Shown in pieces: positions 1 through 64,000 of a stretch of DNA of 64,000 bases (position 1 is its first letter; each line of letters starts with the position of its first letter). A program made the position numbers and the translations under genes. This DNA comes from Pseudomonadota bacterium (GTDB lineage: Bacteria; Pseudomonadota; Alphaproteobacteria; Rhizobiales; JAKPQE01). Location: the NCBI GenBank assembly GCA_029572955.1, contig JAKPQE010000152.1, positions 1 to 64,000 of the forward strand. Reading direction: 5' to 3'. The notes under the pieces are model-generated. The model ran no database searches and had not been told where the DNA came from. It saw only the letters and a program-made list of their open reading frames with translations.

Positions 1-41
1 ACATGGCGGCGGCGGGCGTCGCGGTCCGGCTCGACGGCTGA
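1..41 (+). CDS. hisF: Imidazole glycerol phosphate synthase subunit HisF (C-terminal end only)
   Basis: The window opens inside a gene. The reading frame ending in TGA at 39-41 encodes MAAAGVAVRLDG, which resembles the usual C-terminus of alphaproteobacterial HisF, the cyclase subunit of imidazole glycerol phosphate synthase. Only about a dozen residues are visible. The identification rests mainly on hisE following 38 bases downstream, as in the conserved hisA-hisF-hisE-coaA order of Rhizobiales. Confidence 0.6.
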   Translation, partial: MAAAGVAVRLDG

Positions 42-79
42 GCGGACGCGGCGATCCACACGAGAGCAAGCGAGGCGCA

Positions 80-403
80 ATGACCGGCTTCACCCTCGAA
101 ACGCTGGCGGCGACGATCATCGCCCGTGCCCACAGCGACGACGAAGGCTCCTATACGCGCAAGCTCTACAACAAGGGGCCGGCGCGCTGTGCCAAGAAGT
201 TCGGCGAGGAGGCCTTCGAGCTCGCCATCGCGGCGGCCGAGGGCAAGGCCGACGACATCCGCGCCGAGGCCGCCGACGTGCTCTACCATCTGCTCGTGCT
301 GCTCGAGGCGAGCGGCGTGCCCTATGCGGCGGTGATCGACGAGCTTGCCGGGCGTACCGGCCAGACCGGCCTTCAGGAAAAGGCTTCCCGGCCGAAAGAC
401 TGA
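80..403 (+). CDS. hisE: Phosphoribosyl-ATP pyrophosphatase HisE
   Basis: A 107-residue cytoplasmic enzyme that hydrolyses phosphoribosyl-ATP to phosphoribosyl-AMP, the second step of histidine biosynthesis. The protein carries the all-alpha NTP pyrophosphohydrolase pattern: SYTRKLYNKGP followed by KKFGEEAFELAIAA and EAADVLYHLLVLL, whose acidic residues bind metal. The length is normal for stand-alone HisE. A GAGGCG ribosome-binding sequence lies just ahead of the ATG. It lies 38 bases after hisF and 78 bases before coaA, so one histidine transcript probably runs through it. Confidence 0.95.
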   Translation: MTGFTLETLAATIIARAHSDDEGSYTRKLYNKGPARCAKKFGEEAFELAIAAAEGKADDIRAEAADVLYHLLVLLEASGVPYAAVIDELAGRTGQTGLQEKASRPKD

Positions 404-481
404 TTCAAAAGCCGGCCGGTTTGCGGCATTGATGTGACGCCGGCAGGACAAGGGTGCCCGGAGCGGCCAGACAAGCGTTTC

Positions 482-1435
482 ATGGACCAGAAGGCATCAA
501 CCGAGATTTCGCCCTACCGGGTGTTCAAGCGTGACGAGTGGGCGACGCTGCGCGCCGACACGCCGCTGACGCTGACCGAGGAGGAGATCGCGGCCCTGCG
601 CGGCCTCAACGACCCGGTCTCGCTCGACGACGTCGTGAAGATCTACCTGCCGCTGTCGCGCCTGCTGTCGCTCTATGTCGCCGCGACGCAGGAGCTGTTC
701 AACGCGACGCGCACCTTCCTCGGCGCGCGCGACGGCAAGGTTCCCTACATCGTCGGCGTCGCCGGCTCGGTCGCGGTGGGCAAGTCGACGACCTCGCGCG
801 TCCTCAAGGCGCTGCTGGCGCGCTGGCCGAACACGCCGAAGGTCGACCTCGTCACCACCGACGGCTTCCTCTACCCGAACGCCATCCTCGAGGAACGCGG
901 CCTGATGAACCGCAAGGGCTTCCCCGAGAGCTTCGACGTGATGGCGCTGCTGAAGTTCCTCGCCGACATCAAGAGCGGCAAGCGCGGCGTCACCGCCCCG
1001 GTCTATTCGCATCTCGTCTACGACATCGTGCGCGGCGAGCAGATCACCGTCGACCGGCCGGACATCCTCATCGTCGAAGGGCTCAACGTGCTGCAGCCGC
1101 GGCGCCTGCCGGCCAACGGGCGCGGCGTGCCGTTCGTCTCGGACTTCTTCGACTTCAAGATCTACATCGATGCCGACGAGGACCTGATCCGGACCTGGTA
1201 CGTGCAGCGCTTCATGCGGCTGCGCGAGACGGCGTTCCGCAATCCGAAGTCCTACTTCCATCGCTATTCGACGCTCTCGGACGGCGAGGCGGTCGAGACG
1301 GGGACGAAGATCTGGCAGACCATCAACCACGTCAATCTCGTCGACAACATCCTGCCGACGCGCCCGCGCGCCGATCTCATCCTCACCAAGGACGCGACCC
1401 ACGGCATCGAGACGGTGGCGCTGCGCCGCCTGTGA
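482..1435 (+). CDS. coaA: Pantothenate kinase, type I
   Basis: A 317-residue enzyme phosphorylating pantothenate with ATP, the first and usually rate-limiting step of coenzyme A synthesis. The P-loop GSVAVGKS is at residues 95-102, followed by the type I features [21 protein letters not shown] and the C-terminal region with [11 protein letters not shown] chose the ATG at 482 (MDQKAST) rather than an in-frame ATG 48 bases upstream, because homology-like sequence begins with [11 protein letters not shown] shortly after 482. It follows hisE, the usual Rhizobiales arrangement. Confidence 0.95.
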
Positions 1436-1498
1436 TATGATCCCGGCGCGGCCAGACCGGCCGCCGCCCGATGCGCCCGCGCCGCAGGTCTTCGACCC

Positions 1499-2170
1499 AT
1501 GTTCCTCGTCCTTTTCGATTGCGACGGCACCATCGTCGACAGCCAGCACATGATCGTCGAGGCGATGACGCGGACCTTCGCGCGGCACGGCCTCGCCGCC
1601 CCGGCGCGCGGCGACGTCGTCGAGGTCATCGGCCTGTCGCTGCCGCTGGCGGTGGCGCGGCTGGCGCCGATCGGCCGCGGCGTCGCGCTCGACACGCTGG
1701 TCGAGACCTACAAGGAGCAATATTTCGCGCTGCGCTCCGATCCGGGCCATTCGGAGATGCTGTTTCCCGGCGCCCGCGCGGCGATCGAGGCGATCGGGGG
1801 GCGCGACGACATGCTGCTCGGCATCGCCACCGGCAAGTCGCGGCGTGGCGTGCGCTCGCTTTTCGAGGCGACCGGGCTCGGGCACCATTTCACGACTGTG
1901 CAGACCGCCGACGACGCGCCCTCGAAGCCCGATCCGACGATGGTGCGCCAGGCGGTCGCCGAGACCGGCGTCGACATCGCCGACGTGGTGGTCGTCGGCG
2001 ATACGCGCTACGACATGGAAATGGCGGTCGCGGCCGGCGCCGGCGCGGTCGGCGTTGCCTGGGGCTACCACCGGCCGGGCACGCTGCTCGAGGCGGGCGC
2101 GACCCACATCGCCGACCGGTTCGAGGGGCTTTTGCCGATCCTCGAGGAAATCTTCGCCAGGGACAGCTGA
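1499..2170 (+). CDS. HAD-family hydrolase (phosphoglycolate phosphatase-like)
   Basis: A 223-residue haloacid dehalogenase superfamily phosphatase. Motif I is LFDCDGT with nucleophile D7 and acid D9; motif II is the IATGKS segment; motif III/IV is SKPDPTM plus VVVGDTRYDMEMAVAAGA. The helical cap after motif I is that of subfamily IA, as in phosphoglycolate phosphatase and PpaX-like enzymes, but the substrate cannot be told. The gene ends 3 bases before the ATP12 chaperone gene, so the two are very likely cotranscribed. This pairing is frequent in Rhizobiales. Confidence 0.85.
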   Translation: MFLVLFDCDGTIVDSQHMIVEAMTRTFARHGLAAPARGDVVEVIGLSLPLAVARLAPIGRGVALDTLVETYKEQYFALRSDPGHSEMLFPGARAAIEAIGGRDDMLLGIATGKSRRGVRSLFEATGLGHHFTTVQTADDAPSKPDPTMVRQAVAETGVDIADVVVVGDTRYDMEMAVAAGAGAVGVAWGYHRPGTLLEAGATHIADRFEGLLPILEEIFARDS

Positions 2171-2173
2171 CCG

Positions 2174-2971
2174 ATGCGTGAATTGTTCGAGATCCCCGAC
2201 CACGAGCCGGACCCGGTCAAGCGGGCGCAGGCGCAGGCGCGCCGCCAGCTGCCGAAGCGCTTCTACGCGACGGCCGGGACCGTTCCGACCGAGGCCGGCC
2301 ACGCCGTCGCCCTCGACGGGCGCATCGCCCATTCGCCGGGCAAGCGGCCGCTCGCCTTCGCCGATCCGGCGATCGCCGAGGCGCTCGCCGCCGAATGGGC
2401 GGCCCAGGGCGAGGTCATCGATCCGGCGACGATGCCGCTGACCCGGCTCGCCAATTCGGCGATCGACGGGGTCGCCGAGGCGATGGAGGAGGTCGCCGCC
2501 GAGATCGTGCGCTATGGCGGCACCGACCTCGTCTGTTACCGGGCCGAGGGACCGGAAAAGCTCGTCGCGCGCCAGAACGCCCATTGGGATCCGCTCGTCG
2601 CCTTCGCCCGCGACCGGCTCGGCGCGCCGCTGCGTCTCGCTGCCGGCGTCATCCATGTCGAGCAGGACGAGACGACGCTCGCCGCCATCCACGACGCGGT
2701 CGACACGGCCGCCGCGGCAAGCCCGCTGCGCCTCGCCGCGCTGCACGTCATCACCACGCTCTCCGGCTCGGCGATCATCGCCCTTGCCTTCGCGGCCGGC
2801 GTGCTCGACGAGGCGGGCGCCTGGGAGGCGGCCCATGTCGACGAGGACCACCAGGCCGAGACCTGGGGCGTCGATGCCGAGGCGATGGCCCGGCGGGCGA
2901 TGCGGGCCGAGGAATTCGCCGCCGCCGTCCGGCTCTTCACCCTGACGCCGCCGGCAGAGACCGTCGGATAG
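2174..2971 (+). CDS. ATP12-family chaperone for F1-ATPase assembly
   Basis: A 265-residue member of the ATP12 family. In mitochondria ATP12 binds the F1 alpha subunit before alpha/beta assembly; bacterial copies are essentially confined to alphaproteobacteria and are assumed to act likewise. Visible family features include RFYATAGTV near the N-terminus, the segment PLTRLANSAIDGV, the stretch TDLVCYRAEGPEKLVARQ and HVITTLSGSAIIALAF. It begins 3 bases after the HAD gene and converges with the histidine kinase gene, leaving only 6 bases between stops. Confidence 0.9.
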   Translation: MRELFEIPDHEPDPVKRAQAQARRQLPKRFYATAGTVPTEAGHAVALDGRIAHSPGKRPLAFADPAIAEALAAEWAAQGEVIDPATMPLTRLANSAIDGVAEAMEEVAAEIVRYGGTDLVCYRAEGPEKLVARQNAHWDPLVAFARDRLGAPLRLAAGVIHVEQDETTLAAIHDAVDTAAAASPLRLAALHVITTLSGSAIIALAFAAGVLDEAGAWEAAHVDEDHQAETWGVDAEAMARRAMRAEEFAAAVRLFTLTPPAETVG

Positions 2972-2977
2972 CCCGCG

Positions 2978-4348
2978 TCACGCCGTCGGCGGGACGTCGC
3001 GCGGCAGGACGATGGTCGCGGCAAGGCCGCCCGACGGCGCGGTGCCGAGTTCGAGCGTTCCGCCATAGGCGGCAAGCACGTCGGTGACGATCGCCAGTCC
3101 CAGACCCGCGCCACCGCCGGTGTCGAGGCGGTTGCCGCGCGCCAGCACCCGCTCGCGGTCGGCCTCGGCGATGCCGGGGCCGTCGTCGGCGACGACGATG
3201 CGCAGGGCGGCCGCGGCGCTGTCGTCGACGGAGACGGCGACCCGGCCGCGGGCGAAGCGCACGGCGTTTTCGAGGAGATTGCCGAGCGCCTCGGCGAGAT
3301 CGTCGCGGTCGACGGCGACCTTGAGGTCGCGCGGCGCCACGACGTCGAAGGCGATACCCTCGCCGGCCGGCGTGCGCCGCAGCGTGGCGACGAGGGCGTC
3401 GACGAGGTCGGCCAGCAGCGTCGGGGCGACACCACCGGCGAGACGGCCGCGGATGCGGGCGCGGGCAAGCTCGCGCTCGACATGGCGGCGCATCGTCTCG
3501 CCGAGCCCGTCGATATCGTCGGCGAGCGCGGCCTCGCCCTTTTCGCGCAGGCGCCGGGCGTCGGCGGCGAGCGCCGCGAGCGGCGTCTTCAGACCGTGGG
3601 CGAGATCGGCGGCGCGGCCGCGCGCCTGGCCGATGGCGCGATCGCGGGCGTCGAGCAGGGCATTCACCTCGCGGGCCAGCGGCACCACCTCGTCGGGCAC
3701 GTCGGTGCCGAGCCGGGCGGCGCCACCGGAGCGCACGGCGGCGACGCGGCGCTCGATGTCGGCGATCGGACCGAGGCCGATGCGGACCTGCAGCCAGCCG
3801 GCGGCGAGTAGCACGGCGGCGAGGATGGTCAGGGCCGGCACCAGATCGCGCACGAAATCCTCGCGGGCTTCCTCGACGACCTTCTCGTCGGCGGCGACGG
3901 CGAGATGGAGCCAGCGCGCGGCGGCGCCCTCGCCGACATGGATGCTGCGTTCGATGACGACGAGCCGGCCGTCGTCGAGGCCCGGCAGGCGGTAGTGGTG
4001 GATGGCGGCTGGATCGGGCACGTCGGCCGGCAGATCGATGGTCGCGTCCCACAGCGAGCGCGAGCGGATCATCTGGCCCTCGTCGTCGCCGACCTGCCAG
4101 TAGAAGCCGCCGAGGGGCACGTCGAAGGCGGGATCGGTCGGCGCGTTCTCGATGGTGATCGTGCCGTCGGCGGCGATGGCGACGGTGGCGGCGAGCTGGC
4201 GCATGTGGTCGGCAAGCTCGGCCTCGACGCGGCGGGTGACGTGGCGCTCGAAGAGGATGGTGAGGCCGACACCGGCAATGGCGAGGGCGAGGAGGACGAC
4301 GAGCGCGCCGCCGACGAGAAGGCGCAGGCGCAGCGAGCCGCGCGTCAT
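2978..4348 (-). CDS. Membrane sensor histidine kinase (QseC/PhoQ-like)
   Basis: A 456-residue inner-membrane sensor kinase. TM1 spans about residues 8-33, a periplasmic domain of about 135 residues follows, and TM2 spans about 169-189. After a HAMP-like linker come the H box DLAHGLKTPLAAL (His251), N box GNLLENAVRFA, G1 box VADDGPGIAE and G2 box GAGLGLAIV. It phosphorylates, by inference, the response regulator encoded just upstream: the two genes overlap by four bases (ATGA, 4345-4348). This pair is the distal part of the cytochrome operon, so its signal may be redox or heme related. The ligand is unknown. Confidence 0.92.
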   Translation of the reverse strand: MTRGSLRLRLLVGGALVVLLALAIAGVGLTILFERHVTRRVEAELADHMRQLAATVAIAADGTITIENAPTDPAFDVPLGGFYWQVGDDEGQMIRSRSLWDATIDLPADVPDPAAIHHYRLPGLDDGRLVVIERSIHVGEGAAARWLHLAVAADEKVVEEAREDFVRDLVPALTILAAVLLAAGWLQVRIGLGPIADIERRVAAVRSGGAARLGTDVPDEVVPLAREVNALLDARDRAIGQARGRAADLAHGLKTPLAALAADARRLREKGEAALADDIDGLGETMRRHVERELARARIRGRLAGGVAPTLLADLVDALVATLRRTPAGEGIAFDVVAPRDLKVAVDRDDLAEALGNLLENAVRFARGRVAVSVDDSAAAALRIVVADDGPGIAEADRERVLARGNRLDTGGGAGLGLAIVTDVLAAYGGTLELGTAPSGGLAATIVLPRDVPPTA

Positions 4349-5010
4349 GCCGAGGCCTCCGGCACGAGATAGCCGAAGCCGCGCCGGGTCTCGATGCGCT
4401 CGGCGCCGACCTTGCGGCGGACGCGGCCGATCAGCACCTCGAGGGCATTGGCATCGCGCGCGTCCTCGTCGCCATAGACGTGCTCGAGCAGTTCGGTCTG
4501 CGGCACGACGCGGCCGCGATTGAGCACGAGATAGGCGAGCAGGCGATATTCGAGCGCGGTCAGCGACACCGGCACGCCGCCGACGGCGGCGCGCATCTGG
4601 CGCTCGTCGAGGACGAGGTCGCCGACCGCGTGGAGCGAGGAAGCCTGGCCGGCGGAGCGGCGCACGATGGCGCGCAGGCGGGCCAGCAGTTCCTCGATGC
4701 GGAAGGGTTTGGGCAGATAGTCGTCGGCGCCGGCGTCGATGCCCTCGACGCGCTCGGCCCAGCTGCCGCGCGCCGTCAACACCAGCACCGGCGTCGACCG
4801 GCCGTTGTCGCGCCAGCGCTTCAGGATGGCGAGGCCGTCCATGCCCGGCAGGCCGAGATCGAGCACGATCGCGCCGTAGTCCTCGGTATCGCCGCGGAAC
4901 CAGGCGTCCTCGCCGTCGCTCGCCGTCTCGACGACATAGCCCGCCGCCGCGAGGGCACGGGTCACGTCGTCCCGGATCCGGTCGTCATCTTCCACGACGA
5001 GCACGCGCAT
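4345..5010 (-). CDS. OmpR/PhoB-family response regulator
   Basis: A 221-residue two-component regulator. The receiver domain (1-115) has the acidic pocket VVEDDDRIRD, phosphoacceptor Asp51 in IVLDLGLPGMDG, and Lys101 in LPKPF. The C-terminal winged helix (about 125-218) contains LTALEYRLLAYLVLNRGRVV and ends RVRRKVGAERIETRRGFGYL, typical of OmpR/PhoB proteins of the QseB/PmrA/TctD type. It overlaps the kinase by ATGA and its start overlaps the stop of the PepSY gene by one base, so all three are translationally coupled. A candidate tandem binding site lies upstream of the whole operon at 7854-7880. Confidence 0.94.
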   Translation of the reverse strand: MRVLVVEDDDRIRDDVTRALAAAGYVVETASDGEDAWFRGDTEDYGAIVLDLGLPGMDGLAILKRWRDNGRSTPVLVLTARGSWAERVEGIDAGADDYLPKPFRIEELLARLRAIVRRSAGQASSLHAVGDLVLDERQMRAAVGGVPVSLTALEYRLLAYLVLNRGRVVPQTELLEHVYGDEDARDANALEVLIGRVRRKVGAERIETRRGFGYLVPEASA

Positions 5011-5381
5011 CAGTGTTCCCTCGTCTCGACGATCTCGCCGGTCGCGGCATCGACCAGCAGCTCCAGCCGCGTGCCGGCCCGGTCGATCACCTTGAAGCGA
5101 TAGAACCAGCGCTCGTCGCGGCGATCGAAATCGATGTCGACGATCTCGCCGCCGGCCGGCAGCGACGGGCGGATGCGGCCGAGAATCTCGGCGAGCGGAC
5201 GCACCTCGCCGCGCTCCAGCGCGTCATGGGCGCGATCGTGATCGTCGTCCTCGTCGTCGTCGTCGCGGCCGTGCCTGCCGCGATGCCCGGCAAGGGCCGG
5301 ACCGGCGAAAGCGAGGCCGAGCCCGAAGAGGCCGACGAGAACGGCGCGACGGTTCCGGATCTTGTCGAGACTGCTCGGCAT
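5010..5381 (-). CDS. Exported PepSY-domain protein
   Basis: A 123-residue protein starting MPSSLDKIRNRR, with an apparent signal peptide (VLVGLFGLGLAFAGPALAG, cleavage near residue 31). A highly acidic/histidine-rich linker (DDDDEDDDHDRAHD) follows, then a PepSY domain (about 57-121) with EILGRIRPSLPAGGEIVDIDFD and the typical ending LLVDAATGEIVETREH. PepSY proteins beside two-component genes are thought to modulate the sensor in the periplasm. The acidic/His stretch could bind metal, but that is inference. I chose the ATG at 5381 because it gives the signal peptide. Its stop shares a base with the response-regulator start. Confidence 0.85.
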   Translation of the reverse strand: MPSSLDKIRNRRAVLVGLFGLGLAFAGPALAGHRGRHGRDDDDEDDDHDRAHDALERGEVRPLAEILGRIRPSLPAGGEIVDIDFDRRDERWFYRFKVIDRAGTRLELLVDAATGEIVETREH

Positions 5382-5454
5382 CGCTGCGGGTTCCGCGTGG
5401 GGCACGGCACGCGGCGGAAGGCTGGCGCCCGCCGCCGGTGCTGCGCCGATGGTA

Positions 5455-5958
5455 TCAGTCGTCGTCGTAGCTGCCCATCTCGGCGCCGCGATGGCAAGCG
5501 ACGCAATTGGCCTTCGACTTGACGCGCGGATCCTCGAAGGCGCCGGGCCGGACCTCGCCGCGATGCTCGCGCACCCAATAGGGCGTATCGGAGATGCGCA
5601 GCGGCGCCTCGCCGGGGGCGATGCCCGAAACCATGCGGTTTGGCCGGCCGCCGGCATCGCCGGCATTGGCGACGAGATAGTCGGTGATCGCCCTCACCTT
5701 GTCGTCGGAGAGCGCGGCGTTCTCGCCGAAATGGTCGGCAAGGCCGTTCATGACGGCGACCCAGGAGCGCGCCGGCAGCATCGCCGGCTGGAACACCATG
5801 TGGCAGGCGCCGCATTCCTCGATGACGGTCTGATCGGTGACGGGACGGACGCGCTTGCCGCCCTTGTCGTCGTCGGCGCGGACGCCGGACATGCCGGCGC
5901 CGAGCGCGGCAAGGCCGATGGTCGTCGTGGCGGCGAGTGCGAATGTCTTCCAGGTCAT
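5455..5958 (-). CDS. Diheme cytochrome c (DHC family)
   Basis: A 167-residue periplasmic c-type cytochrome. A signal peptide occupies about residues 1-28 (FALAATTTIGLAALGAGMSGVRA). Two heme-attachment motifs are visible: CGACH in EECGACHMVFQP and CVACH near the C-terminus. The spacing and the segment DHFGENAALSD match the DHC family, whose Rhodobacter sphaeroides member donates electrons to the SHP cytochrome. That partner is the next gene upstream in transcription (25 bases between them). A second copy of this module forms the C-terminal part of the cytochrome b protein two genes upstream. Confidence 0.9.
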   Translation of the reverse strand: MTWKTFALAATTTIGLAALGAGMSGVRADDDKGGKRVRPVTDQTVIEECGACHMVFQPAMLPARSWVAVMNGLADHFGENAALSDDKVRAITDYLVANAGDAGGRPNRMVSGIAPGEAPLRISDTPYWVREHRGEVRPGAFEDPRVKSKANCVACHRGAEMGSYDDD

Positions 5959-5983
5959 GTTGGTGATCCTTCGATTTGCCGGC

Positions 5984-6418
5984 TTACTTCGATGCCATGA
6001 AGGTGATGAAGTCGCCCTTCTCGAGGGCGGTGCATTCGCGGCCGAGGACGCCCTTGCAGTTGCGGCCGAACCACTTCTCCACCTTCTCGCGGTCGGTGTA
6101 GCGATCGGGCGTCTTGGAGACGGCCATCGGCGCGATGTCCTTGCCGGCGCGGGTGCGGCCGGTGCCGCCGGGATTGTCGGTGTGGCAGGAGGTGCAGGCC
6201 GGGGTTTCGGCGTCGCCGGCGGCGAACTTCGTCTGGAACAGCGTCTCGCCACGGGCGGCGGAGAAGCCGGCGAAGGCCGCGTCCCCGGCTTTGGCGGCGG
6301 CGGCATAGCCGTCGAGGATCGGCTGGCGGGCCGCGCCGGCGAGCACCGGGACGGTCAGCGCGGCGAGGAGGACGAGGGCGAGGCCCATACGTTTCGGTTC
6401 GGCTTTCATCGCATTCAT
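5984..6418 (-). CDS. SHP-type monoheme cytochrome c (DUF1924)
   Basis: A 144-residue exported cytochrome resembling sphaeroides heme protein (SHP). It has an N-terminal signal sequence (LALVLLAALTVPVLAGA), the heme motif CTSCH in PACTSCHTDNPGG, and a C-terminal region with KWFGRNCKGVLGREC holding a further cysteine pair and asparagine. In characterised SHP the distal heme ligand is an Asn that swings away so that oxygen or nitric oxide can bind; which Asn serves here cannot be fixed by eye. The start overlaps the stop of the cytochrome b gene by ATGA. Two close ATGs (6418, 6409) are both possible starts. Confidence 0.88.
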   Translation of the reverse strand: MNAMKAEPKRMGLALVLLAALTVPVLAGAARQPILDGYAAAAKAGDAAFAGFSAARGETLFQTKFAAGDAETPACTSCHTDNPGGTGRTRAGKDIAPMAVSKTPDRYTDREKVEKWFGRNCKGVLGRECTALEKGDFITFMASK

Positions 6419-7575
6419 TCCTTGGGTTGGGAGGACGGATCGGGGACGGCGATGGCGGCATCGGCGAACAGGCCGGTCTCGGCATCGCGGTGGCAGGCGC
6501 CGCAGGCGCTCCGTGCGCCGACCGCGCGCGAGCCGAAGACCGCGTCGGGGATGTCGGCGTGGCGGCGCTTCCAGAACGGCGTCGCGGTGATGCTGAGGGG
6601 TTCGGCTGCGTCGCGGCGGCGCAGCCAGTTAGCCGCCTTTGTATCCACCGCCTCGGCGGCATGGGTCGTCAGGTAGGCGGTCAGCGTTGCCACGGTCTCG
6701 GGAGGCAGGCTCGCGTCCTCGCCGAAATGACGGTCGAGGCCGGCCATCATCGCGGCCCAGTCGGCGGCGTTGGCAAGGCTCGGGTGAAAGGCGATGTGGC
6801 AGTCGCCGCATTCGCGCTTGTAGATGGCATCGAGCGGCTCCTGCGGCACGCCGAGGCCGGGCAGGCCGGCAAGCGCGGCGGTCGCTCCGGCGCCGGCAGC
6901 GACGAAGACGGCAACGAGGCCGAGGGCCGGCACGGTGCGGGCGGCGGCCGGTCGCGGCCGGTCGGCCGGGACGCGCGCCGGCTTTTCGCCGGTGACCATG
7001 GCGCGCGGCAGGTTGATGCCTTCGTGGCGGCTCGAAAAGGCGACGCCGGCGAGATGCAGCGCGACGAGGCCGAGCGCGGCGAAGGCGAGGAATTCGTGGA
7101 TTTCGCCGAAGCTCCGGCCTGTCGCGAAGCTGGTGAAGGCGGCGAGCGGCCCGCGCTTCTCGACGCCGCCGAGGTCGACGAGGCCGCTGACGACGAGCGC
7201 CGCGAGAAGGCCGAGCAGCGCAAAGACCATCAGCGCGCCGAGCGGATTGTGGCCGCGATAATGCGGTGCCGCGCCGGCAACGAGCGAGCGCGCATAGGCG
7301 AGCGTCTCGCCCGGCCGATAGGCGAAGGCCCGGAAGCGCGCATGGCTCGGGCCGGCAAGGCCCCAGACGAGGCGAAGGACGAGGAGCGCGGCGACCGCGG
7401 CGCCGGCCGCGAGATGGACGTCGAGCCAGTTCTCGGGCGCAAGGAAGCCAGTGGCGAGCGCCGTCGCGACGGCAAGGACGAGGCCCCAGTGAAACAGCCG
7501 CACGACCGGATCCCAGACGGTGACCGTCTGCCGCTCGCCGCCGCCCTTTGCCGGATGTGCCTGTTGCCGTGCCAT
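6415..7575 (-). CDS. Cytochrome b561 domain fused to a diheme cytochrome c
   Basis: A 386-residue inner-membrane electron carrier. The N-terminal half is a four-helix cytochrome b561/Ni-hydrogenase-type b domain, starting VWDPVVRLFHWGLVLA with His ligands there, in DVHLAAGA and in LVALHLAGVAF. After a further hydrophobic segment (about residues 225-245) comes a periplasmic DHC module with CGDCH and CGACH. The protein could thus take electrons from quinol and pass them to periplasmic hemes. I set the start at 7575 (MARQQAHPAKG) because GGGAGAGG precedes it at good spacing. It is the first gene of the operon cytb-SHP-DHC-PepSY-RR-HK. Confidence 0.88.
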   Translation of the reverse strand: MARQQAHPAKGGGERQTVTVWDPVVRLFHWGLVLAVATALATGFLAPENWLDVHLAAGAAVAALLVLRLVWGLAGPSHARFRAFAYRPGETLAYARSLVAGAAPHYRGHNPLGALMVFALLGLLAALVVSGLVDLGGVEKRGPLAAFTSFATGRSFGEIHEFLAFAALGLVALHLAGVAFSSRHEGINLPRAMVTGEKPARVPADRPRPAAARTVPALGLVAVFVAAGAGATAALAGLPGLGVPQEPLDAIYKRECGDCHIAFHPSLANAADWAAMMAGLDRHFGEDASLPPETVATLTAYLTTHAAEAVDTKAANWLRRRDAAEPLSITATPFWKRRHADIPDAVFGSRAVGARSACGACHRDAETGLFADAAIAVPDPSSQPKE

Positions 7576-7970
7576 CGTCTGCCTCTCCCGACCGGTCGGA
7601 CCGGTCGGCATCGTGTTCTGCCCGGCGGTGGAAGCGTGCCGCGCCTCGGGGATGGGGCTCGGCGCGGCACGCCACCGTCCGGCGCTCTCCCACGGACGAC
7701 AGGGAGAAACGCCGTCGCCGACCGGGGCCAAGATGGTCGGCGGTATCGCGGGGCGAGGGTTTGCCTTTGCGCCCGGGCGGGGGCGTGGATGCCAGGGCGG
7801 CCCTCGTTGCCCGCGATGCGCCCGTTCTAGCGGGCGGCCGGTGACGCCATCCTGTCGGGTCTTGTCAGCGTCCCGTCAGCTTGGCGCGACAGCCGCAGAA
7901 ACGCGCAATTGCGACGGCGGCACTCCTACTTTAGTCTGCCGGCCTTCTCGGACCCGGAGAGTCGATCGAC
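7576..7970. promoter_or_regulatory. 395-base divergent intergenic region with candidate response-regulator site
   Basis: No gene is supported here; it separates the divergent cytochrome and tungstate operons. Read on the minus strand, 7880-7854 contains GCTGAC twice with an 11-base period followed by a third degenerate copy, the spacing typical of OmpR/PhoB-family tandem sites. A possible minus-strand -10 hexamer TAGAAC lies at 7829-7824, at the right distance below a poor -35, as expected for an activator-dependent promoter. A 10-base palindrome CGCAATTGCG is at 7904-7913. All of these are inferences from sequence pattern. Confidence 0.35.
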
Positions 7971-8678
7971 ATGCAGGACTTCGGCGCAGCGTTCTGGCTT
8001 GCCGGCGAGCTTCTCGTCTCCGGCGACGAGACGCTTGCCGAAATCGTCGTCTTGTCGCTGAAGATCAATGCCGGCGCGGTGGCGCTCGCCTCGGCGATCG
8101 GCATGCCGCTCGGGGCGATCCTCGCCGTCGCCCGCTTCCCGGGTCGCCAGGCGCTCGTCGTCCTCGTCAATTCGCTGATGGGGCTGCCGCCGGTGGTCGT
8201 CGGCCTCGTCGTCTATCTCATGCTGTCGAATGCCGGCCCGCTCGGCGTCCTGCAGCTTCTCTACACGCCGACGGCGATGATCGTCGCCCAGACGGTGCTG
8301 GTGACGCCGATCGTCGCCGCCCTCACCCGGCAGGTCATCGAGGACATGGACGCCGAGTACAGCGAACAGCTCGATTCCCTCGCCGTCGGCCGGCTGGCCC
8401 GCATCGGCACGCTTCTCTACGATGCCCGGGCGAGCCTCGTCACCGCCGTGCTCGCCGGCTTCGGGCGGTCGGTCGCCGAGGTCGGCGCCGTCATCATCGT
8501 CGGCGGAAACATCAATCACGTGACCCGGGTGATGACGACGGCGATCGCGCTCGAGACCTCGAAGGGTAATCTCGCCCTCGCCCTGGCGCTCGGCTTCGTG
8601 CTCCTCACGATCGCCATCGTCGTCAACGGCGCGGTCGGCGGCCTGCGCCTCGCCATGGTGCGCGACGCCCATGCTTGA
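7971..8678 (+). CDS. tupB: Tungstate ABC transporter permease TupB
   Basis: A 235-residue inner-membrane permease with about five to six helices. The segment SLMGLPPVVVGLVVYLMLS and the coupling region around SEQLDSLAVGRLARIGTLLYDAR followed by GFGRSVAEVGAVIIVGGNI resemble TupB-type permeases, which lack the longer N-terminus of molybdate ModB. It overlaps the ATPase gene by eight bases and precedes the tungstate-type binding protein. The cluster therefore codes a complete importer supplying tungstate (or possibly molybdate) for oxoanion cofactors. Export or sulfate specificity is less likely given the binding protein. Confidence 0.88.
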   Translation: MQDFGAAFWLAGELLVSGDETLAEIVVLSLKINAGAVALASAIGMPLGAILAVARFPGRQALVVLVNSLMGLPPVVVGLVVYLMLSNAGPLGVLQLLYTPTAMIVAQTVLVTPIVAALTRQVIEDMDAEYSEQLDSLAVGRLARIGTLLYDARASLVTAVLAGFGRSVAEVGAVIIVGGNINHVTRVMTTAIALETSKGNLALALALGFVLLTIAIVVNGAVGGLRLAMVRDAHA

Positions 8679-9423
8679 GCGCCCGATCACCCGCCACGGC
8701 GCCGTCTCGGCGCTGCTGCCACTCGTCGTCGAGGACCTCGTCTTCGAGGCCGGCGGCCGGCGACTGATCGACGGCATCGACCTCACCCTCGAGGCCGGCC
8801 GGCGCAGCGTCATCCTCGGCCCGAACGGGTCCGGCAAGAGCCTCTTTCTCCGCCTGATCCACGGCCTCATCCCGCCGACCTCCGGCCGCATCGCCTGGAA
8901 CGGCCGGCCGCCCGGGCGCGAGGTGCGGCTTTCCCAGGCGATGGTGTTCCAGCAGCCGGTGCTGCTGCGCCGCTCGGTCGCCGCCAATATCGACTACGCC
9001 CTTGCGGCGCACGGGTTCGACAAGGCGGCGCGGCGGGCCCGCACCGAGCAGATGCTGATCGAGGCCGGGCTCGAACACCTGGCGCGCCAGCCGGCGCGGC
9101 GGCTCTCTGGCGGCGAGCAGCAGCGCCTCGCCCTTGCCCGCGCCCTCGCCGTCGAGCCGGACGTGCTGCTTCTCGACGAGCCGACGTCGAGCCTCGATCC
9201 GCACGCGACGCTGCGCATCGAGATGCTGATCGCGCGGGCGGCGCAGGAGGGCGTGCGCATCGTCCTCGTCACGCACGACATCGGCCAGGCGCGGCGATTT
9301 GCCGACGAGGTGGTGTTCCTCCATCGTGGCAGGATCGCCGAACACGCGCCGGCCGAGGTATTTTTCGACGAGCCCGGGTCGGAGGCAGCGCGCAGCTTCC
9401 TTGCCGGCGAGCTCGTCCTTTGA
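8671..9423 (+). CDS. tupC: Tungstate ABC transporter ATP-binding protein TupC
   Basis: A 250-residue ABC ATPase. Walker A is GPNGSGKS, the Q-loop lies in AMVFQQPVLLRR, the signature is LSGGEQQRLALARAL, Walker B is DVLLLDEPTSSLD, and the switch histidine is in VTHDIGQARR. It powers the TupB permease and overlaps tupB by eight bases. No C-terminal molybdate-binding (TOBE) domain is present, unlike ModC, which agrees with a TupC assignment. Confidence 0.88.
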   Translation: MLERPITRHGAVSALLPLVVEDLVFEAGGRRLIDGIDLTLEAGRRSVILGPNGSGKSLFLRLIHGLIPPTSGRIAWNGRPPGREVRLSQAMVFQQPVLLRRSVAANIDYALAAHGFDKAARRARTEQMLIEAGLEHLARQPARRLSGGEQQRLALARALAVEPDVLLLDEPTSSLDPHATLRIEMLIARAAQEGVRIVLVTHDIGQARRFADEVVFLHRGRIAEHAPAEVFFDEPGSEAARSFLAGELVL

Positions 9424-9445
9424 GACGTACACAGAGGAAACCCCG

Positions 9446-10264
9446 ATGCGACTCGCTCTCCTGACCCTCGCCCTCGCCGCGGCCGCCTTCGCCGGTGCCG
9501 CGTTTGCCGCCGATCGCTATATCGTCGTGCAGTCGACGACCTCGACGCAGAATTCCGGCCTGCTCGACTACCTGCTGCCGATCTTCACCGCCAAGACCGG
9601 GATCGAGGTCCGGGTCGTCGCGGTCGGCACCGGCCAGGCGATCAAGAACGCCGCCAATGGCGACGGCGACGTGCTGCTCGTCCACGCCAAGGCGGCCGAG
9701 GAGAAGTTCGTCGCCGAGGGCTTCGGCGTGAAACGCTTCGACCTCATGTACAACGACTTCGTCATCGTCGGCCCGCCGGCCGATCCGGCCGGCGTCGAGG
9801 GCTCGACCGACGTCGTCGCGGCGCTGCAGAAGATCGCCGAAACGAGCGCGCCCTTCGCCTCGCGCGCCGACGATTCGGGCACCCACAAGGCCGAGATGAA
9901 GCTCTGGAAGGAGGCCGGCATCGACCCGACCGCGGCGAGCGGCGGCTGGTATCGCGAAACCGGCTCGGGCATGGGCCAGACGCTCAACACCGGCATCGGC
10001 ATGGGCGCCTATGTGCTGACCGACCGCGCCACCTGGGTCGCGTTCGGCAACAAGGGCGACTACGGGATCGCCGTCGAGGGCGATGCCAGGCTCTTCAACC
10101 AGTACGGCGTGATCCTCGTCAACAAGGACAAGCTGGCGAACGTCAAGGCCGATCTCGGCCAGGCGTTCGTCGACTGGCTGATCTCCAAGGAAGGCCAGGA
10201 CGCCATCGCCGGCTTCGAGGTCGAGGGCCAGCAGCTGTTCTTCCCGAACGCCAAGGGCGAGTGA
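9446..10264 (+). CDS. tupA: Tungstate-binding periplasmic protein TupA
   Basis: A 272-residue exported substrate-binding protein. The signal peptide (MRLALLTLALAAAAFAGAAFA) is followed at once by the family motif VQSTTSTQNSGL, the Ser/Thr cluster that binds the oxoanion in TupA. RADDSGTHKAEMKLWKEAGI and YVLTDRATW are further family segments. The start at 9446 is preceded by AGAGGAAA. The gene lies 22 bases after tupC and ends the operon. Three perfect hairpins follow it. Confidence 0.92.
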   Translation: MRLALLTLALAAAAFAGAAFAADRYIVVQSTTSTQNSGLLDYLLPIFTAKTGIEVRVVAVGTGQAIKNAANGDGDVLLVHAKAAEEKFVAEGFGVKRFDLMYNDFVIVGPPADPAGVEGSTDVVAALQKIAETSAPFASRADDSGTHKAEMKLWKEAGIDPTAASGGWYRETGSGMGQTLNTGIGMGAYVLTDRATWVAFGNKGDYGIAVEGDARLFNQYGVILVNKDKLANVKADLGQAFVDWLISKEGQDAIAGFEVEGQQLFFPNAKGE

Positions 10265-10267
10265 TCT

Positions 10268-10301
10268 CAACGGTCGAAGATGCCGATGCATCCGACCGTT
10301 G
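10268..10301. repeat. Inverted repeat 1 downstream of tupA
   Basis: CAACGGTCG at 10268-10276 is mirrored by CGACCGTTG at 10293-10301, a 9-bp perfect stem with a 16-base loop. It starts 4 bases after the tupA stop. It is the first of three consecutive hairpins in this spacer and could slow RNA polymerase or protect the 3' end of the transcript. Confidence 0.6.
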
Positions 10302-10309
10302 AATTTCTC

Positions 10310-10348
10310 GCGGATTTCTCAGTTGCACCAAGGGCATGAGAAATCCGC
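10310..10348. repeat. Inverted repeat 2 downstream of tupA
   Basis: GCGGATTTCTCA at 10310-10321 pairs perfectly with TGAGAAATCCGC at 10337-10348, a 12-bp stem with a 15-base loop. No T-run follows, so it is not a standard intrinsic terminator by itself. Confidence 0.65.
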
Positions 10349-10355
10349 GAACGGA

Positions 10356-10388
10356 ATACCGAGGGGCATCTCCGATGCCCCTCGGTAT
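10356..10388. terminator. Strong hairpin between convergent tupA and the hybrid kinase gene
   Basis: ATACCGAGGGGCATC at 10356-10370 pairs without mismatch with GATGCCCCTCGGTAT at 10374-10388, leaving a 3-base loop. It lies between the stops of convergent genes (10264 and 10412). It probably ends or insulates transcription from both sides, although neither side has a clear T-run. Confidence 0.5.
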
Positions 10389-10411
10389 GACGCAGCCACC
10401 AGCGACCAAGG

Positions 10412-13400
10412 CTATTCGGCGGCCGGCCGCTGCACCCGCCATTGCGCGAGGACGGCGCGCAGGGCGGCCGGCTTCAGCGGCTTGTTGAGGACGCCGATGC
10501 CGCGATCCTTGGCCGCCTCGCGAACGCTCGGCGAACGGTCGGCGGTGATCAGCACCGCCGGCAGGTCGGCGCCGTAGCGGCTGCGCAGCGAACTGACGGT
10601 CTCGAGGCCGGTGCCCTCGTCGAGGTGATAGTCGACGAGGACGACATGCGGATCGGCGCCGGTCTCGCGCAGCTGCTTCAGCGCCTCGCGGGTCGAGCCC
10701 GCCTTCAGCACGCGGCAGCCCCAGCCCGAGAGCAGCGCCTCCATGCCGTCGAGGATGCGCGCCTCGTTGTCGATGCACAGCACCGTCATGCCGGCGAGCT
10801 GGCCGGCCGGCGCGGCGACCCGCGGCTCCGGCGGCCGGGCGGCGAGCTGGGCATCGGCGATCGGGATATCGACGGAGAATTTCGAGCCGCGACCCGGCGT
10901 CGAGACGAGCGACACCGGGTGGTCGAGCACCCGCGAGATGCGCTCGACGATGGAGAGGCCGAGGCCGAGGCCGCGGGCGGCGCGGGCACCGGCCTCGAGG
11001 CGCTGGAACTCCTTGTAGATCACCTTCTGCTTGGCCAGCGGGATGCCGAGACCGGTGTCGAAGACGTCGACGCGGACCTTGCCGTGGCGGCGCCGGCAGC
11101 CGACGAGGACGCGGCCGCTCGTCGTATATTTGATGGCGTTGGAGACGAGGTTCTGCAGCAGGCGGCGCAGCAGGCGGCGGTCGGAACGCACGGTCAGCGA
11201 CGACGGCACGATGACGAGCTTCAGGTTCTTGTCGCGCGCCATCGGCTCGAACTCGACGGCGAGCTGCTTCATGATCTCGTCGAGGCGGAAGGAACCGAAT
11301 TCCGGCTTCAGGGCGCCGGCATCGAGGCGCGAGATGTCGAGCACCGCGCCGATGATCTCCTCGACCCCTTCGAGGGAGGCGTCGACATTCTGGATGAGGC
11401 GGCGGTCCTCGTCGTCGGAATGGCGCTCGACGAGGCTCGTCACGTAGAGGCGGGCGGCGTTCAGCGGCTGCAGGATGTCGTGGCCGGCGGCGGCGAGGAA
11501 GCGGGTCTTGCCGATATTGGCCTCGTCGGCGAGCGCCTTGGCACGGGCCAGTTCCTGGTTGAGGCGGGTCAGTTCCTCGGTGCGGTCGCGGACGCGGATC
11601 TCGAGGGTCTGCTTGGCCCGCTCCAGCGCCTCGGCGGCGGCGACGCGATCGGTGATGTCGGTATAGGTGGCGACGATGCCGCCGCCCGGCATGGCGTTGG
11701 AGCGCACCTCGAGCACCGTGCCGGTCGAGTGCATGCGCTCCTGGAAGGTCTCCATGGCGACGGCGAAGCGCTCGATGCGGTCGGCGACGATGAGATCCGG
11801 GTCGCCGGGGCCGAGTTCGCCGCGCTCAGCGTTGTAGCGCACGATGGCATGCAGCGAGACGCCGACCTGGCCGAACTCCGTCGGCAGGCCGAGCAGGTCG
11901 CGGAAATGGCGGTTCCAGCAGATGAGGCGGAGGTCGCGATCGAACACGCAGATGCCCTGGCGCACCTGGTCGAGCGCGGTCTGCAGGAGGTCGCGGTTGT
12001 ACTGGATCGCCGCCGAGGCGTCGTCGAGGAGCTTCAGCGCGCCCTTGGTCGAGGCGTCGGAGCGCTTCAGCAGCAGCGACAGGACGAGGCGCGAGGAGGC
12101 CGCGCCGATGGCGCTGGCGAGGAGCTGCTCGGCATAGCGCAGCAGGTGGGCGTCGACCTCGCGGCCCGGCGCGAGCGAGAGGTTGCGTGCTTCGGCAAAG
12201 CTCGTGAAGGAGCGCTCGGCGCGCTCCTCGCCGATATAGCGGGCGACGGTTCCGCGCAGGTCGCCGACGGTCACGGTGGTGCGGAACAGGCGCAGCGCCG
12301 GGGCCTGGGTGAACTCGGCCGGCACGAACAGGTTGGCCTGCAGCCGCTCGATCGGCTTCGGCATGCGGGCGAGCGAGACGACGATATAGGCGAGGACGTT
12401 GAAGGCGAGGCTCCAGAACACGCCGTGGGTCAGCGGATCGAAGGCGAAGGAGAGCAGCGCCTGCGGCCGCAGCAGGCCGAAACCGAACGGCCCGAGCTCG
12501 ACGAGCGAAGCCGGCACCAGCCCGGAGGCGGCGAGATTGGGCAGAAGCAGCGTATAGGCCCAGACGGCGAAGCCGATGCTCATGCCGGCGATGGCGCCGC
12601 GGGCCGTCGCCCGGCGCCAGATCAGGCCGCCGATGAAGGCCGGCGCGAACTGGGCGATGGCGGCGAACGACATCAGGCCGATCGAGGCGAGCGCCGCGGT
12701 GTTGCCGGCGAGCCGGTAATAGGCATAGGCGAGCAGCAGGATGACGAAGATCGCGAGGCGGCGGATGTTGAGCAGCAGGAGCCCCATGTCGCTGCGGTCG
12801 CGGTCGCCGCGGCGCAGCAGCAGCGGCATGACCAGATCGTTCGAGACCATGATGGCAAGGGCGATGGCGGCGACGATCACCATGGCGGTCGCCGCCGACA
12901 GGCCGCCGATGAAGGCGACGAGCGAGACGAGGCCGCTGTCGACCGACATCGGCAGGCGCAGCACGAAAGTGTCGGCATCGACCGCGTCACCGAAGATGAC
13001 GAGGCCGGCGATCGAGATCGGAATGACGAACAGGTTGATGGCGACGAGGTAGAGCGGGAACAGCCAGGCGGCGCGGCGCAGCTCGCGTTGGCTGTTGTTC
13101 TCGACCACCGTGACGTGGAACTGGCGCGGCAGCATCAGCGCGGCGAACAGCGACAGGAGCGTCATGGTGATCCAGGTGCCGCCATTGAGGTCGCGGCCGA
13201 GCACGTCGGCGGTGATCCCGGCCTCGCCGGCGATCGCGAACAGCTCGCGCGGGCCGTCGAACATGCCGTAGACGACATAGGCGCCGACGACGAGGAAGGC
13301 GACGAGCTTGACGAGCGACTCGGCGGCGACCGCCAGCATCAGGCCTTCCTGGTGCTCGGTGGCGTCGATGTGGCGGGTGCCGAAGAGGATGGCGAAGGCG

Positions 13401-13912
13401 GCCATGGCGAGGGCGACGACGAGGCCGATGTCGCCGATCGGCGTCGCGCCGGTGGTCGGGCTCTGGCCGAGGGTGGTCGCCAGCGACGAGGAGACGGCTT
13501 TGAGCTGCAGCGCGATGTAGGGCAGCGTGCCGACCACCGCGATGATGGTGGCGACGGCGGCGACCCATTCGTTCTTGCCGTAGCGCGAGCCGAGGAAGTC
13601 GGCGATCGAGGTGATCTTCTCGGTCTTGGCGAGGCGCACGATGCGGCGCAGCACCGGATAGCCGAGACCGAACAGGATCATCGGGCCGACATAGATGGTC
13701 AGGAAGTCGAGGCCGTTCTTGGCGGCAAAGCCGACCGAGCCGAAGAAGGTCCAGGACGTGCAGTAGACGCCGAGCGAGAGGGCGTAGATCAGCGGCCGCC
13801 CGCTCCCGGCCGAGGGACGGCGGGCGGCGAGGCGATCGCCGAAGCTCGCCACCGCGAACAGGAAGCCGATATAGGCGAGTGCGGCGGCGATGACGAACCA
13901 GCCCTGCAGCAT
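10412..13912 (-). CDS. SLC5-type transporter/hybrid sensor histidine kinase-response regulator
   Basis: A 1166-residue inner-membrane protein. The N-terminal part, about 1-480, is a sodium:solute symporter-like domain with roughly 12-13 helices (LQGWFVIAAALAYIGFLFAV, YALSLGVYCTSWTFFGSVGF). A linker, a PAS domain (about 645-755) and a coiled coil follow, then the H box GHDILQPLNAAR with His811, N box NLVSNAIKYTTSG, G boxes VFDTGLGIP and GLGLGLSIV. A C-terminal receiver (about 1042-1166) has Asp1094 in VLVDYHLDEGTG. This is the general layout of CbrA-type sensors plus a receiver. Target and stimulus are unknown. I set the start at MLQGWF, where the first helix begins. Confidence 0.9.
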   Translation of the reverse strand: MLQGWFVIAAALAYIGFLFAVASFGDRLAARRPSAGSGRPLIYALSLGVYCTSWTFFGSVGFAAKNGLDFLTIYVGPMILFGLGYPVLRRIVRLAKTEKITSIADFLGSRYGKNEWVAAVATIIAVVGTLPYIALQLKAVSSSLATTLGQSPTTGATPIGDIGLVVALAMAAFAILFGTRHIDATEHQEGLMLAVAAESLVKLVAFLVVGAYVVYGMFDGPRELFAIAGEAGITADVLGRDLNGGTWITMTLLSLFAALMLPRQFHVTVVENNSQRELRRAAWLFPLYLVAINLFVIPISIAGLVIFGDAVDADTFVLRLPMSVDSGLVSLVAFIGGLSAATAMVIVAAIALAIMVSNDLVMPLLLRRGDRDRSDMGLLLLNIRRLAIFVILLLAYAYYRLAGNTAALASIGLMSFAAIAQFAPAFIGGLIWRRATARGAIAGMSIGFAVWAYTLLLPNLAASGLVPASLVELGPFGFGLLRPQALLSFAFDPLTHGVFWSLAFNVLAYIVVSLARMPKPIERLQANLFVPAEFTQAPALRLFRTTVTVGDLRGTVARYIGEERAERSFTSFAEARNLSLAPGREVDAHLLRYAEQLLASAIGAASSRLVLSLLLKRSDASTKGALKLLDDASAAIQYNRDLLQTALDQVRQGICVFDRDLRLICWNRHFRDLLGLPTEFGQVGVSLHAIVRYNAERGELGPGDPDLIVADRIERFAVAMETFQERMHSTGTVLEVRSNAMPGGGIVATYTDITDRVAAAEALERAKQTLEIRVRDRTEELTRLNQELARAKALADEANIGKTRFLAAAGHDILQPLNAARLYVTSLVERHSDDEDRRLIQNVDASLEGVEEIIGAVLDISRLDAGALKPEFGSFRLDEIMKQLAVEFEPMARDKNLKLVIVPSSLTVRSDRRLLRRLLQNLVSNAIKYTTSGRVLVGCRRRHGKVRVDVFDTGLGIPLAKQKVIYKEFQRLEAGARAARGLGLGLSIVERISRVLDHPVSLVSTPGRGSKFSVDIPIADAQLAARPPEPRVAAPAGQLAGMTVLCIDNEARILDGMEALLSGWGCRVLKAGSTREALKQLRETGADPHVVLVDYHLDEGTGLETVSSLRSRYGADLPAVLITADRSPSVREAAKDRGIGVLNKPLKPAALRAVLAQWRVQRPAAE

Positions 13913-14072
13913 CCGCGTGACCTGTCCTTCCGGCAGGGGCGCGCCTTGCAGCCGAAGGCGCCGCCCGTCTCGTGACAATGATCGGAAATCCGAGCATATA
14001 AGCGTCTCGAAGTCCACCGGAACGGCGGGCGGACGCGGCGGCGCGGGCCGGGCGCGTTTGACGGAGGACGCG

Positions 14073-14708
14073 ATGGGTCTGTTCGACATCTTCCGGCGCC
14101 CGGCGCCGATCGCCGACCGCGCGGCACTCGCGGACTTCGTCGACAGCCGCGCCGCGTTCCTCACGCAGAAATGCGTGTTCGAATATTCCCGGGCGCGGGC
14201 CGGCATCCTGTGGCAGAAGCTGTTCAAGGAAGAGGCGTTCGTCGCCGCCGTCGAGGCGGCGCGCTGGCACAATTATCCGCTCGGTGTCGCCTATGTCGTC
14301 CGCATGGCCGAGGCGACCCTGCGCCCGGCCGACGGCGCGACGGCGGCAGCGCTCGTCGCCGGCCTTGCCGAGGTCGCGGCGGCCGTGCTCGCCCGGCACG
14401 GCGACGCGGCGGTCGTTGCCGACGACGACTGGCAGGCGGCCGGGGCCGAGATCGGCCAGCGCCTCGCCCAGGGCCTCCTGGCCCCCGTGCCGGCGATCAA
14501 GGACATCCCGCTCGAGACGGCGCGGCGCTTCTTTGCCCGCATGCCGATCCACGAGAGCCTCCGCGGCGAGGATTTCGAGCTGGTGCAGAACCACCTGCGC
14601 TCCAACCTCTGCCGCATCTACGAGGATTTCGCCGCCCGGGCCGACCGCGAGCGGCTGGTGCGGGCGCTCGTTGCGCCGGGATCCGTGACAAACACGCACG
14701 GGGCTTGA
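14073..14708 (+). CDS. Conserved hypothetical protein
   Basis: A 211-residue, apparently soluble, mostly helical protein starting MGLFDIFRRPAPIADRAALADF. No catalytic motif or signal peptide is visible. Segments such as AAFLTQKCVFEYSRARAGILWQ and HESLRGEDFELVQNHLRSNLCRIYEDF look conserved and resemble a Rhizobiales-restricted family of unknown role that often sits before exonuclease/DUF294 genes. ACGGAGGACGCG precedes the ATG. It is divergent from the hybrid kinase gene (160 bases between starts) and lies 101 bases before the exonuclease-CBS-DUF294 gene. Confidence 0.7.
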   Translation: MGLFDIFRRPAPIADRAALADFVDSRAAFLTQKCVFEYSRARAGILWQKLFKEEAFVAAVEAARWHNYPLGVAYVVRMAEATLRPADGATAAALVAGLAEVAAAVLARHGDAAVVADDDWQAAGAEIGQRLAQGLLAPVPAIKDIPLETARRFFARMPIHESLRGEDFELVQNHLRSNLCRIYEDFAARADRERLVRALVAPGSVTNTHGA

Positions 14709-14809
14709 TTCCGGCCCGGCGATTCCGTTCCATTCGCGACAACGAAGACCGGCGAGAGACCGCCCGAAAAGGGCGGCGGGCGGCATCGCCAATCCCGGGG
14801 GAGAGACGC

Positions 14810-16948
14810 TTGATCCATACCGCCAGCAGCACCACGCCGCTGATCGCCATCGATGCGGTGGTGCTCGACACCGAGACGACCGGCCTCGACACCAACAAGG
14901 CGCGCCTCGTGCAGATCGGCGCGGTGCGCCTGCGCAACGGGCTGATCCGCACCGACGAGGTGTTCGACACGCTGATCAATCCGGGCGTGCCGATCCCGCC
15001 GGCGACGACGGCGATCCATCACATCGACGACGACATGGTCATCGGCGCGCCGACCTTTCCCGACATCCGCGAGGATTTGCGCGCGTTCATCGGCGATTCC
15101 ATCGTCATCGGCCATTCGATCGGCTTCGACCTCGCCATGCTGCGCCGGGAATGCAAGCTGGCGACGCTGATGTTCGGCGTGCCACGCACCCTCGACACGC
15201 GCCTGCTCGCCCAGATCGCCAATCCCAAGCTGCCGGAATTCTCCATGGAGATGATCGGCAAATGGCTCGGCGTCGAGCTTGCCGACCGCCACACCGCGCT
15301 CGGCGACGCGATCGCCACCGCCAGGCTGTTCCAGGCGCTGGTGCCGAAGCTGCGCGAGGGCGGCATCCGCACCGTCGCCGAGGCCGAAAAGGCCTGCCGG
15401 CAATTGACCGAGGTGCTCGAGGAGCACCAGCGCGCCGGCTGGATGGAGCCGGTGGCGCCGCCGAGCCGGGCCGACGCGGAGCGCACCCTCTCCCGCCTCG
15501 ACAGCTATCCCTACCGCCACCGGGTGCGCGACGTAATGAGCCGGGCGCCGCTGTTCATCGCGGCCTCGACCAGCCTCAACGACGCGATGCGGCAGATGGT
15601 CGAGAAGCGGATCAGTTCGGTCTTTGCCAGCGCCGAGCTGCCGGCCGAAGGCACGGCGCCCGCCGCCGTCGCGACCGGCATCGTCACCGAGCGCGACGTG
15701 CTCCGCGCCATCTCGATCAACGGTCCGGGGGCGCTGGTGCGTCCGGTCGCCGACTTCATGTCGAAGCCGCTCGCGGCCATTCCGGAAGAGGCGTTCATCT
15801 ATCGCGCGGTCGGCCGCATGAGCCGGCTGAAGGTGCGCCACCTCGGCGTCGTCAACGAACGCGGCGAACTCGTCGGGGCGCTGTCGGCCCGCGATCTGTT
15901 GCGGCTTCGGGCGAGCGAGGCGATCTCGCTCGGCGACGAAATCGACGAGGCGATCTCGGTGCCGGCGCTCGGCGCGGCCTGGGCCAAGCTGCCGATGGTG
16001 GCGCGCAGCCTCGTCGAGGAGGATGTCGGAGCGCGCGAGGTCGCCGCCGTGATCAGCCGTGAGATCGGCGCCCTCGTGCGCAAGGCGGCGCTGATCGCCG
16101 AAGAGCGCATGGAGGCCGAGGGCCGGGGTCTCGCGCCGGTGCACTACGCGCTGCTCGTGCTCGGCTCGGCGGGGCGCGGCGAGAGCCTGCTGTCGGCCGA
16201 CCAGGACACCGCCATCGTCTTCGAGAGCGGCGCGCCGGGCGGTTCCGAAGACCAGTGGTTCGCCGAACTCGCCACCCATGTCGGCGACATCCTCAACGAG
16301 GTCGGCCTGCCCTATTGCAAGGGCGGCGTGATGGCGCGGAACGCGGAGTGGCGCGGCAGCCTCGATACCTGGATCGAGCGCATCGACGGATGGGTGCGCC
16401 GGTCGCGGCCGGACGACCTGCTGTCGGTCGACATCTTCTACGACCTCAGGGTCGTGCATGGCGACGCCGCGCTCGGCCACCGGCTGCTGACCGAGGCCTA
16501 TGAGCGCGGCCACCGCGCCGCCGGCTTTGCCAAGCTGCTCGCCGAGATCGGCGAGACCTACCGGCCGCCGGTCAATTTCCTCGGCGGCTTCAAGACCGAG
16601 TTCGGCCGGCTCGACCTGAAGAAGGGCGGCCTCCTGCCGGTCGTCACGGCGGCGCGGGTGCTCGCCATCCGCCACAACATCGTGCGGCGGGCGACGCGCG
16701 ACCGGCTCGACGCGATCCGCGGCATGGGCATCGGCGGGGAGACCGACATCGCCCGGCTCAACGCGGCGCACGAGACGATCCTGAAGCTGATCCTGCGCCA
16801 GCAGGTCACCGACAGCGTCGAGGGCCACCCGCTGTCGAGCTCGGTCCGGGTGAAGAGCCTCGACCGGGTCGAGACCGAAGAGCTGCGCTCGGCCCTCACC
16901 GCCCTCGGCCATGCGGCGGAGATCACGCGCGACCTCATGTTCGCGTGA
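14810..16948 (+). CDS. DEDDh 3'-5' exonuclease fused to CBS pair and DUF294 nucleotidyltransferase
   Basis: A 712-residue multidomain protein. Residues 10-190 form a DnaQ-like exonuclease with D20 and E22 (LDTETTG), D107 ([10 protein letters not shown]), H161 and D166 ([11 protein letters not shown]). Two CBS motifs follow (about 238-290 and 308-362; [12 protein letters not shown] and [12 protein letters not shown]). Next is a DUF294 nucleotidyltransferase core with [15 protein letters not shown] (about 448-465), then the DUF294 C-terminal helical domain. All exonuclease residues and the NT G-S and DxD pattern are present. TTG at 14810 is taken as start because GGGGGAGAGA precedes it at good spacing and no earlier ATG fits. 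Substrates are unknown. Confidence 0.85.
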
Positions 16949-17060
16949 TCGGTTCGCCTTTCGGCGGCTATGGACGCTGCCCGAATTCCTGTTAACGTTT
17001 CCGCGGCACTCCGAGTCGGGGGGACGGATGGCTTGCATGCGAACTCGGGAGACTCTTGAG

Positions 17061-17486
17061 ATGTTCAAGGAATTCAAGGAATTCGCGGTCAAGGGCAATG
17101 TCGTCGACATGGCCGTCGGCATCATGATCGGCGCCGCATTCGGGGCGGTCGTCTCGACCCTCGTCGACGACATCATCATGCCGCCGATCGGCCTCATCCT
17201 CGGCAGTGTCGACTTCTCGCAGCTCTTCGTCACGCTGAAGCAGGGGCTGCCCGAGGGGCCCTACACCACCGTTCAGGCGGCCAAGGATGCCGGCGCGGTG
17301 ACCTGGAACATCGGCCTGTTCATCAACGCGGTGATCAAGTTCGTGATCATCGCCTTCGCCCTGTTCCTCATCGTCAAGGGCATCAACCGGCTGAAGCGCG
17401 AGGCGGACGAGGCGCCGGCCGAGCCGCCGGCACCGCCCAGGAACGAGCAGCTCCTCGAAGAGATCCGGGATCTCTTGAAGAAATGA
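17061..17486 (+). CDS. mscL: Large-conductance mechanosensitive channel MscL
   Basis: A 141-residue inner-membrane channel that opens under membrane tension to release solutes on osmotic downshock. TM1 lies in [20 protein letters not shown] with the pore-lining glycines, followed by [16 protein letters not shown]2 lies in [22 protein letters not shown], and the C-terminal cytoplasmic helix is [14 protein letters not shown]. The ATG at 17061 starts the conserved [13 protein letters not shown]. The stop overlaps the aminotransferase start by ATGA (17483-17486), so the two genes are coupled. Confidence 0.97.
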
Positions 17487-18673
17487 GCCAATCGGACCTG
17501 TTGGCCGCACTGCGGCCCGAGGCGCGCGAGGCGCCGGGCAGCGGCATCGTCGAGGTCATGTCCTACGGCTTCGGCCGCAAGGGTCTCATTCCTCTGTGGG
17601 CGGGCGAGGGAGACCTTGCCACGCCGGCCTTCATCCGCGACGCGGCGGCGGCCTCGCTCGCCGCCGGCGAGACCTTCTACACCTACCAGGGAGGCCTGCC
17701 GGAGCTGCGCGCCAGCCTTGCCGGCTATTTCGCGCGGCTCTACGGCAAGCCGTTCGTCCCCGAGCAGTTCTCGGTCACCGGCTCGGGCATGCAGTCGATC
17801 AAGCTCGCCATCGAGCTCACCGCCGGAGCCGGCGACGAGGTCGTCATCCCGAGCCCGGCCTGGCCGAACATCGTCGCCGCGGTCGGCATCTTCGGGGCGC
17901 GCCCGGTCGAGGTGCCGATGACGCTCGGCAATGACGGCTGGAAGCTCGATCTCGACCAGCTCTTTGCCGCCTGCGGGCCGAAGGCGCGGGCGATCTTCCT
18001 CAACAGCCCGTGCAACCCGACCGGCTGGACCGCGACGCGCGAAGAACTCGCGGCCATTCTCGACTTCTGCCGCAAGCGCGGTATCTGGATCATTGCCGAC
18101 GAGATCTATGCCCGCTTCTCCTACGGGCGCGAGCGGGCGCCGTCATTCCACGACGTCGCCGAGGAGGACGACCGCATTCTCTACGTCAACACCTTCTCGA
18201 AGAACTGGGCGATGACCGGCTGGCGCATCGGCTGGCTCGGCGCGCCGCGGGCGCTCGCCCCGACGATCGAGAACCTCATCCAGTATTCGACCTCGGGTGT
18301 CGCGGTCTTCATGCAGCGCGCGGCGATCGCCGCGATCGATGAGGGCGAGGCGTTCATCGCCGAACAGGTGGCACGGGCGGCGGCCGGGCGCGAGATCGTC
18401 TGCTCGGCGCTCGAAGCGACCGGCCAGGTGCGGCTCAGCAGGCCGGACGGTGCCTTCTACCTGTTCTTCGCCATCGACGGCGAGCCGGACACCCGCCGGC
18501 TCGGCCTCAGGCTCGTCGACGAGGCAGAGATCGGCCTTGCCCCAGGCACTGCCTTCGGCGCCGGAGGCAACGGCTATCTCAGGCTGTGTTTCGCCCGCTC
18601 GGCGGAGAGCCTGACGACGGCCGCCGGGCGCCTCGTCGACTGGCTTGAGCGCCGCGCCGGCAGCGGGCGCTGA
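17483..18673 (+). CDS. Class I/II pyridoxal phosphate aminotransferase
   Basis: A 396-residue fold-type I aminotransferase. The PLP lysine is K240 in [25 protein letters not shown] carries the conserved Asn that contacts [15 protein letters not shown] holds the Asp and Tyr; LRLCFARS supplies the carboxylate-binding Arg. This matches the aspartate/aromatic aminotransferase group, but the amino acid used cannot be read from the sequence. It overlaps mscL by four bases and precedes a FixJ-type regulator by 2 bases, suggesting one transcript. Confidence 0.88.
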
Positions 18674-18675
18674 CG

Positions 18676-19329
18676 ATGGCGGCGGACGACAGACCGGACC
18701 CGGCCGCGGGCGGCAACGACCGCGATGGTCCGGCGACGATCTACGTCGTCGACAGCGACGAGGGGGTGCGCGCGACGTTGGTCGCGCTGTTCGAGGCGGC
18801 GGGCTTTTCCGTCGCCACCTTTTCGAGCGGCGAGGCGTTCCTCGCCGCCGAACGGCGGCCGGCGAAAGGCTGCATCATCCTCGACATGAACCTGCCGGAC
18901 TGCTCCGGTCTCGAGATCCTCAAAGCCCTCGGCGCGGCCGGAGACGAGCGGCCGGTCGTCGTCGTCTCGGCCCAGGCCGACATCCCGACCGCCGTCGCGG
19001 CGATCAAGGAGGGTGCGGTCGACTTCATCGAGAAGCCGCTCGACGACGCCAACCTCCTCGTCAATGTCTGCGCCGCCTATGGCGACCGGAGCGAGGCGGC
19101 CGTCGACGAAGGCCCGGATTTCGCCGGCCGGGCGCTGCTGACGCCGCGCGAGCGCCAGGTGCTCGGCCAGATCACCGCCGGACGCTCGAACAAGGAAGCC
19201 GGCCGGGAACTCGCCATCAGCCCGCGCACCGTCGAGGTGCACCGGGCGCGGATCATGGAAAAGCTCGGCGCCAAGAACGCCGCCGACCTCGTCCGCATCG
19301 TGCTGACCGGCGGCGGACGGGTCGCCTGA
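18676..19329 (+). CDS. FixJ-family response regulator
   Basis: A 217-residue two-component regulator. A receiver at about 21-140 has Asp70 in IILDMNLPDCSG and Lys120 in VDFIEKPLDD. A LuxR-type helix-turn-helix at about 150-212 includes LTPRERQVLGQITAGRSNKEAGRELAISPRTVEVHRA. The receiver shows the FixJ signature AVAAIKEGAVDFIEKP. No FixL-like PAS-heme kinase lies nearby, so the phosphodonor is unknown. A FixK-like gene and a FixJ-like binding motif (19569-19580) lie directly downstream, which suggests that this regulator controls that gene. Confidence 0.88.
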   Translation: MAADDRPDPAAGGNDRDGPATIYVVDSDEGVRATLVALFEAAGFSVATFSSGEAFLAAERRPAKGCIILDMNLPDCSGLEILKALGAAGDERPVVVVSAQADIPTAVAAIKEGAVDFIEKPLDDANLLVNVCAAYGDRSEAAVDEGPDFAGRALLTPRERQVLGQITAGRSNKEAGRELAISPRTVEVHRARIMEKLGAKNAADLVRIVLTGGGRVA

Positions 19330-19360
19330 CGGCGCGAACGTCCGGTCGCGTCGCCCGAAC

Positions 19361-19374
19361 TTGACGTGTGTCAA
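19361..19374. promoter_or_regulatory. FNR/FixK-type binding site
   Basis: TTGACGTGTGTCAA is a perfect dyad at its outer five bases (TTGAC-N4-GTCAA), fitting the FixK/FNR pattern TTGA-N6-TCAA. Its centre is 41.5 bases ahead of a start predicted from the -10-like TAGATT (19397-19402), the classic position for class II activation. The Crp/Fnr-family gene downstream has the matching E..SR recognition helix. Confidence 0.6.
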
Positions 19375-19568
19375 CGCAGCCCTCGTCCGCTTCCCCTAGA
19401 TTTCGCCCCCGTGAGCGGGAAGCCCTCCCCGCCTCACCGAATCGGTTCCCGCTCTTCGCCCCGTTCGCGGTGGTGGAGCAATGGTGTTTGGCACCCGGGA
19501 ATCGCCGCTCCGGCCCGACCGGCCGCGCGTCGAGCGCGGTAATGTCGGGGCATGTCCCATCCGCAAAA

Positions 19569-19580
19569 CTACGTAAGTAT
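19569..19580 (+). promoter_or_regulatory. Candidate FixJ-binding motif
   Basis: CTACGTAAGTAT contains GTAAGTAT, seven of eight matches to the GTAMGTAG element described for FixJ-dependent fixK and nifA promoters. It lies about 33 bases ahead of TAGGAT (19613-19618), so it would sit near -55 to -45, where FixJ sites are found. A FixJ-family gene lies immediately upstream. Assignment is by motif only. Confidence 0.4.
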
Positions 19581-19714
19581 GGCTCCGAAGATGCACAAAC
19601 CCGCGCCGGAGCTAGGATTCATCGCGCCGAAAAAAGCCATCGACGGTTCGCGAGCGGCATTTCATCTGTCGTAAGCGCTCCGAAAATGCGCTAGAACGGT
19701 TCGCGAGAGGGCAA

Positions 19715-20431
19715 ATGACAATGGCATATCTCGACCGGCAGACGGCGACCCATGGCGACGGCCTTTCGGAATCGGCCCGCAGCGAGCGTGCCTGGTCCGA
19801 ATTCACGGCCTCGAACCGGGTCAAGCGCCTGGCGCTCACCGAGCACGAGGCCGTCTTCTTCGAAGGCGATCGCGCCGAGCGGCTGTTCGAGATCACCGAC
19901 GGCGCGGTGATGCTCTACAAGCTGTTGCCGGACGGGCGCCGGCAGGTGGTCGAGATCCTCGGCGAGGGCAGCCTGTTCGGCCTGCAGGCGAGCGACCTCT
20001 ACGACTGTTCCGCCGAGACGCTGACGCCGGTGCGCCTCCGGGCGATCGACCGGCACGACCTCGAGGCCATCCCGGACCTCCTCGGCCACATCAACCAGTG
20101 CCTTCTCGGCCAGCTGCAGACGATGCACGACCATGCGGTGCTGCTCGGCCGCAAGTCGGCCTTCGAGCGGGTCACCTCGTTCCTGATGCGGTTCGTGCCG
20201 AAGCGCGGCGAGGTCGGCTGCGCCGGTCCGGCCAAGGACGGGCCGGACGAGAAGGTGGTGGTGCTGGCGATGACCCGTCAGGAAATCGCCGACTATCTGG
20301 GCCTCACCATAGAGACGGTGTCGCGGGTCTTTTCGGACCTGCGCCGGCGCGGGCTGATCGCCGCCGAGAAGCACGACCGCGTGCGCATCCTCGACATCTG
20401 CGGCCTGTGCAAGCTGACCGGCACGCACTGA
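19715..20431 (+). CDS. Crp/Fnr-family transcription regulator (FixK-like)
   Basis: A 238-residue DNA-binding regulator with a cyclic-nucleotide-binding-type beta-roll (about 40-150; DGRRQVVEILGEGSLFG) and a C-terminal HTH, MTRQEIADYLGLTIETVSRVFSDLRRRGLI. The recognition helix carries E..SR, as in FNR and FixK, which bind TTGAT-like half sites. The N-terminal iron-sulfur cysteines of FNR are missing, so it resembles FixK rather than an oxygen sensor itself. A CGLC pair lies near the C-terminus. Starts at 19715 and 19721 are both plausible; GAGAGG lies 4 and 10 bases before them. Confidence 0.88.
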   Translation: MTMAYLDRQTATHGDGLSESARSERAWSEFTASNRVKRLALTEHEAVFFEGDRAERLFEITDGAVMLYKLLPDGRRQVVEILGEGSLFGLQASDLYDCSAETLTPVRLRAIDRHDLEAIPDLLGHINQCLLGQLQTMHDHAVLLGRKSAFERVTSFLMRFVPKRGEVGCAGPAKDGPDEKVVVLAMTRQEIADYLGLTIETVSRVFSDLRRRGLIAAEKHDRVRILDICGLCKLTGTH

Positions 20432-20482
20432 GCGAGCCGGTCCTCCCACCGATCCATCCAGCGTGACGAGACGAATGCCGGC

Positions 20483-21943
20483 TCAGACCGAGCCGGTACG
20501 GTCCGCGTCTCCGGCTTCCGGCGCGTGGTCCGGCAGGACGATGACGAAGGCCGCGCCCGGCGCGCCGTCGGCAAGCTCGATGGTGCCGCCATGGGCATGC
20601 ACCAGTTCGGCGGCGATGGCGAGCCCGAGGCCGGTGCCGCCGGGGCGGGCCGAACCCTCGAAGGCGCGAAAGAGGTTCTCACGGGCCTTCTGCGGCACGC
20701 CCGGCCCGGTGTCGGCGACAGTGATGCGCACGCCGGCCGGCGCACGCTCGGCGGCGACCGTCAGGCGGCGGACGAGCGCGGGGTCCTCGCCGGCCTCCAG
20801 CGCCTGAACGGCGTTGCGGCCGAGATTGACGAGCACCCGCAGCAGCTGGTCGGGATCGGCCTCGATCTCGAGCCCGGCCGGCACCCGGTTCTCGAAGACG
20901 ATGGTCGGATGGTCGACGAGGCCGACGACGTCGGCGACTTCGTCGACGAGGCGGGCGAGCGCCAGCACGCGGCGCACCGGCGGCTGTTCCTCGGCCCGGC
21001 CATAGGCGAGCGTCGACTGGCAATAGGCAATCGCCCGGTCGAGCGCGCCGATCAGCTTGGGCGCGAAACGCTGCACCGTCGGATCGGGAAGGTCGGTCAG
21101 GCGGTCGGAGATGAGCTGCGCCGAGGCGAGCAGGTTGCGCAGATCGTGGTTGATCTTGGAGACGGCGAGGCCGACGTCGGCGAGGCGGCGCTGCTGCTTC
21201 AGGGTGCCGGCGAGCTGGCGCTGCATGGTGGCGAGGCGCTCTTCGGCAAGGCCGACCTCGTCGCCGCGCCGGCTCGGGCGGATGATGCGGGCCGGGTCTT
21301 CCGGCGCCGCGCTGAAGCGCGCCATCGCCTCGGTGAGCCGGCGCATCGGCCGCACGAAGAGGCCGTTGAGGCTGAGGAAGACGAGGGTCGCGGCGATCAG
21401 CGAAATGACCAGCGAGAGGACGAGGATGTTGCGCGAATAGCGCAGCATCGCCCAGCGCAGCGGCGCTTCGGCCATGACGATCTCGAGGAACTCGCCGCTA
21501 CGCGGCGGCTGACCGATGACCCGGATGGTGCGGTCGCCGCCGGCGACGAGCGTCTCGAAGGCATCGGCGATCGCGGCGAGCGGCCGGTTGACCCGGAGGT
21601 CGACGTCGCGTTTCACCATTCCCGGCATCGACGACATGGCGAGCAGGCGGCGCATGCCCTCGCCACGCACGGCGACCGCGTCGGCGCCGATAGCGGCGAG
21701 CAGATCGGCGCGCAGGGCATCGGAGGTCGTCAGGCCCTCGCCTTCCCGCTCGAGGAGGAGCGCGGCGACATTGGCCGTCGCCAGACGGTCCTTGAGCCAG
21801 GTCACCCGGAAATTGGCGATCGAGGGAACGAAGATCATCACTTCGGCGAACATCACGAACAGGATCGTGAGGACGAGCAGCTTGACCGACAGGCCGACGA
21901 AGGGCCGACGTCGGGTCGTGTCGGTGCCATTGGCAGGCTGCAT
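20483..21943 (-). CDS. Membrane sensor histidine kinase with HAMP domain
   Basis: A 486-residue sensor kinase. TM1 is about residues 17-40 and TM2 about 172-194, with a periplasmic domain of roughly 130 residues between them. A HAMP linker (RPMRRLTEAMARFS...) leads to the H box KINHDLRNLLASAQ with His266, N box LVNLGRNAVQALEAG, G1 VADTGPGVPQ and G2 GGTGLGLAIAAELV. The HDLRN variant of the H box is unlike ordinary HExxxP kinases. No response regulator is adjacent on this strand, so its partner is unknown. It lies 61 bases downstream of the flavoprotein gene and may end that transcript. Confidence 0.88.
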   Translation of the reverse strand: MQPANGTDTTRRRPFVGLSVKLLVLTILFVMFAEVMIFVPSIANFRVTWLKDRLATANVAALLLEREGEGLTTSDALRADLLAAIGADAVAVRGEGMRRLLAMSSMPGMVKRDVDLRVNRPLAAIADAFETLVAGGDRTIRVIGQPPRSGEFLEIVMAEAPLRWAMLRYSRNILVLSLVISLIAATLVFLSLNGLFVRPMRRLTEAMARFSAAPEDPARIIRPSRRGDEVGLAEERLATMQRQLAGTLKQQRRLADVGLAVSKINHDLRNLLASAQLISDRLTDLPDPTVQRFAPKLIGALDRAIAYCQSTLAYGRAEEQPPVRRVLALARLVDEVADVVGLVDHPTIVFENRVPAGLEIEADPDQLLRVLVNLGRNAVQALEAGEDPALVRRLTVAAERAPAGVRITVADTGPGVPQKARENLFRAFEGSARPGGTGLGLAIAAELVHAHGGTIELADGAPGAAFVIVLPDHAPEAGDADRTGSV

Positions 21944-22004
21944 GGGCGTTCCGGGGCCTTTTCTGCCTGACGCGCGCGGCCGCCGGCGCGGCCCTCGCGT
22001 CCCC

Positions 22005-23429
22005 TTAGCCGAAGCGGCGAAGAAGCGCGATGATGCGGCGCGTCCAGGGGTTCGTCAAACTCGGGGTGAAATGGGTGATGGCGGCGCGTCGGGCGGTCTC
22101 GGCCCGGGTGGGATAGGGCAGGACGAGGCCGGCAAGGGCACCGACCTTCATGCGGCGGGAAATCGCAAGGGCATAGAGCGAGATGAGCTCGCCGGCCTCG
22201 CGGCCGACGACGCCGGCGCCGACGAGACGGCCGCGCTTCGTCGCGACGAGCTTGACAAAGCCGCGCCGGTCGCCCTCGGCGGTCGCCCGGTCGTTCTCGG
22301 CAAAGGGCCAGCGCAACACGCGGATCTCGCCGTGGCGGGCCCGCGCCTCGGCCTCGCCGAGGCCAACCCAGGCGAGTTCTGGATCGGTGTAGGTCGCCCA
22401 GGGGATGATGTCGCGATTCTCGCGCACCGGCAGGCGGAAGAGGATCGAGCGGATGACGAGGCCGGCGTGATAGCCGGCGACATGGGTGAACTGGTAGCCG
22501 CCGGCGACATCGCCGATGGCGTAGACGCGCCGGTTGCTCGTCCGCATGCCGCGGTCGACGGTGATGCCGCGCTTGTCGAAGGCAATGCCGGCGGCGGCGA
22601 GGTCGAGGCCCTCGACATTGGGCCGACGCCCGGCGGCAACGAGGAGATGGCTGCCTTCGACGGTCTCCTCTCCGGCCTCGCCGGCAAGATCGAGCGCGAC
22701 GCCGTCGGCGGTGCGGCGGGCGGCGGCGATCCTGACGCCTTCGCGCAGATCGACGCCGTCGCGGCGGAGCTGATCGAGAACGATCTCCGACAGCTCGGGG
22801 TCGTCCTTGGCCATCGCCTTGAACGCCTCGAGCACCACGACCTCGGCGCCGAGGCGGCGGAAGGCCTGGGCGAGCTCGACGCCGATCGGGCCGCCGCCGA
22901 CGACCAGAAGCCGGCGCGGCAGCTCGGCGAGGCCGAAGACGGTCTCGTTGGTGAGATGCGGCACCTCGGCAAGGCCGGGGACCGGCGGCAGGGCGGCGGA
23001 CGAGCCGGTGGCGACGACGAAGCGGCGGGCGCGGATGCGATGTTCGCCGGCGACGACGACATCGGGACCCTGGAAGCGGGCGGCGGCGCGGATGACCTTG
23101 ACGCCGAGGCCGGTGAAGCGGGCTTCCGAATCGTTCGGTTCGATCTCGGCGATGGTCGCCTCGACATGGGCGCGCACGCGGGCGAAATCGACGCGCGGCT
23201 CGCCGGCATCGATGCCGAAATGCGCGGCCTCGCGGATGGCGGCGGCGGCGCGCGAGGCGGCGATCAGCGCCTTCGAGGGCACGCAGCCGTAATTGAGGCA
23301 ATCGCCGCCCATCTTGCCCTTCTCGACGAGGACGACGGAGACGCCGAACATCGCCGCCGCGGCGGCGACCGAGAGGCCGCCGGAGCCGGCGCCGACGACA
23401 CAGATGTCGGGGGTGAGTTCGACGGTCAT
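22005..23429 (-). CDS. FAD-dependent pyridine nucleotide-disulfide oxidoreductase (mercuric reductase-like)
   Basis: A 474-residue flavoprotein of the dihydrolipoamide dehydrogenase/mercuric reductase group. The FAD-binding GAGSGG is at residues 13-18, the redox pair C44/C49 is in GGDCLNYGCVPSK, the NAD(P) site is VVGGGPIGVELAQAF and the second FAD motif is VYAIGDVAGG. The C-terminal HPTxxE active-site motif reads YPTRAE here, so the catalytic His is replaced by Tyr. The mercury-binding C-terminal cysteines and N-terminal MerA domain are missing, so a mercury role is unlikely. AGGAGG precedes the ATG, which overlaps the TVP38 gene stop by ATGA. Confidence 0.87.
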   Translation of the reverse strand: MTVELTPDICVVGAGSGGLSVAAAAAMFGVSVVLVEKGKMGGDCLNYGCVPSKALIAASRAAAAIREAAHFGIDAGEPRVDFARVRAHVEATIAEIEPNDSEARFTGLGVKVIRAAARFQGPDVVVAGEHRIRARRFVVATGSSAALPPVPGLAEVPHLTNETVFGLAELPRRLLVVGGGPIGVELAQAFRRLGAEVVVLEAFKAMAKDDPELSEIVLDQLRRDGVDLREGVRIAAARRTADGVALDLAGEAGEETVEGSHLLVAAGRRPNVEGLDLAAAGIAFDKRGITVDRGMRTSNRRVYAIGDVAGGYQFTHVAGYHAGLVIRSILFRLPVRENRDIIPWATYTDPELAWVGLGEAEARARHGEIRVLRWPFAENDRATAEGDRRGFVKLVATKRGRLVGAGVVGREAGELISLYALAISRRMKVGALAGLVLPYPTRAETARRAAITHFTPSLTNPWTRRIIALLRRFG

Positions 23430-24226
23430 CCGACCTCCTTGTCGCGCCCGTGCGCCCGGCGCCACTTCTTGACGAGCACCGGCACCAGGGCGACGAGGCC
23501 GAGGGCGGCAAAGGCGAGGACGAGCTCCGGCGTGATCAGGGCGCCTGGATCGAAGCTGACCGCGCAGTCGGGATTTGCGGCGCAGTCCGGATTGGCGGCG
23601 CGCTGCGCGGCGACGATGCTGTCGAGGCCGGCGCCGAGGAAGGAAAAGGCGAAGGTGCCCGGAATGATGCCGATGAAGGTCGCGACGAGATAGACGCGGA
23701 GCGGCACGCCGAGGAGCGCCGGGGCGAGGTTGACGAGCCAGAACGGAAAGGCCGGGACGAGCCGCAGGAACATCAGATAGCCGAAGGCATCCTCGCGAAA
23801 GCCGGCGGCGAGACGGTTGAGGAACGGGCCGGCGCGGTTGGCGAGCGTTTCGCCGAGCGAGGAGCGCGCGGCAAGGAAGATGAGGCAGGCGCCGAGGGTC
23901 GCGGCAAAGACGGTGACGGCGCCGCCGACGATCCAGCCGAAGAGCACCGCCCCGGCGATGGTCAGGATCGCCGCGCCGGGCAGCGACAGGGCGACGACGG
24001 CGACGTAGATGGCAAAATAGCCGGCGAGCGCCAGGGCGAAGTTCGTCGCGACGAAATCGCCGAGGGCGTCGCGATAGCGGATGAGCGCGGCAAGGGTCAG
24101 GTAGCGATGCCAGCCCATCGCATAGGCGAGCGCCATGGCCGACAGGATGACGCCGAGCGGCAGATAGCTGCGGACGGCGCTACGCGCCTTGTCGCTCTCA
24201 TCTCCGATGGTGCTTTCGCTGGCCAT
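23426..24226 (-). CDS. TVP38/TMEM64-family membrane protein
   Basis: A 266-residue inner-membrane protein with about five to six helices of the DedA/VTT superfamily. The VTT core includes LSLPGAAILTIAGAVLFGWIVGG, FLRLVPAFPFWLVNLAPALLGVP and GIIPGTFAFSFLGAGLD. Related proteins act in lipid scrambling or membrane transport, but the exact role is unknown. It is translationally coupled to the mercuric-reductase-like flavoprotein, a pairing seen in many bacteria. A tandem AANPDC-AANPDC motif near residue 210 is unusual. GGAGGAGAGG precedes the start at 24226. Confidence 0.87.
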   Translation of the reverse strand: MASESTIGDESDKARSAVRSYLPLGVILSAMALAYAMGWHRYLTLAALIRYRDALGDFVATNFALALAGYFAIYVAVVALSLPGAAILTIAGAVLFGWIVGGAVTVFAATLGACLIFLAARSSLGETLANRAGPFLNRLAAGFREDAFGYLMFLRLVPAFPFWLVNLAPALLGVPLRVYLVATFIGIIPGTFAFSFLGAGLDSIVAAQRAANPDCAANPDCAVSFDPGALITPELVLAFAALGLVALVPVLVKKWRRAHGRDKEVG

Positions 24227-24541
24227 GCCGGTCCTCTCCTCCAAGCGCATCGTCGCGATGCCTCCGGACAATAGCCCGGGGCAGCCCGTCCGGCATCCGG
24301 ATTCGGGCTCCCTCACCGTGATTTGAAGGCTTTGCAGCGGTCGCTCAAGGGATCGTGAGGCGGCGCGAAAGGGCGCTGACGCGTTGACTTCGCGACCCTC
24401 ACTCCGTATAAGCCCGCTCGAATGGACGATCGTGTCCCCAGTGCCCCTTGCCGGGCACGATGGCGGCTTCGATAGCCACGGACACACGGCCGCAGCCGAC
24501 AAAACGAGATTTCGAGGAGCCGCTTCCGGCGGATCAGACCC
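24227..24541. promoter_or_regulatory. 315-base divergent region: rpmH leader and TVP38 operon upstream
   Basis: No coding sequence is visible apart from shadows. The region holds the rpmH promoter (24384-24412) and about 120 bases of rpmH leader RNA. It also holds an inverted pair, CCTCAC at 24311-24316 and GTGAGG at 24355-24360, that could belong to control of the minus-strand TVP38-flavoprotein operon. I found no DnaA boxes. Confidence 0.4.
24384..24412 (+). promoter_or_regulatory. Housekeeping sigma-70 promoter for rpmH
   Basis: TTGACT at 24384-24389 and TATAAG at 24407-24412 are separated by exactly 17 bases, a near-consensus promoter. Transcription would begin near 24419, about 120 bases before the rpmH ATG. 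Confidence 0.8.
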
Positions 24542-24676
24542 ATGAAACGGACCTATCAGCCCAGCAAGCTCATCCGCAAGCGCCGCCACGGCTTCCGCGC
24601 CCGCATGGCGACCGAAGGCGGCCGCAAGGTGATCGCGGCCCGCCGCGCGCGCGGACGCAAGCGCCTTTCGGCCTGA
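24542..24676 (+). CDS. rpmH: 50S ribosomal protein L34
   Basis: A 44-residue, very basic ribosomal protein beginning [20 protein letters not shown] and ending [10 protein letters not shown], a textbook L34. It is a component of the large ribosomal subunit. It precedes rnpA, yidC and engB, the conserved order in alphaproteobacteria. A near-consensus promoter is about 130 bases upstream. Confidence 0.98.
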
Positions 24677-24725
24677 CCCCGAAGGGTCGGCGACCGAGGC
24701 GGCCGGCGGCGCGGAGATGCTCGTG

Positions 24726-25076
24726 ATGCGGATGAAAAGACGCGCCGACTTCCTCGCTGCGGCCAAGGGCCGGAGATGCTCGCGCGCGACGCTGACCATG
24801 CAGTGCCGCCGCCGCGAGACCGATGGCGGCGCGCCGCGCTTCGGCTTTACCGTCACCAAGAAGACCGGATGTTCGGTGGAGCGCAACCGCATGCGGCGGC
24901 GCTTCCGTGAAGCCGTGCGCAAAGTGGCGCCGGGCCTCGCGCGTGACGGCCACGACTACGTGCTGATCGCGCGGCGGGCGGCCCTCGAGGCACCGTTTTC
25001 GGCGATCGAGGCGGACATCGTCGCCTGTCTCGAACGTTTCGGCGGCGCCGGCATGCCGGCCCGCGCAACAACCTGA
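24726..25076 (+). CDS. rnpA: Ribonuclease P protein component
   Basis: A protein of 116 residues from this start that assists the RNase P RNA in trimming tRNA 5' ends. It shows KRRADFLAAAKGRR, FGFTVTKKTGCSVERNRMRRRFREAVRK (the RNR motif) and DYVLIARR. In-frame ATGs at 24717, 24726 and 24732 compete; GGAG at 24713-24716 is best spaced for 24726, so I use that one. It lies 49 bases after rpmH. No yidD gene lies between it and yidC. Confidence 0.93.
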   Translation: MRMKRRADFLAAAKGRRCSRATLTMQCRRRETDGGAPRFGFTVTKKTGCSVERNRMRRRFREAVRKVAPGLARDGHDYVLIARRAALEAPFSAIEADIVACLERFGGAGMPARATT

Positions 25077-25082
25077 CGGCGA

Positions 25083-25119
25083 CCCCGGCGGCAACCGCCC
25101 CGGGGGCGCCTTTTCGTTT
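25083..25119 (+). terminator. Possible partial terminator after rnpA
   Basis: CCCCGGCGG and CCGCCCCGGGG around a CAA loop (25083-25106) form a hairpin with a bulge. A short TTTT (25111-25114) follows after GCGCC. It may attenuate read-through from rpmH-rnpA into yidC. The stem is imperfect, so confidence is limited. Confidence 0.4.
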
Positions 25120-25238
25120 GCCGTCCGCGTTTTCCGCACATGCGATGGAAGCCATCGCCGCGGCGAGGCGGACAGTGACTTGACGAAGGGACGGACGGCG
25201 GCCGAGCCGCGCGAACGCCCGCAGCCGAGTGATCCGGG

Positions 25239-27083
25239 ATGGACGAAAATCGCAATTACCTGCTCGCAATCGCCCTGTCGCTGGTGATCCTCGTCGGGTG
25301 GCAGTTCTTCGTCGCCGGACCGAAGATCGAGGCGCAGCGCCAGCGCGCCGCCATCGAGGCGCAGCAGAACGGCGAGACCTCGCCGGCGCCGCAGGCCGGC
25401 GGCAGCGAGACGGCACCCGCCCCGATGCCGCAGGCGACGCCCGCGGCCGACGGCAGCCCGGCGGTTCCGGCCGGCCCGGCGAGCGCGGCCCCGACCGTCG
25501 GCGATCGCAACACGGCGCTCGCCACCGACGCGCGGATCGAGATCGACACGCCGGCGCTTTCCGGCTCGCTCAACCTCAAAGGCGGCCGCATCGACGACAT
25601 CCGGCTGAAGAACTACCACGAGACCGTCAACCCGAAGAGCCCGACCATCGAGCTGCTGTCGCCGGCCGGCAGCGCCAATCCCTATTACGCCGATTTCGGC
25701 TGGGTGGCGGACGCCGGCACGAACGTCGCGGTGCCGGGACCGGATGCGGCCTGGACCGTCGAGACGGGCGACCGGCTCGAGGCCGGCAAGCCGCTGGTGA
25801 TCGCCTTCGACAACGGCGCCGGCCTCGTCTTCCGGCGCACGATCACCCTCGACGAGCGCTACATGTTCACCGTCGAGCAGTCGGTCGAGAACAGGACCGG
25901 CGCGGCGGTTACGCTCTACCCTTACGGCCTCATCTCGCGCCAGGGCACGCCGGTGACCACCGGCTACTACATCCTGCACGAGGGCCTGATCGGCGTTCTC
26001 GGCGAGGAAGGGCTGACCGAGGTCAAGTACAAGGACATCAAGGAAAAGCTGGAGCTCGCGCACAAGGACGTCGGGCGCGGCTGGATCGGCGTCACCGACA
26101 AGTACTGGGCGACGGTGCTGATCCCCTCCGAGGAGACGGCGTTCGACGCGCGCTTCACCTATCGCCAGCGCAACGGCGTCGAGACCTACCAGACCGACTA
26201 TCTCGGCAAGGCCAAGACGGTCGAGGCGGGCGCCACCGCCGGCACGACCAGCCGGCTCTTCGCCGGCGCCAAGGAAGTCGCCGCCGTCGACGGCTACGAC
26301 ACCAGGTTCAACCTCGACAATTTCGATCTCCTGATCGACTGGGGCTGGTTCTACTTCTTCACCAAGCCGCTGTTCTACGCCATCGACTGGCTGTTCAAGA
26401 TGTTCGGCAACTTCGGCGTGGCGATCCTCCTCGTGACCGTCCTCGTCAAGGCGATCTTCTATCCGCTGGCCAACAAGTCCTACGTCTCGATGAGCCGGAT
26501 GAAGAAGGTCCAGCCGGCGATGAAGGAGCTGCAGGAGCGCTTCAAGGACGACAAGATGCGCCAGCAGCAGGCGCTGATGGAGCTCTACAAGAAGGAGAAG
26601 ATCAACCCGCTGTCCGGCTGCCTGCCGATCGTGGTGCAGATCCCGGTCTTCTTCGCGCTCTACAAGGTGCTGTTCATCACCATCGAAATGCGGCACGCGC
26701 CGTTCTTCGGCTGGATCCACGATCTCGCCGCGCCCGACCCGACCACGATCTTCAACCTGTTCGGCCTCATCCCCTGGGATCCGCCGCAGATGCTGATGAT
26801 CGGCATCTGGCCGCTGATCATGGGCGTGACGATGTTCCTGCAGATGAAGCTCAACCCGGCGCCGACCGACCCGGTGCAGGCCTCGATCTTCACCTGGATG
26901 CCGGTGATCTTCACCTTCATCCTGGCCTCGTTCCCGGCCGGTCTCGTCATCTACTGGAGCTGGAACAACTTCCTGTCGATCGTCCAGCAGATGACGATCA
27001 TGAAGCGCCAGGGGGTCAAGATCGAGCTCTGGGACAATCTCGTCGCCATGGTGAGGCGCGGGGCCAAGGACACCACCGGCTAG
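25239..27083 (+). CDS. yidC: Membrane protein insertase YidC
   Basis: A 614-residue inner-membrane insertase/chaperone that places proteins into the membrane alone or with Sec. N-terminal TM ([20 protein letters not shown]), then a low-complexity Ala/Pro linker (about 35-90) and the large periplasmic beta domain. The conserved five-helix core begins [23 protein letters not shown] and includes [50 protein letters not shown] and the final [13 protein letters not shown]. Length fits alphaproteobacterial YidC. It lies 16 bases before engB. Confidence 0.97.
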
Positions 27084-27099
27084 GACGGGATCCGCAACG

Positions 27100-27777
27100 A
27101 TGACCGATCCGGCCGAAGACGCCGCGCTCGCCGAGGCCGCGCTTCGGGCGTTCCAGGTGCCGTGGGCGTTCCTGACCGAGGTCCGGCGGCTCGACGACCT
27201 GCCGACCGTCGACGGCGTCGAGATCGCCTTCGCCGGCCGCTCCAATGTCGGCAAGTCGAGCCTCATCAACGCCCTCACCTTCCAGAAGTCGCTGGCGCGC
27301 ACCTCGAACACGCCCGGCCGCACCCAGGGCCTCGTGCTCTTCGGCGGCTCGCCGGGGCTGACCATGATCGACATGCCGGGCTACGGCTATGCCGAGGCGC
27401 CGAAGAAGACGGTCGACACCTGGACCAAGCTGATCCTCGACTATCTGCGCGGCCGGCCGACCCTGCGCCGGGTGTTCCTCCTGATCGACTGCCGGCACGG
27501 GCTGAAGAAGACCGACCTGCAGGTGATGGACCTCCTCGACAAGTCGGCGGTCGGCTATCAGGTGGTGCTGACCAAGGCCGACAAGCCGAAGGGCGTCGAC
27601 CTCGACAAGACCGAGGCGGCGGTCGCCAAGGCGATCGCCAAGCGCCCGGCCGCCCATCCGGTCATCATCCGGACGTCCTCGGTCTCCGGTCTCGGCCTCG
27701 AGGCGCTGCGGACCGAGATCTTCACGCTCACCCTCGGTCCCGGCGGGTGGCCCGCCGCCCGAGACCAATTGCGATGA
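27100..27777 (+). CDS. engB: Ribosome biogenesis GTPase EngB (YihA/YsxC)
   Basis: A 225-residue GTPase needed for late assembly of the large ribosomal subunit. G1 is [17 protein letters not shown], followed by the switch Thr in TPGRTQG, G3 [13 protein letters not shown]4 TKADKPK and G5 TSSVSG. Both the linkage with yidC and the sequence are characteristic. In most Rhizobiales argB follows directly; here an NDUFA9-like gene follows and argB is about 22 kb away. Confidence 0.97.
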
Positions 27778-27898
27778 AGCGCCGCCGCCGGCAGCCCTTC
27801 ACAGGGCGGGCGTGAGGGGCTATTCAAACGTGCGGACCGATGCGCGGCGACGCGACGACGGTCCGGCATCCGGGGCCAGTTGCAGCGAGGGCGAAGCG

Positions 27899-28870
27899 AT
27901 GGCGGCAAACGATCCGAAACTCGTCACGGTATTCGGCGGCTCTGGCTTCGTCGGGCGCCACATCGTCCGGGCGCTGGCGCGTCGCGGCCATCGCGTGCGG
28001 GTCGCCGTGCGGCGGCCGGACCTTGCCAATTTCCTGCAGCCGATCGGCGCGGTCGGCCAGATCCACGCGGTGCAGGCCAATCTGCGCTATCCCGATTCGG
28101 TCGCCCGCGCGATCGAGGGCGCCGACGCGGTCGTCAATGCGGTCGGCATCCTCTACGAGAGCGGCAAGCAGCGCTTCGGCGCGGTGCAGGCGACCGGCGC
28201 CAAGGCCATCGCCGAGGCGGCCAAGGCCGCCGGCGTCACCGATCTCGTGCATATCTCGGCGATCGGCGCCGATGCCGGTTCGAAGTCCGACTACGCCAAG
28301 ACCAAGGCGGCCGGCGAGAAGGCGGTGTTCAACGCCGTGCCGGAGGCAATCGTGCTTCGGCCCTCGATCGTGTTCGGTCCCGAGGACGATTTCTTCAACC
28401 GCTTCGCCGCGATGGCGCGCATCTCGCCGGTACTGCCGCTGATCGGCGGCGGGCATACGCGCTTCCAGCCGGTGTTCGTCGGCGATGTCGCCGCGGCCGC
28501 GGCGATGGCGGTCTCGGGCGAGGCCACGTCCGGCGCCGTCTACGAGCTCGGCGGCCCGCAGGTGCTGACCTTCGCCGAGCTGATGGAGATGATGCTGAAG
28601 ATCATCGACCGCAAGCGCCTGCTGCTGCCGGTGCCGCTGATCGGCGCCAAGCTGACGGCGCGGGTGCTTGAGCTGCTGCCCAAGCCGCTGCTGACCTGCG
28701 ACCAGGTGCTGATGCTGCAGAACGACAACGTCGTCGGCGAGGCGGCGATCGCCGAGGGGCGCACGCTCGCCGGCCTCGGCATCACGCCGGAAACGCTGGC
28801 CGCCGAGCTGCCGAGCTATCTCTACCGCTTCCGCGCCCGCGGCCAGTTCGAGGCGCGCCGCAGCGTCTGA
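27899..28870 (+). CDS. NDUFA9-like NAD(P)-binding protein (complex I-associated)
   Basis: A 323-residue atypical short-chain dehydrogenase. GGSGFVGRHI (residues 13-22) is the Rossmann dinucleotide site. The canonical YxxxK is present as SDYAKTKAAGEKAV. The overall sequence (RFQPVFVGDVAAAAAMAV, YELGGPQVLTFAELMEMML, LLTCDQVLMLQNDNVV) matches the NDUFA9 supernumerary subunit family of respiratory complex I, present in alphaproteobacteria. The start at 27899 follows GCGAGGGCGAAGCG. A strong terminator follows it. Confidence 0.88.
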   Translation: MAANDPKLVTVFGGSGFVGRHIVRALARRGHRVRVAVRRPDLANFLQPIGAVGQIHAVQANLRYPDSVARAIEGADAVVNAVGILYESGKQRFGAVQATGAKAIAEAAKAAGVTDLVHISAIGADAGSKSDYAKTKAAGEKAVFNAVPEAIVLRPSIVFGPEDDFFNRFAAMARISPVLPLIGGGHTRFQPVFVGDVAAAAAMAVSGEATSGAVYELGGPQVLTFAELMEMMLKIIDRKRLLLPVPLIGAKLTARVLELLPKPLLTCDQVLMLQNDNVVGEAAIAEGRTLAGLGITPETLAAELPSYLYRFRARGQFEARRSV

Positions 28871-28900
28871 GGACCGCCCGAGAGGGGACGGTCGAGACGA

Positions 28901-28929
28901 AGGCGCCGGGATCGACCGGCGCCTTTTTT
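28901..28929 (+). terminator. Rho-independent terminator
   Basis: AGGCGCCGG (28901-28909) and CCGGCGCCT (28916-28924) form a perfect 9-bp stem with a 6-base loop, followed by TTTTTT. It terminates the NDUFA9-like gene, whose stop is 31 bases upstream. Confidence 0.9.
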
Positions 28930-28940
28930 CGTGCGGGGCT

Positions 28941-29020
28941 TCGCTAGCGGCTTCCCGGCCCGCTCGACCCTCGCGGGCGTTCGCTAGCGGCTTCCCGGCC
29001 CGCTCGACCCTCGCGGGCGT
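28941..29020. repeat. Perfect 40-bp tandem duplication
   Basis: The 40 bases at 28941-28980, starting TCGCTAGCGG and ending TCGCGGGCGT, are repeated without a mismatch at 28981-29020, and the first four bases (TCGC) recur once more. It is noncoding and sits between the terminator of the NDUFA9-like gene and the stop of convergent uppP. Such exact copies suggest a recent slippage or duplication event. Confidence 0.95.
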
Positions 29021-29029
29021 TCGCAGCTC

Positions 29030-29069
29030 GCGACGACCCACCGGGTCGTCGCGTCGGGCAGAGCCCGAC
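29030..29069. terminator. Two adjacent hairpins downstream of uppP
   Basis: GCGACGACCC (29030-29039) pairs with GGGTCGTCGC (29043-29052) over a 3-base loop. Directly next to it GTCGGGC (29053-29059) pairs with GCCCGAC (29063-29069), also over a 3-base loop. They lie 6 bases past the uppP stop on its transcript. No T-run follows, so they may stabilise or help end the uppP mRNA rather than act as a classic terminator. Confidence 0.5.
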
Positions 29070-29075
29070 CGCTGC

Positions 29076-29882
29076 TCACCCCCAAACCCACAGGCCGGCG
29101 AGGCCGGCGGCGCCGACGATGATGCGCCACCAGGCAAAGAGGCCGAAGCCGCGCTTCGAGACGTAGTCGAGCAGGTGGCGCACGACGAAGACGCCGGCGA
29201 AGAAGGCGACGACGAAGCCGGCGGCGATGAGCTGGACGTCGTCGACCGTGAGGAGGTCGCGGTTCTTGAAGAGATCGTAGGCGAAGGCCCCGGTCATCGT
29301 CGGCATGGCGAGGAAGAACGAGAACTCGGCGGCCGAGCGCTTGTCGGTGCCCATCAGCAGCGAGCCGACGATGGTCGCGCCGGAGCGCGAGGTACCCGGC
29401 ACCATGGCGAGGCACTGGAACAGGCCGATCTTGAAGCAGAGCCCGAGCGGATAGTCCATCACGTCGGTGTAGCGCGGCTTGAACTTCATCTCGTCGACGA
29501 CGAGCAGGATGAGGCCGCCGGCGATCAGCACGCAGCAGATGAGCAGCGGCTCCTCGAAGAGGATCGTCTTGATGATCTTGTGGGCGAGCACACCGATGAC
29601 CGCCGCCGGCAGGAAGGCGAGGAGCACGCCGGCGACGAAGCGGCGGGCGCGCGGATCGCTCGGCAGGCGCATGGCGATGGCGACGAGGCGGGCGGCGTAG
29701 ACCGACAGGATGGCGAGGATGGCGCCGAGCTGGATCAGCACCTCGAAGGTCTTGCCGGTGCTCTGGAAGCCGAGGAAATGTCCGGCGAGCAGCAGGTGGG
29801 CCGTCGAGGAAACCGGGATGAACTCCGTCAGCCCCTCGAGAAGACCAAGGCCGAGGGCCTCCACGATCGTGCCGTCCGCCAT
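29076..29882 (-). CDS. uppP: Undecaprenyl-diphosphate phosphatase
   Basis: A 268-residue inner-membrane enzyme (BacA/UppP) that dephosphorylates undecaprenyl diphosphate so the carrier lipid can be reused for peptidoglycan and other envelope polymers. The two family motifs are [14 protein letters not shown] near the N-terminus and [19 protein letters not shown] in the middle. About eight helices are visible. The start at 29882 (MADGTIVEA) places the first motif as usual; an upstream in-frame ATG would add an unlikely basic tail. Confidence 0.96.
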
Positions 29883-30027
29883 TGCCGGTTCCCCCGCCCT
29901 CGATCGTTTGCGAATCAATTTGCTCGGGTATGATCGGGGCTCTATACCCAACTGAGGCGCCTGCCGCCACTCGGCCGAGCGGGCGCAATTCGTGTTCCCT
30001 GATCCGGGGCGCTGGACCGACGCGGCA

Positions 30028-30720
30028 ATGCTGACTCTCTATCATCACCCGATGTCGCCCCATTCGCGCTTCGTCAGGCTGGCCCTCGGCGAATACCGCA
30101 TTGCGGCGGAGCTGCGCGAGGAAGCGCCGTGGGAGCGGCGGCACGACTTCCTCGTCCTCAACCCGGCCGGCACGCTGCCGGTGCTGGTCGATGCCGACGG
30201 CGTCGTCGTCGCCGGTGCCGGGCCGATCGTCGAATATCTCGACGAGACGCGCGGCGGCGGCCTTTCCGAACACCGGCTGATGCCGCGCTCGGCGCCGGAC
30301 CGGGCCGAGGTGCGCCGCCTCATCGCCTGGTTCAACGAGAAGCTCTATGCCGAGGTGACCGAACATCTCGTCATGGAGAAGGTCTACAAGCTGCAGATGC
30401 GCGAGATCGACGGCGACCGCTCGCCGAACGCCTCGGCGATCCGGGCGGCGCGGGCCAACATCCGCTATCACGTGCGCTATGTCGGCTTCCTCGCCGGCCA
30501 GCGGAACTGGCTCGCCGGCGACCGGATTTCCTATGCCGATCTCGCCGCGGCGGCGCATCTCTCGGTCGCCGACTATCTCGGCGAGGTGCCCTGGGCCGAG
30601 GACGACGCGGCCAAGGACTGGTATGCGCGGGTCAAGTCGCGGCCGTCGTTCCGGCCGATCCTCAACGACATCGTGCGCGGCATGCCGCCGGCGGCGGCCT
30701 ATTCCGACCTCGATTTCTGA
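30028..30720 (+). CDS. Glutathione S-transferase family protein
   Basis: A 230-residue cytosolic GST-like protein. The thioredoxin-fold half begins [22 protein letters not shown], with [14 protein letters not shown] (cis-Pro) and GPIVEYLDE. The helical half includes [24 protein letters not shown]. The substrate is unknown. It is followed 9 bases later by queG and then an SDR gene, a cluster common in Rhizobiales. A GTG start at 29992 would add 12 residues and is less likely. Confidence 0.9.
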
Positions 30721-30729
30721 TCCCGAGCG

Positions 30730-31884
30730 ATGGCGGCATCCCCGGACAAGCTGAGACGTCTCGTCGAGGAAGCGGCGCGGGCGCAGGGCTTCGACGCCGT
30801 CGGCATCACGCCGCCGGAGCGCGTCGCCGCGGCCCGCACCGGGCTGGTCGAATTCCTCGCCACCGGTCACCACGGCGCGCTCACCTGGATGGAGACGACG
30901 GCCGAGCGGCGCGGCGACCCGCGCGTGCTGTGGCCCGACGTGCGCTCGATCGTCGTCCTCGGCCTCAATTACGGACCGGACGAAGACCCGCGCGCCATCC
31001 ACGGCCGCCGGGATCGCGGCGCCGTCTCGGTCTATGCGCGCAATCGTGACTACCACGACATCGTCAAGGGCCGGCTGAAGCACGTCGCCCAGAAGCTCGC
31101 TTCCGCCTCCGGCGCCGCGGTCAAGGTGTTCGTCGACACCGCGCCGGTGATGGAAAAGCCGCTCGCCGCAGCGGCCGGCGTCGGCTGGCAGGGCAAGCAC
31201 ACCAATCTCGTCTCGCGGGAATTCGGCTCGTGGCTGTTTCTCGGCGAGATCTTCAGCGCCGCCGAGATCGCGCCGAGCGCGCCGGAGATCGACCATTGCG
31301 GCTCGTGCCGGGCCTGCCTCGACGCCTGCCCGACGGCCGCCTTCCCGGCCGCCCGCAAGATCGACGCGCGGCGCTGCATTTCCTACCTGACGATCGAGAT
31401 GGCCGGCCCGATCCCGCGCGACCTCCGGCCGGCGATCGGCAACCGCATCTATGGCTGCGACGATTGCCTCGCCGCCTGCCCGTGGAACAAGTTCGCGGCG
31501 GCGACGCAGGAAGAAAGGCTCGTTGCCCGCGACGCCTTGCGCGACCCCGCCCTCGACAGTCTCGCCGACCTCGACGATGCCGCCTTCCGGGCCTATTTTT
31601 CAGGCTCGCCGGTGAAGCGGATCGGCCGCGACCGATTCCTGCGCAACGTGCTCGTGGCGATCGGCAATTCCGGCGCGCCGGAGCTCGCCGCGAGCGCCGA
31701 ACGACATCTCGGCGACGCGTCGCCGGTGGTGCGCGGCGCGGCGGTCTGGGCGCTCTCCCGGCTCGCGCCGGGCGCCGCCTTCGCGGCCCGCGCCAGGGCG
31801 GCGATCGCCGCGGGCGACGCGGCCGAGGTGCTGGAGGAATGGCAGGCGGCGCTCGATGCCGCCGGAGAGGACGGCAAGCGATGA
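30730..31884 (+). CDS. queG: Epoxyqueuosine reductase QueG
   Basis: A 384-residue cobalamin- and iron-sulfur-dependent enzyme that performs the last step of queuosine synthesis on tRNA. The catalytic N-terminal half includes FLATGHHGALTWM and VDTAPVMEKPLAAAAGVGWQGKHTNLV. Two [4Fe-4S] motifs follow: CGSCRACLDACPTAAF and CDDCLAACPWNKF. A HEAT-like C-terminus (PELAASAERHLGDASPVVRGAAVWAL) completes the long form. It overlaps the next gene by ATGA (31881-31884). Confidence 0.95.
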   Translation: MAASPDKLRRLVEEAARAQGFDAVGITPPERVAAARTGLVEFLATGHHGALTWMETTAERRGDPRVLWPDVRSIVVLGLNYGPDEDPRAIHGRRDRGAVSVYARNRDYHDIVKGRLKHVAQKLASASGAAVKVFVDTAPVMEKPLAAAAGVGWQGKHTNLVSREFGSWLFLGEIFSAAEIAPSAPEIDHCGSCRACLDACPTAAFPAARKIDARRCISYLTIEMAGPIPRDLRPAIGNRIYGCDDCLAACPWNKFAAATQEERLVARDALRDPALDSLADLDDAAFRAYFSGSPVKRIGRDRFLRNVLVAIGNSGAPELAASAERHLGDASPVVRGAAVWALSRLAPGAAFAARARAAIAAGDAAEVLEEWQAALDAAGEDGKR

Positions 31885-32750
31885 GACTGTTCGTGTTCGG
31901 CATGGGCTATTCGGCACAAGCGCTGGTCGACCGGCTGCGGGCGCACGCCAGGCTCGCCTGGCTCGGCGCGACCGCCCGCAGCGAGGAAGCCGAGCGGGAC
32001 CTGCGGGAGGCCGGCATCGACACGGTGCGCTTCGACGGCACCGCCCCGGCGCCCGATCTCGGCGCGACGCTCGGGGTGGCGAGCCACGTGCTGCTGTCGA
32101 TCCCGCCCGGCGCCGAGGGCGATCCGGTCCTGCGCCTCCATCGCGACCAGCTGCTGAAGGCCGCGCCGGGCCTTGCCTGGATCGGCTATCTGTCGACCGT
32201 CGGCGTCTATGGCGACCATCACGGCGACTGGGTCACCGAGGAGAGCGAATGCCGGCCGGTCAGCGCCCGCAGCCGCAATCGCCTCGCCGCCGAACAGGCC
32301 TGGCTCGCCTTCGCCGAGGAAACCGGCGTGCCGGTCGGCATCTTCCGCCTCGCCGGCATCTACGGTCCGGGCCGCAACACCCTCGACAAGCTGCGCGCCG
32401 GCAAGGCCAAGCGCGTCGTCAAGCCGGGCCAGATCTTCAACCGCATCCATGTCGACGACATCGCCGCGGTGCTCGAGGCGGCGATGGCCCGCCCGGCGAC
32501 GGCGATCTACAACGTCGCCGACGACGAGCCGGCGCCGCCGCAGGATGTCGTCGCCTACGGCGCCGAGCTGCTCGGCCTTGCGCCGCCGCCGGAAGTGCCC
32601 TTCGCCGAGGCCGGCCTTTCCGACATGGCCGGCACCTTCTGGGGCGAATCGAAACGCATCTCGAACCACCGCATCCGCGCGGAACTCGGCGTCGAACTCG
32701 CCTACCCGACCTACCGCGAGGGTCTCTCGTCCCTTGCAAAAAACGGGTAG
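31881..32750 (+). CDS. SDR-family NAD-dependent epimerase/dehydratase-like protein
   Basis: A 289-residue Rossmann-fold protein. The N-terminus MRLFVFGMGYSAQALVDRL holds a GxGYxA dinucleotide site, unlike the classic GxxGxxG; STVGVYGDHHGDWVTE and RLAGIYGPGRNTLDKL are extended-SDR segments. The YxxxK position reads RNRLAAEQ, so catalytic activity of the usual type is doubtful. It is translationally coupled to queG, an arrangement conserved in Rhizobiales. Its substrate is unknown. Confidence 0.85.
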   Translation: MRLFVFGMGYSAQALVDRLRAHARLAWLGATARSEEAERDLREAGIDTVRFDGTAPAPDLGATLGVASHVLLSIPPGAEGDPVLRLHRDQLLKAAPGLAWIGYLSTVGVYGDHHGDWVTEESECRPVSARSRNRLAAEQAWLAFAEETGVPVGIFRLAGIYGPGRNTLDKLRAGKAKRVVKPGQIFNRIHVDDIAAVLEAAMARPATAIYNVADDEPAPPQDVVAYGAELLGLAPPPEVPFAEAGLSDMAGTFWGESKRISNHRIRAELGVELAYPTYREGLSSLAKNG

Positions 32751-32877
32751 CAGGGTTGAGCTGCGCGCATCTTTCGGGCTGCCTCTTTGTCGTGATAGGA
32801 ATTTTGTCGTTCCCGGAGCGGGGGTGCCGGGAAGGGGCGCTCCCTGTCGACTTCCTCAAGCCAATCGCAGGTGATTA

Positions 32878-34269
32878 ATGTCGAACGTCGTTCGCATCGT
32901 CTCGCCGGTCGACGGCTCGGTCTTCGCCGAGCGCCCCGTCGCCACGCCGGAAGCCGTCTCTGCCGCGCTCGCGGCCGCCCGCGCCGCGCAGAGCGCCTGG
33001 CGCCGCGTGCCGCTCGCCGAGCGGGCAAAGGTTCTCGCCGCCGCCGTCGAAGCGATGCTCGCCATGCGCGACGAGATCGTGCCCGAGCTCGCCTGGCAGA
33101 TGGGCCGGCCGATCCGCTACGGCGCCGGCGAGCTGCGCGGCTTCGAGGAACGCGCCCGCTACATGATCTCGATCGCCGAAGACGCCCTCGCGCTGATCGA
33201 TCCGGGCCCGAAGGAAGGCTTCAAGCGCTGGATCTCGCGCGAGCCGCTCGGCATCGTCTTCGTCGTCGCGCCGTGGAACTATCCGTTCCTGACCGCCGTC
33301 AACTCGGTGGTGCCGGCACTGATGGCCGGCAATGCGGTGATCCTGAAGCACGCCGCCCAGACGCTGCTCGTCGGCGAGCGCTTCCAGATGGCGCTCGACC
33401 GCGCCGGCCTGCCGAAGGGCCTCTTCACCAATCTCGTCCTGTCGCACGACCAGACCGCCGAAATCATGAAGAAGCGGCTCGTCGACCAGGTGAATTTCAC
33501 CGGCTCGGTGGCCGGCGGCCAGGCGATGGAAGCGGCCGCGTCCGGCACCTTCATGGGCCTCGGCCTCGAGCTCGGCGGCAAGGACCCGGCCTATGTGCGG
33601 GCCGACGTCGACATCGCCCATGCGGTCGAGAACCTCGTCGACGGCGCTTTCTTCAATTCCGGCCAGTCGTGCTGCGGCATCGAGCGCATCTATGTGCACG
33701 AGGACGTCTACAAGCCCTTCGTCGAGGGTTTCGTCGCGCTGACCGGACAATACGTGCTCGGCAGCCCGCTCGAGGAAGCGACCACCCTCGGCCCGATGGT
33801 CAAGGCCTCGGCCGCCGATTTCGTGCGCGGCCAGATCAACGAGGCGCTGCGCGCCGGCGCGACCGCCCACCTCGATCCCAGGGCCTTCGCCCGCGACGCC
33901 GCCGGCTCGCCCTACATGGCGCCGCAGGTGCTGACCGGGGTCAATCACCAGATGAGCGTGATGCGCGAGGAGAGCTTCGGCCCGGTCGTCGGCATCATGA
34001 AGGTGAAGGACGACGCCGAGGCGATCACCCTGATGAACGACAGCCCCTACGGCCTCACCGCCTCGATCTGGACGGCGGACGAGAACGCCGCCGCCAGCAT
34101 CGGCGCCGAGGTCGAGACCGGCACGGTGTTCATGAACCGCTGCGACTATCTCGATCCGGCGCTCGCCTGGACCGGGGTCAAGGAAACCGGGCGCGGCGCG
34201 ACGCTCTCCAAGGTCGGCTACGAGACGCTGACGCGGCCGAAGAGCCACCACTTCCGCCTCATGAAATGA
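32878..34269 (+). CDS. NAD(P)-dependent aldehyde dehydrogenase
   Basis: A 463-residue ALDH-superfamily enzyme oxidising an aldehyde to the acid. The cofactor site PWNYPFL is followed by NFTGSVAGGQAM, catalytic Glu in LELGGKDP, and the nucleophile Cys in NSGQSCCGIER. The length and lack of long N-terminal extension suit the succinate-semialdehyde/other short aldehyde group, but substrate is not determinable. An iron alcohol dehydrogenase gene follows 77 bases later, so the pair may carry out alcohol-aldehyde-acid oxidation. Confidence 0.9.
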   Translation: MSNVVRIVSPVDGSVFAERPVATPEAVSAALAAARAAQSAWRRVPLAERAKVLAAAVEAMLAMRDEIVPELAWQMGRPIRYGAGELRGFEERARYMISIAEDALALIDPGPKEGFKRWISREPLGIVFVVAPWNYPFLTAVNSVVPALMAGNAVILKHAAQTLLVGERFQMALDRAGLPKGLFTNLVLSHDQTAEIMKKRLVDQVNFTGSVAGGQAMEAAASGTFMGLGLELGGKDPAYVRADVDIAHAVENLVDGAFFNSGQSCCGIERIYVHEDVYKPFVEGFVALTGQYVLGSPLEEATTLGPMVKASAADFVRGQINEALRAGATAHLDPRAFARDAAGSPYMAPQVLTGVNHQMSVMREESFGPVVGIMKVKDDAEAITLMNDSPYGLTASIWTADENAAASIGAEVETGTVFMNRCDYLDPALAWTGVKETGRGATLSKVGYETLTRPKSHHFRLMK

Positions 34270-34281
34270 CAACCGGACGCC

Positions 34282-34316
34282 AGGCCGGGCCCCGACGGGT
34301 CCGGCCTCGTTCTTTC
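34282..34316 (+). terminator. Hairpin between aldehyde and alcohol dehydrogenase genes
   Basis: AGGCCGGGCCC (34282-34292) pairs with GGGTCCGGCCT (34297-34307) over a 4-base loop, with one G-U pair, followed by CGTTCTTTC. It looks like a terminator or attenuator that could reduce read-through into the Fe-ADH gene. Confidence 0.6.
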
Positions 34317-34346
34317 ATCAACGACGCCCATAGAGCCGAGGCAGAG

Positions 34347-35519
34347 ATGAGCGCACCGTCCTACACCGCCAACTGGAACTACCCGACCGCCGTCCGCTTC
34401 GGCCCCGGCCGCATCGCCGAGCTCGGGCAAGCGTGCAAGGCCGCCGGCATCTCGCGGCCGCTGCTCGTCACCGATCCGGGCCTCGCCGGCCTGCCGATGG
34501 TCGAGCAAGCCCTCGACATCTGCAAGGCGGACGGCCTCGGCGTCGGGCTGTTTTCCGACGTGCGGCCGAACCCGGTCGAGGCCAATCTCAGCGCCGGCCT
34601 TGCCGCCTACAAGGCCGGCAACCACGACGGCGTCATCGCCTTCGGCGGCGGCTCGGCGCTCGACCTCGGCAAGCTCGTCGCCTTCATGGCCGGCCAGACC
34701 CGGCCGGTCTGGGACTTCGAGGACATCGGCGACTGGTGGACCCGGGCCGACCCGGCCGGCATCGCCCCGATCGTCGCGGTGCCGACGACCTCGGGCACCG
34801 GCTCGGAGGTCGGGCGGGCCGGCGTCATCACCGACGTTGCCACCCACACCAAGAAGGTCATCTTCCACCCGAAGATGATGCCGGCGATCGTCGTCGGCGA
34901 TCCGGAACTGACGGTCGGCCTGCCGCCGGTCATCACCGTCGGCACCGGCCTCGATGCCTTCGTCCACAATTTCGAGGCCTATTGCTCGCCGTTCTTCCAT
35001 CCGATGGCGGCCGGCATCGCCGTCGAGGGCATGCGCCTCGTCAAGGAGTACCTGCCGCGGGCGACCAGGGACGGCAAGGACATCGAGGCGCGCGCCAACA
35101 TGATGGCTTCGGCGATGATGGGCGCGGCCGCCTTCCAGAAGGGCCTCGGCGCCGTCCATTCGATGTCGCACCCGGTCGGCTCGCTGTTCGACACGCATCA
35201 CGGCATGACCAACGCCGTGTTCCTGCCCTACGTCGTCGTCTTCAACCGGCCGGCGATCGAGGACAAGGTGGCGCGTCTCGCCGCCTGGCTCGGCCTCAAG
35301 AACCAGAACTTCTCCGGCTTCCTCGACTGGATCCTCGAGATCCGTGCCGAGCTCGGCGTGCCGCACACGCTGCCGGAGTTCGGCGTCGGTGACGACAAGA
35401 TCGATCTCGTCGCCGAGATGGCGGTGGTCGATCCGACCGCCGGCGGCAATCCGGTGCCCCTCGACGTCGCCGGCGCCAAGGGCATCTTCAAGGCGGCCAT
35501 GGAAGGTCGCATCGGCTGA
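34347..35519 (+). CDS. Iron-containing alcohol dehydrogenase
   Basis: A 390-residue group III (metal-dependent) alcohol dehydrogenase. The NAD(P) site is FGGGSALDLGK and [11 protein letters not shown] is typical. Metal ligands appear as Asp and His in TGLDAFVHNFEAY, His in GAVHSMSHPVGS and His in DTHHGMTNAVFLP. It interconverts an alcohol and an aldehyde, substrate unknown; the adjacent ALDH would use the aldehyde. The start at 34347 follows GAGGCAGAG. A bidirectional terminator follows. Confidence 0.92.
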   Translation: MSAPSYTANWNYPTAVRFGPGRIAELGQACKAAGISRPLLVTDPGLAGLPMVEQALDICKADGLGVGLFSDVRPNPVEANLSAGLAAYKAGNHDGVIAFGGGSALDLGKLVAFMAGQTRPVWDFEDIGDWWTRADPAGIAPIVAVPTTSGTGSEVGRAGVITDVATHTKKVIFHPKMMPAIVVGDPELTVGLPPVITVGTGLDAFVHNFEAYCSPFFHPMAAGIAVEGMRLVKEYLPRATRDGKDIEARANMMASAMMGAAAFQKGLGAVHSMSHPVGSLFDTHHGMTNAVFLPYVVVFNRPAIEDKVARLAAWLGLKNQNFSGFLDWILEIRAELGVPHTLPEFGVGDDKIDLVAEMAVVDPTAGGNPVPLDVAGAKGIFKAAMEGRIG

Positions 35520-35546
35520 ACAAGCCGCAACAAGCAAGCGCAAAGA

Positions 35547-35586
35547 CGAAGGCCGGCGAGGCTCCCCTCGCCGGCCTTCGAATTTT
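35547..35586. terminator. Bidirectional Rho-independent terminator
   Basis: CGAAGGCCGGCGAGG (35547-35561) and CCTCGCCGGCCTTCG (35566-35580) form a perfect 15-bp stem with a 4-base loop, followed by AATTTT on the plus strand and TCTTT on the minus strand. It sits between convergent Fe-ADH and chemoreceptor genes and can end both. Confidence 0.9.
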
Positions 35587-35612
35587 CGGTCCGCCAGTCC
35601 GCCCGGAGGCTG

Positions 35613-37586
35613 TCAGGCGGCGATCTTCAGGAGGAAGCGGGTGATCGCCTCCTTCAGCTCGCGGGCCTGGAAATCCACGTCGGTCGCGGCGCGATGCATC
35701 ATGCCGGCGGTCTGCTGGGATTCCTCGGTCGCGGTGTCGAGATCGATGACGTTGCGGTTGATGTCCTCGGCGCCGCCGGCGACCTCGTGCACGCTGCGCG
35801 AGATTTCGCTGGTCGCGGCGCCCTGCTCGTTGATCGCGCCGGCGATGCGCCGGGTGTGCTCGTCGATCTCGACCATGATCCGCACGATGCCCTCGATCGC
35901 CGCGACGGCCTCGGAGGTGGCGCTCTGGATGTCGCCGACCTGGGTCGAGATCTCCTCGGTGGCCCGGGCGGTCTGGCCGGCGAGCGTCTTGACCTCGGAG
36001 GCGACGACCGCGAAGCCCTTGCCCATCTCGCCGGCGCGGGCCGCCTCGATGGTGGCGTTGAGGGCGAGAAGGTTGGTCTGCTCGGCGATGTCCTGAATGA
36101 GCGAGACGACGTCGCCGATGCGCGAGGCGGCGGTGGCGAGGCCCTGGACGCGGGTGTTGGCGTCGCTCGCCCTGGTGGTCGCGCCGGTGACGATCTGGCC
36201 GGTCTCGGTGACCTGGTGGTTGATCTCCTCGATCGCCTTGGCGAGATCGCCGGAAGCATTGGCGACCGACTCGACGTGCCGCGCCGAGCGGTCCGAGGCG
36301 ACGCGGACATTGTTCACCCGCGTGCCGTTCTCCTTGATGATGTCGGTGACGCTCGCCACCGTGCTCGACATGTCCTCGGCGGCGCGCATGACGATGTCGA
36401 GTGCCGTGCCGACCTCGACGCGGAAGGTCTCGGCGAGAGCGTGACGCTCGTCGACCGCCCGGCGTTCCAGCAGGACCTTCTCCGATTCCAGCGCATGGCG
36501 CTGGCGCGCATTGTCCTGGAAGACGGCGAGGGCCCGGGCCATGTCGCCGATCTCGTCGGTGGCGTCGGTATAGGCGATCGCGGCCTCGACCTGGCCGCGG
36601 GCAATGGCCGACATCGACTTCGTCAGGCGGGTGAGCGGCCTGGCGATCGAGCGGGCGATCCGCCATCCGGCGTAACCGGCGACGACGGCAAGCGACAGGA
36701 CGGCGACGAGGATGAGAACGGTCGACAGCGTCTGGGTGGTGTTGAAGGCCTGCTCGGCGGCCGTACGCGTGTCGGTCGCGATATCGGTGACATAGTCGGT
36801 CTCGGCGACGACGCCGACGATGGCGACATCGAGCTCCTCGACGGCGGCGATCACGGCGGAGTTCATTTCCTGCCAGGCCTTGAACGAGGCGACGTAGTCG
36901 GCAAGGCGCATGGCGAGGTCGGAGCGCTCGGCCGGCAGCTCGGTCATGCCGTCGAGAATCTGCTGGAACTCGGCGACGGCTTCGTCGAAGCGGGCAAGCT
37001 CGGCATCGTCATTGGTCAGGATGAATTTCGAGCTGGCGTCGCGAATGTCGGCGAGCAGCGGCACCAGGCGTTCGAGGCCGTCGGACATGCCGAGCGCCAG
37101 GATCATGTTGCGCACGCCCGACTGCACGTTCTTGACATTGACCGAGACGGCGGCGAACAGGCCGCCGGAATCCTGCGGCTCGATCTTCGACTGCATGTCG
37201 ACGAGTTCGCGGAACAGCACGCCGATGTGGTCGAAGGTCTCGGTGAAGCGATCGACGGTCTCGATGATTTCGGGATGGGCGCCGGAACCGCGCATGCGCT
37301 CGGCGATCTCGACGGCGGCGGTGCGATGCGTCTCGAATTCCTCGGTCAGGAAGGCGTCGTGGCCGTGCAGGTACTTCTGCAGGTCGGCCTGCATCGACTT
37401 GGCTTCATTGCGGATGGAAAGGGCGTCCGAGAGGTCGCTCTCGCTCTTCTCGAAACGCGCGAAATCATTGTTCAGCCTCAACTGGGCGAGACCGAAGATC
37501 AATCCGATGGCGAGGAGGCCGGCAGTACCGATGCCGGCCAGGACGCCTATTCGCGTCCGGATCGTCCAACTCGACAGATTGAACAT
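35613..37586 (-). CDS. Methyl-accepting chemotaxis protein
   Basis: A 657-residue chemoreceptor. TM1 is about residues 12-32 (GVLAGIGTAGLLAIGLIFGLA); a long helical periplasmic domain extends to about 285; TM2 is VLILVAVLSLAVVAGYAGW. A HAMP domain follows, then the coiled-coil signalling region with the hairpin tip IQDIAEQTNLLALNATIEAARAGEMGKGFAVVASEVK. The ligand is unknown. No CheR-binding pentapeptide is seen at the C-terminus (LLKIAA). ATG 37586 is preferred to an upstream in-frame TTG since it opens directly before TM1 with GGAG upstream. Confidence 0.95.
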   Translation of the reverse strand: MFNLSSWTIRTRIGVLAGIGTAGLLAIGLIFGLAQLRLNNDFARFEKSESDLSDALSIRNEAKSMQADLQKYLHGHDAFLTEEFETHRTAAVEIAERMRGSGAHPEIIETVDRFTETFDHIGVLFRELVDMQSKIEPQDSGGLFAAVSVNVKNVQSGVRNMILALGMSDGLERLVPLLADIRDASSKFILTNDDAELARFDEAVAEFQQILDGMTELPAERSDLAMRLADYVASFKAWQEMNSAVIAAVEELDVAIVGVVAETDYVTDIATDTRTAAEQAFNTTQTLSTVLILVAVLSLAVVAGYAGWRIARSIARPLTRLTKSMSAIARGQVEAAIAYTDATDEIGDMARALAVFQDNARQRHALESEKVLLERRAVDERHALAETFRVEVGTALDIVMRAAEDMSSTVASVTDIIKENGTRVNNVRVASDRSARHVESVANASGDLAKAIEEINHQVTETGQIVTGATTRASDANTRVQGLATAASRIGDVVSLIQDIAEQTNLLALNATIEAARAGEMGKGFAVVASEVKTLAGQTARATEEISTQVGDIQSATSEAVAAIEGIVRIMVEIDEHTRRIAGAINEQGAATSEISRSVHEVAGGAEDINRNVIDLDTATEESQQTAGMMHRAATDVDFQARELKEAITRFLLKIAA

Positions 37587-37781
37587 AAAAGGGCTCCGAC
37601 GACATTTAGGGGGCAAATGGCATTTGATCCCATGAGGCCGTGTCAGCCTTTATTTTCATTTAAGCCGCAATGGTCTAAAACCCGAAAACCCTAGTTGGCC
37701 GGCAAAATCTCGTCGATTCCATGGCAGATGACGACTGACGCCTCGTCAATAATCACAGGGTGTCTTTCGCGGCATTTCGCC

Positions 37782-39086
37782 TCACCAGTAGCGCATCGCG
37801 TCGCGATAGATCCCGACGAGGTCGGCCTCGCCGACTGTGCGCGGCGCCATCACCAGCGGACGCTGCTGGGCGTAGGCGCCCCTTGCGAGCGCCGGCACGT
37901 CCGCCTCGCCATAGCCGAGATCGGCAAGTCCATTCGGCAGGCCGGTCCGGCGCATCAGGTCGATGAAGGCGCCGGCGAGATGTTCGCCGGCTTCGGCGTC
38001 GCCCGCGCCGGAGACATCGACACCCATCGCGGCGGCGGCCTCGAGGTGGCGATCGGGATTGACGCTCGCGGTGAAGCGGAACGCGGCCGGCGCGTTGACG
38101 ACGACGGCGATGCCGTGCGGCACCATCGGCGGCAGGGTCTCGTAGCCGCTCGCGACATATTCGTGGCGCAGGGTCGCCACCGAATAGGACATGGCGTGCG
38201 GGATGTGGACACCGGCGGTGCCGAAGGCGAGGCCGGCGAGCGTTGCCGAGAACATCAGGTGATAGCGCGCCTCGAGATCGGAGGCGTCGGTGACGGCGCG
38301 CACCAGATAGCGCCCGCCGGTGCGGATGGCGGCGAGCGCGCCGACGTCGTTGAACGGCGTCGCGCCCTGATAGGGCGGACGGGCGGCCGGCGTCTCGGGC
38401 TTCGCGCGGCTGGTGAAGGGCCGGGCGGTGTAGCTCTCGACCGCGTGGGTGAGCACGTCGAAGCCGGTCGCGGCGACGACGCCGGCCGGCATCGACAGCG
38501 TCGTCGTCGGATCGACGACGGCGAGATTGGGCTTGAGCCGCGGCGAGGCGATGCCCGACTTCACGCCGACGCCGGTGATGTCGAGGATGGCGATGCCGGT
38601 GGTCTCGGAACCGGTGCCCGAGGTCGTCGGGCAGGCGATGTGCGGCTTCAGCGGGCCGGGCACGGGCTTGGCCCGGCCGATCGGCGCGTTGACATAGGCG
38701 AGGATCTCGTCCGGATAGCTCGACAGCAGGTTGGCGGCCTTTGCGGTATCGATGACCGAACCGCCGCCGAGCGAGACGAAGCCGTCGACGCCGGCCTCGG
38801 CGGCGAAGCGGGCGGCGGCCTCGAAGGAGGCGCTGTTCGGCTCGCAAAGGCTCTCGGTATAGACCGCGACGTCGACGCCGGCGTCTTCGAGCGCCCGGCG
38901 CGCAACGGTGGCCGGCTCGGTCATGGCGACCGCCGCGTCGATGAAGAGCGCCACCCGCGTCATGCCGAGGCCGCGCGCATCGGCGCCGAGTTCGGCAAGG
39001 GCCCCGACACCGAATTTGAGGTTCGGCGTCGACACGGTGAAGACGCTTTCGTGGCCCGGCTCGGCGATGAACGGATTGGCGGTCAT
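37782..39086 (-). CDS. Hydroxyacid-oxoacid transhydrogenase (iron ADH family)
   Basis: A 434-residue metal-dependent alcohol dehydrogenase of the ADHFE1/HOT type, which transfers hydride from 4-hydroxybutyrate to 2-oxoglutarate. The NAD-binding segment is [30 protein letters not shown] is family-typical. Metal residues appear in [24 protein letters not shown] and [10 protein letters not shown]. The insert [15 protein letters not shown] and the N-terminal [13 protein letters not shown] suit HOT better than bacterial Fe-ADH. The start at 39086 (MTANPFIAE) follows GAAAGGAAGACCCC. Maleylacetate reductase is a less likely alternative. Confidence 0.85.
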
Positions 39087-39265
39087 GCGGGGTCTTCCTT
39101 TCTCGGCGCGCGCCTTGCGGCGTCCTCGTTCCCTGGCCGCGCAAGGGTGCCATGGCCCGGTGCGCCGGACAATCGCCGTTAACGGATCGTAAAGCCTTGC
39201 CGGCCATGGCTGTCGCGGCTTCGCGCGGACGGCGACGGGACGGGGAAAGTTCCTCCAAGGCGTGC

Positions 39266-39295
39266 CTTGTAGGGCCAAAAATCCGCCCTTATATA
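39266..39295 (+). promoter_or_regulatory. Candidate heat-shock (RpoH) promoter of dnaK
   Basis: CTTGTAG at 39266-39272 and CCCTTATATA at 39286-39295 are separated by 13 bases and resemble the sigma-32 pattern CTTGAA and CCCCATNTA. The dnaK ATG is about 140 bases downstream. This is the best candidate upstream of dnaK; it is not a perfect match. Confidence 0.45.
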
Positions 39296-39436
39296 CCCCA
39301 CGAAACCCCAGCCGGCGGCAGTCGCGCCGGCGCGAGTTCAAAATTTGGGGACCGGTCCGGAGGACACGTTCCAACGGACGTATCACCGGATGCCGACAAA
39401 GGGTCCGGACGGTCTGCTGAAAAAGGAGATTTAAGA

Positions 39437-41338
<1,902 letters not shown>

Positions 41339-41350
41339 GCGATCGAGAAT

Positions 41351-41379
41351 GGCGGGCAGCAGTGACCTTGCTGCCCGCC
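41351..41379 (+). terminator. Hairpin just after dnaK
   Basis: GGCGGGCAGCA (41351-41361) pairs perfectly with TGCTGCCCGCC (41369-41379) around a 7-base loop. The T-rich stretch starts only about 10 bases later. It may terminate part of the dnaK transcripts, leaving the ATPase and dnaJ dependent on the AT-rich promoter region that follows. Confidence 0.55.
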
Positions 41380-41389
41380 CCGCCCGGTG

Positions 41390-41448
41390 ATTTGAGTGAG
41401 TTTATATTTTTATAGGAAAAATCAATTATAAAAGGATAAACTGTTTAT
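41390..41448 (+). promoter_or_regulatory. AT-rich promoter region with dyad at the ATPase start
   Basis: This is the only strongly AT-rich segment of the window, with TATATTTTTATAGG and ATTATAAAAGG. TATAAA (41428-41433), TATAGG and TATATT are possible -10 elements; no strong -35 is evident besides TTGAGT at 41392-41397. ATAAAC (41436-41441) and GTTTAT (41443-41448) form a dyad that abuts the ATG and overlaps the ribosome-binding region (AGGA at 41433-41436). The dyad could serve as a repressor or autoregulation site. Confidence 0.4.
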
Positions 41449-42660
41449 ATGGATCGCATTCGCAACCCCTTCGCGCCAGGCGCAGGCAATCCACCTCCCG
41501 AATTGGCGGGTCGTGCCACACTCATTGAGGATGCGCATGCCGTACTCGGTCGCATCAGGGCCGGACGACCTTCGCAAGGCATGATCCTGATCGGTCTCCG
41601 CGGAGTCGGGAAAACCGTACTACTTTCGGAAATCCGCGATGTCGCCGAGGCCGAGGAATACGACGTCGTCTTCATCGAGGCTCATGAAGGCAAGACGCTC
41701 GCGGAAATGCTCGTTCCACCGCTCCGTGAGACATTGTTCTCATTGAATCGCGTCGAACACGCAAAGCACCTGGCCGCACGCGGACTTAGAGTACTCCGCA
41801 GTTTCCTCGGTGCCATCAACGTCACGATCGAAGGCATATCCTACGGGTTGGGGGTCGAGCCGGAGACCGGCACTGCCGACAGCGGTGATCTCGAAGCTGA
41901 TCTGCCGCGTCTGCTCGAAGTTATCGCCGAGGCGGCCAAAGCGGCCGGGAAGCCAATCTTGTTACTCGTCGACGAGATCCAGTACCTCGCATCGCATGAA
42001 TTCAGCGCTCTCATCATGGGCCTGCATCGGGTCAACCAGCGCCAGTTCCCAATGGTGATGATTGCGGCCGGCTTGCCACAGACACTCGCCTTGGCAGGCA
42101 ACTCGAAGTCCTACGCCGAGAGGCTCTTTCGTTACCCCGAAGTCGGAGCACTCGAGGAGGCCGACGCCAGACTGGCGCTCGAAGCGCCGGCCAAGGCGGA
42201 AGGCGCCGCATTCGAGGCGGATGCCATCGAGAAAATTCTTCAAACGACGAAGAGATATCCATACTTCCTGCAACAATGGGGATACGACTCCTGGAATTGC
42301 GCCGAAGGCCCATCCATCTCCGGAGCGGATGTGGATTGCGCGACTGAACACGCACTTCGAGAGTTGGATCAGAGTTTCTTCAAGGTTCGTTTCGACCGCT
42401 GTACACCAGCGGAGAAGCGATATATGCGTGCACTGGCCGAGCTGGGACCGGGCAAGCAACGATCGGGAGATGTCGCCGACCAGCTCGGCGTGAAGGTCAC
42501 CTCGTTAGGCCCTGTTCGAAATTCACTGATCAGGAAAGGCATGATCTACTCCCCCGCACATGGCGATACCGCATTCACAGTTCCGTTGTTCGATGAGTTC
42601 ATGAAGAGAATGATGCCGAATACGGGCGCTAGACTTGGGGAAGACAATGGCCAAGGCTGA
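41449..42660 (+). CDS. AAA-type ATPase with C-terminal winged helix, inserted between dnaK and dnaJ
   Basis: A 403-residue ATPase. Residues 1-40 hold [17 protein letters not shown]; Walker A is GLRGVGKT at 49-56, Walker [11 protein letters not shown] with DE at 175-176. A C-terminal winged helix-turn-helix runs about 310-395 ([28 protein letters not shown]). This is the Orc1/Cdc6-like AAA_16 ATPase layout found in scattered bacteria, with unknown function. Codon and base use differ from neighbours: by hand, 36/60 and 33/60 G+C at 41761-41820 and 42481-42540, against 46/60 at 40501-40560 in dnaK. The last 14 bases overlap the dnaJ start. It looks horizontally acquired. Confidence 0.88.
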
Positions 42661-43786
42661 CTATTACGACCTGCTCGGCGTCTCCAAGTCGGCGGACGAG
42701 AAGGAAATCAAGTCGGCCTTCCGCAAGCTCGCCATGCAGTACCACCCGGATCGCAATCCGGGCGACGACGCCGCCGAGCACAAGTTCAAGGAAATCAACG
42801 AGGCCTACGAGGTCCTGAAGGACGCCGACAAGCGCGCCGCCTACGACCGCTTCGGCCATGCCGCCTTCGACCAGTCGGGCGGGTTCGGCCCCGGCGGCGG
42901 CTTCGGCAACGATTTCTCGTCGTCGATGTCGGACATCTTCGACGACCTCTTCGGCGAGTTCATGGGCGGGCGGCGCGGCGGCGGCCGCGGCGGCCGGCAG
43001 CGCGGGGCGGACCTGCGCTACAACATGGAAATCACCCTCGAGGAGGCGTTCCACGGCAAGACCGCGCAGATCCGCGTGCCGACCTCGGTCACCTGCGAGA
43101 CCTGTTCGGGCTCGGGCGCCAAGGCCGGCACCAAGCCGGTGACCTGCCGGACCTGCGGCGGCGCCGGCAAGATCCGGGCGAGCCAGGGCTTCTTCACCAT
43201 CGAGCGGACCTGCCCGACCTGCCAGGGGCGCGGCGAGACGATCGAGGATCCTTGCGAGAAGTGCGGCGGCTCGGGCCGCGTCACCCAGGAGCGCACGCTC
43301 TCGGTCAACATTCCGGCCGGCGTCGAGGACGGCACCCGCATCCGCCTCTCCGGCGAGGGCGAAGCGGGCGTGCGCGGCGGGCCGGCGGGCGACCTCTACA
43401 TCTTCCTGTCGCTGAAGCCGCACGAGTTCTTTCAGCGCGACGGCGCCGACATCTTCTGCCGGGTGCCGCTGTCGATGACCCAGGCCGCCCTCGGCGGCCA
43501 GTTCGAGGTGCCGACCCTCGACGGCGAGAAGCAGCGCGTGAAGGTGCCCGAGGGCACCCAGACCGGCAAGCAGTTCCGCCTCAAGGGCAAGGGCATGCCG
43601 GTGCTGCGCTCGAGCCATTTCGGCGACATGTACATCCAGGTCGTCGTCGAGACGCCGCGCAACCTGTCGCGGCGCCAGCGCGAGCTGCTCGAGGAATTCG
43701 ACAAGGTGTCGTCCGAGCAGACCAATCCGGAATCGACCGGCTTCTTTTCCCGGGTGAAGGACTTCTTCGACAGTTTCGGCGACTGA
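42647..43786 (+). CDS. dnaJ: Chaperone protein DnaJ (Hsp40)
   Basis: A 379-residue co-chaperone that stimulates DnaK ATPase activity. The J domain at 1-70 has [10 protein letters not shown] with the HPD motif. The Gly/Phe region follows, then four zinc motifs [24 protein letters not shown] and CEKCGGSG (about 145-215), and the C-terminal substrate domains. The ATG at 42647 ([14 protein letters not shown]) lies inside the 3' end of the ATPase gene, 14 bases before that gene's last stop base. GGGGAAG precedes it. Confidence 0.98.
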
Positions 43787-43880
43787 GCGCGATTGTCGCA
43801 CGGAGTGCGCGCGCCACGACATTGCCACGGACACCGGTTAGGCCCTAGGTTCCGTCACGGAAACGTCACACGAGCCGGCA

Positions 43881-44942
43881 ATGCGGAACGAAGCTTCGCG
43901 CAAGAACATCTCCGAGCGCTTCGGCAGCGAGATCCGGGCGATCCGTCGCCTGATCGAGCCGCCGCGCGACCGCATGATGGGGCTCCGCATCCCGCGCGCC
44001 TTCAGCGAGCATTTCGACGCGCTCTCGGACAAGTTCGACACGCTCACCGGCAAGATCGACACGCTCACCGGCAAGATCGATACGCTCACCGGCAAGATCG
44101 ACGGCCTGTCGGGCAAGATCGACGAGATTACCGACCGTTTCGACGACGAGTTCCGGCTGCTGCGCCGGCGCATCGCGCGCGTGCCGATGACGCCGCAGGG
44201 CCGCGACGGCCGCTTCGCCGACCGTTTCAGCCGCAGCTTCGACGAGATGGCGGCCAAGATCGACGATGTCGCCTTGCGCTTCGAGGCCGAGGTGCGCGAG
44301 TTCCAGCGCCATCTCGGCGAGCGCCCGATCGGCGCCAAGGGTGCCGAGAGCCTGCATTTCCTGAAGGTCGCCGAGCGCTTCGACGACGAGCTGCGGTTCC
44401 TCAAGACGTGGATCGACAATCCGCTGATCCTCGGCGCGGTCAGTCCGTCGAGCCCGTTCCTTGCCCGCGTCATGGCGAGCTTCGTCGAGGTCGAGCGGCC
44501 CGGCGCGGTGGTCGAGCTCGGTCCCGGTACCGGCGCGGTGACCAAGGCGCTGATCGAGCGCGGCATCGATCCGGAGCGCATCGTCGCGGTCGAGTTCGAT
44601 CCGGAATTCTGCACGCTGCTCGCCCGGCGCTTTCCCGGCATCACGGTCGTCGAGGGCGATGCCTACGCCCTCAGGACGACGCTCGGCCACCAGCCGGCCG
44701 GACCGGTCGCCGCGGTCGTCTCGGGCCTGCCGCTGTTCAACAAGCCGATGACCCGGCGCCTGCAACTGCTCGCCCAGGCCTTCTCGCTGCTCCAGCCCGG
44801 CGCGCCCTTCGTGCAGTTCTCCTATCACCTGTTGCCGCCGATCCCGCGCGAGGCCGGCCAGTTCTCGCTGTCGGGCACGCGCCGGATCTGGCGCAACATT
44901 CCGCCGGCGCGGGTGTGGTGCTATCGAAAGACCGCCGCCTGA
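43881..44942 (+). CDS. PmtA-like phospholipid N-methyltransferase with coiled-coil N-terminal extension
   Basis: A 353-residue SAM-dependent methyltransferase. The C-terminal domain (about 170-353) resembles PmtA, which methylates phosphatidylethanolamine toward phosphatidylcholine: VVELGPGTGAVTKALIERGI (SAM site GPGTG at 214-218) and SGLPLFNKPMTRRLQLLAQAF. PmtA is normally about 200 residues and begins near FLKTWIDNPLILGAVSPSS. Here some 170 extra residues precede it, including a heptad array DKFDTLTGKIDTLTGKID (48-95). Position after dnaJ is normal for Rhizobiales pmtA. Whether the extension targets membrane or oligomerises it is inference. rRNA dimethylase is a remote alternative. Confidence 0.78.
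   Translation: MRNEASRKNISERFGSEIRAIRRLIEPPRDRMMGLRIPRAFSEHFDALSDKFDTLTGKIDTLTGKIDTLTGKIDGLSGKIDEITDRFDDEFRLLRRRIARVPMTPQGRDGRFADRFSRSFDEMAAKIDDVALRFEAEVREFQRHLGERPIGAKGAESLHFLKVAERFDDELRFLKTWIDNPLILGAVSPSSPFLARVMASFVEVERPGAVVELGPGTGAVTKALIERGIDPERIVAVEFDPEFCTLLARRFPGITVVEGDAYALRTTLGHQPAGPVAAVVSGLPLFNKPMTRRLQLLAQAFSLLQPGAPFVQFSYHLLPPIPREAGQFSLSGTRRIWRNIPPARVWCYRKTAA
44037..44120 (+). repeat. Four 21-base in-frame repeats encoding heptads
   Basis: Units at 44037-44057, 44058-44078, 44079-44099 and a diverged one at 44100-44120 follow the pattern GACACGCTCACCGGCAAGAT plus C. They encode DTLTGKI three times, then DGLSGKI. They are near-identical at DNA level, which suggests recent expansion within the coiled-coil segment of the methyltransferase. 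Confidence 0.95.
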
Positions 44943-44997
44943 GGCGCAATCGGCCGCGCTTTGCGCTAACCTCCATGGATCGACAGGAGGCGCGCCG

Positions 44998-45591
44998 ATG
45001 ACCCCCCGCATACTCGTCTTTGCCGGCTCGATCCGCTCGGGCTCGCTCAACGCCCGGCTCGCCGCGGTGATGGCCAAGGAACTGGCGCTGCTCGGCGCCG
45101 ATGTCAGCCTCGTCTCGCTCGCCGACTATCCGATGCCGCTCTACGACGGCGACCTCGAGGAAGAGCGCGGCCTTCCCGAGAACGCCGACAAGCTCGCCCG
45201 CCAGATCACCGGCCACGACGCCGTCTTCATCGCCAGCCCGGAGCACAATGCCGGCATTCCGGCGCTGCTCAAGAACGCCCTCGACTGGACCTCGCGCATC
45301 GGCCCGCCCTATGCGCCGCGCGGCTCGATCTATGCGCGCCGGGCCTTCGCCATCGGCGCCGCCTCGCCGGGCATGGCGGGCGGCCAGCGCGGCCTCATCG
45401 CCCTGCGCCAGGTGCTGGAACTCGGCCTCGGCGCCATCGTCCTGCCCGAGCAGGTGCTGCTGGAGCGCGCCACCAAGGGTTTCGACGAGGCCGGCGAGCT
45501 GCGCGATCTGCGCCATCAGGGACTGACGCGGCTGGTGGCGCGCCGCCTCGTCGAATTCATCTCTGGCGAAGGCCTCGCAAAACGGTCATAA
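44998..45591 (+). CDS. NADPH-dependent FMN reductase
   Basis: A 197-residue flavodoxin-fold reductase. The FMN phosphate loop is GSIRSGSLNARLA, followed by SPEHNAGIPALLKNALDW, the flavin-ring contact region characteristic of the NADPH-dependent FMN reductase/azoreductase family, and ASPGMAGGQRGLIALRQVL. It uses NAD(P)H to reduce FMN, quinones or azo dyes; the natural substrate is unknown. It sits between pmtA and pyrF, as in other Rhizobiales. Confidence 0.9.
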   Translation: MTPRILVFAGSIRSGSLNARLAAVMAKELALLGADVSLVSLADYPMPLYDGDLEEERGLPENADKLARQITGHDAVFIASPEHNAGIPALLKNALDWTSRIGPPYAPRGSIYARRAFAIGAASPGMAGGQRGLIALRQVLELGLGAIVLPEQVLLERATKGFDEAGELRDLRHQGLTRLVARRLVEFISGEGLAKRS

Positions 45592-45633
45592 GCGGGCCGA
45601 TCGCCCTCACCCCAGACGCCAAGGAGACCGCCG

Positions 45634-46335
45634 ATGCCTGCCATCATCGATCCGCGCGACCGCATGATCGTCGCCCTCGACCTGCCGAATGTCGGCGCGG
45701 CCCTGAAGATGGTCGAGACGCTCGGCGACGCGGCAACGTTCTACAAGATCGGCTACCAGCTCGTGTTCTGCGGCGGCCTCGACCTCGCCCGCGACCTCGC
45801 GGCGGCCGGCAAGAAGGTGTTCCTCGACGTCAAGCTGCACGACATCGGCAACACCATCGAGCACGCCGTCGAGAATGTCGCGAAACTCGGCATGACCTTC
45901 GTCACCGTGCACGCCTATCCGCAGACGATGCGCGCCGCCGCCAAGGGCCGGGGCGACGCGGCGCTGAAGATCCTCGGCGTCACCGTGCTCACCTCCTACG
46001 ACGAGGCCGACCTCGCCGAAGCCGGCTACACCGGCACCGTGCCGGCGCTCGTCGAGAGGCGCGCCGCGCAGGCGCGCGAGGCCGGCATCGACGGGCTCGT
46101 CTGCTCGCCGCTGGAAGTGACGACGGTACGCCGCGTCGCCGGTCCCGACATGCTGCTCGTCACGCCGGGCGTCCGGCCGGCCGGGGCCGAGGTCGGCGAC
46201 CAGAAGCGGGTGCTGACCCCGGCCGAGGCGATCCGCTCCGGCGCCGACCATCTCGTCGTCGGTCGGCCCGTCGTCGGCGCCGCCGACCCGAAGGCCGCGG
46301 CCGCGGCGATCGTCGCCGAGATCGCCGGCGCCTGA
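45634..46335 (+). CDS. pyrF: Orotidine 5'-phosphate decarboxylase
   Basis: A 233-residue enzyme for the final step of UMP synthesis. The catalytic Asp/Lys/Asp set is in [18 protein letters not shown], substrate contacts include [12 protein letters not shown], and the phosphate-binding end is [16 protein letters not shown]. The length is normal. It lies 42 bases after the FMN reductase gene and 96 bases before dapB. Confidence 0.97.
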
Positions 46336-46431
46336 GACCGCGCCGGCGGTGAAGGTCACGCTTTCGCCGCGAGCGGGGCGCTGCTATACCGCAATGCGAT
46401 CGAGACAACCGACAACGAAGCAGGGAAAGCC

Positions 46432-47247
46432 ATGTCCGACATGCGACTCGTGGTGGTCGGCGCGGCCGGGCGCATGGGCCAGGCGCTGATCCGCGCCGTT
46501 GCGGCGATGGAAGGCGTGACCCTCGCCGGCGCGATCGAGCGCGAGGGCGCGCCGGCGCTCGGCCAGGACGCCGGACGGCTCGCCGGTCTCGATGCCCTCG
46601 GCGTCGAGATCAGCGACGATCCCCTTCCCGTCTTTGCCAAGGCCGACGGCGTGCTCGACTTCACGACGCCGGCGGCGACCGTCGCCTTTGCCGCGATCGC
46701 GGCACAGGCGCGCATCGTCCACGTTATCGGCACCACCGGTCTTTCCGACGACGATGCCGTGAAGATCCGCGCCGCGGCGCGCCATGCCGTCATCGTGCGC
46801 TCGGGCAATATGAGCCTCGGGGTCAATCTCCTCGCCGCGCTCGTCGCGCGCGCCGCCAAGGCGCTTTCGGAAGACTTCGACATCGAGATCGTCGAGATGC
46901 ACCACCGCCACAAGGTGGACGCACCCTCCGGCACCGCCCTCCTCCTCGGCGAGGCGGCCGCGGCGGCGCGCGGCATCCCGCTCGCCGAGCGCTCGGTGCG
47001 CTCGCGCGACGGCCATACCGGCCCGCGGCCGACCGGCGACATCGGCTTTGCCACCCTGCGCGGCGGCTCGGTCGTCGGCGACCACACGGTGATCCTTGCC
47101 GGCGAGGGCGAGCGCATCGAACTCAGCCACCGGGCGCAGGACCGCTCGATCTTCTCGCGCGGCGCCGTCAAGGCGGCGCTCTGGGGCCGGGGCAAGAAGC
47201 CCGGCGTCTATTCGATGGCGGACGTGCTCGGCCTCGGCGAGGCCTGA
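46432..47247 (+). CDS. dapB: 4-hydroxy-tetrahydrodipicolinate reductase
   Basis: A 271-residue NAD(P)H-dependent enzyme of lysine and diaminopimelate synthesis. The N-terminal [17 protein letters not shown] binds dinucleotide, [10 protein letters not shown] follows, and the catalytic signature is [20 protein letters not shown]. The C-terminal [21 protein letters not shown] is typical. It is needed for peptidoglycan precursor supply. Confidence 0.97.
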
Positions 47248-47446
47248 CCGGCCGCCGTTTCACCGCGTTCCGGCCGCCCGGGATCGGCCCCCGCGGCCGG
47301 AGCTGAGGTACCGTTCCTTGGCCGAAATGACGATTGTTCGACACCGACTGACGCCTATTTCAGCAGCCGCCCCGGCCGCGGCCGCTGCTATGATTGGCGA
47401 GCCTTTCTCCCAATCCCCGTTCCACGATCGCAAGAGATGAACCGCC

Positions 47447-49096
47447 ATGGATGAGCTGAAGAAGAACCCGGCATTCGAGGGCCCGGCGGGTCCCGTGGTC
47501 CTCGTCATCATGGACGGCGTCGGCATCGGCAAGCATCCGGAGAGCGATTTCGTCAGGATCGCCGATACGCCCAACCTCGACTGGCTGCGCGGCCATGCCG
47601 TCTACACCGAGATCAAGGCGCACGGCAAAGCGGTCGGCCTGCCGGACGATTCCGACATGGGCAATTCCGAGGTCGGCCACAACGCCATCGGTTGCGGGCG
47701 CGTCTTCTCGCAGGGCGCGGCGCTGGTCGAGCGGGCCATCGCCTCCGGCTCGATGTTCGAGGGCACCGTCTGGAAGGAGCTGGTGGCGAATGTCGAGGCC
47801 AACGGCTCGGCGCTGCATTTCATCGGCCTCTTCTCTGACGGCAACGTCCATTCCAACATCGCCCACCTCGAGGCGATGCTGGCCCGGGCGAAGGCGGAGG
47901 GCGTCGCCAGGGTTCGCATTCACCCGCTGATCGACGGCCGCGACGTGCCGCCGACCTCGGCCCTCGACTATGTCGATCGCTTCGACCGGTTCCTTGCCGA
48001 CATCAATGCCGACGGGTCGGTCGACTACTGCGTCGCTTCCGGCGGCGGGCGCATGTTCATCACCATGGATCGCTACAACGCCGACTGGTCGATGGTCGAG
48101 CGCGGCTGGCAGACCCATGTCCGCGGCGAGGGCCGGCGTTTCCCGACGATGCGCGCGGCGATCGAGACCTTCCGCGCCGAGAAGCCGGGCATCCTCGACC
48201 AGAACCTGCCGGCCTTCGTCATCGAGCGCGACGGCGCGCCGGTCGGGCCGATCGTCGACGGCGACAGCGTCGTCTTCTTCAATTTCCGCGGCGACCGCGC
48301 CCTCGAGATCACCAAGGCCTTCGAGGCCGAGGAGCTCGGCGAATTCGATCGCGGCCCGAAGCCGGACGTCGTCTATGCCGGCATGATGCAGTATGACGGC
48401 GACCTCCAGGTGCCGGCGAAGTATCTCGTTTCGCCGCCGGCGATCGACCGCACCATGAGCGAGTATCTCTCGAAGGCCGGCGTGACGCAGTTCGCCATCT
48501 CCGAGACGCAGAAATTCGGCCACGTCACCTATTTCTTCAACGGCAACAATTCCGGCAAGTTCGCGACCGAGACCTGGGTCGAGATTCCCTCGGACAACTG
48601 CCCGTTCGAGGACGCGCCGCGCATGAAGGCCGACGAGATCACCGAGGCGGTGGTCGAGGCCATCGCCGGCGGCGACTACCGGTTCATCCGGCTCAACTAC
48701 CCGAACGGCGACATGGTCGGCCACACCGGCGTGACCGACGCGGTCAAGCGCGCCATCGAGGCGGTCGACGAGGGCGTCGGGCGGATCGTCGAAGCCGTGA
48801 AGAACGCGAACGGCATCGTCGTCATCTCGGCCGACCACGGCAATTCCGACGACATGTACGAGGTCGACAAGAAGACCGGCAAGCTGAAGGTCGACGCCGC
48901 CGGCCACTACCTGCCGAAGACCGCCCATTCGCTGAACCCGGTGCCGGCGATCGTCTACGATCCGGCAGGCACCGCGCACGCCCGCCTCGCCGGGGTCGCG
49001 GACCCGGGCATCGCCAACCTGGCGGCGACCTGCCTCACCCTGCTCGGCTTCGTGCCGCCGGCGGAGTACACGCCGAGCCTCGTCGACGTCGGCTGA
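47447..49096 (+). CDS. gpmI: 2,3-bisphosphoglycerate-independent phosphoglycerate mutase
   Basis: A 549-residue metal-dependent enzyme interconverting 3- and 2-phosphoglycerate in glycolysis. The alkaline-phosphatase fold is shown by VVLVIMDGVGIG, the phosphoserine site DDSDMGNSEVGHNAIG with Ser74, the long inserted phosphotransferase domain (HPLIDGRDVPPTSALDYVD) and metal ligands in NYPNGDMVGHTG and ISADHGNSDDM. Many Rhizobiales carry the cofactor-dependent gpmA next to dapB; here the unrelated gpmI occupies the place. Confidence 0.97.
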   Translation: MDELKKNPAFEGPAGPVVLVIMDGVGIGKHPESDFVRIADTPNLDWLRGHAVYTEIKAHGKAVGLPDDSDMGNSEVGHNAIGCGRVFSQGAALVERAIASGSMFEGTVWKELVANVEANGSALHFIGLFSDGNVHSNIAHLEAMLARAKAEGVARVRIHPLIDGRDVPPTSALDYVDRFDRFLADINADGSVDYCVASGGGRMFITMDRYNADWSMVERGWQTHVRGEGRRFPTMRAAIETFRAEKPGILDQNLPAFVIERDGAPVGPIVDGDSVVFFNFRGDRALEITKAFEAEELGEFDRGPKPDVVYAGMMQYDGDLQVPAKYLVSPPAIDRTMSEYLSKAGVTQFAISETQKFGHVTYFFNGNNSGKFATETWVEIPSDNCPFEDAPRMKADEITEAVVEAIAGGDYRFIRLNYPNGDMVGHTGVTDAVKRAIEAVDEGVGRIVEAVKNANGIVVISADHGNSDDMYEVDKKTGKLKVDAAGHYLPKTAHSLNPVPAIVYDPAGTAHARLAGVADPGIANLAATCLTLLGFVPPAEYTPSLVDVG

Positions 49097-49242
49097 GGTA
49101 CCGGGGGCATCCGGCGCCCGGGCGCATTGCAGGCCGCGGGACCGGCCATTGTCACCGAACCTGAAACCGGCTAATCGTCGATCGGCGCGGCTCGCGGTGC
49201 GGTACCGCCGGCGCGCCGCCCCCTCGTCCTGCGGAGACCGCC

Positions 49243-49746
49243 ATGCGCCGTATCCTCGGCCTTTCGTTCGCCCTCGTCGTCCTTGCGGCCGGCGCGGCCC
49301 TTGCCGCTTCCGACGACCCGGGCGTGCCCTCGAGCGACGACATCCAGGCGATCCACGATTGCCTCGAGGCCTCCGAGGGCAACGCGGAGCGGCAGATCAC
49401 GATCGACTGCATCGGCATCGTCGCCAATCCCTGCCTCGACACGCCGGACGGCCAGACGACGCCGGGCATGTCGGCCTGCATGCTGCGCGAGGAGACGATC
49501 TGGGACGGGCTCCTCAACGACTGGTACGGCATGGCCCGCGAGGGCATGTCGCGGGAGCTGAAGGACCAGCTTCGCGACGTGCAGCGCACATGGATCGACT
49601 GGCGCGACGCCAAATGCGGCTTCGAGCATGCCAAATTCGAGGGCGGAACCGCCGGCGGCCCGGCGGCAGCGGCCTGCCTGATGGAGACGACGGCGGCACG
49701 GGCGCTCGAGCTGCGCAGCCTCGTTCTGGAATTCGGCGAACAGTGA
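49243..49746 (+). CDS. Exported DUF1311 protein (lysozyme-inhibitor LprI type)
   Basis: A 167-residue protein with a signal peptide ([21 protein letters not shown]). The mature part holds six visible cysteines, which may form disulfides, and the segment [34 protein letters not shown] typical of DUF1311/LprI N-terminal domains. Mycobacterial LprI inhibits lysozyme; whether this protein does so is not known. It stands alone between gpmI and argB. Confidence 0.82.
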
Positions 49747-49837
49747 GGGTGCCGGGCGGGCCATTGAGGCGCCCCCGGAAACGCGTTATGACGCGGGGGT
49801 CCGGCGCGCCGCGCGCCGCACCAGCACGGACAGGCCC

Positions 49838-50743
49838 ATGACCGACGACGTCGATACCCGCCGCGAAACCTTCATCCGCGAAGCCCGCGTGCTGTCCGGC
49901 GCGCTGCCCTACATGCAGCGCTACGACAGCCAGACCGTCGTCGTGAAGTATGGCGGCCACGCCATGGTCGACGAGGAGACGGCGCACGCCTTCGCCCGCG
50001 ACATCGCGCTCCTGAAGCAGAGCGGCGTCAACCCGATCGTGGTGCATGGCGGCGGGCCGCAGATCGGCTCGATGCTGAAGCGCCTCGGCATCGAGAGCGA
50101 GTTCCGCGGCGGCCTCCGGGTCACCGACAAGCCGACCGTCGAGATCGTCGAGATGGTGCTGGCCGGCCTCATCAACAAGCAGATCGTCGCCTCGATCAAC
50201 CATGCCGGCGGCCGCGCCATCGGCCTTTGCGGCAAGGACGGCAACATGGTGCGCGCCAAGAAGGCGACGCGGACCATGAAGGACCCCGATTCCAACATCG
50301 AGAAGGTGATCGACCTCGGCTTCGTCGGCGAGCCCGACACCGTCAATCGCAAGGTGCTCGACATCCTCGCCCATTCCGACCTCGTGCCGGTGATCGCGCC
50401 GGTGGCGTTCGGCGACGACGGCGAGACCTACAACGTCAACGCCGACACCTTCGCCGGCGCCATCGCCGGGGCGCTCGGCGCCCGCCGCCTCCTCTTCCTC
50501 ACCGACGTCGCCGGCGTGCTCGACCGCGACGGCAAGCTCATCCGCGAGCTCACCGTCTCGGAAGCCAAGGCGCTGATCGCCGACGGAACCATCCATGGCG
50601 GCATGATCCCGAAGGTCGAGACCTGCATCCAGTCGCTGCGCCAGGGCGTCGAGGGCGTCGTCATCCTCGACGGCCGCGTGCCGCACGCCGTCCTCCTCGA
50701 GCTCTACACGGACCATGGCGTCGGCACCCTCATCAAGCACTAG
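49838..50743 (+). CDS. argB: Acetylglutamate kinase
   Basis: A 301-residue enzyme phosphorylating N-acetyl-L-glutamate, the second step of arginine synthesis. It has [11 protein letters not shown] at the nucleotide loop, [44 protein letters not shown] and [15 protein letters not shown]. The N-terminal helix ([20 protein letters not shown]) is the type linked to arginine feedback control. In most relatives it follows engB; here it precedes the pyrimidine nucleotidase but is detached from yidC-engB. A palindromic repeat lies directly after its stop. Confidence 0.97.
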
Positions 50744-50791
50744 AGCATCGGACCGAAAAGTGGGAACCGGTTTTCGGACAAATCCGATGCT
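50744..50791. repeat. Palindromic intergenic element (REP-like)
   Basis: A 48-base imperfect palindrome starts AGCATCGGACCGAAAAGTGG and ends with the complementary TTTTCGG and TCCGATGCT arms around AACCGG. It starts directly after the argB stop. Nearly identical intergenic palindromes are widespread in Rhizobiales genomes. It may act on the mRNA 3' end, or be a mobile repetitive element. I found no second copy in this window by eye. Confidence 0.75.
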
Positions 50792-50845
50792 CGGCGGACA
50801 GGGCCGCCTCGCCGAGCGGTCCGCCCTTGCGGAACGGGGCCGGAC

Positions 50846-51583
50846 ATGACCGGCATCGTGAGCAGCTCCTGCGGCCTTGGCGCCGGCGAGGCGTTCGCCG
50901 GGATCGACGCCTGGGTGTTCGATCTCGACAACACGCTCTATCCGGAACACGTCAACCTCTTTGCCCAGATCGACGTGAAGATCCGCACCTATGTGGAGCG
51001 GCTGCTCGACCTTCCCCCCGAGGCGGCGTACCGGGTCCAGAAGGACTATTACCAGCGCTACGGCACCACCATGCGCGGGCTGATGATCGAGCACGGCATC
51101 TCGCCCGACGCCTTCCTCGAATTCGTGCACGACATCGACCATTCGCCGGTGCCGCCGGACCCGGCCCTGGGCACGGCGATTTCGAAGCTTCGCGGCAAGA
51201 AATACATCTTCACCAACGGCTCGGTCGCCCATGCCGAGAAAGTCGCCGGCCGCCTCGGCATCGCCGAGCATTTCGACGACATCTTCGACATCGTCGCGGC
51301 CGCGCACATGCCCAAGCCCTATGCCGAGACCTACGACAAGTTCCTCGGCAAGACCGGCATCGACCCGAAGCGTTCGGCGATGTTCGAGGATCTGCCGCGC
51401 AACCTCATCGTGCCGCACGACCTCGGCATGCGCACCGTGCTGATCGTGCCGAAGGGCACGCGCCAGGTGTTCCGCGAGGAATGGGAACTCGAGGGCGATC
51501 GCGACCCGCACATCGACTTCGTCACCGACGAACTGGCGACGTTCCTTGATCGGCTCGGACCGGGAGGCCCGGGCGCCGGCTGA
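50846..51583 (+). CDS. HAD-family pyrimidine 5'-nucleotidase
   Basis: A 245-residue HAD phosphatase of the Sdt1/Phm8-like group. Motif I is VFDLDNTLYPEHVNLF, motif II KYIFTNGSVAHAEKV, and motif III/IV MPKPYAETYDKFL with AMFEDLPRNLIVPHDLGM. Related proteins dephosphorylate pyrimidine nucleoside monophosphates; the exact role is inferred. It follows argB in the typical Rhizobiales argB-nucleotidase arrangement. Confidence 0.88.
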   Translation: MTGIVSSSCGLGAGEAFAGIDAWVFDLDNTLYPEHVNLFAQIDVKIRTYVERLLDLPPEAAYRVQKDYYQRYGTTMRGLMIEHGISPDAFLEFVHDIDHSPVPPDPALGTAISKLRGKKYIFTNGSVAHAEKVAGRLGIAEHFDDIFDIVAAAHMPKPYAETYDKFLGKTGIDPKRSAMFEDLPRNLIVPHDLGMRTVLIVPKGTRQVFREEWELEGDRDPHIDFVTDELATFLDRLGPGGPGAG

Positions 51584-51598
51584 CCTTCGCCCGCCGCC

Positions 51599-52066
51599 TC
51601 ACCTGATCCCGATCTTCACCTCGAGCGGCTCGGTGCCGAGCATGATCCCGGCCTCGGCGAAGGACGGCGCGCGCAGGCGTCCGCGGACATTGTTGGAAAA
51701 CCCGTAGGGCTCCTTCGGCGCACCGACGAAGTTCGTGTCGAGCACGCCATTGCCGTTTTCGTCGTGAAACACGGCAACGGCGTAGCGGCCGGGAGGCAGG
51801 TCGAAGCCCTGACGGATTTCGCCGGGGCGGGCGGGAATGGCGGCCTTGGCGACGGCACCGCGTTCGTCGGGAAATTCGCCAGCCGCGGCGTGGACGGCGA
51901 TGCGGACGTCGCCGCGCGCCGCCGCGATGCCGGCCACCGAGACGGTGAACTCGGTCGCCGCGCCGGACGGGACGGCGGCGAGCGAGGCGACGATCGCCGC
52001 GGCGACGGCGGCCGCCGCGTGACGGGAAGACGCGGATTTCGATCGGTCTTTGAAGACGGCGGACAT
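51599..52066 (-). CDS. Exported DUF2141 protein
   Basis: A 155-residue protein with an N-terminal hydrophobic signal region (AAAAVAAAIVASLAAVPSGAA). The rest matches the DUF2141 pattern: VSVAGIAAARGDVRIAVHAAAGEFP, LPPGRYAVAVFHDENGNGVLDTNFVGAPKEPYGFSNN. This is a beta-rich periplasmic domain of unknown function. A perfect dyad lies 26 bases upstream of the ATG and probably controls it. It converges with the nucleotidase gene. Confidence 0.85.
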   Translation of the reverse strand: MSAVFKDRSKSASSRHAAAAVAAAIVASLAAVPSGAATEFTVSVAGIAAARGDVRIAVHAAAGEFPDERGAVAKAAIPARPGEIRQGFDLPPGRYAVAVFHDENGNGVLDTNFVGAPKEPYGFSNNVRGRLRAPSFAEAGIMLGTEPLEVKIGIR

Positions 52067-52092
52067 GGCGGGCCTCGTTGGAGATCGATGGA

Positions 52093-52109
52093 TGTTTACA
52101 TTGTAAACA
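52093..52109. promoter_or_regulatory. Palindromic operator-like site upstream of the DUF2141 gene
   Basis: TGTTTACATTGTAAACA has perfect 8-base arms around one central base. Its size and symmetry resemble operators of TetR-family dimers. No regulator gene is adjacent, so the repressor is unknown. The DUF2141 start codon is 27 bases away on the minus strand. Confidence 0.6.
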
Positions 52110-52191
52110 AAACACCGCGCGCGCAACCAAAAGCGACCGCCGCCGCGAAAACGTGATCCGGCGGGCGCCCGTTCGCCCGCACCGATACGAA

Positions 52192-52217
52192 AAAGGGCGG
52201 CCCGGGAGCCGCCCTTT
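52192..52217 (-). terminator. Rho-independent terminator of the cox operon
   Basis: AAAGGGCGGC (52192-52201) pairs with GCCGCCCTTT (52208-52217) over a 6-base loop. On the minus strand the stem leads into a T-run, making it a standard terminator 22 bases past the coxM stop. Confidence 0.85.
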
Positions 52218-52239
52218 CCGTTGCTCGATGGCAGGTCCG

Positions 52240-53037
52240 TCACCCGGCGGCGGCGACCGCGCGCTTGGCCATCACCGTGACGAGGTTGGCGCGGTATTCG
52301 GCCGAGCCATGGATGTCGGCGTTGAGATCGGCAGCCGAGACGGCGATGCCGTCGAGGGCGGCCGGGCTCCAGTTGGCGGCGAGCGCCGCCTCCATCGCCG
52401 GCACGCGGAAGACGCAAGGCCCGGCGCCGGTGACGGCGACGCGCACGGCGCCGTCCGTGCCCTTCGACACCATCACGCCGACCATGGCATAGCGCGAGGC
52501 CGGGTTCGGGAACTTGGCGTAGCCGGCCTTGGCGGGCACCGGGAACGCCACCTTGGTGACGATCTCGCCCTCGTCGAGCGCGGTCTCGAACATGCCGGTG
52601 AAGAAGTCGTCGCCGGCGATAGTGCGCTTGCTGGTGGTGACGGTGGCGCCGAGGCCGACGACGGCGGCCGGATAGTCGGCGGCCGGGTCGTTGTTGGCGA
52701 TCGAGCCGCCGAGCGTGCCCATCTGGCGCACATGCGGATCGCCGATGCCCTCGGCGAGCGCGCCGAGCGCCGGGATCGCCGCGGCGACGTCGGCGCTGCC
52801 GGCGACCTCGCCGTGCTTCGTTCCGGCGCCGATCGTGACGGTGCCGCCGCCGACCGTGATGCCCTGCAACTCGGCGAGGCCGCCGATGTCGACGAGGTCG
52901 GAGGGGCTGGCGAGGCGCTGCTTCATGGTCGGGATCAGCGTCTGGCCGCCGGCCAGGAGCTTGCCGTCCGCGGCCTTCGACAGCATGGCGGCCGCCTCGG
53001 CGATCGAGCCCGGCCGGTGGTAGGTGGTCTCATACAT
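52240..53037 (-). CDS. coxM: CO dehydrogenase-like medium subunit (FAD-binding)
   Basis: A 265-residue FAD-binding subunit of a molybdenum hydroxylase. FAD-contact segments AAMLSKAADGKLLAGGQTLIPTMK and HVRQMGTLGGSIANNDPAADYPAAVV are clear, as is the C-terminal CO-dehydrogenase flavoprotein domain. It passes electrons from the iron-sulfur subunit to the acceptor. It is the last gene of the coxG-S-L-M operon, 40 bases after coxL. Confidence 0.9.
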   Translation of the reverse strand: MYETTYHRPGSIAEAAAMLSKAADGKLLAGGQTLIPTMKQRLASPSDLVDIGGLAELQGITVGGGTVTIGAGTKHGEVAGSADVAAAIPALGALAEGIGDPHVRQMGTLGGSIANNDPAADYPAAVVGLGATVTTSKRTIAGDDFFTGMFETALDEGEIVTKVAFPVPAKAGYAKFPNPASRYAMVGVMVSKGTDGAVRVAVTGAGPCVFRVPAMEAALAANWSPAALDGIAVSAADLNADIHGSAEYRANLVTVMAKRAVAAAG

Positions 53038-53077
53038 CTCTCAAATCCTTCTCGATTTCGGTTGCCGACGAGGCCGG

Positions 53078-55429
53078 TCAGGCGACGGCGCGGATCGCGC
53101 GCCAGACCTTTTCCGGGGTCGCGGGCATCGAGAGATCGTTGTTGCCGATGGCGTCGGTGATGGCGTTGATGAGCGCCGGCGGCGAGCCGATGGCGCCGGC
53201 CTCGCCGCAGCCCTTCATGCCGAGCGGGTTGCCGGGGCAGACCGTCTCGGTGGTCGTGACGTTGTAGCTCGGCACGTCCGAGGCGCGCGGCATGGCGTAG
53301 TCCATCATCGAGCCGGTGATGAGCTGGCCGCTCTCCTCGTCGTAGACGCAGTTCTCCAGCAGCGCCTGGCCGAGACCCTGGGTGACGCCGCCATGGACCT
53401 GGCCCTCGACGATCATCGGGTTGATGATCTTGCCGAAGTCGTCGACGGCGACGAAGGAGCAGATCTCGGTCTTGCCGGTGTCCGGATCGATCTCGACCTC
53501 GCAGATGTAGGTGCCGGCCGGGAAGGTGAAGTTGGTCGGGTCGTAGAAGGCGCCTTCCTTCAGGCCCGGTTCCATGCCGGCCGGCAGGTTGTGGGCGGTG
53601 TAGGCGGCGAGCGCCACCTGGAAGAAGGGCAGCGACTTGTCGGTGCCGGCGACCTTCAGCTCGCCGCCCTCGATGACGATGTCGGCCTCGGAGGCCTCCA
53701 TCAGATGGGCGGCGATCTTCTTGGCCTTGGCCTCGACCTTCTCGATCGCCTTCAGCACCGCCGACATGCCGACGGCGCCGGAGCGCGAGCCGTAGGTGCC
53801 CATGCCGAACTGCACCTTGTCGGTGTCGCCATGGACGATGGAGATCTGGTCGATCGGAATGCCGAGGCGCTCGTTGACGAGCTGGGCATAGGTGGTCTCG
53901 TGGCCCTGGCCGTGGCTGTGGCAGCCGGTCAGGACCTCGACGGTGCCGACCGGGTTGACCCGGACTTCGGCCGATTCCCAGAGGCCGACGCCGGCGCCGA
54001 GGGAGCCGACCGCCTGGCTCGGGGCGATGCCGCAGGCCTCGATGTAGCAGGAGAAGCCGATGCCGCGCAGCTTGCCGCGGGCCTTGGCCTCGGCCTTGCG
54101 GGCGGCGAAGCCGGCATAGTCGGCGATCTTCAGGGCGGCATCGAGATGGGCTTCGTAGTCGCCCGCGTCATAGGCCATGATGACCGGCGTCTGGTGCGGG
54201 AAGCTGCGGACGAAATTCCGGCGCCGGAGCTCGGCCGGATCGACGCCGAGTTCGCGGGCCGCCGTCTCCATCAGCCGCTCCACCACATAGGTCGCCTCGG
54301 GACGGCCGGCGCCGCGATAGGCATCGACCGGCGCGGTGTGGGTGTAGACCGCGTCGACCTCGGCGTAGATCGCCGGGATGTCGTACTGGCCCGAGAGCAG
54401 CGTCGCGTAGAGATAGGTCGGCACCGACGACGAGAAGGTCGACATGTAGGCGCCGATATTGGCGATGGTGTGCACCTTGAGGCCGAGGATGCGGTTGTCG
54501 GCATCGAAGGCCATCTCGGCATGGGTGACGTGGTCGCGGCCGTGGGCGTCGACGAGGAAGCTCTCCGAGCGGTCCGCCGTCCACTTCACCGGCCGGCCGC
54601 CGATGCGGCGCGAGGCCCACAGGCACACGGTCTCTTCCGGGTAGATGAAGATCTTCGAACCGAAGCCGCCGCCGACGTCGGGGGCGACGACACGCAGCTT
54701 GTGCTCGGGCGCGACGCCGACGAAGGCGGAGAGCACGAGGCGGGCGACGTGCGGGTTCTGGCTGGTGTTGTAGAGGGTGTAGTGCTCCTCGGCCGGATCG
54801 TAGGCGCCGATCGCGGCGCGCGGCTCGATGGCGTTCGGCACGAGGCGGTTGTTGCGCATGTCGAGGGTGACGATGCGCGCCGCCCCGGCGAGGGCGGCGT
54901 CGGTCGCGGCCTCGTCGCCGAGGCCCCAGTTGTAGATGAGGTTGCCCGGGGCTTCCGGGTGAACCTGCGGCGCGGCGGCGGCGCGGCTCTTGGCCGGGTC
55001 GACGATGGCCGGCAGCGGCTCGTAGTCGACGACGACGAGCTCGGCGGCGTCGCGAGCCTGGTTGCGGGTCTCGGCGATGACGACGGCGACCTGGTCGCCG
55101 ACATGCTTGACCACCTCGGCGGCGATCGCCGGATGGGCGCCGGCCTTCATCGGGCTGCCGTCCTTGGAGTGGATCATCCAGCCGCAGATGAGGCCGCCGA
55201 TCTTGTCGCCGGCAAGGTCGGCGCCGGTCAGCACGCCGACGACGCCGGGCGCCGCCCTGGCGGCCGAGGTGTCGATCGAGCGGATGCGGGCGTGGGCGTG
55301 CGGGCTGCGCACGAACCAGGCGTAGGTCATGTCCTTGAGGGCGATGTCGTCGGTGTAGCGACCGCGACCGGTGATGAAGCGCCGGTCCTCCTTGCGCTTC
55401 ACCGGGGCGCCGATGCCTTCCATACCCAT
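53078..55429 (-). CDS. coxL: CO dehydrogenase-like large subunit, form II (molybdopterin)
   Basis: A 783-residue catalytic subunit of the xanthine oxidase family. The active-site loop reads AYRGAGR at 370-376, the signature of form II rather than form I (AYxCSFR). Other cofactor contacts are GGGFGSK, a [10 protein letters not shown] segment, and the catalytic Glu in [13 protein letters not shown] near the C-terminus. Form II enzymes do not consistently oxidise CO, so the substrate may be another aldehyde or heterocycle. It needs Mo-pterin cytosine dinucleotide; the tungstate/molybdate importer in this window may be relevant, but this is not shown. Confidence 0.9.
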
Positions 55430-55549
55430 GGTTTCCTCCTTGAAGGTCGTTCGATCCCGCGTTCTTGGCGACGCGTCGAAATCCTGACGAAAATCCGATC
55501 CGCGCGGCCCGCGGCCCGACGATCCGGGCCGGCCGTCACGGTGCGGCGA

Positions 55550-56038
<489 letters not shown>

Positions 56039-56139
56039 GGGGTCTCCTCCAGGGTATCTTTTTCGCCGGCGGGCACATTCGAGGCGCCGCACCGCATTTC
56101 ATCGTGCCACCGCCGGCCTCGGCCGCCGGTGGAGTGAAC

Positions 56140-56787
56140 TCATTGAGTCATCATCAGAAGGCCGAGCGCCATCAGGGCGAGGGCGATCCAGGCCCACATC
56201 ACCGGGCCGCCGAAGGATCCCTTGCCGGCGGCAGCCTCGAGCTGCTCCTCGGCGGCATGGGCCGTCTCCTCGACGACATGGGCGGCATCCTCGACGATAT
56301 GCTCGGCGCGTTCGCGCAGGCTTTCGGCCTCCACTTCGGCCTCCTCTCCACGGGTCAGGCGCTCGGAAAACGCGCCGAAGAAATCGTCGGCCATCTTGCG
56401 GGCGGCCGAATCGACGAGCCGCGAGCCGACCTGGGCCAGCTTGCCGCCGACCTTGGCGTGCACCTTGTAGGTGAGAACCGTTTCGCCGCCGTCCTCGGCG
56501 AGGTGGACATCGGCACCGCCATTGGCAAAGCCGGCGACGCCGCCGGAGCCCTCGCCGGTGATCCTGTAGCTCTCCGGCGGGACGAGATCGGACAGCGTCA
56601 CCTTGCCGTTGAACTTGGCCTTCACCGGCCCGATCTTGGCGACGACCGCCGCCTTCAGCCCGGTATCGCCTTCCTTTTCGAGCGATTCGCAGCCCGGGAT
56701 GCAGTCCTTGAGAACTTCCGGATCGTTGAGGGCTTCCCAGACCCGCTCGCGCGGTACCGGAATTCGGTATTCGCCGCTCATGTCCAT
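56140..56787 (-). CDS. coxG: CoxG-type SRPBCC protein with C-terminal membrane anchor
   Basis: A 215-residue protein. Residues 1-150 are an SRPBCC (START-like) domain: [33 protein letters not shown]. After a helical, charged linker (about 155-190) it ends in one hydrophobic segment, [20 protein letters not shown], that probably anchors it in the inner membrane. CoxG is thought to recruit CO dehydrogenase to the membrane. It leads the operon here, ahead of coxS. GGAGG lies seven bases before the ATG at 56787. Confidence 0.88.
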
Positions 56788-57120
56788 TGCGGGTCCTCCG
56801 TCGGGAAGCTGCCGGCTCTGCGAGGCGGGTGATCGATCCACCGCAAACGTTAGCGAGCGCCGCAGGGCGGGACAAGGGGGGCGATGTACAATATGTCGCA
56901 GCCGGACCGGGCAAAACGGGGCGACGAACGACAGAGGTCGACCTGCCGTAACGGAACCGCCGGTGGAGGCTCCGGCAGCGTCCGCAACCGGCGCCCGGCG
57001 CACGGAACGGCTTCAATAAGACCGGCGGATGCTCTAAACCTTGCGCCTTGAGCCGGCGCGGCAGGGCAGCGCGCGGGCTTGCCCGAAACGGGTCGTCGCA
57101 CCGCTGCGAGGGAGATCGAG
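56788..57120. promoter_or_regulatory. 333-base divergent region between cox operon and small membrane protein
   Basis: No coding sequence is supported. The region should hold the cox promoter (minus) and the promoter for the next gene (plus). The segment ATGTACAATATGT at 56885-56897 is the only AT-rich patch and could supply a -10 in either direction (TACAAT on plus, TATTGT on minus); a matching -35 is not convincing. I see no further structure. Confidence 0.3.
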
Positions 57121-57435
57121 ATGTTCCGCTTTGTGATCCGCGTGCTCGGGCTCTGGCTGCTCGCCCTTTCCTTCGTCTTCCTCGTCGTCGACGGCACCCG
57201 CTCGATCGCCGACAGCGCCCTCACCTTCAGCGCCGTCGGCGAGCTCTGGTACGATTTCGATCCGGCCTCGCTGAGCCTTGCCCAGGCGGCGGTCGAGCGC
57301 CATGTCAGTCCGGTGCTCTGGGATCCGGTGATCCAGTGGCTGCTGATGGCGCCCGCCTGGATGATCGCCGGCATCGTCGGAGCGACCCTCATGGTCATCG
57401 GACGCAAGCGCGACCTGATCGGCGACGATTTCTGA
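57121..57435 (+). CDS. Small conserved membrane protein
   Basis: A 104-residue protein beginning [30 protein letters not shown]. One helix lies at about 5-25 and another at about 76-97 ([22 protein letters not shown]), joined by a short loop with [28 protein letters not shown]. Similar proteins occur across Rhizobiales with no known role. GGGAGAT precedes the ATG. It is 46 bases upstream of msrA. Confidence 0.75.
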
Positions 57436-57481
57436 TCGGTCAGCGGCGCGGCGGGCCATCGCAACGAGGCGAGGAACGGCG

Positions 57482-58156
57482 ATGTATCTTCTCAACATGC
57501 TCGGCAACAAGCTGAAGCTGCCCAATTCCGCCGAGGCGCTGCCCGGCCGCGAGACGGCGATCGCCACGGCCGAGACGCACTTCGTCAACGGCCGGGCGCT
57601 GCAGGGCCCCTATCCGGACGGCCTCGAGACGGCGATCTTCGGCCTCGGCTGCTTCTGGGGCGCCGAGAAGCGCTTCTGGGGCATCGACGGCGTCTGGGTG
57701 ACCGCCGTCGGCTATGCCGCGGGGGTGACGCCCAACCCGACCTATCACGAGGTCTGCACCGGGCTCACCGGCCACAACGAAGTCGTGCTCGTCGTCTACG
57801 ATCCGGCGGTGATCGGCTACGACGCCCTGGTGGGGGCGTTTTTCGAGAGCCACGACCCGACGCAAGGGATGCGCCAGGGCAACGACATCGGCACGCAGTA
57901 CCGCTCCGGCATCTATGTCGTCGACGCGGAGCAGCGGCAGGTCGCCGAGACGGTGCGCGACGGCTACCAGAAGGCGCTCGCCGGCGCCGGACGCGGCCAG
58001 ATCACCACCGAGATCCTCGCCGCCCCGACCTTCTTCTTTGCCGAGGAATACCACCAGCAGTACCTCGCCAAGAACCCGCAGGGCTATTGCGGCCTCGGCG
58101 GCACGGGCGTCGCCTGCCCGGTCGGCCTCGGCCTCGACGCCGGCGGCAAGGCCTGA
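57482..58156 (+). CDS. msrA: Peptide methionine sulfoxide reductase MsrA
   Basis: A 224-residue enzyme that repairs the S form of methionine sulfoxide in proteins. The active-site motif [11 protein letters not shown] contains Cys57, and [19 protein letters not shown] and [26 protein letters not shown] are the substrate-binding segments. The recycling cysteines lie in the C-terminal [16 protein letters not shown]. The N-terminal extension of about 50 residues is usual for the alphaproteobacterial long form. Confidence 0.96.
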
Positions 58157-58182
58157 GCGGCGGGCGGCCGGCACCCTCGATC

Positions 58183-58866
58183 ATGACCGAATACGTCCTC
58201 GCCTACGCGATCTTCCTCCTTGCCCACGTCATTCCGGCGGTGCCGGCGCTGAAGGGCCGGCTCGTCGGGGCACTCGGCCAGAGCGGCTATGTCGTCGCCT
58301 ATTCGACGCTCTCGACCGGGCTGCTCGTCTGGCTGATCGTCGCGACGCTCCGGGCGCCTTACGTGGCGCTCTGGGACGCGCCGCTGTGGACGCGCACGCT
58401 CGCCCTCGTCGTCGTGCCGGCGAGCCTCGCCCTCCTCGGCGCCGGTGTCGCCTCGGCCAATCCGCTGTCGGTCAGCTTCGTCAAGCCCGCCGCCGAGGAC
58501 CGGCTGCCGGCGATCGCGGCGATCACCCGGCACCCGATCCTCTGGGGCTTCCTTTTATGGTCGGGCGCCCATGTGCTGCCGAACGGCGACGTCGCGACGG
58601 CGGGCCTCTTCTTCGGTTTCGCCCTCTTCTCGCTGGTCGGCATGGTCGCGGTCGACGCCAAGAAGCGCCGCAGTTTCGGCCAAAAGCGGTGGCAGGAACT
58701 GACCCGTTCGGCACCGACCCTGCCGTTTGCCGCGATCGTCGCGGGGCGGGCGCGGTTCGGCCTCGACAGGGCGATGGTGATCGGCGGGCTCGTCGGCCTC
58801 CTTGCCGCGTTCGCGTTTCTCGCCGGCTGGCACGCGGCGCTGTTCGGGGTCGACCCGCTGGCCTGA
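58183..58866 (+). CDS. NnrU-family membrane protein
   Basis: A 227-residue protein with about six helices, starting MTEYVLAYAIFLLAHVIPAVPALKGRLV. GYVVAYSTLSTGLLVWLIVA, ITRHPILWGFLLWSGAHVLPNG and FALFSLVGMVAVDAKKR are typical of NnrU, named for its link to nitric oxide metabolism in denitrifiers, and related isoprenylcysteine-type fold proteins. No denitrification genes occur in this window, so the link here is unproven. It starts 26 bases after msrA. Confidence 0.83.
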   Translation: MTEYVLAYAIFLLAHVIPAVPALKGRLVGALGQSGYVVAYSTLSTGLLVWLIVATLRAPYVALWDAPLWTRTLALVVVPASLALLGAGVASANPLSVSFVKPAAEDRLPAIAAITRHPILWGFLLWSGAHVLPNGDVATAGLFFGFALFSLVGMVAVDAKKRRSFGQKRWQELTRSAPTLPFAAIVAGRARFGLDRAMVIGGLVGLLAAFAFLAGWHAALFGVDPLA

Positions 58867-58976
58867 CCGGTGCTTTCGGGCCATGGTTAATGAACCGGAA
58901 ACGTTGCCGCCATAGATTTGCGGGTGATGCCCGGCGACACGCCGGACGCGCAAGACCGCCAGGGAGCCGTTCTCCA

Positions 58977-59996
58977 ATGTCCGTTCGCCGCCTCTTGCCC
59001 CTTCTTGCCGCCGCGCTCGCCGCCGGCCCGGCCCTCGCCGAGCAGCCGGCGCCGGCCAAGGCGCTGTTCGGCGCCAAGGCGATGCCGGCCGCGATGGCGC
59101 CGGTGTCGATCGGCTCCTATGCCAAGGGCTGCCTCGCGGGCGCCGAGGAGCTGCCGATCGACGGGCCGAACTGGCAGGTGATGCGGCTGTCGCGGAACCG
59201 CAACTGGGGCCATCCGATGCTGATCGCCTTTGCCGAGAAGCTCGCGGTTCGCGCCTCCAGGGCCGCGGGCTGGCCGGGGCTGCTCATCGGCGATCTCGCC
59301 CAGCCGCGCGGCGGGCCGATGGTCTCGGGCCATGCCAGCCACCAGATCGGCCTCGACATGGACATCTGGCTCAACCCGGCGCCGAGCCGCCGGCTGACCG
59401 CCAAGGAGCGCGAGGACATCTCGGCGGTGTCGATGCTCGGCGCCGACAAGCGCTCGGTCGATCCGAAGATCTGGACGCGCGGCCACCTTGAGGTGATCAA
59501 GGCGGCGGCGAGCGATCCGGCGGTCGCGCGCATCTTCGTCAATCCGGCGATCAAGAAGGCGCTCTGCGAGGGCGCCGGCAACGATCGCGACTGGTTGCGC
59601 GTGGTCCGGCCCTGGTACGGCCACCACTACCATTTCCATGTCCGGCTCGACTGTCCGGCGGGCAGCACCGATTGCACGCCGCAGAAGGCGCCGCCGGCCG
59701 GCGACGGCTGCGGCGCCGAACTCGACGCCTGGCTGAAGCCGCCGCCGAAAAAGCCGGCAAAGCCGAGCGCGCCGAAGAAGCCGGCAAAGCCGAAGCCGGA
59801 AATCACCCTGAACGACCTGCCGGCCGCCTGCCGCCAGGTGCTCGCCGCGCCCGATAGCGGCACGGCCGCGCCGGCTGCCTTCGCGCCGGCGCCGGCGGCG
59901 CCCGCCGTGCCCCTGCCGGTGGCGGCGCCGCAGGCCGAGGCGATCCCGGCCGAAGACGTGCCGCTGCCGGTGCCCTCGCCGGCCCGGCGGTCTTGA
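58977..59996 (+). CDS. mepA: Penicillin-insensitive murein endopeptidase MepA
   Basis: A 339-residue periplasmic metallopeptidase that cuts D-alanyl-mDAP cross-links in peptidoglycan. Signal peptide: residues 1-21. Zinc residues appear in SGHASHQIGLDMDIW and in PWYGHHYHFHVRLDCP, the LAS-type H/D/H arrangement, with IFVNPAIKKALCEGAGNDRDWL between. Several cysteines suggest disulfides. The C-terminal tail (after about 255) is rich in Pro, Ala and Lys, with repeated KKPAKP, and is longer than in enteric MepA. Confidence 0.92.
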   Translation: MSVRRLLPLLAAALAAGPALAEQPAPAKALFGAKAMPAAMAPVSIGSYAKGCLAGAEELPIDGPNWQVMRLSRNRNWGHPMLIAFAEKLAVRASRAAGWPGLLIGDLAQPRGGPMVSGHASHQIGLDMDIWLNPAPSRRLTAKEREDISAVSMLGADKRSVDPKIWTRGHLEVIKAAASDPAVARIFVNPAIKKALCEGAGNDRDWLRVVRPWYGHHYHFHVRLDCPAGSTDCTPQKAPPAGDGCGAELDAWLKPPPKKPAKPSAPKKPAKPKPEITLNDLPAACRQVLAAPDSGTAAPAAFAPAPAAPAVPLPVAAPQAEAIPAEDVPLPVPSPARRS

Positions 59997-60113
59997 ACGG
60001 GGCCGCGCGCCAACCCATATCCATCGCATCCCGGTGCCGGAAGGCGCCGGGATGGCGGATGCCTCGACGAGGGTCCGCTTCAAGGTCGCTTCTTTCGATG
60101 AGGGCTTTGAGCG

Positions 60114-60542
60114 ATGTCTCGCATGTCCGGTTTCCAGAACCCCTTCCTGCTCGGTTTCGACGATGTCGAGCGGGTGCTCGAGCGGGTCGCCAAGACGACC
60201 AGCGACGGCTATCCGCCCTATAATATCGAGCGGTTGCCGGAGGAGCCGGGACGGGCCGAAACCCTGCGCATCACGCTCGCGGTCGCGGGCTTCACGCGCG
60301 ACCAGCTCGAAATCCTCGTGGAAGAAAACCAGCTCTTCATTCGCGGCCGTCAGGTCGACGACAAGGAGCGGACCTACCTGCATCGCGGCATCGCCGCGCG
60401 GCAGTTCCAGCGTGCCTTCGTGCTCGCGGAAGGGATCGAGGTGCTGCGCGCCGACCTCAAGGACGGCCTGCTCTCCATCGACCTTGCCCGCCCGGAGCCG
60501 GAGCGCGTGGTGCGGCGCATCGATATCTCGGTGCAGGAGTGA
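60114..60542 (+). CDS. Small heat-shock protein Hsp20 (IbpA-like)
   Basis: A 142-residue alpha-crystallin-domain chaperone. It begins like IbpA proteins (NPFLLGFDDVERVLERV) and has PPYNIERLPEEPGRAETLRITLAVAGFTRDQLEILVEENQLFIRG and LADLKDGLLSIDLARPEPE-like C-terminal strands (seen as VLRADLKDGLLSIDLARPEPE). The Gly-rich IXI tail is short. It lies 49 bases before a DUF1150 gene. Starts at 60114 and 60123 are both possible. Confidence 0.93.
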   Translation: MSRMSGFQNPFLLGFDDVERVLERVAKTTSDGYPPYNIERLPEEPGRAETLRITLAVAGFTRDQLEILVEENQLFIRGRQVDDKERTYLHRGIAARQFQRAFVLAEGIEVLRADLKDGLLSIDLARPEPERVVRRIDISVQE

Positions 60543-60591
60543 CGGAGTCGCCGGGGGCCAGGATGGCACCGGCAGAATGGAGGGCTGTGAA

Positions 60592-60855
60592 ATGGCCTCG
60601 AATTTCCCCGTGAGCAAGCACGAAGTCCCGATCGAGTTTCTCGCCGGTATCGGCGGCGACAGTATCGCCTATGTGCGCGAACTCGACGCCGCGCAGGTTC
60701 CCTCGCTGTTTCCCGGCGCCCCGCCGATCGCGGCGGGCCTGAAGCTGTGGGCGCTGCTCGCCGCCGACGGCACGCCGATCCTGCTCGCCGAGACGCGGGC
60801 GGCGGCGGAAGCCAACGCCTTCGAGAACGACCTGACGACGGTCAGCGTCCACTGA
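60592..60855 (+). CDS. DUF1150-family protein
   Basis: An 87-residue protein beginning MASNFPVSKHEVPIEFLAGIG. It matches the DUF1150 pattern: IAYVRELDAAQVPSLFPGAPPIAAGLKLWALLAADGTPILLAETRAAAEANAFEN. Its partnership with an upstream Hsp20 gene is widespread in alphaproteobacteria, suggesting a stress or folding role, but the function is unknown. GGAGGG is well spaced to the ATG at 60592; an upstream in-frame ATG at 60577 is less likely. Confidence 0.85.
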   Translation: MASNFPVSKHEVPIEFLAGIGGDSIAYVRELDAAQVPSLFPGAPPIAAGLKLWALLAADGTPILLAETRAAAEANAFENDLTTVSVH

Positions 60856-60880
60856 CGAGGAAGCGCATGCGGCGGCCGGG

Positions 60881-61429
60881 TCACTTGCCGGCCGCCCAGG
60901 GCGCGTTGTCGCTGAACTCGAAATCCGCATGGACGGCCGACACGCAGGTGTCGGCATAGCGGGCACCGCGATAGACCTCGGCGATGGTCAGCCTGACCCA
61001 GCGCCAGGGCCCCTCGCGCGGCAGCATGATCGGCTGCTCGCCGGCCTGGTCGAGGAGCCGCACCGTCGTCGCGAGCCCGGTATCGGTGGTGATCTTCAGC
61101 CGCGCGATGCGGCCGTTGTCGCGGAACGCCTTGTCGCTCTTGCCGTAGCCGTTGGCGATCCACAGCCGCTTGAAGGGCGAGCCGCCGTCGACGCGGAGGG
61201 TGATCGACTGGCCGATGCCGTCGCCCTTGGCGCCCTCGCACCAGGCGGCGCCGTCGCGGTTGAGGTTTTCCGGTCCGTAGCGCCGGCCGTCCTTGGCCGC
61301 AAGTTCGGAACTCACGCAGAAATGGATGGCGTCGTAGTACTGGCCGGGGCCGAAGGTGTCGCAGGTCTCGGCGCGCGCCGGACCGGCGAGACCGGCCGCC
61401 ACCATGGCGGCGACGATGGCGAGGCGCAT
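60881..61429 (-). CDS. Exported NADase-type glycan-binding domain protein
   Basis: A 182-residue protein with a signal peptide (MRLAIVAAMVAAGLAGPARA). The mature part resembles the discoidin-like NADase-type glycan-binding domain: AWCEGAKGDGIGQSITLRVDGGSPFKRLWIANGYGKSDKAFRDNGR and WRWVRLTIAEVYRGARYADTCVSAV. Four cysteines may form disulfides. In some bacteria this domain accompanies NAD-cleaving toxins, but no catalytic part is visible here. It starts 31 bases downstream of the pip stop. Confidence 0.75.
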   Translation of the reverse strand: MRLAIVAAMVAAGLAGPARAETCDTFGPGQYYDAIHFCVSSELAAKDGRRYGPENLNRDGAAWCEGAKGDGIGQSITLRVDGGSPFKRLWIANGYGKSDKAFRDNGRIARLKITTDTGLATTVRLLDQAGEQPIMLPREGPWRWVRLTIAEVYRGARYADTCVSAVHADFEFSDNAPWAAGK

Positions 61430-61460
61430 ATCCGCTCTCCCTGGTCTCTCATCCCTTCCT

Positions 61461-62420
61461 TCATGCAAGGGCTGCGAAGCGTTCGGTGGCGGCGACGAGC
61501 TCGTGCACGATGCCGGGCTCGGTCATCGCATGGCCGGCGTCCGGCACGACCCGGAGGTCGGCCTCGGGCCAGGCGGCCTTGAGATCGAAGGCGATGAAGA
61601 CCGGCGTGCACATGTCGTAGCGGCCATGGACGAGGACGGCGGGAATGTCCCGCAGCCGCCCGGCATCGGCGATCAGCTGGTCGTCGCGCTCGAAGAAGCC
61701 GCCATTGACGAAATAGTGGGCCTCGATGCGGGCGAAGGCGATCGCATAGCGGTCCTCGCCGAAGGCGGCGATGCGGCCCGGATCGGGCAGCAGCGACAGG
61801 GTCGAGCCCTCCCACATGCTCCAGGCGCGCGCCGCGGCGAGCTTCTCGGCCTCGTCGCTGCCGGTCAGGCGCCGGTAATAGGCGGCGATCATGTCGCCGC
61901 GCTCGGCCTCGGGGATGGTCGCGAGATAGGGCCGGAAGGCATCGGGGAAGACCCGGCTCGCGCCCTCCTGGTAGAACCATTCGAGCTCCTTGCGACGCAG
62001 GGTGAAGATGCCGCGCAGGATCAGTTCGGCGACGCGCCCGGGATGGCTCTCGGCATAGGCGAGCGCCAGGGTCGAGCCCCAGGAGCCGCCGAGCAGCTGC
62101 CACTTCTCGATGCCGAGATGGACGCGCAGGCGCTCCATGTCGGCGACGAGATCCCAGGTGGTGTTGCCGTCGAGCTCGGCATGGGGCGTCGAGCGACCGC
62201 AGCCGCGCTGGTCGAACAGGATGATGCGGTAGCGCTCGGGATCGTGGAAGCGGCGCATGGTCGGGTTCGAGCCGCCGCCCGGCCCGCCGTGAACGAGGAG
62301 CGCCGGCTTGCCGTTCGGGTTGCCGCATTCCTCGAAATAGATCTCGTGCAGGTCGGAGACCTCGAGCCGGCCGGTGCGGTAGGGCTCGATCGCGGGAAAG
62401 AAGGTGTGACGGTCGGTCAT
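61461..62420 (-). CDS. pip: Proline iminopeptidase
   Basis: A 319-residue alpha/beta-hydrolase that removes N-terminal proline from peptides. The nucleophile is Ser113 in LGGSWGSTLALAYA, the oxyanion region is HGGPGGGSNP, and later acid and histidine residues lie in HGRYDMCTPV and DAGHAMTEPG. ECGNPNGKPALLVHGGPGGG is typical for Pip. The start at 62420 (MTDRHTFFPAIEPY) matches the family N-terminus. Confidence 0.95.
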   Translation of the reverse strand: MTDRHTFFPAIEPYRTGRLEVSDLHEIYFEECGNPNGKPALLVHGGPGGGSNPTMRRFHDPERYRIILFDQRGCGRSTPHAELDGNTTWDLVADMERLRVHLGIEKWQLLGGSWGSTLALAYAESHPGRVAELILRGIFTLRRKELEWFYQEGASRVFPDAFRPYLATIPEAERGDMIAAYYRRLTGSDEAEKLAAARAWSMWEGSTLSLLPDPGRIAAFGEDRYAIAFARIEAHYFVNGGFFERDDQLIADAGRLRDIPAVLVHGRYDMCTPVFIAFDLKAAWPEADLRVVPDAGHAMTEPGIVHELVAATERFAALA

Positions 62421-62559
62421 GGGCGCTCCGGCGACTCGTGCGGGAAGATCGCCGCATGGTGCCGGAATTCGCCGGCCGCGACCAGCGGACCGTTCGCCCG
62501 CCGGCCTTGCCGGCACGCCGGGCGGGTGCGGGGCGAGCCTTCGCCGCCCCGCCGCCGGC

Positions 62560-63969
62560 CTATTCGTCGATGACGCGGCGCAGCAGCGCCACTTCCTCGG
62601 CGAGCGTCGCATCGCCGGCGATCAGTTCCTCGATCTTGCGCACCGCGTGCAGCACGGTGGTGTGATCGCGACCGCCGAAATGCCGGCCGATCTCCGGCAG
62701 CGAGCGCGGCGTCAGCAGCTTGGCGAGATACATCGCGATCTGGCGCGGCCGCACCACCGAGCGGGTGCGCCGGCCCGACAAGAGGTCGGCCTTGGTCACG
62801 TTGTAGTGCTTGGCGACGGCGCGCTGGATGTCCTCGATGCGGACGCGGCGCGGCTCGCGGGCGCGGACGAGATCGCGGATCGTGCGATCGACCATTTCGA
62901 GGGTGATCGGCGTGCCCGTCAGCTGGTTGTTGGCGACGAGACGGTTGAACGCCCCTTCGAGATCGCGGCCGTTGCTGGCGACCGAGCGGGCGACATAGTC
63001 GAGCACCGGGTCGGGAATGACGATGCCGGGATAGCGGCGGCGCGCGACGTCGGCCCGATTGGCCAGAATCTCGCGGCGCAGGTCACCCTCGAGACCGCCG
63101 AGCTCGACGACGAGGCCGCCGGCGAGGCGCGAGCGGACGCGCTCGTCGAGGGTCTCCAGCTCGACCGGCGGGCGGTCGCAGGCGATCATCACCTGGCGGG
63201 CGCCGTCGATCAGCGAATTCAGCGTGTGGCAGAACTCCTGCTGGATCGAGCGGCCGGACAGGAACTGCATGTCGTCGATGAGCAGCAGGTCGATGTCGCG
63301 CAGCTGGTCCTTGAAGGCCAGCGCCGACTGCGACTTGAGCGCCGCCACGAAGCGATACATGAAGCGCTCGGCGGTCAGATAGACCACCCGGCGACGCGGC
63401 TCGCGGGCCCGCGCCTCGGCAGCGACGGCATGCAGGAGATGGGTCTTGCCGAGGCCGACATTGGCGTGGATGAACAGCGGATTGAAGGTTGCCGCCTCGC
63501 CCGGGCCGGCGAGCGCCACCTGACGGGCCGCGGCATGGGCGAGCGAATTGGACTGGCCGACGACGAAGGTGTCGAAGGAGAGCCGCATGTCGAGCGGCGA
63601 GCCGATGCCGTCCTCGTCCTCGGCCTGCTGGACCGGGCGCAGTTCGGCGACGGTGGCGACCGGCGCCGCCTCGGCTTCCGCCTCGCGGGCCGCCGGCTGG
63701 GCCGGACGGGCGACGCGGGCCGGCGAGCGCACCGAGATCTCGATCGAGCGCGTGTCGGCGAATTCCTCGCGCCAGAGCGCCGACAGGCGGTCGCGGTAGT
63801 GGCTTTCGATCCACGACTTCAGGAAACGCGTCGGCACCGACAGGCGGATAACCCCGGCGGTGGTCTCGACGAGCTGCAGCCGGGTGAACCAGCTGGCATA
63901 GACATCCTCGCCGAGTTCGGCGCGCAAGCGGGCGCGCACCCGCTCCCAGGCCTTGCTCGGATCGCTCAT
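62560..63969 (-). CDS. dnaA: Chromosomal replication initiator protein DnaA
   Basis: A 469-residue AAA+ initiator. Domain I starts [22 protein letters not shown]; domain III contains the Walker A loop [15 protein letters not shown], Walker [13 protein letters not shown], and sensor residues; domain IV has the DNA-binding signature [19 protein letters not shown]. It binds DnaA boxes at oriC to start replication. The start [11 protein letters not shown] lies near the window edge, so its promoter and the neighbouring origin-side DNA are outside view. No DnaA boxes were recognised elsewhere in the window. Confidence 0.98.
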
Positions 63970-64000
63970 ACGGTTCGTTACCGCGTGTGACGTCGCCGTC

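Follow-up and report, generated by a model that had tools for sequence, protein, structure and literature searches.

A FixLJ-FixK-type locus without FixL in a Rhizobiales bacterium, and a FixK-type protein that may itself sense oxygen or redox state

Textbook accounts put FixK at the end of the FixLJ cascade, blind to oxygen, and present FNR as the alternative that senses it. A locus that carries a FixJ-like and a FixK-like regulator with no FixL beside them raises a simple question, namely which protein would sense oxygen there. Such a locus occupies positions 18676-20431 of the window, by which we mean the whole stretch of 64,000 nucleotides that was analysed. A previous inspection of the letters (the sequence-only reading) had suggested an oxygen-type cascade from FixJ to FixK, with feedback. 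The features are given below; start sites and -10 elements were inferred by eye.

17483-18673, forward strand: class I/II aminotransferase of the PRK06108 subfamily (NCBIfam, above cut-off), a conserved upstream neighbour, also in relatives
18674-18675, no strand: junction of 2 bases from the aminotransferase stop to the fixJ ATG; relatives have a fixL-type gene of about 1.2 kb here
18676-19329, forward strand: FixJ-like response regulator, receiver and GerE (Pfam, NCBIfam, structure match, pocket alignment)
19361-19374, no strand: FNR/FixK-type box TTGACGTGTGTCAA, a perfect TTGA-N6-TCAA whose position is not conserved in relatives
19397-19402, forward strand: putative -10 element TAGATT of a box-dependent promoter (by inspection)
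19572-19579, forward strand: FixJ-type site CGTAAGTA, conserved upstream of the orthologous gene
19613-19618, forward strand: putative -10 element TAGGAT (CTAG at 19612-19615), 42-43 bp past the FixJ-type site, as in relatives
19721-20431, forward strand: FixK-like Crp/Fnr regulator with E..SR helix and four co-conserved cysteines (domain, alignment, tree, model)
20099-20101, 20219-20221, 20399-20401 and 20408-20410, forward strand: codons of C127, C167, C227 and C230, respectively (alignment)

The FixJ-family gene, the perfect box, the Crp/Fnr gene with E..SR and the lack of an adjacent FixL had all been named in the sequence-only reading, and all are confirmed. A gap of 386 bases separates the FixJ-like and Crp/Fnr genes. 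An Rfam search of this leader of about 390 bases (19329-19721) gave no known RNA. Transcription from the putative box-dependent promoter would give the Crp/Fnr gene a leader of about 310 bases.

The history of the locus can be read from its relatives. Crp/Fnr orthologs occur order-wide (173 of 397 genomes at E<=1e-25, about 75 of these closely related), usually with a FixJ-like gene directly 5', and neighbourhoods were fetched for 20 Hyphomicrobiales relatives. The FixJ-like and Crp/Fnr genes are adjacent in 18 of the 20, and the order in 18 of 20 is aminotransferase, FixL (a haem-PAS kinase), FixJ, usually a FixT-like receiver, and Crp/Fnr, while hemN and ccoN follow downstream in 16 loci. 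NCBIfam calls on these genes are FixL, FixJ, CcoN, HemN and CcoP. The PAS kinase between the aminotransferase and FixJ ranks as FixL in NCBIfam (325 bits over a full-length alignment, below the curated 850), is similar to FixL structures too, and retains the haem His and the Arg of IGIGRE in 18 of 18 relatives. The single-domain receiver of about 110 residues, which lies between FixJ and Crp/Fnr in most relatives, is FixT-like in position. Both FixL and this receiver are gone from the window, and since relatives carry FixL at exactly the place of the two-base junction, FixL would have been lost in this lineage. We regard it as highly probable, from this comparison of gene orders, that the window holds a reduced FixLJ-FixK microoxia locus, the ancestral FixL having been lost here.

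The lost genes were also sought elsewhere. The sequence-only reading had advised looking for FixL in the window's own genome, and a search with an HMM and with the relatives' FixL as queries found no ortholog; because the genome is 98.7% complete, the absence is probable, not certain. The same-family genome G001 gave no FixL either. PAS kinases of the own genome were rejected as FixL; the best of them match at 24-30%, and no haem-PAS motif is present in the single full alignment that was examined. No ORF matching the lost receiver was found in the 386-base gap, and in the rest of the own genome and in G001 a FixT-like receiver gave weak receiver-domain matches within larger frames only. Next to the locus, at 20483-21943 on the minus strand, stands an orphan membrane histidine kinase that is conserved order-wide. 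It was rejected as a replacement of FixL, since 186 of 199 genomes of the order have an ortholog and in G001 it lies elsewhere. That genome has lost FixJ too, and its Crp/Fnr, hemN and ccoN genes are still together. Thus two lineages besides that of the window, L099 (the same G001) and L118 (genome G045), have a cysteine-bearing Crp/Fnr gene without an adjoining FixJ. The window's own genome has its hemN and ccoN on another contig (C181), with TTGA-N6-TCAA boxes. Its sole ccoN has an in-frame TGA (C181:43998-44000; L153 7499-7501) where relatives have Trp, which may be a strain variant, a pseudogene or an assembly error.

The FixJ-like protein has the receiver and GerE domains of its family (Pfam), finds PRK09390 FixJ as its best NCBIfam match (191.7 bits, below the curated cut-off of 255) and is closest among solved structures to B. 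japonicum FixJ (5xso). By domains and similarity it belongs with FixJ; its pocket is incomplete, and a cognate FixL was found neither nearby nor in the genome. The phospho-acceptor D70 and K120 are present, and S27 (codon 18754-18756) stands in place of the second Asp of the acidic pocket. All 67 relatives compared share the same six pocket residues (two acidic, Asp, Ser/Thr, Phe, Lys) and the window protein differs at this one, so that among the 68 proteins compared Ser occurs solely in the window. The change suggests relaxed or altered phosphorylation and is no proof of inactivity.

A putative target site of FixJ recurs in the relatives. The sequence-only reading had placed a FixJ motif near -50 of a predicted start, and this stands: CGTAAGTA lies at about -49 from the start expected at about 19625, as inferred from TAGGAT. 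De novo 7-mer counts upstream of the Crp/Fnr gene in 40 non-redundant loci rank GTACGTA and GTAAGTA at the top. GTA[AC]GTA occurs there in 16 of the 40 against 0.45 expected (never in more than 3 in 300 shuffles), and together with CTAG at a fixed distance in 9 against 0.03 expected, counts that kinship among the relatives inflates, the tree suggesting few independent events. The distance to the CTAG -10 element is 42-43 bp in most cases, window included. Comparison of the loci shows this site to be a conserved putative promoter site. It agrees with the published FixJ class motif GTAMGTAG (PMC4999443) and with GTACGTAG, the published motif of the fixK promoter in R. palustris (PMC13327599). 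The genomes without an adjacent FixJ, G001 and G045, have no recognisable FixJ-type site upstream of Crp/Fnr; the same is true of several relatives that have FixJ.

What the FixK-type protein would act upon may be read from the TTGA-N6-TCAA box. In the window TTGACGTGTGTCAA is the sole TTGA-N6-TCAA, with 0.24 expected by shuffling, and because 21 of 100 shuffles hold at least one, it is weak on window evidence alone. The genome scan that the sequence-only reading had proposed gave 32 sites where the reversed pattern, used as control, gave 8, and 28 of the 32 are intergenic (27 of 31 outside the window, and the window one) according to a simple codon-usage gene finder. Their neighbours in the own genome include hemN, ccoN, 5-aminolevulinate synthase or hemA, CcmI, CoxB, a hemerythrin, an enzyme of the TMAO-reductase family, indolepyruvate ferredoxin oxidoreductase, a maturation protease for hydrogenase and two further Crp/Fnr genes. 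In relatives that have both genes, a box lies between hemN and ccoN in 16 of 16. The FixK-type protein is the candidate to bind these boxes, and further Crp/Fnr proteins may do so as well. The excess over the control, the intergenic positions and the low-oxygen neighbours together argue that TTGA-N6-TCAA is a real motif of a predicted low-oxygen regulon in this genome. The box of the window is indeed centred 41.5 bp upstream of a start, the one inferred from TAGATT, as had been predicted. A box before the Crp/Fnr gene is found in few relatives only and at other distances, for instance near the relative's own Crp/Fnr promoter at -191 (L106), -173 (L107) and -188 (L111) from the start of the Crp/Fnr match. 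A conserved autoregulatory box was rejected, since its place is not conserved, and the feedback drawn by the sequence-only reading becomes doubtful for the same reason, autoregulation through the window box being possible. In L106 the box is flanked by the FixJ site on one side and the CTAG element on the other, a placement that suggests repression there.

The FixK-type protein itself had been described as cysteine-poor, which is wrong. Its start is likelier at 19721 than at 19715 because many relatives begin with MAY.., and we number from 19721 (two is added from 19715). Past this start there are five cysteines, of which C127, C167, C227 and C230 are nearly invariant in the group and C96 is less conserved. 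Judged as a FixK, the protein has the Crp/Fnr fold with the E..SR recognition helix and its gene is preceded by a FixJ-type site; its best NCBIfam score, 122 bits for NF050806 (Caulobacter FixK), is below the cut-off of 300. It scores low for Fnr and FnrL. Judged as an FNR or FnrN, it does not have the combination of N-terminal cysteine cluster and central Cys; its four cysteines stand at other positions than those of E. coli FNR, and the set shares none of the N-terminal FNR positions. Its AlphaFold model is confident (pLDDT 91), and the nearest structure to both protein and model is FixK2 (4i2o).

The four cysteines travel together. In 89 homologs, 47 have all four, 40 have none, 1 lacks C127 only and 1 is a stray alignment; with named genomes added (Pleomorphomonas, Stappia, Pseudovibrio, Cohaesibacter, Roseibium and others), 136 partly overlapping rows contain 60 with all four, 73 with none, 2 without C127 and 1 stray, all counts being again inflated by kinship. 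The alignment thus shows the set to be kept or absent as a unit in these Crp/Fnr proteins. C127 is lost with the other three kept in G045 (C127 to Lys) and Rhodoplanes, and every one of the 62 rows that have three or four of the cysteines has the C-terminal CxxC. In a FastTree tree the character changes twice, including what may be a joint loss on the Ancylobacter/Bosea branch (weakly supported), and most of the pattern could be one origin and one loss. The model places C127 within the long dimerisation helix (118-144) and C167 in a loop that precedes the HTH, with C227 and C230 in the final short helix; because C127 is in that helix and the CxxC at the C-terminus, a single shared cysteine site is not obvious from the model. 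The Crp/Fnr protein of G001 also keeps all four cysteines and the invariant residues of the group. In published schemes the absence of iron-sulfur cysteines is what defines a FixK (PMC4999443). Our search of the open-access literature found no description of a cysteine-bearing FixK group, and the four-cysteine subgroup is apparently both widespread and undescribed.

Which protein, then, would sense oxygen? Among the own-genome Crp/Fnr proteins found with PF13545, none has the full FNR cysteine set. One of them, C31 (L181 2702-3406, minus strand), keeps three of the four FNR ligands; it has a CxxC, a central Cys and E..SR, with Val in place of the third N-terminal ligand, and could be an unusual three-cysteine FNR candidate and an alternative sensor. 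Because no FixL was found, no full FNR set exists among these proteins and the neighbouring kinase is no replacement, the four-cysteine protein becomes the leading candidate sensor, with C31 as its main rival. The FixJ-like protein would still drive the Crp/Fnr gene and, without FixL, would no longer report haem-bound oxygen. The Crp/Fnr protein would bind TTGA-N6-TCAA through its E..SR helix and activate hemN, cco and other low-oxygen genes. At least C167, C227 and C230, with C127 or another fourth ligand, may hold an oxygen- or redox-labile iron-sulfur cluster, and the FixK-type protein would then itself be the sensor, as with the C-terminal cluster of Bacillus Fnr; these two steps are the least certain. 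Comparison with the relatives shows that the window lineage has lost or moved FixL, the receiver and the hemN-cco genes once next to the locus, with hemN-ccoN now elsewhere behind boxes. Of the cascade claimed by the sequence-only reading, the FixJ-to-FixK-type link is supported, given the conserved site and the conserved gene order in relatives, and the intact FixLJ cascade falls, with no FixL ortholog found and the pocket Asp lost. We judge it slightly better than an even chance that the locus is a FixLJ-FixK remnant whose FixK-type protein itself senses oxygen or redox state via its cysteines, and our confidence in direct oxygen sensing by the four cysteines is moderate, about evenly poised. 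More tentative is the wider proposal that a distinct Hyphomicrobiales Crp/Fnr subgroup at the FixK position binds an oxygen-sensitive iron-sulfur cluster via new ligands (C127, C167, C227, C230), merging the functions of FixK and FNR, and that this allowed the loss of FixL.

The retention of the fixJ gene, D70, K120 and the upstream FixJ site suggests selection for use, and could also mean that an ordinary FixJ-FixK cascade persists in which another histidine kinase, acting in trans, has replaced FixL and gives the oxygen input. The FixK-type protein would then be active whenever made and its cysteines structural, for example in a Cys3-His zinc site (C167, C227-x2-C230-x5-H236). The own genome has many kinases and C-x2-C-x5-H is common at the C-terminus of the group, but the otherwise invariant pocket Asp is lost, the nearest kinase is no dedicated replacement, as its distribution across the order indicates, and in place of the last His other residues (Y, F, R or Q) also occur; we consider this arrangement unlikely. 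The Asp change at position 27, seen in the window protein only, would also suit a decaying locus, in which the FixJ-like gene degenerates after the loss of FixL, the Crp/Fnr gene is constitutive or box-driven, and a different Crp/Fnr protein, such as C31, whose CxxC, central Cys and E..SR would fit that role, has taken over the control by low oxygen. The sister genome G001, without FixJ and a recognisable FixJ site, points the same way. Against decay, however, the four cysteines and the invariant group residues are kept in both the window and G001, the FixJ site of the window is intact and both genes are full-length, which leaves it a rather weaker prospect than the kinase in trans. The invariant CxxC could also serve as a thiol/disulfide switch (C227-C230) without any metal cluster, an oxidative inactivation comparable to the control by oxidation that is established for B. 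diazoefficiens FixK2 (PMC9104804). This would leave unexplained why C167, and nearly always C127, are conserved together with the CxxC, and we find it the least probable of the three.

Sensing by the FixK-type protein, the reading preferred here, would place the locus between systems that are usually kept apart. With FixLJ-FixT-FixK of Sinorhizobium and Caulobacter and FixLJ-FixK2 of Bradyrhizobium, the relatives share gene set and order, and there is further likeness in the GTAMGTAG-class promoter site, the boxes at hemN and cco and the FixK2-like fold. The window differs in having no FixL and no FixT-like receiver, and in the lost acidic-pocket Asp of its FixJ. Where FixK is described (PMC4999443) as free of iron-sulfur cysteines, the window protein has four conserved cysteines. 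Since FixL is present in the relatives, cysteine sensing there would be a second layer, and the group would point to a further check on oxygen or redox state below FixL. The window lineage may be seen as an experiment of nature that removed FixL and left the cysteine-bearing regulator, its FixJ site and the target boxes in place. Bacillus Fnr has a C-terminal [4Fe-4S] cluster held by C-x2-C-x4-C and an Asp ligand (C219-x2-C222-x4-C227 in B. cereus; PMC3520743). The window group has in common with it a C-terminal CxxC in a Crp/Fnr protein of low-oxygen genes, a control that is predicted for the window group. It differs in spacing (C127, C167, C227-x2-C230, only the CxxC being C-terminal), in that its cluster is putative, and in that the proteins closest to it are alphaproteobacterial and of the FixK type. 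Next to the cbb3 oxidase and hemN, a widespread group of FixK type that has a conserved cysteine set of its own would blur the division between FixK and FNR. Unlike FNR, FnrN and FnrL, the window protein has none of the N-terminal FNR cysteine set; it shares with them the class of recognition helix and the box, and possibly direct sensing by cysteines.
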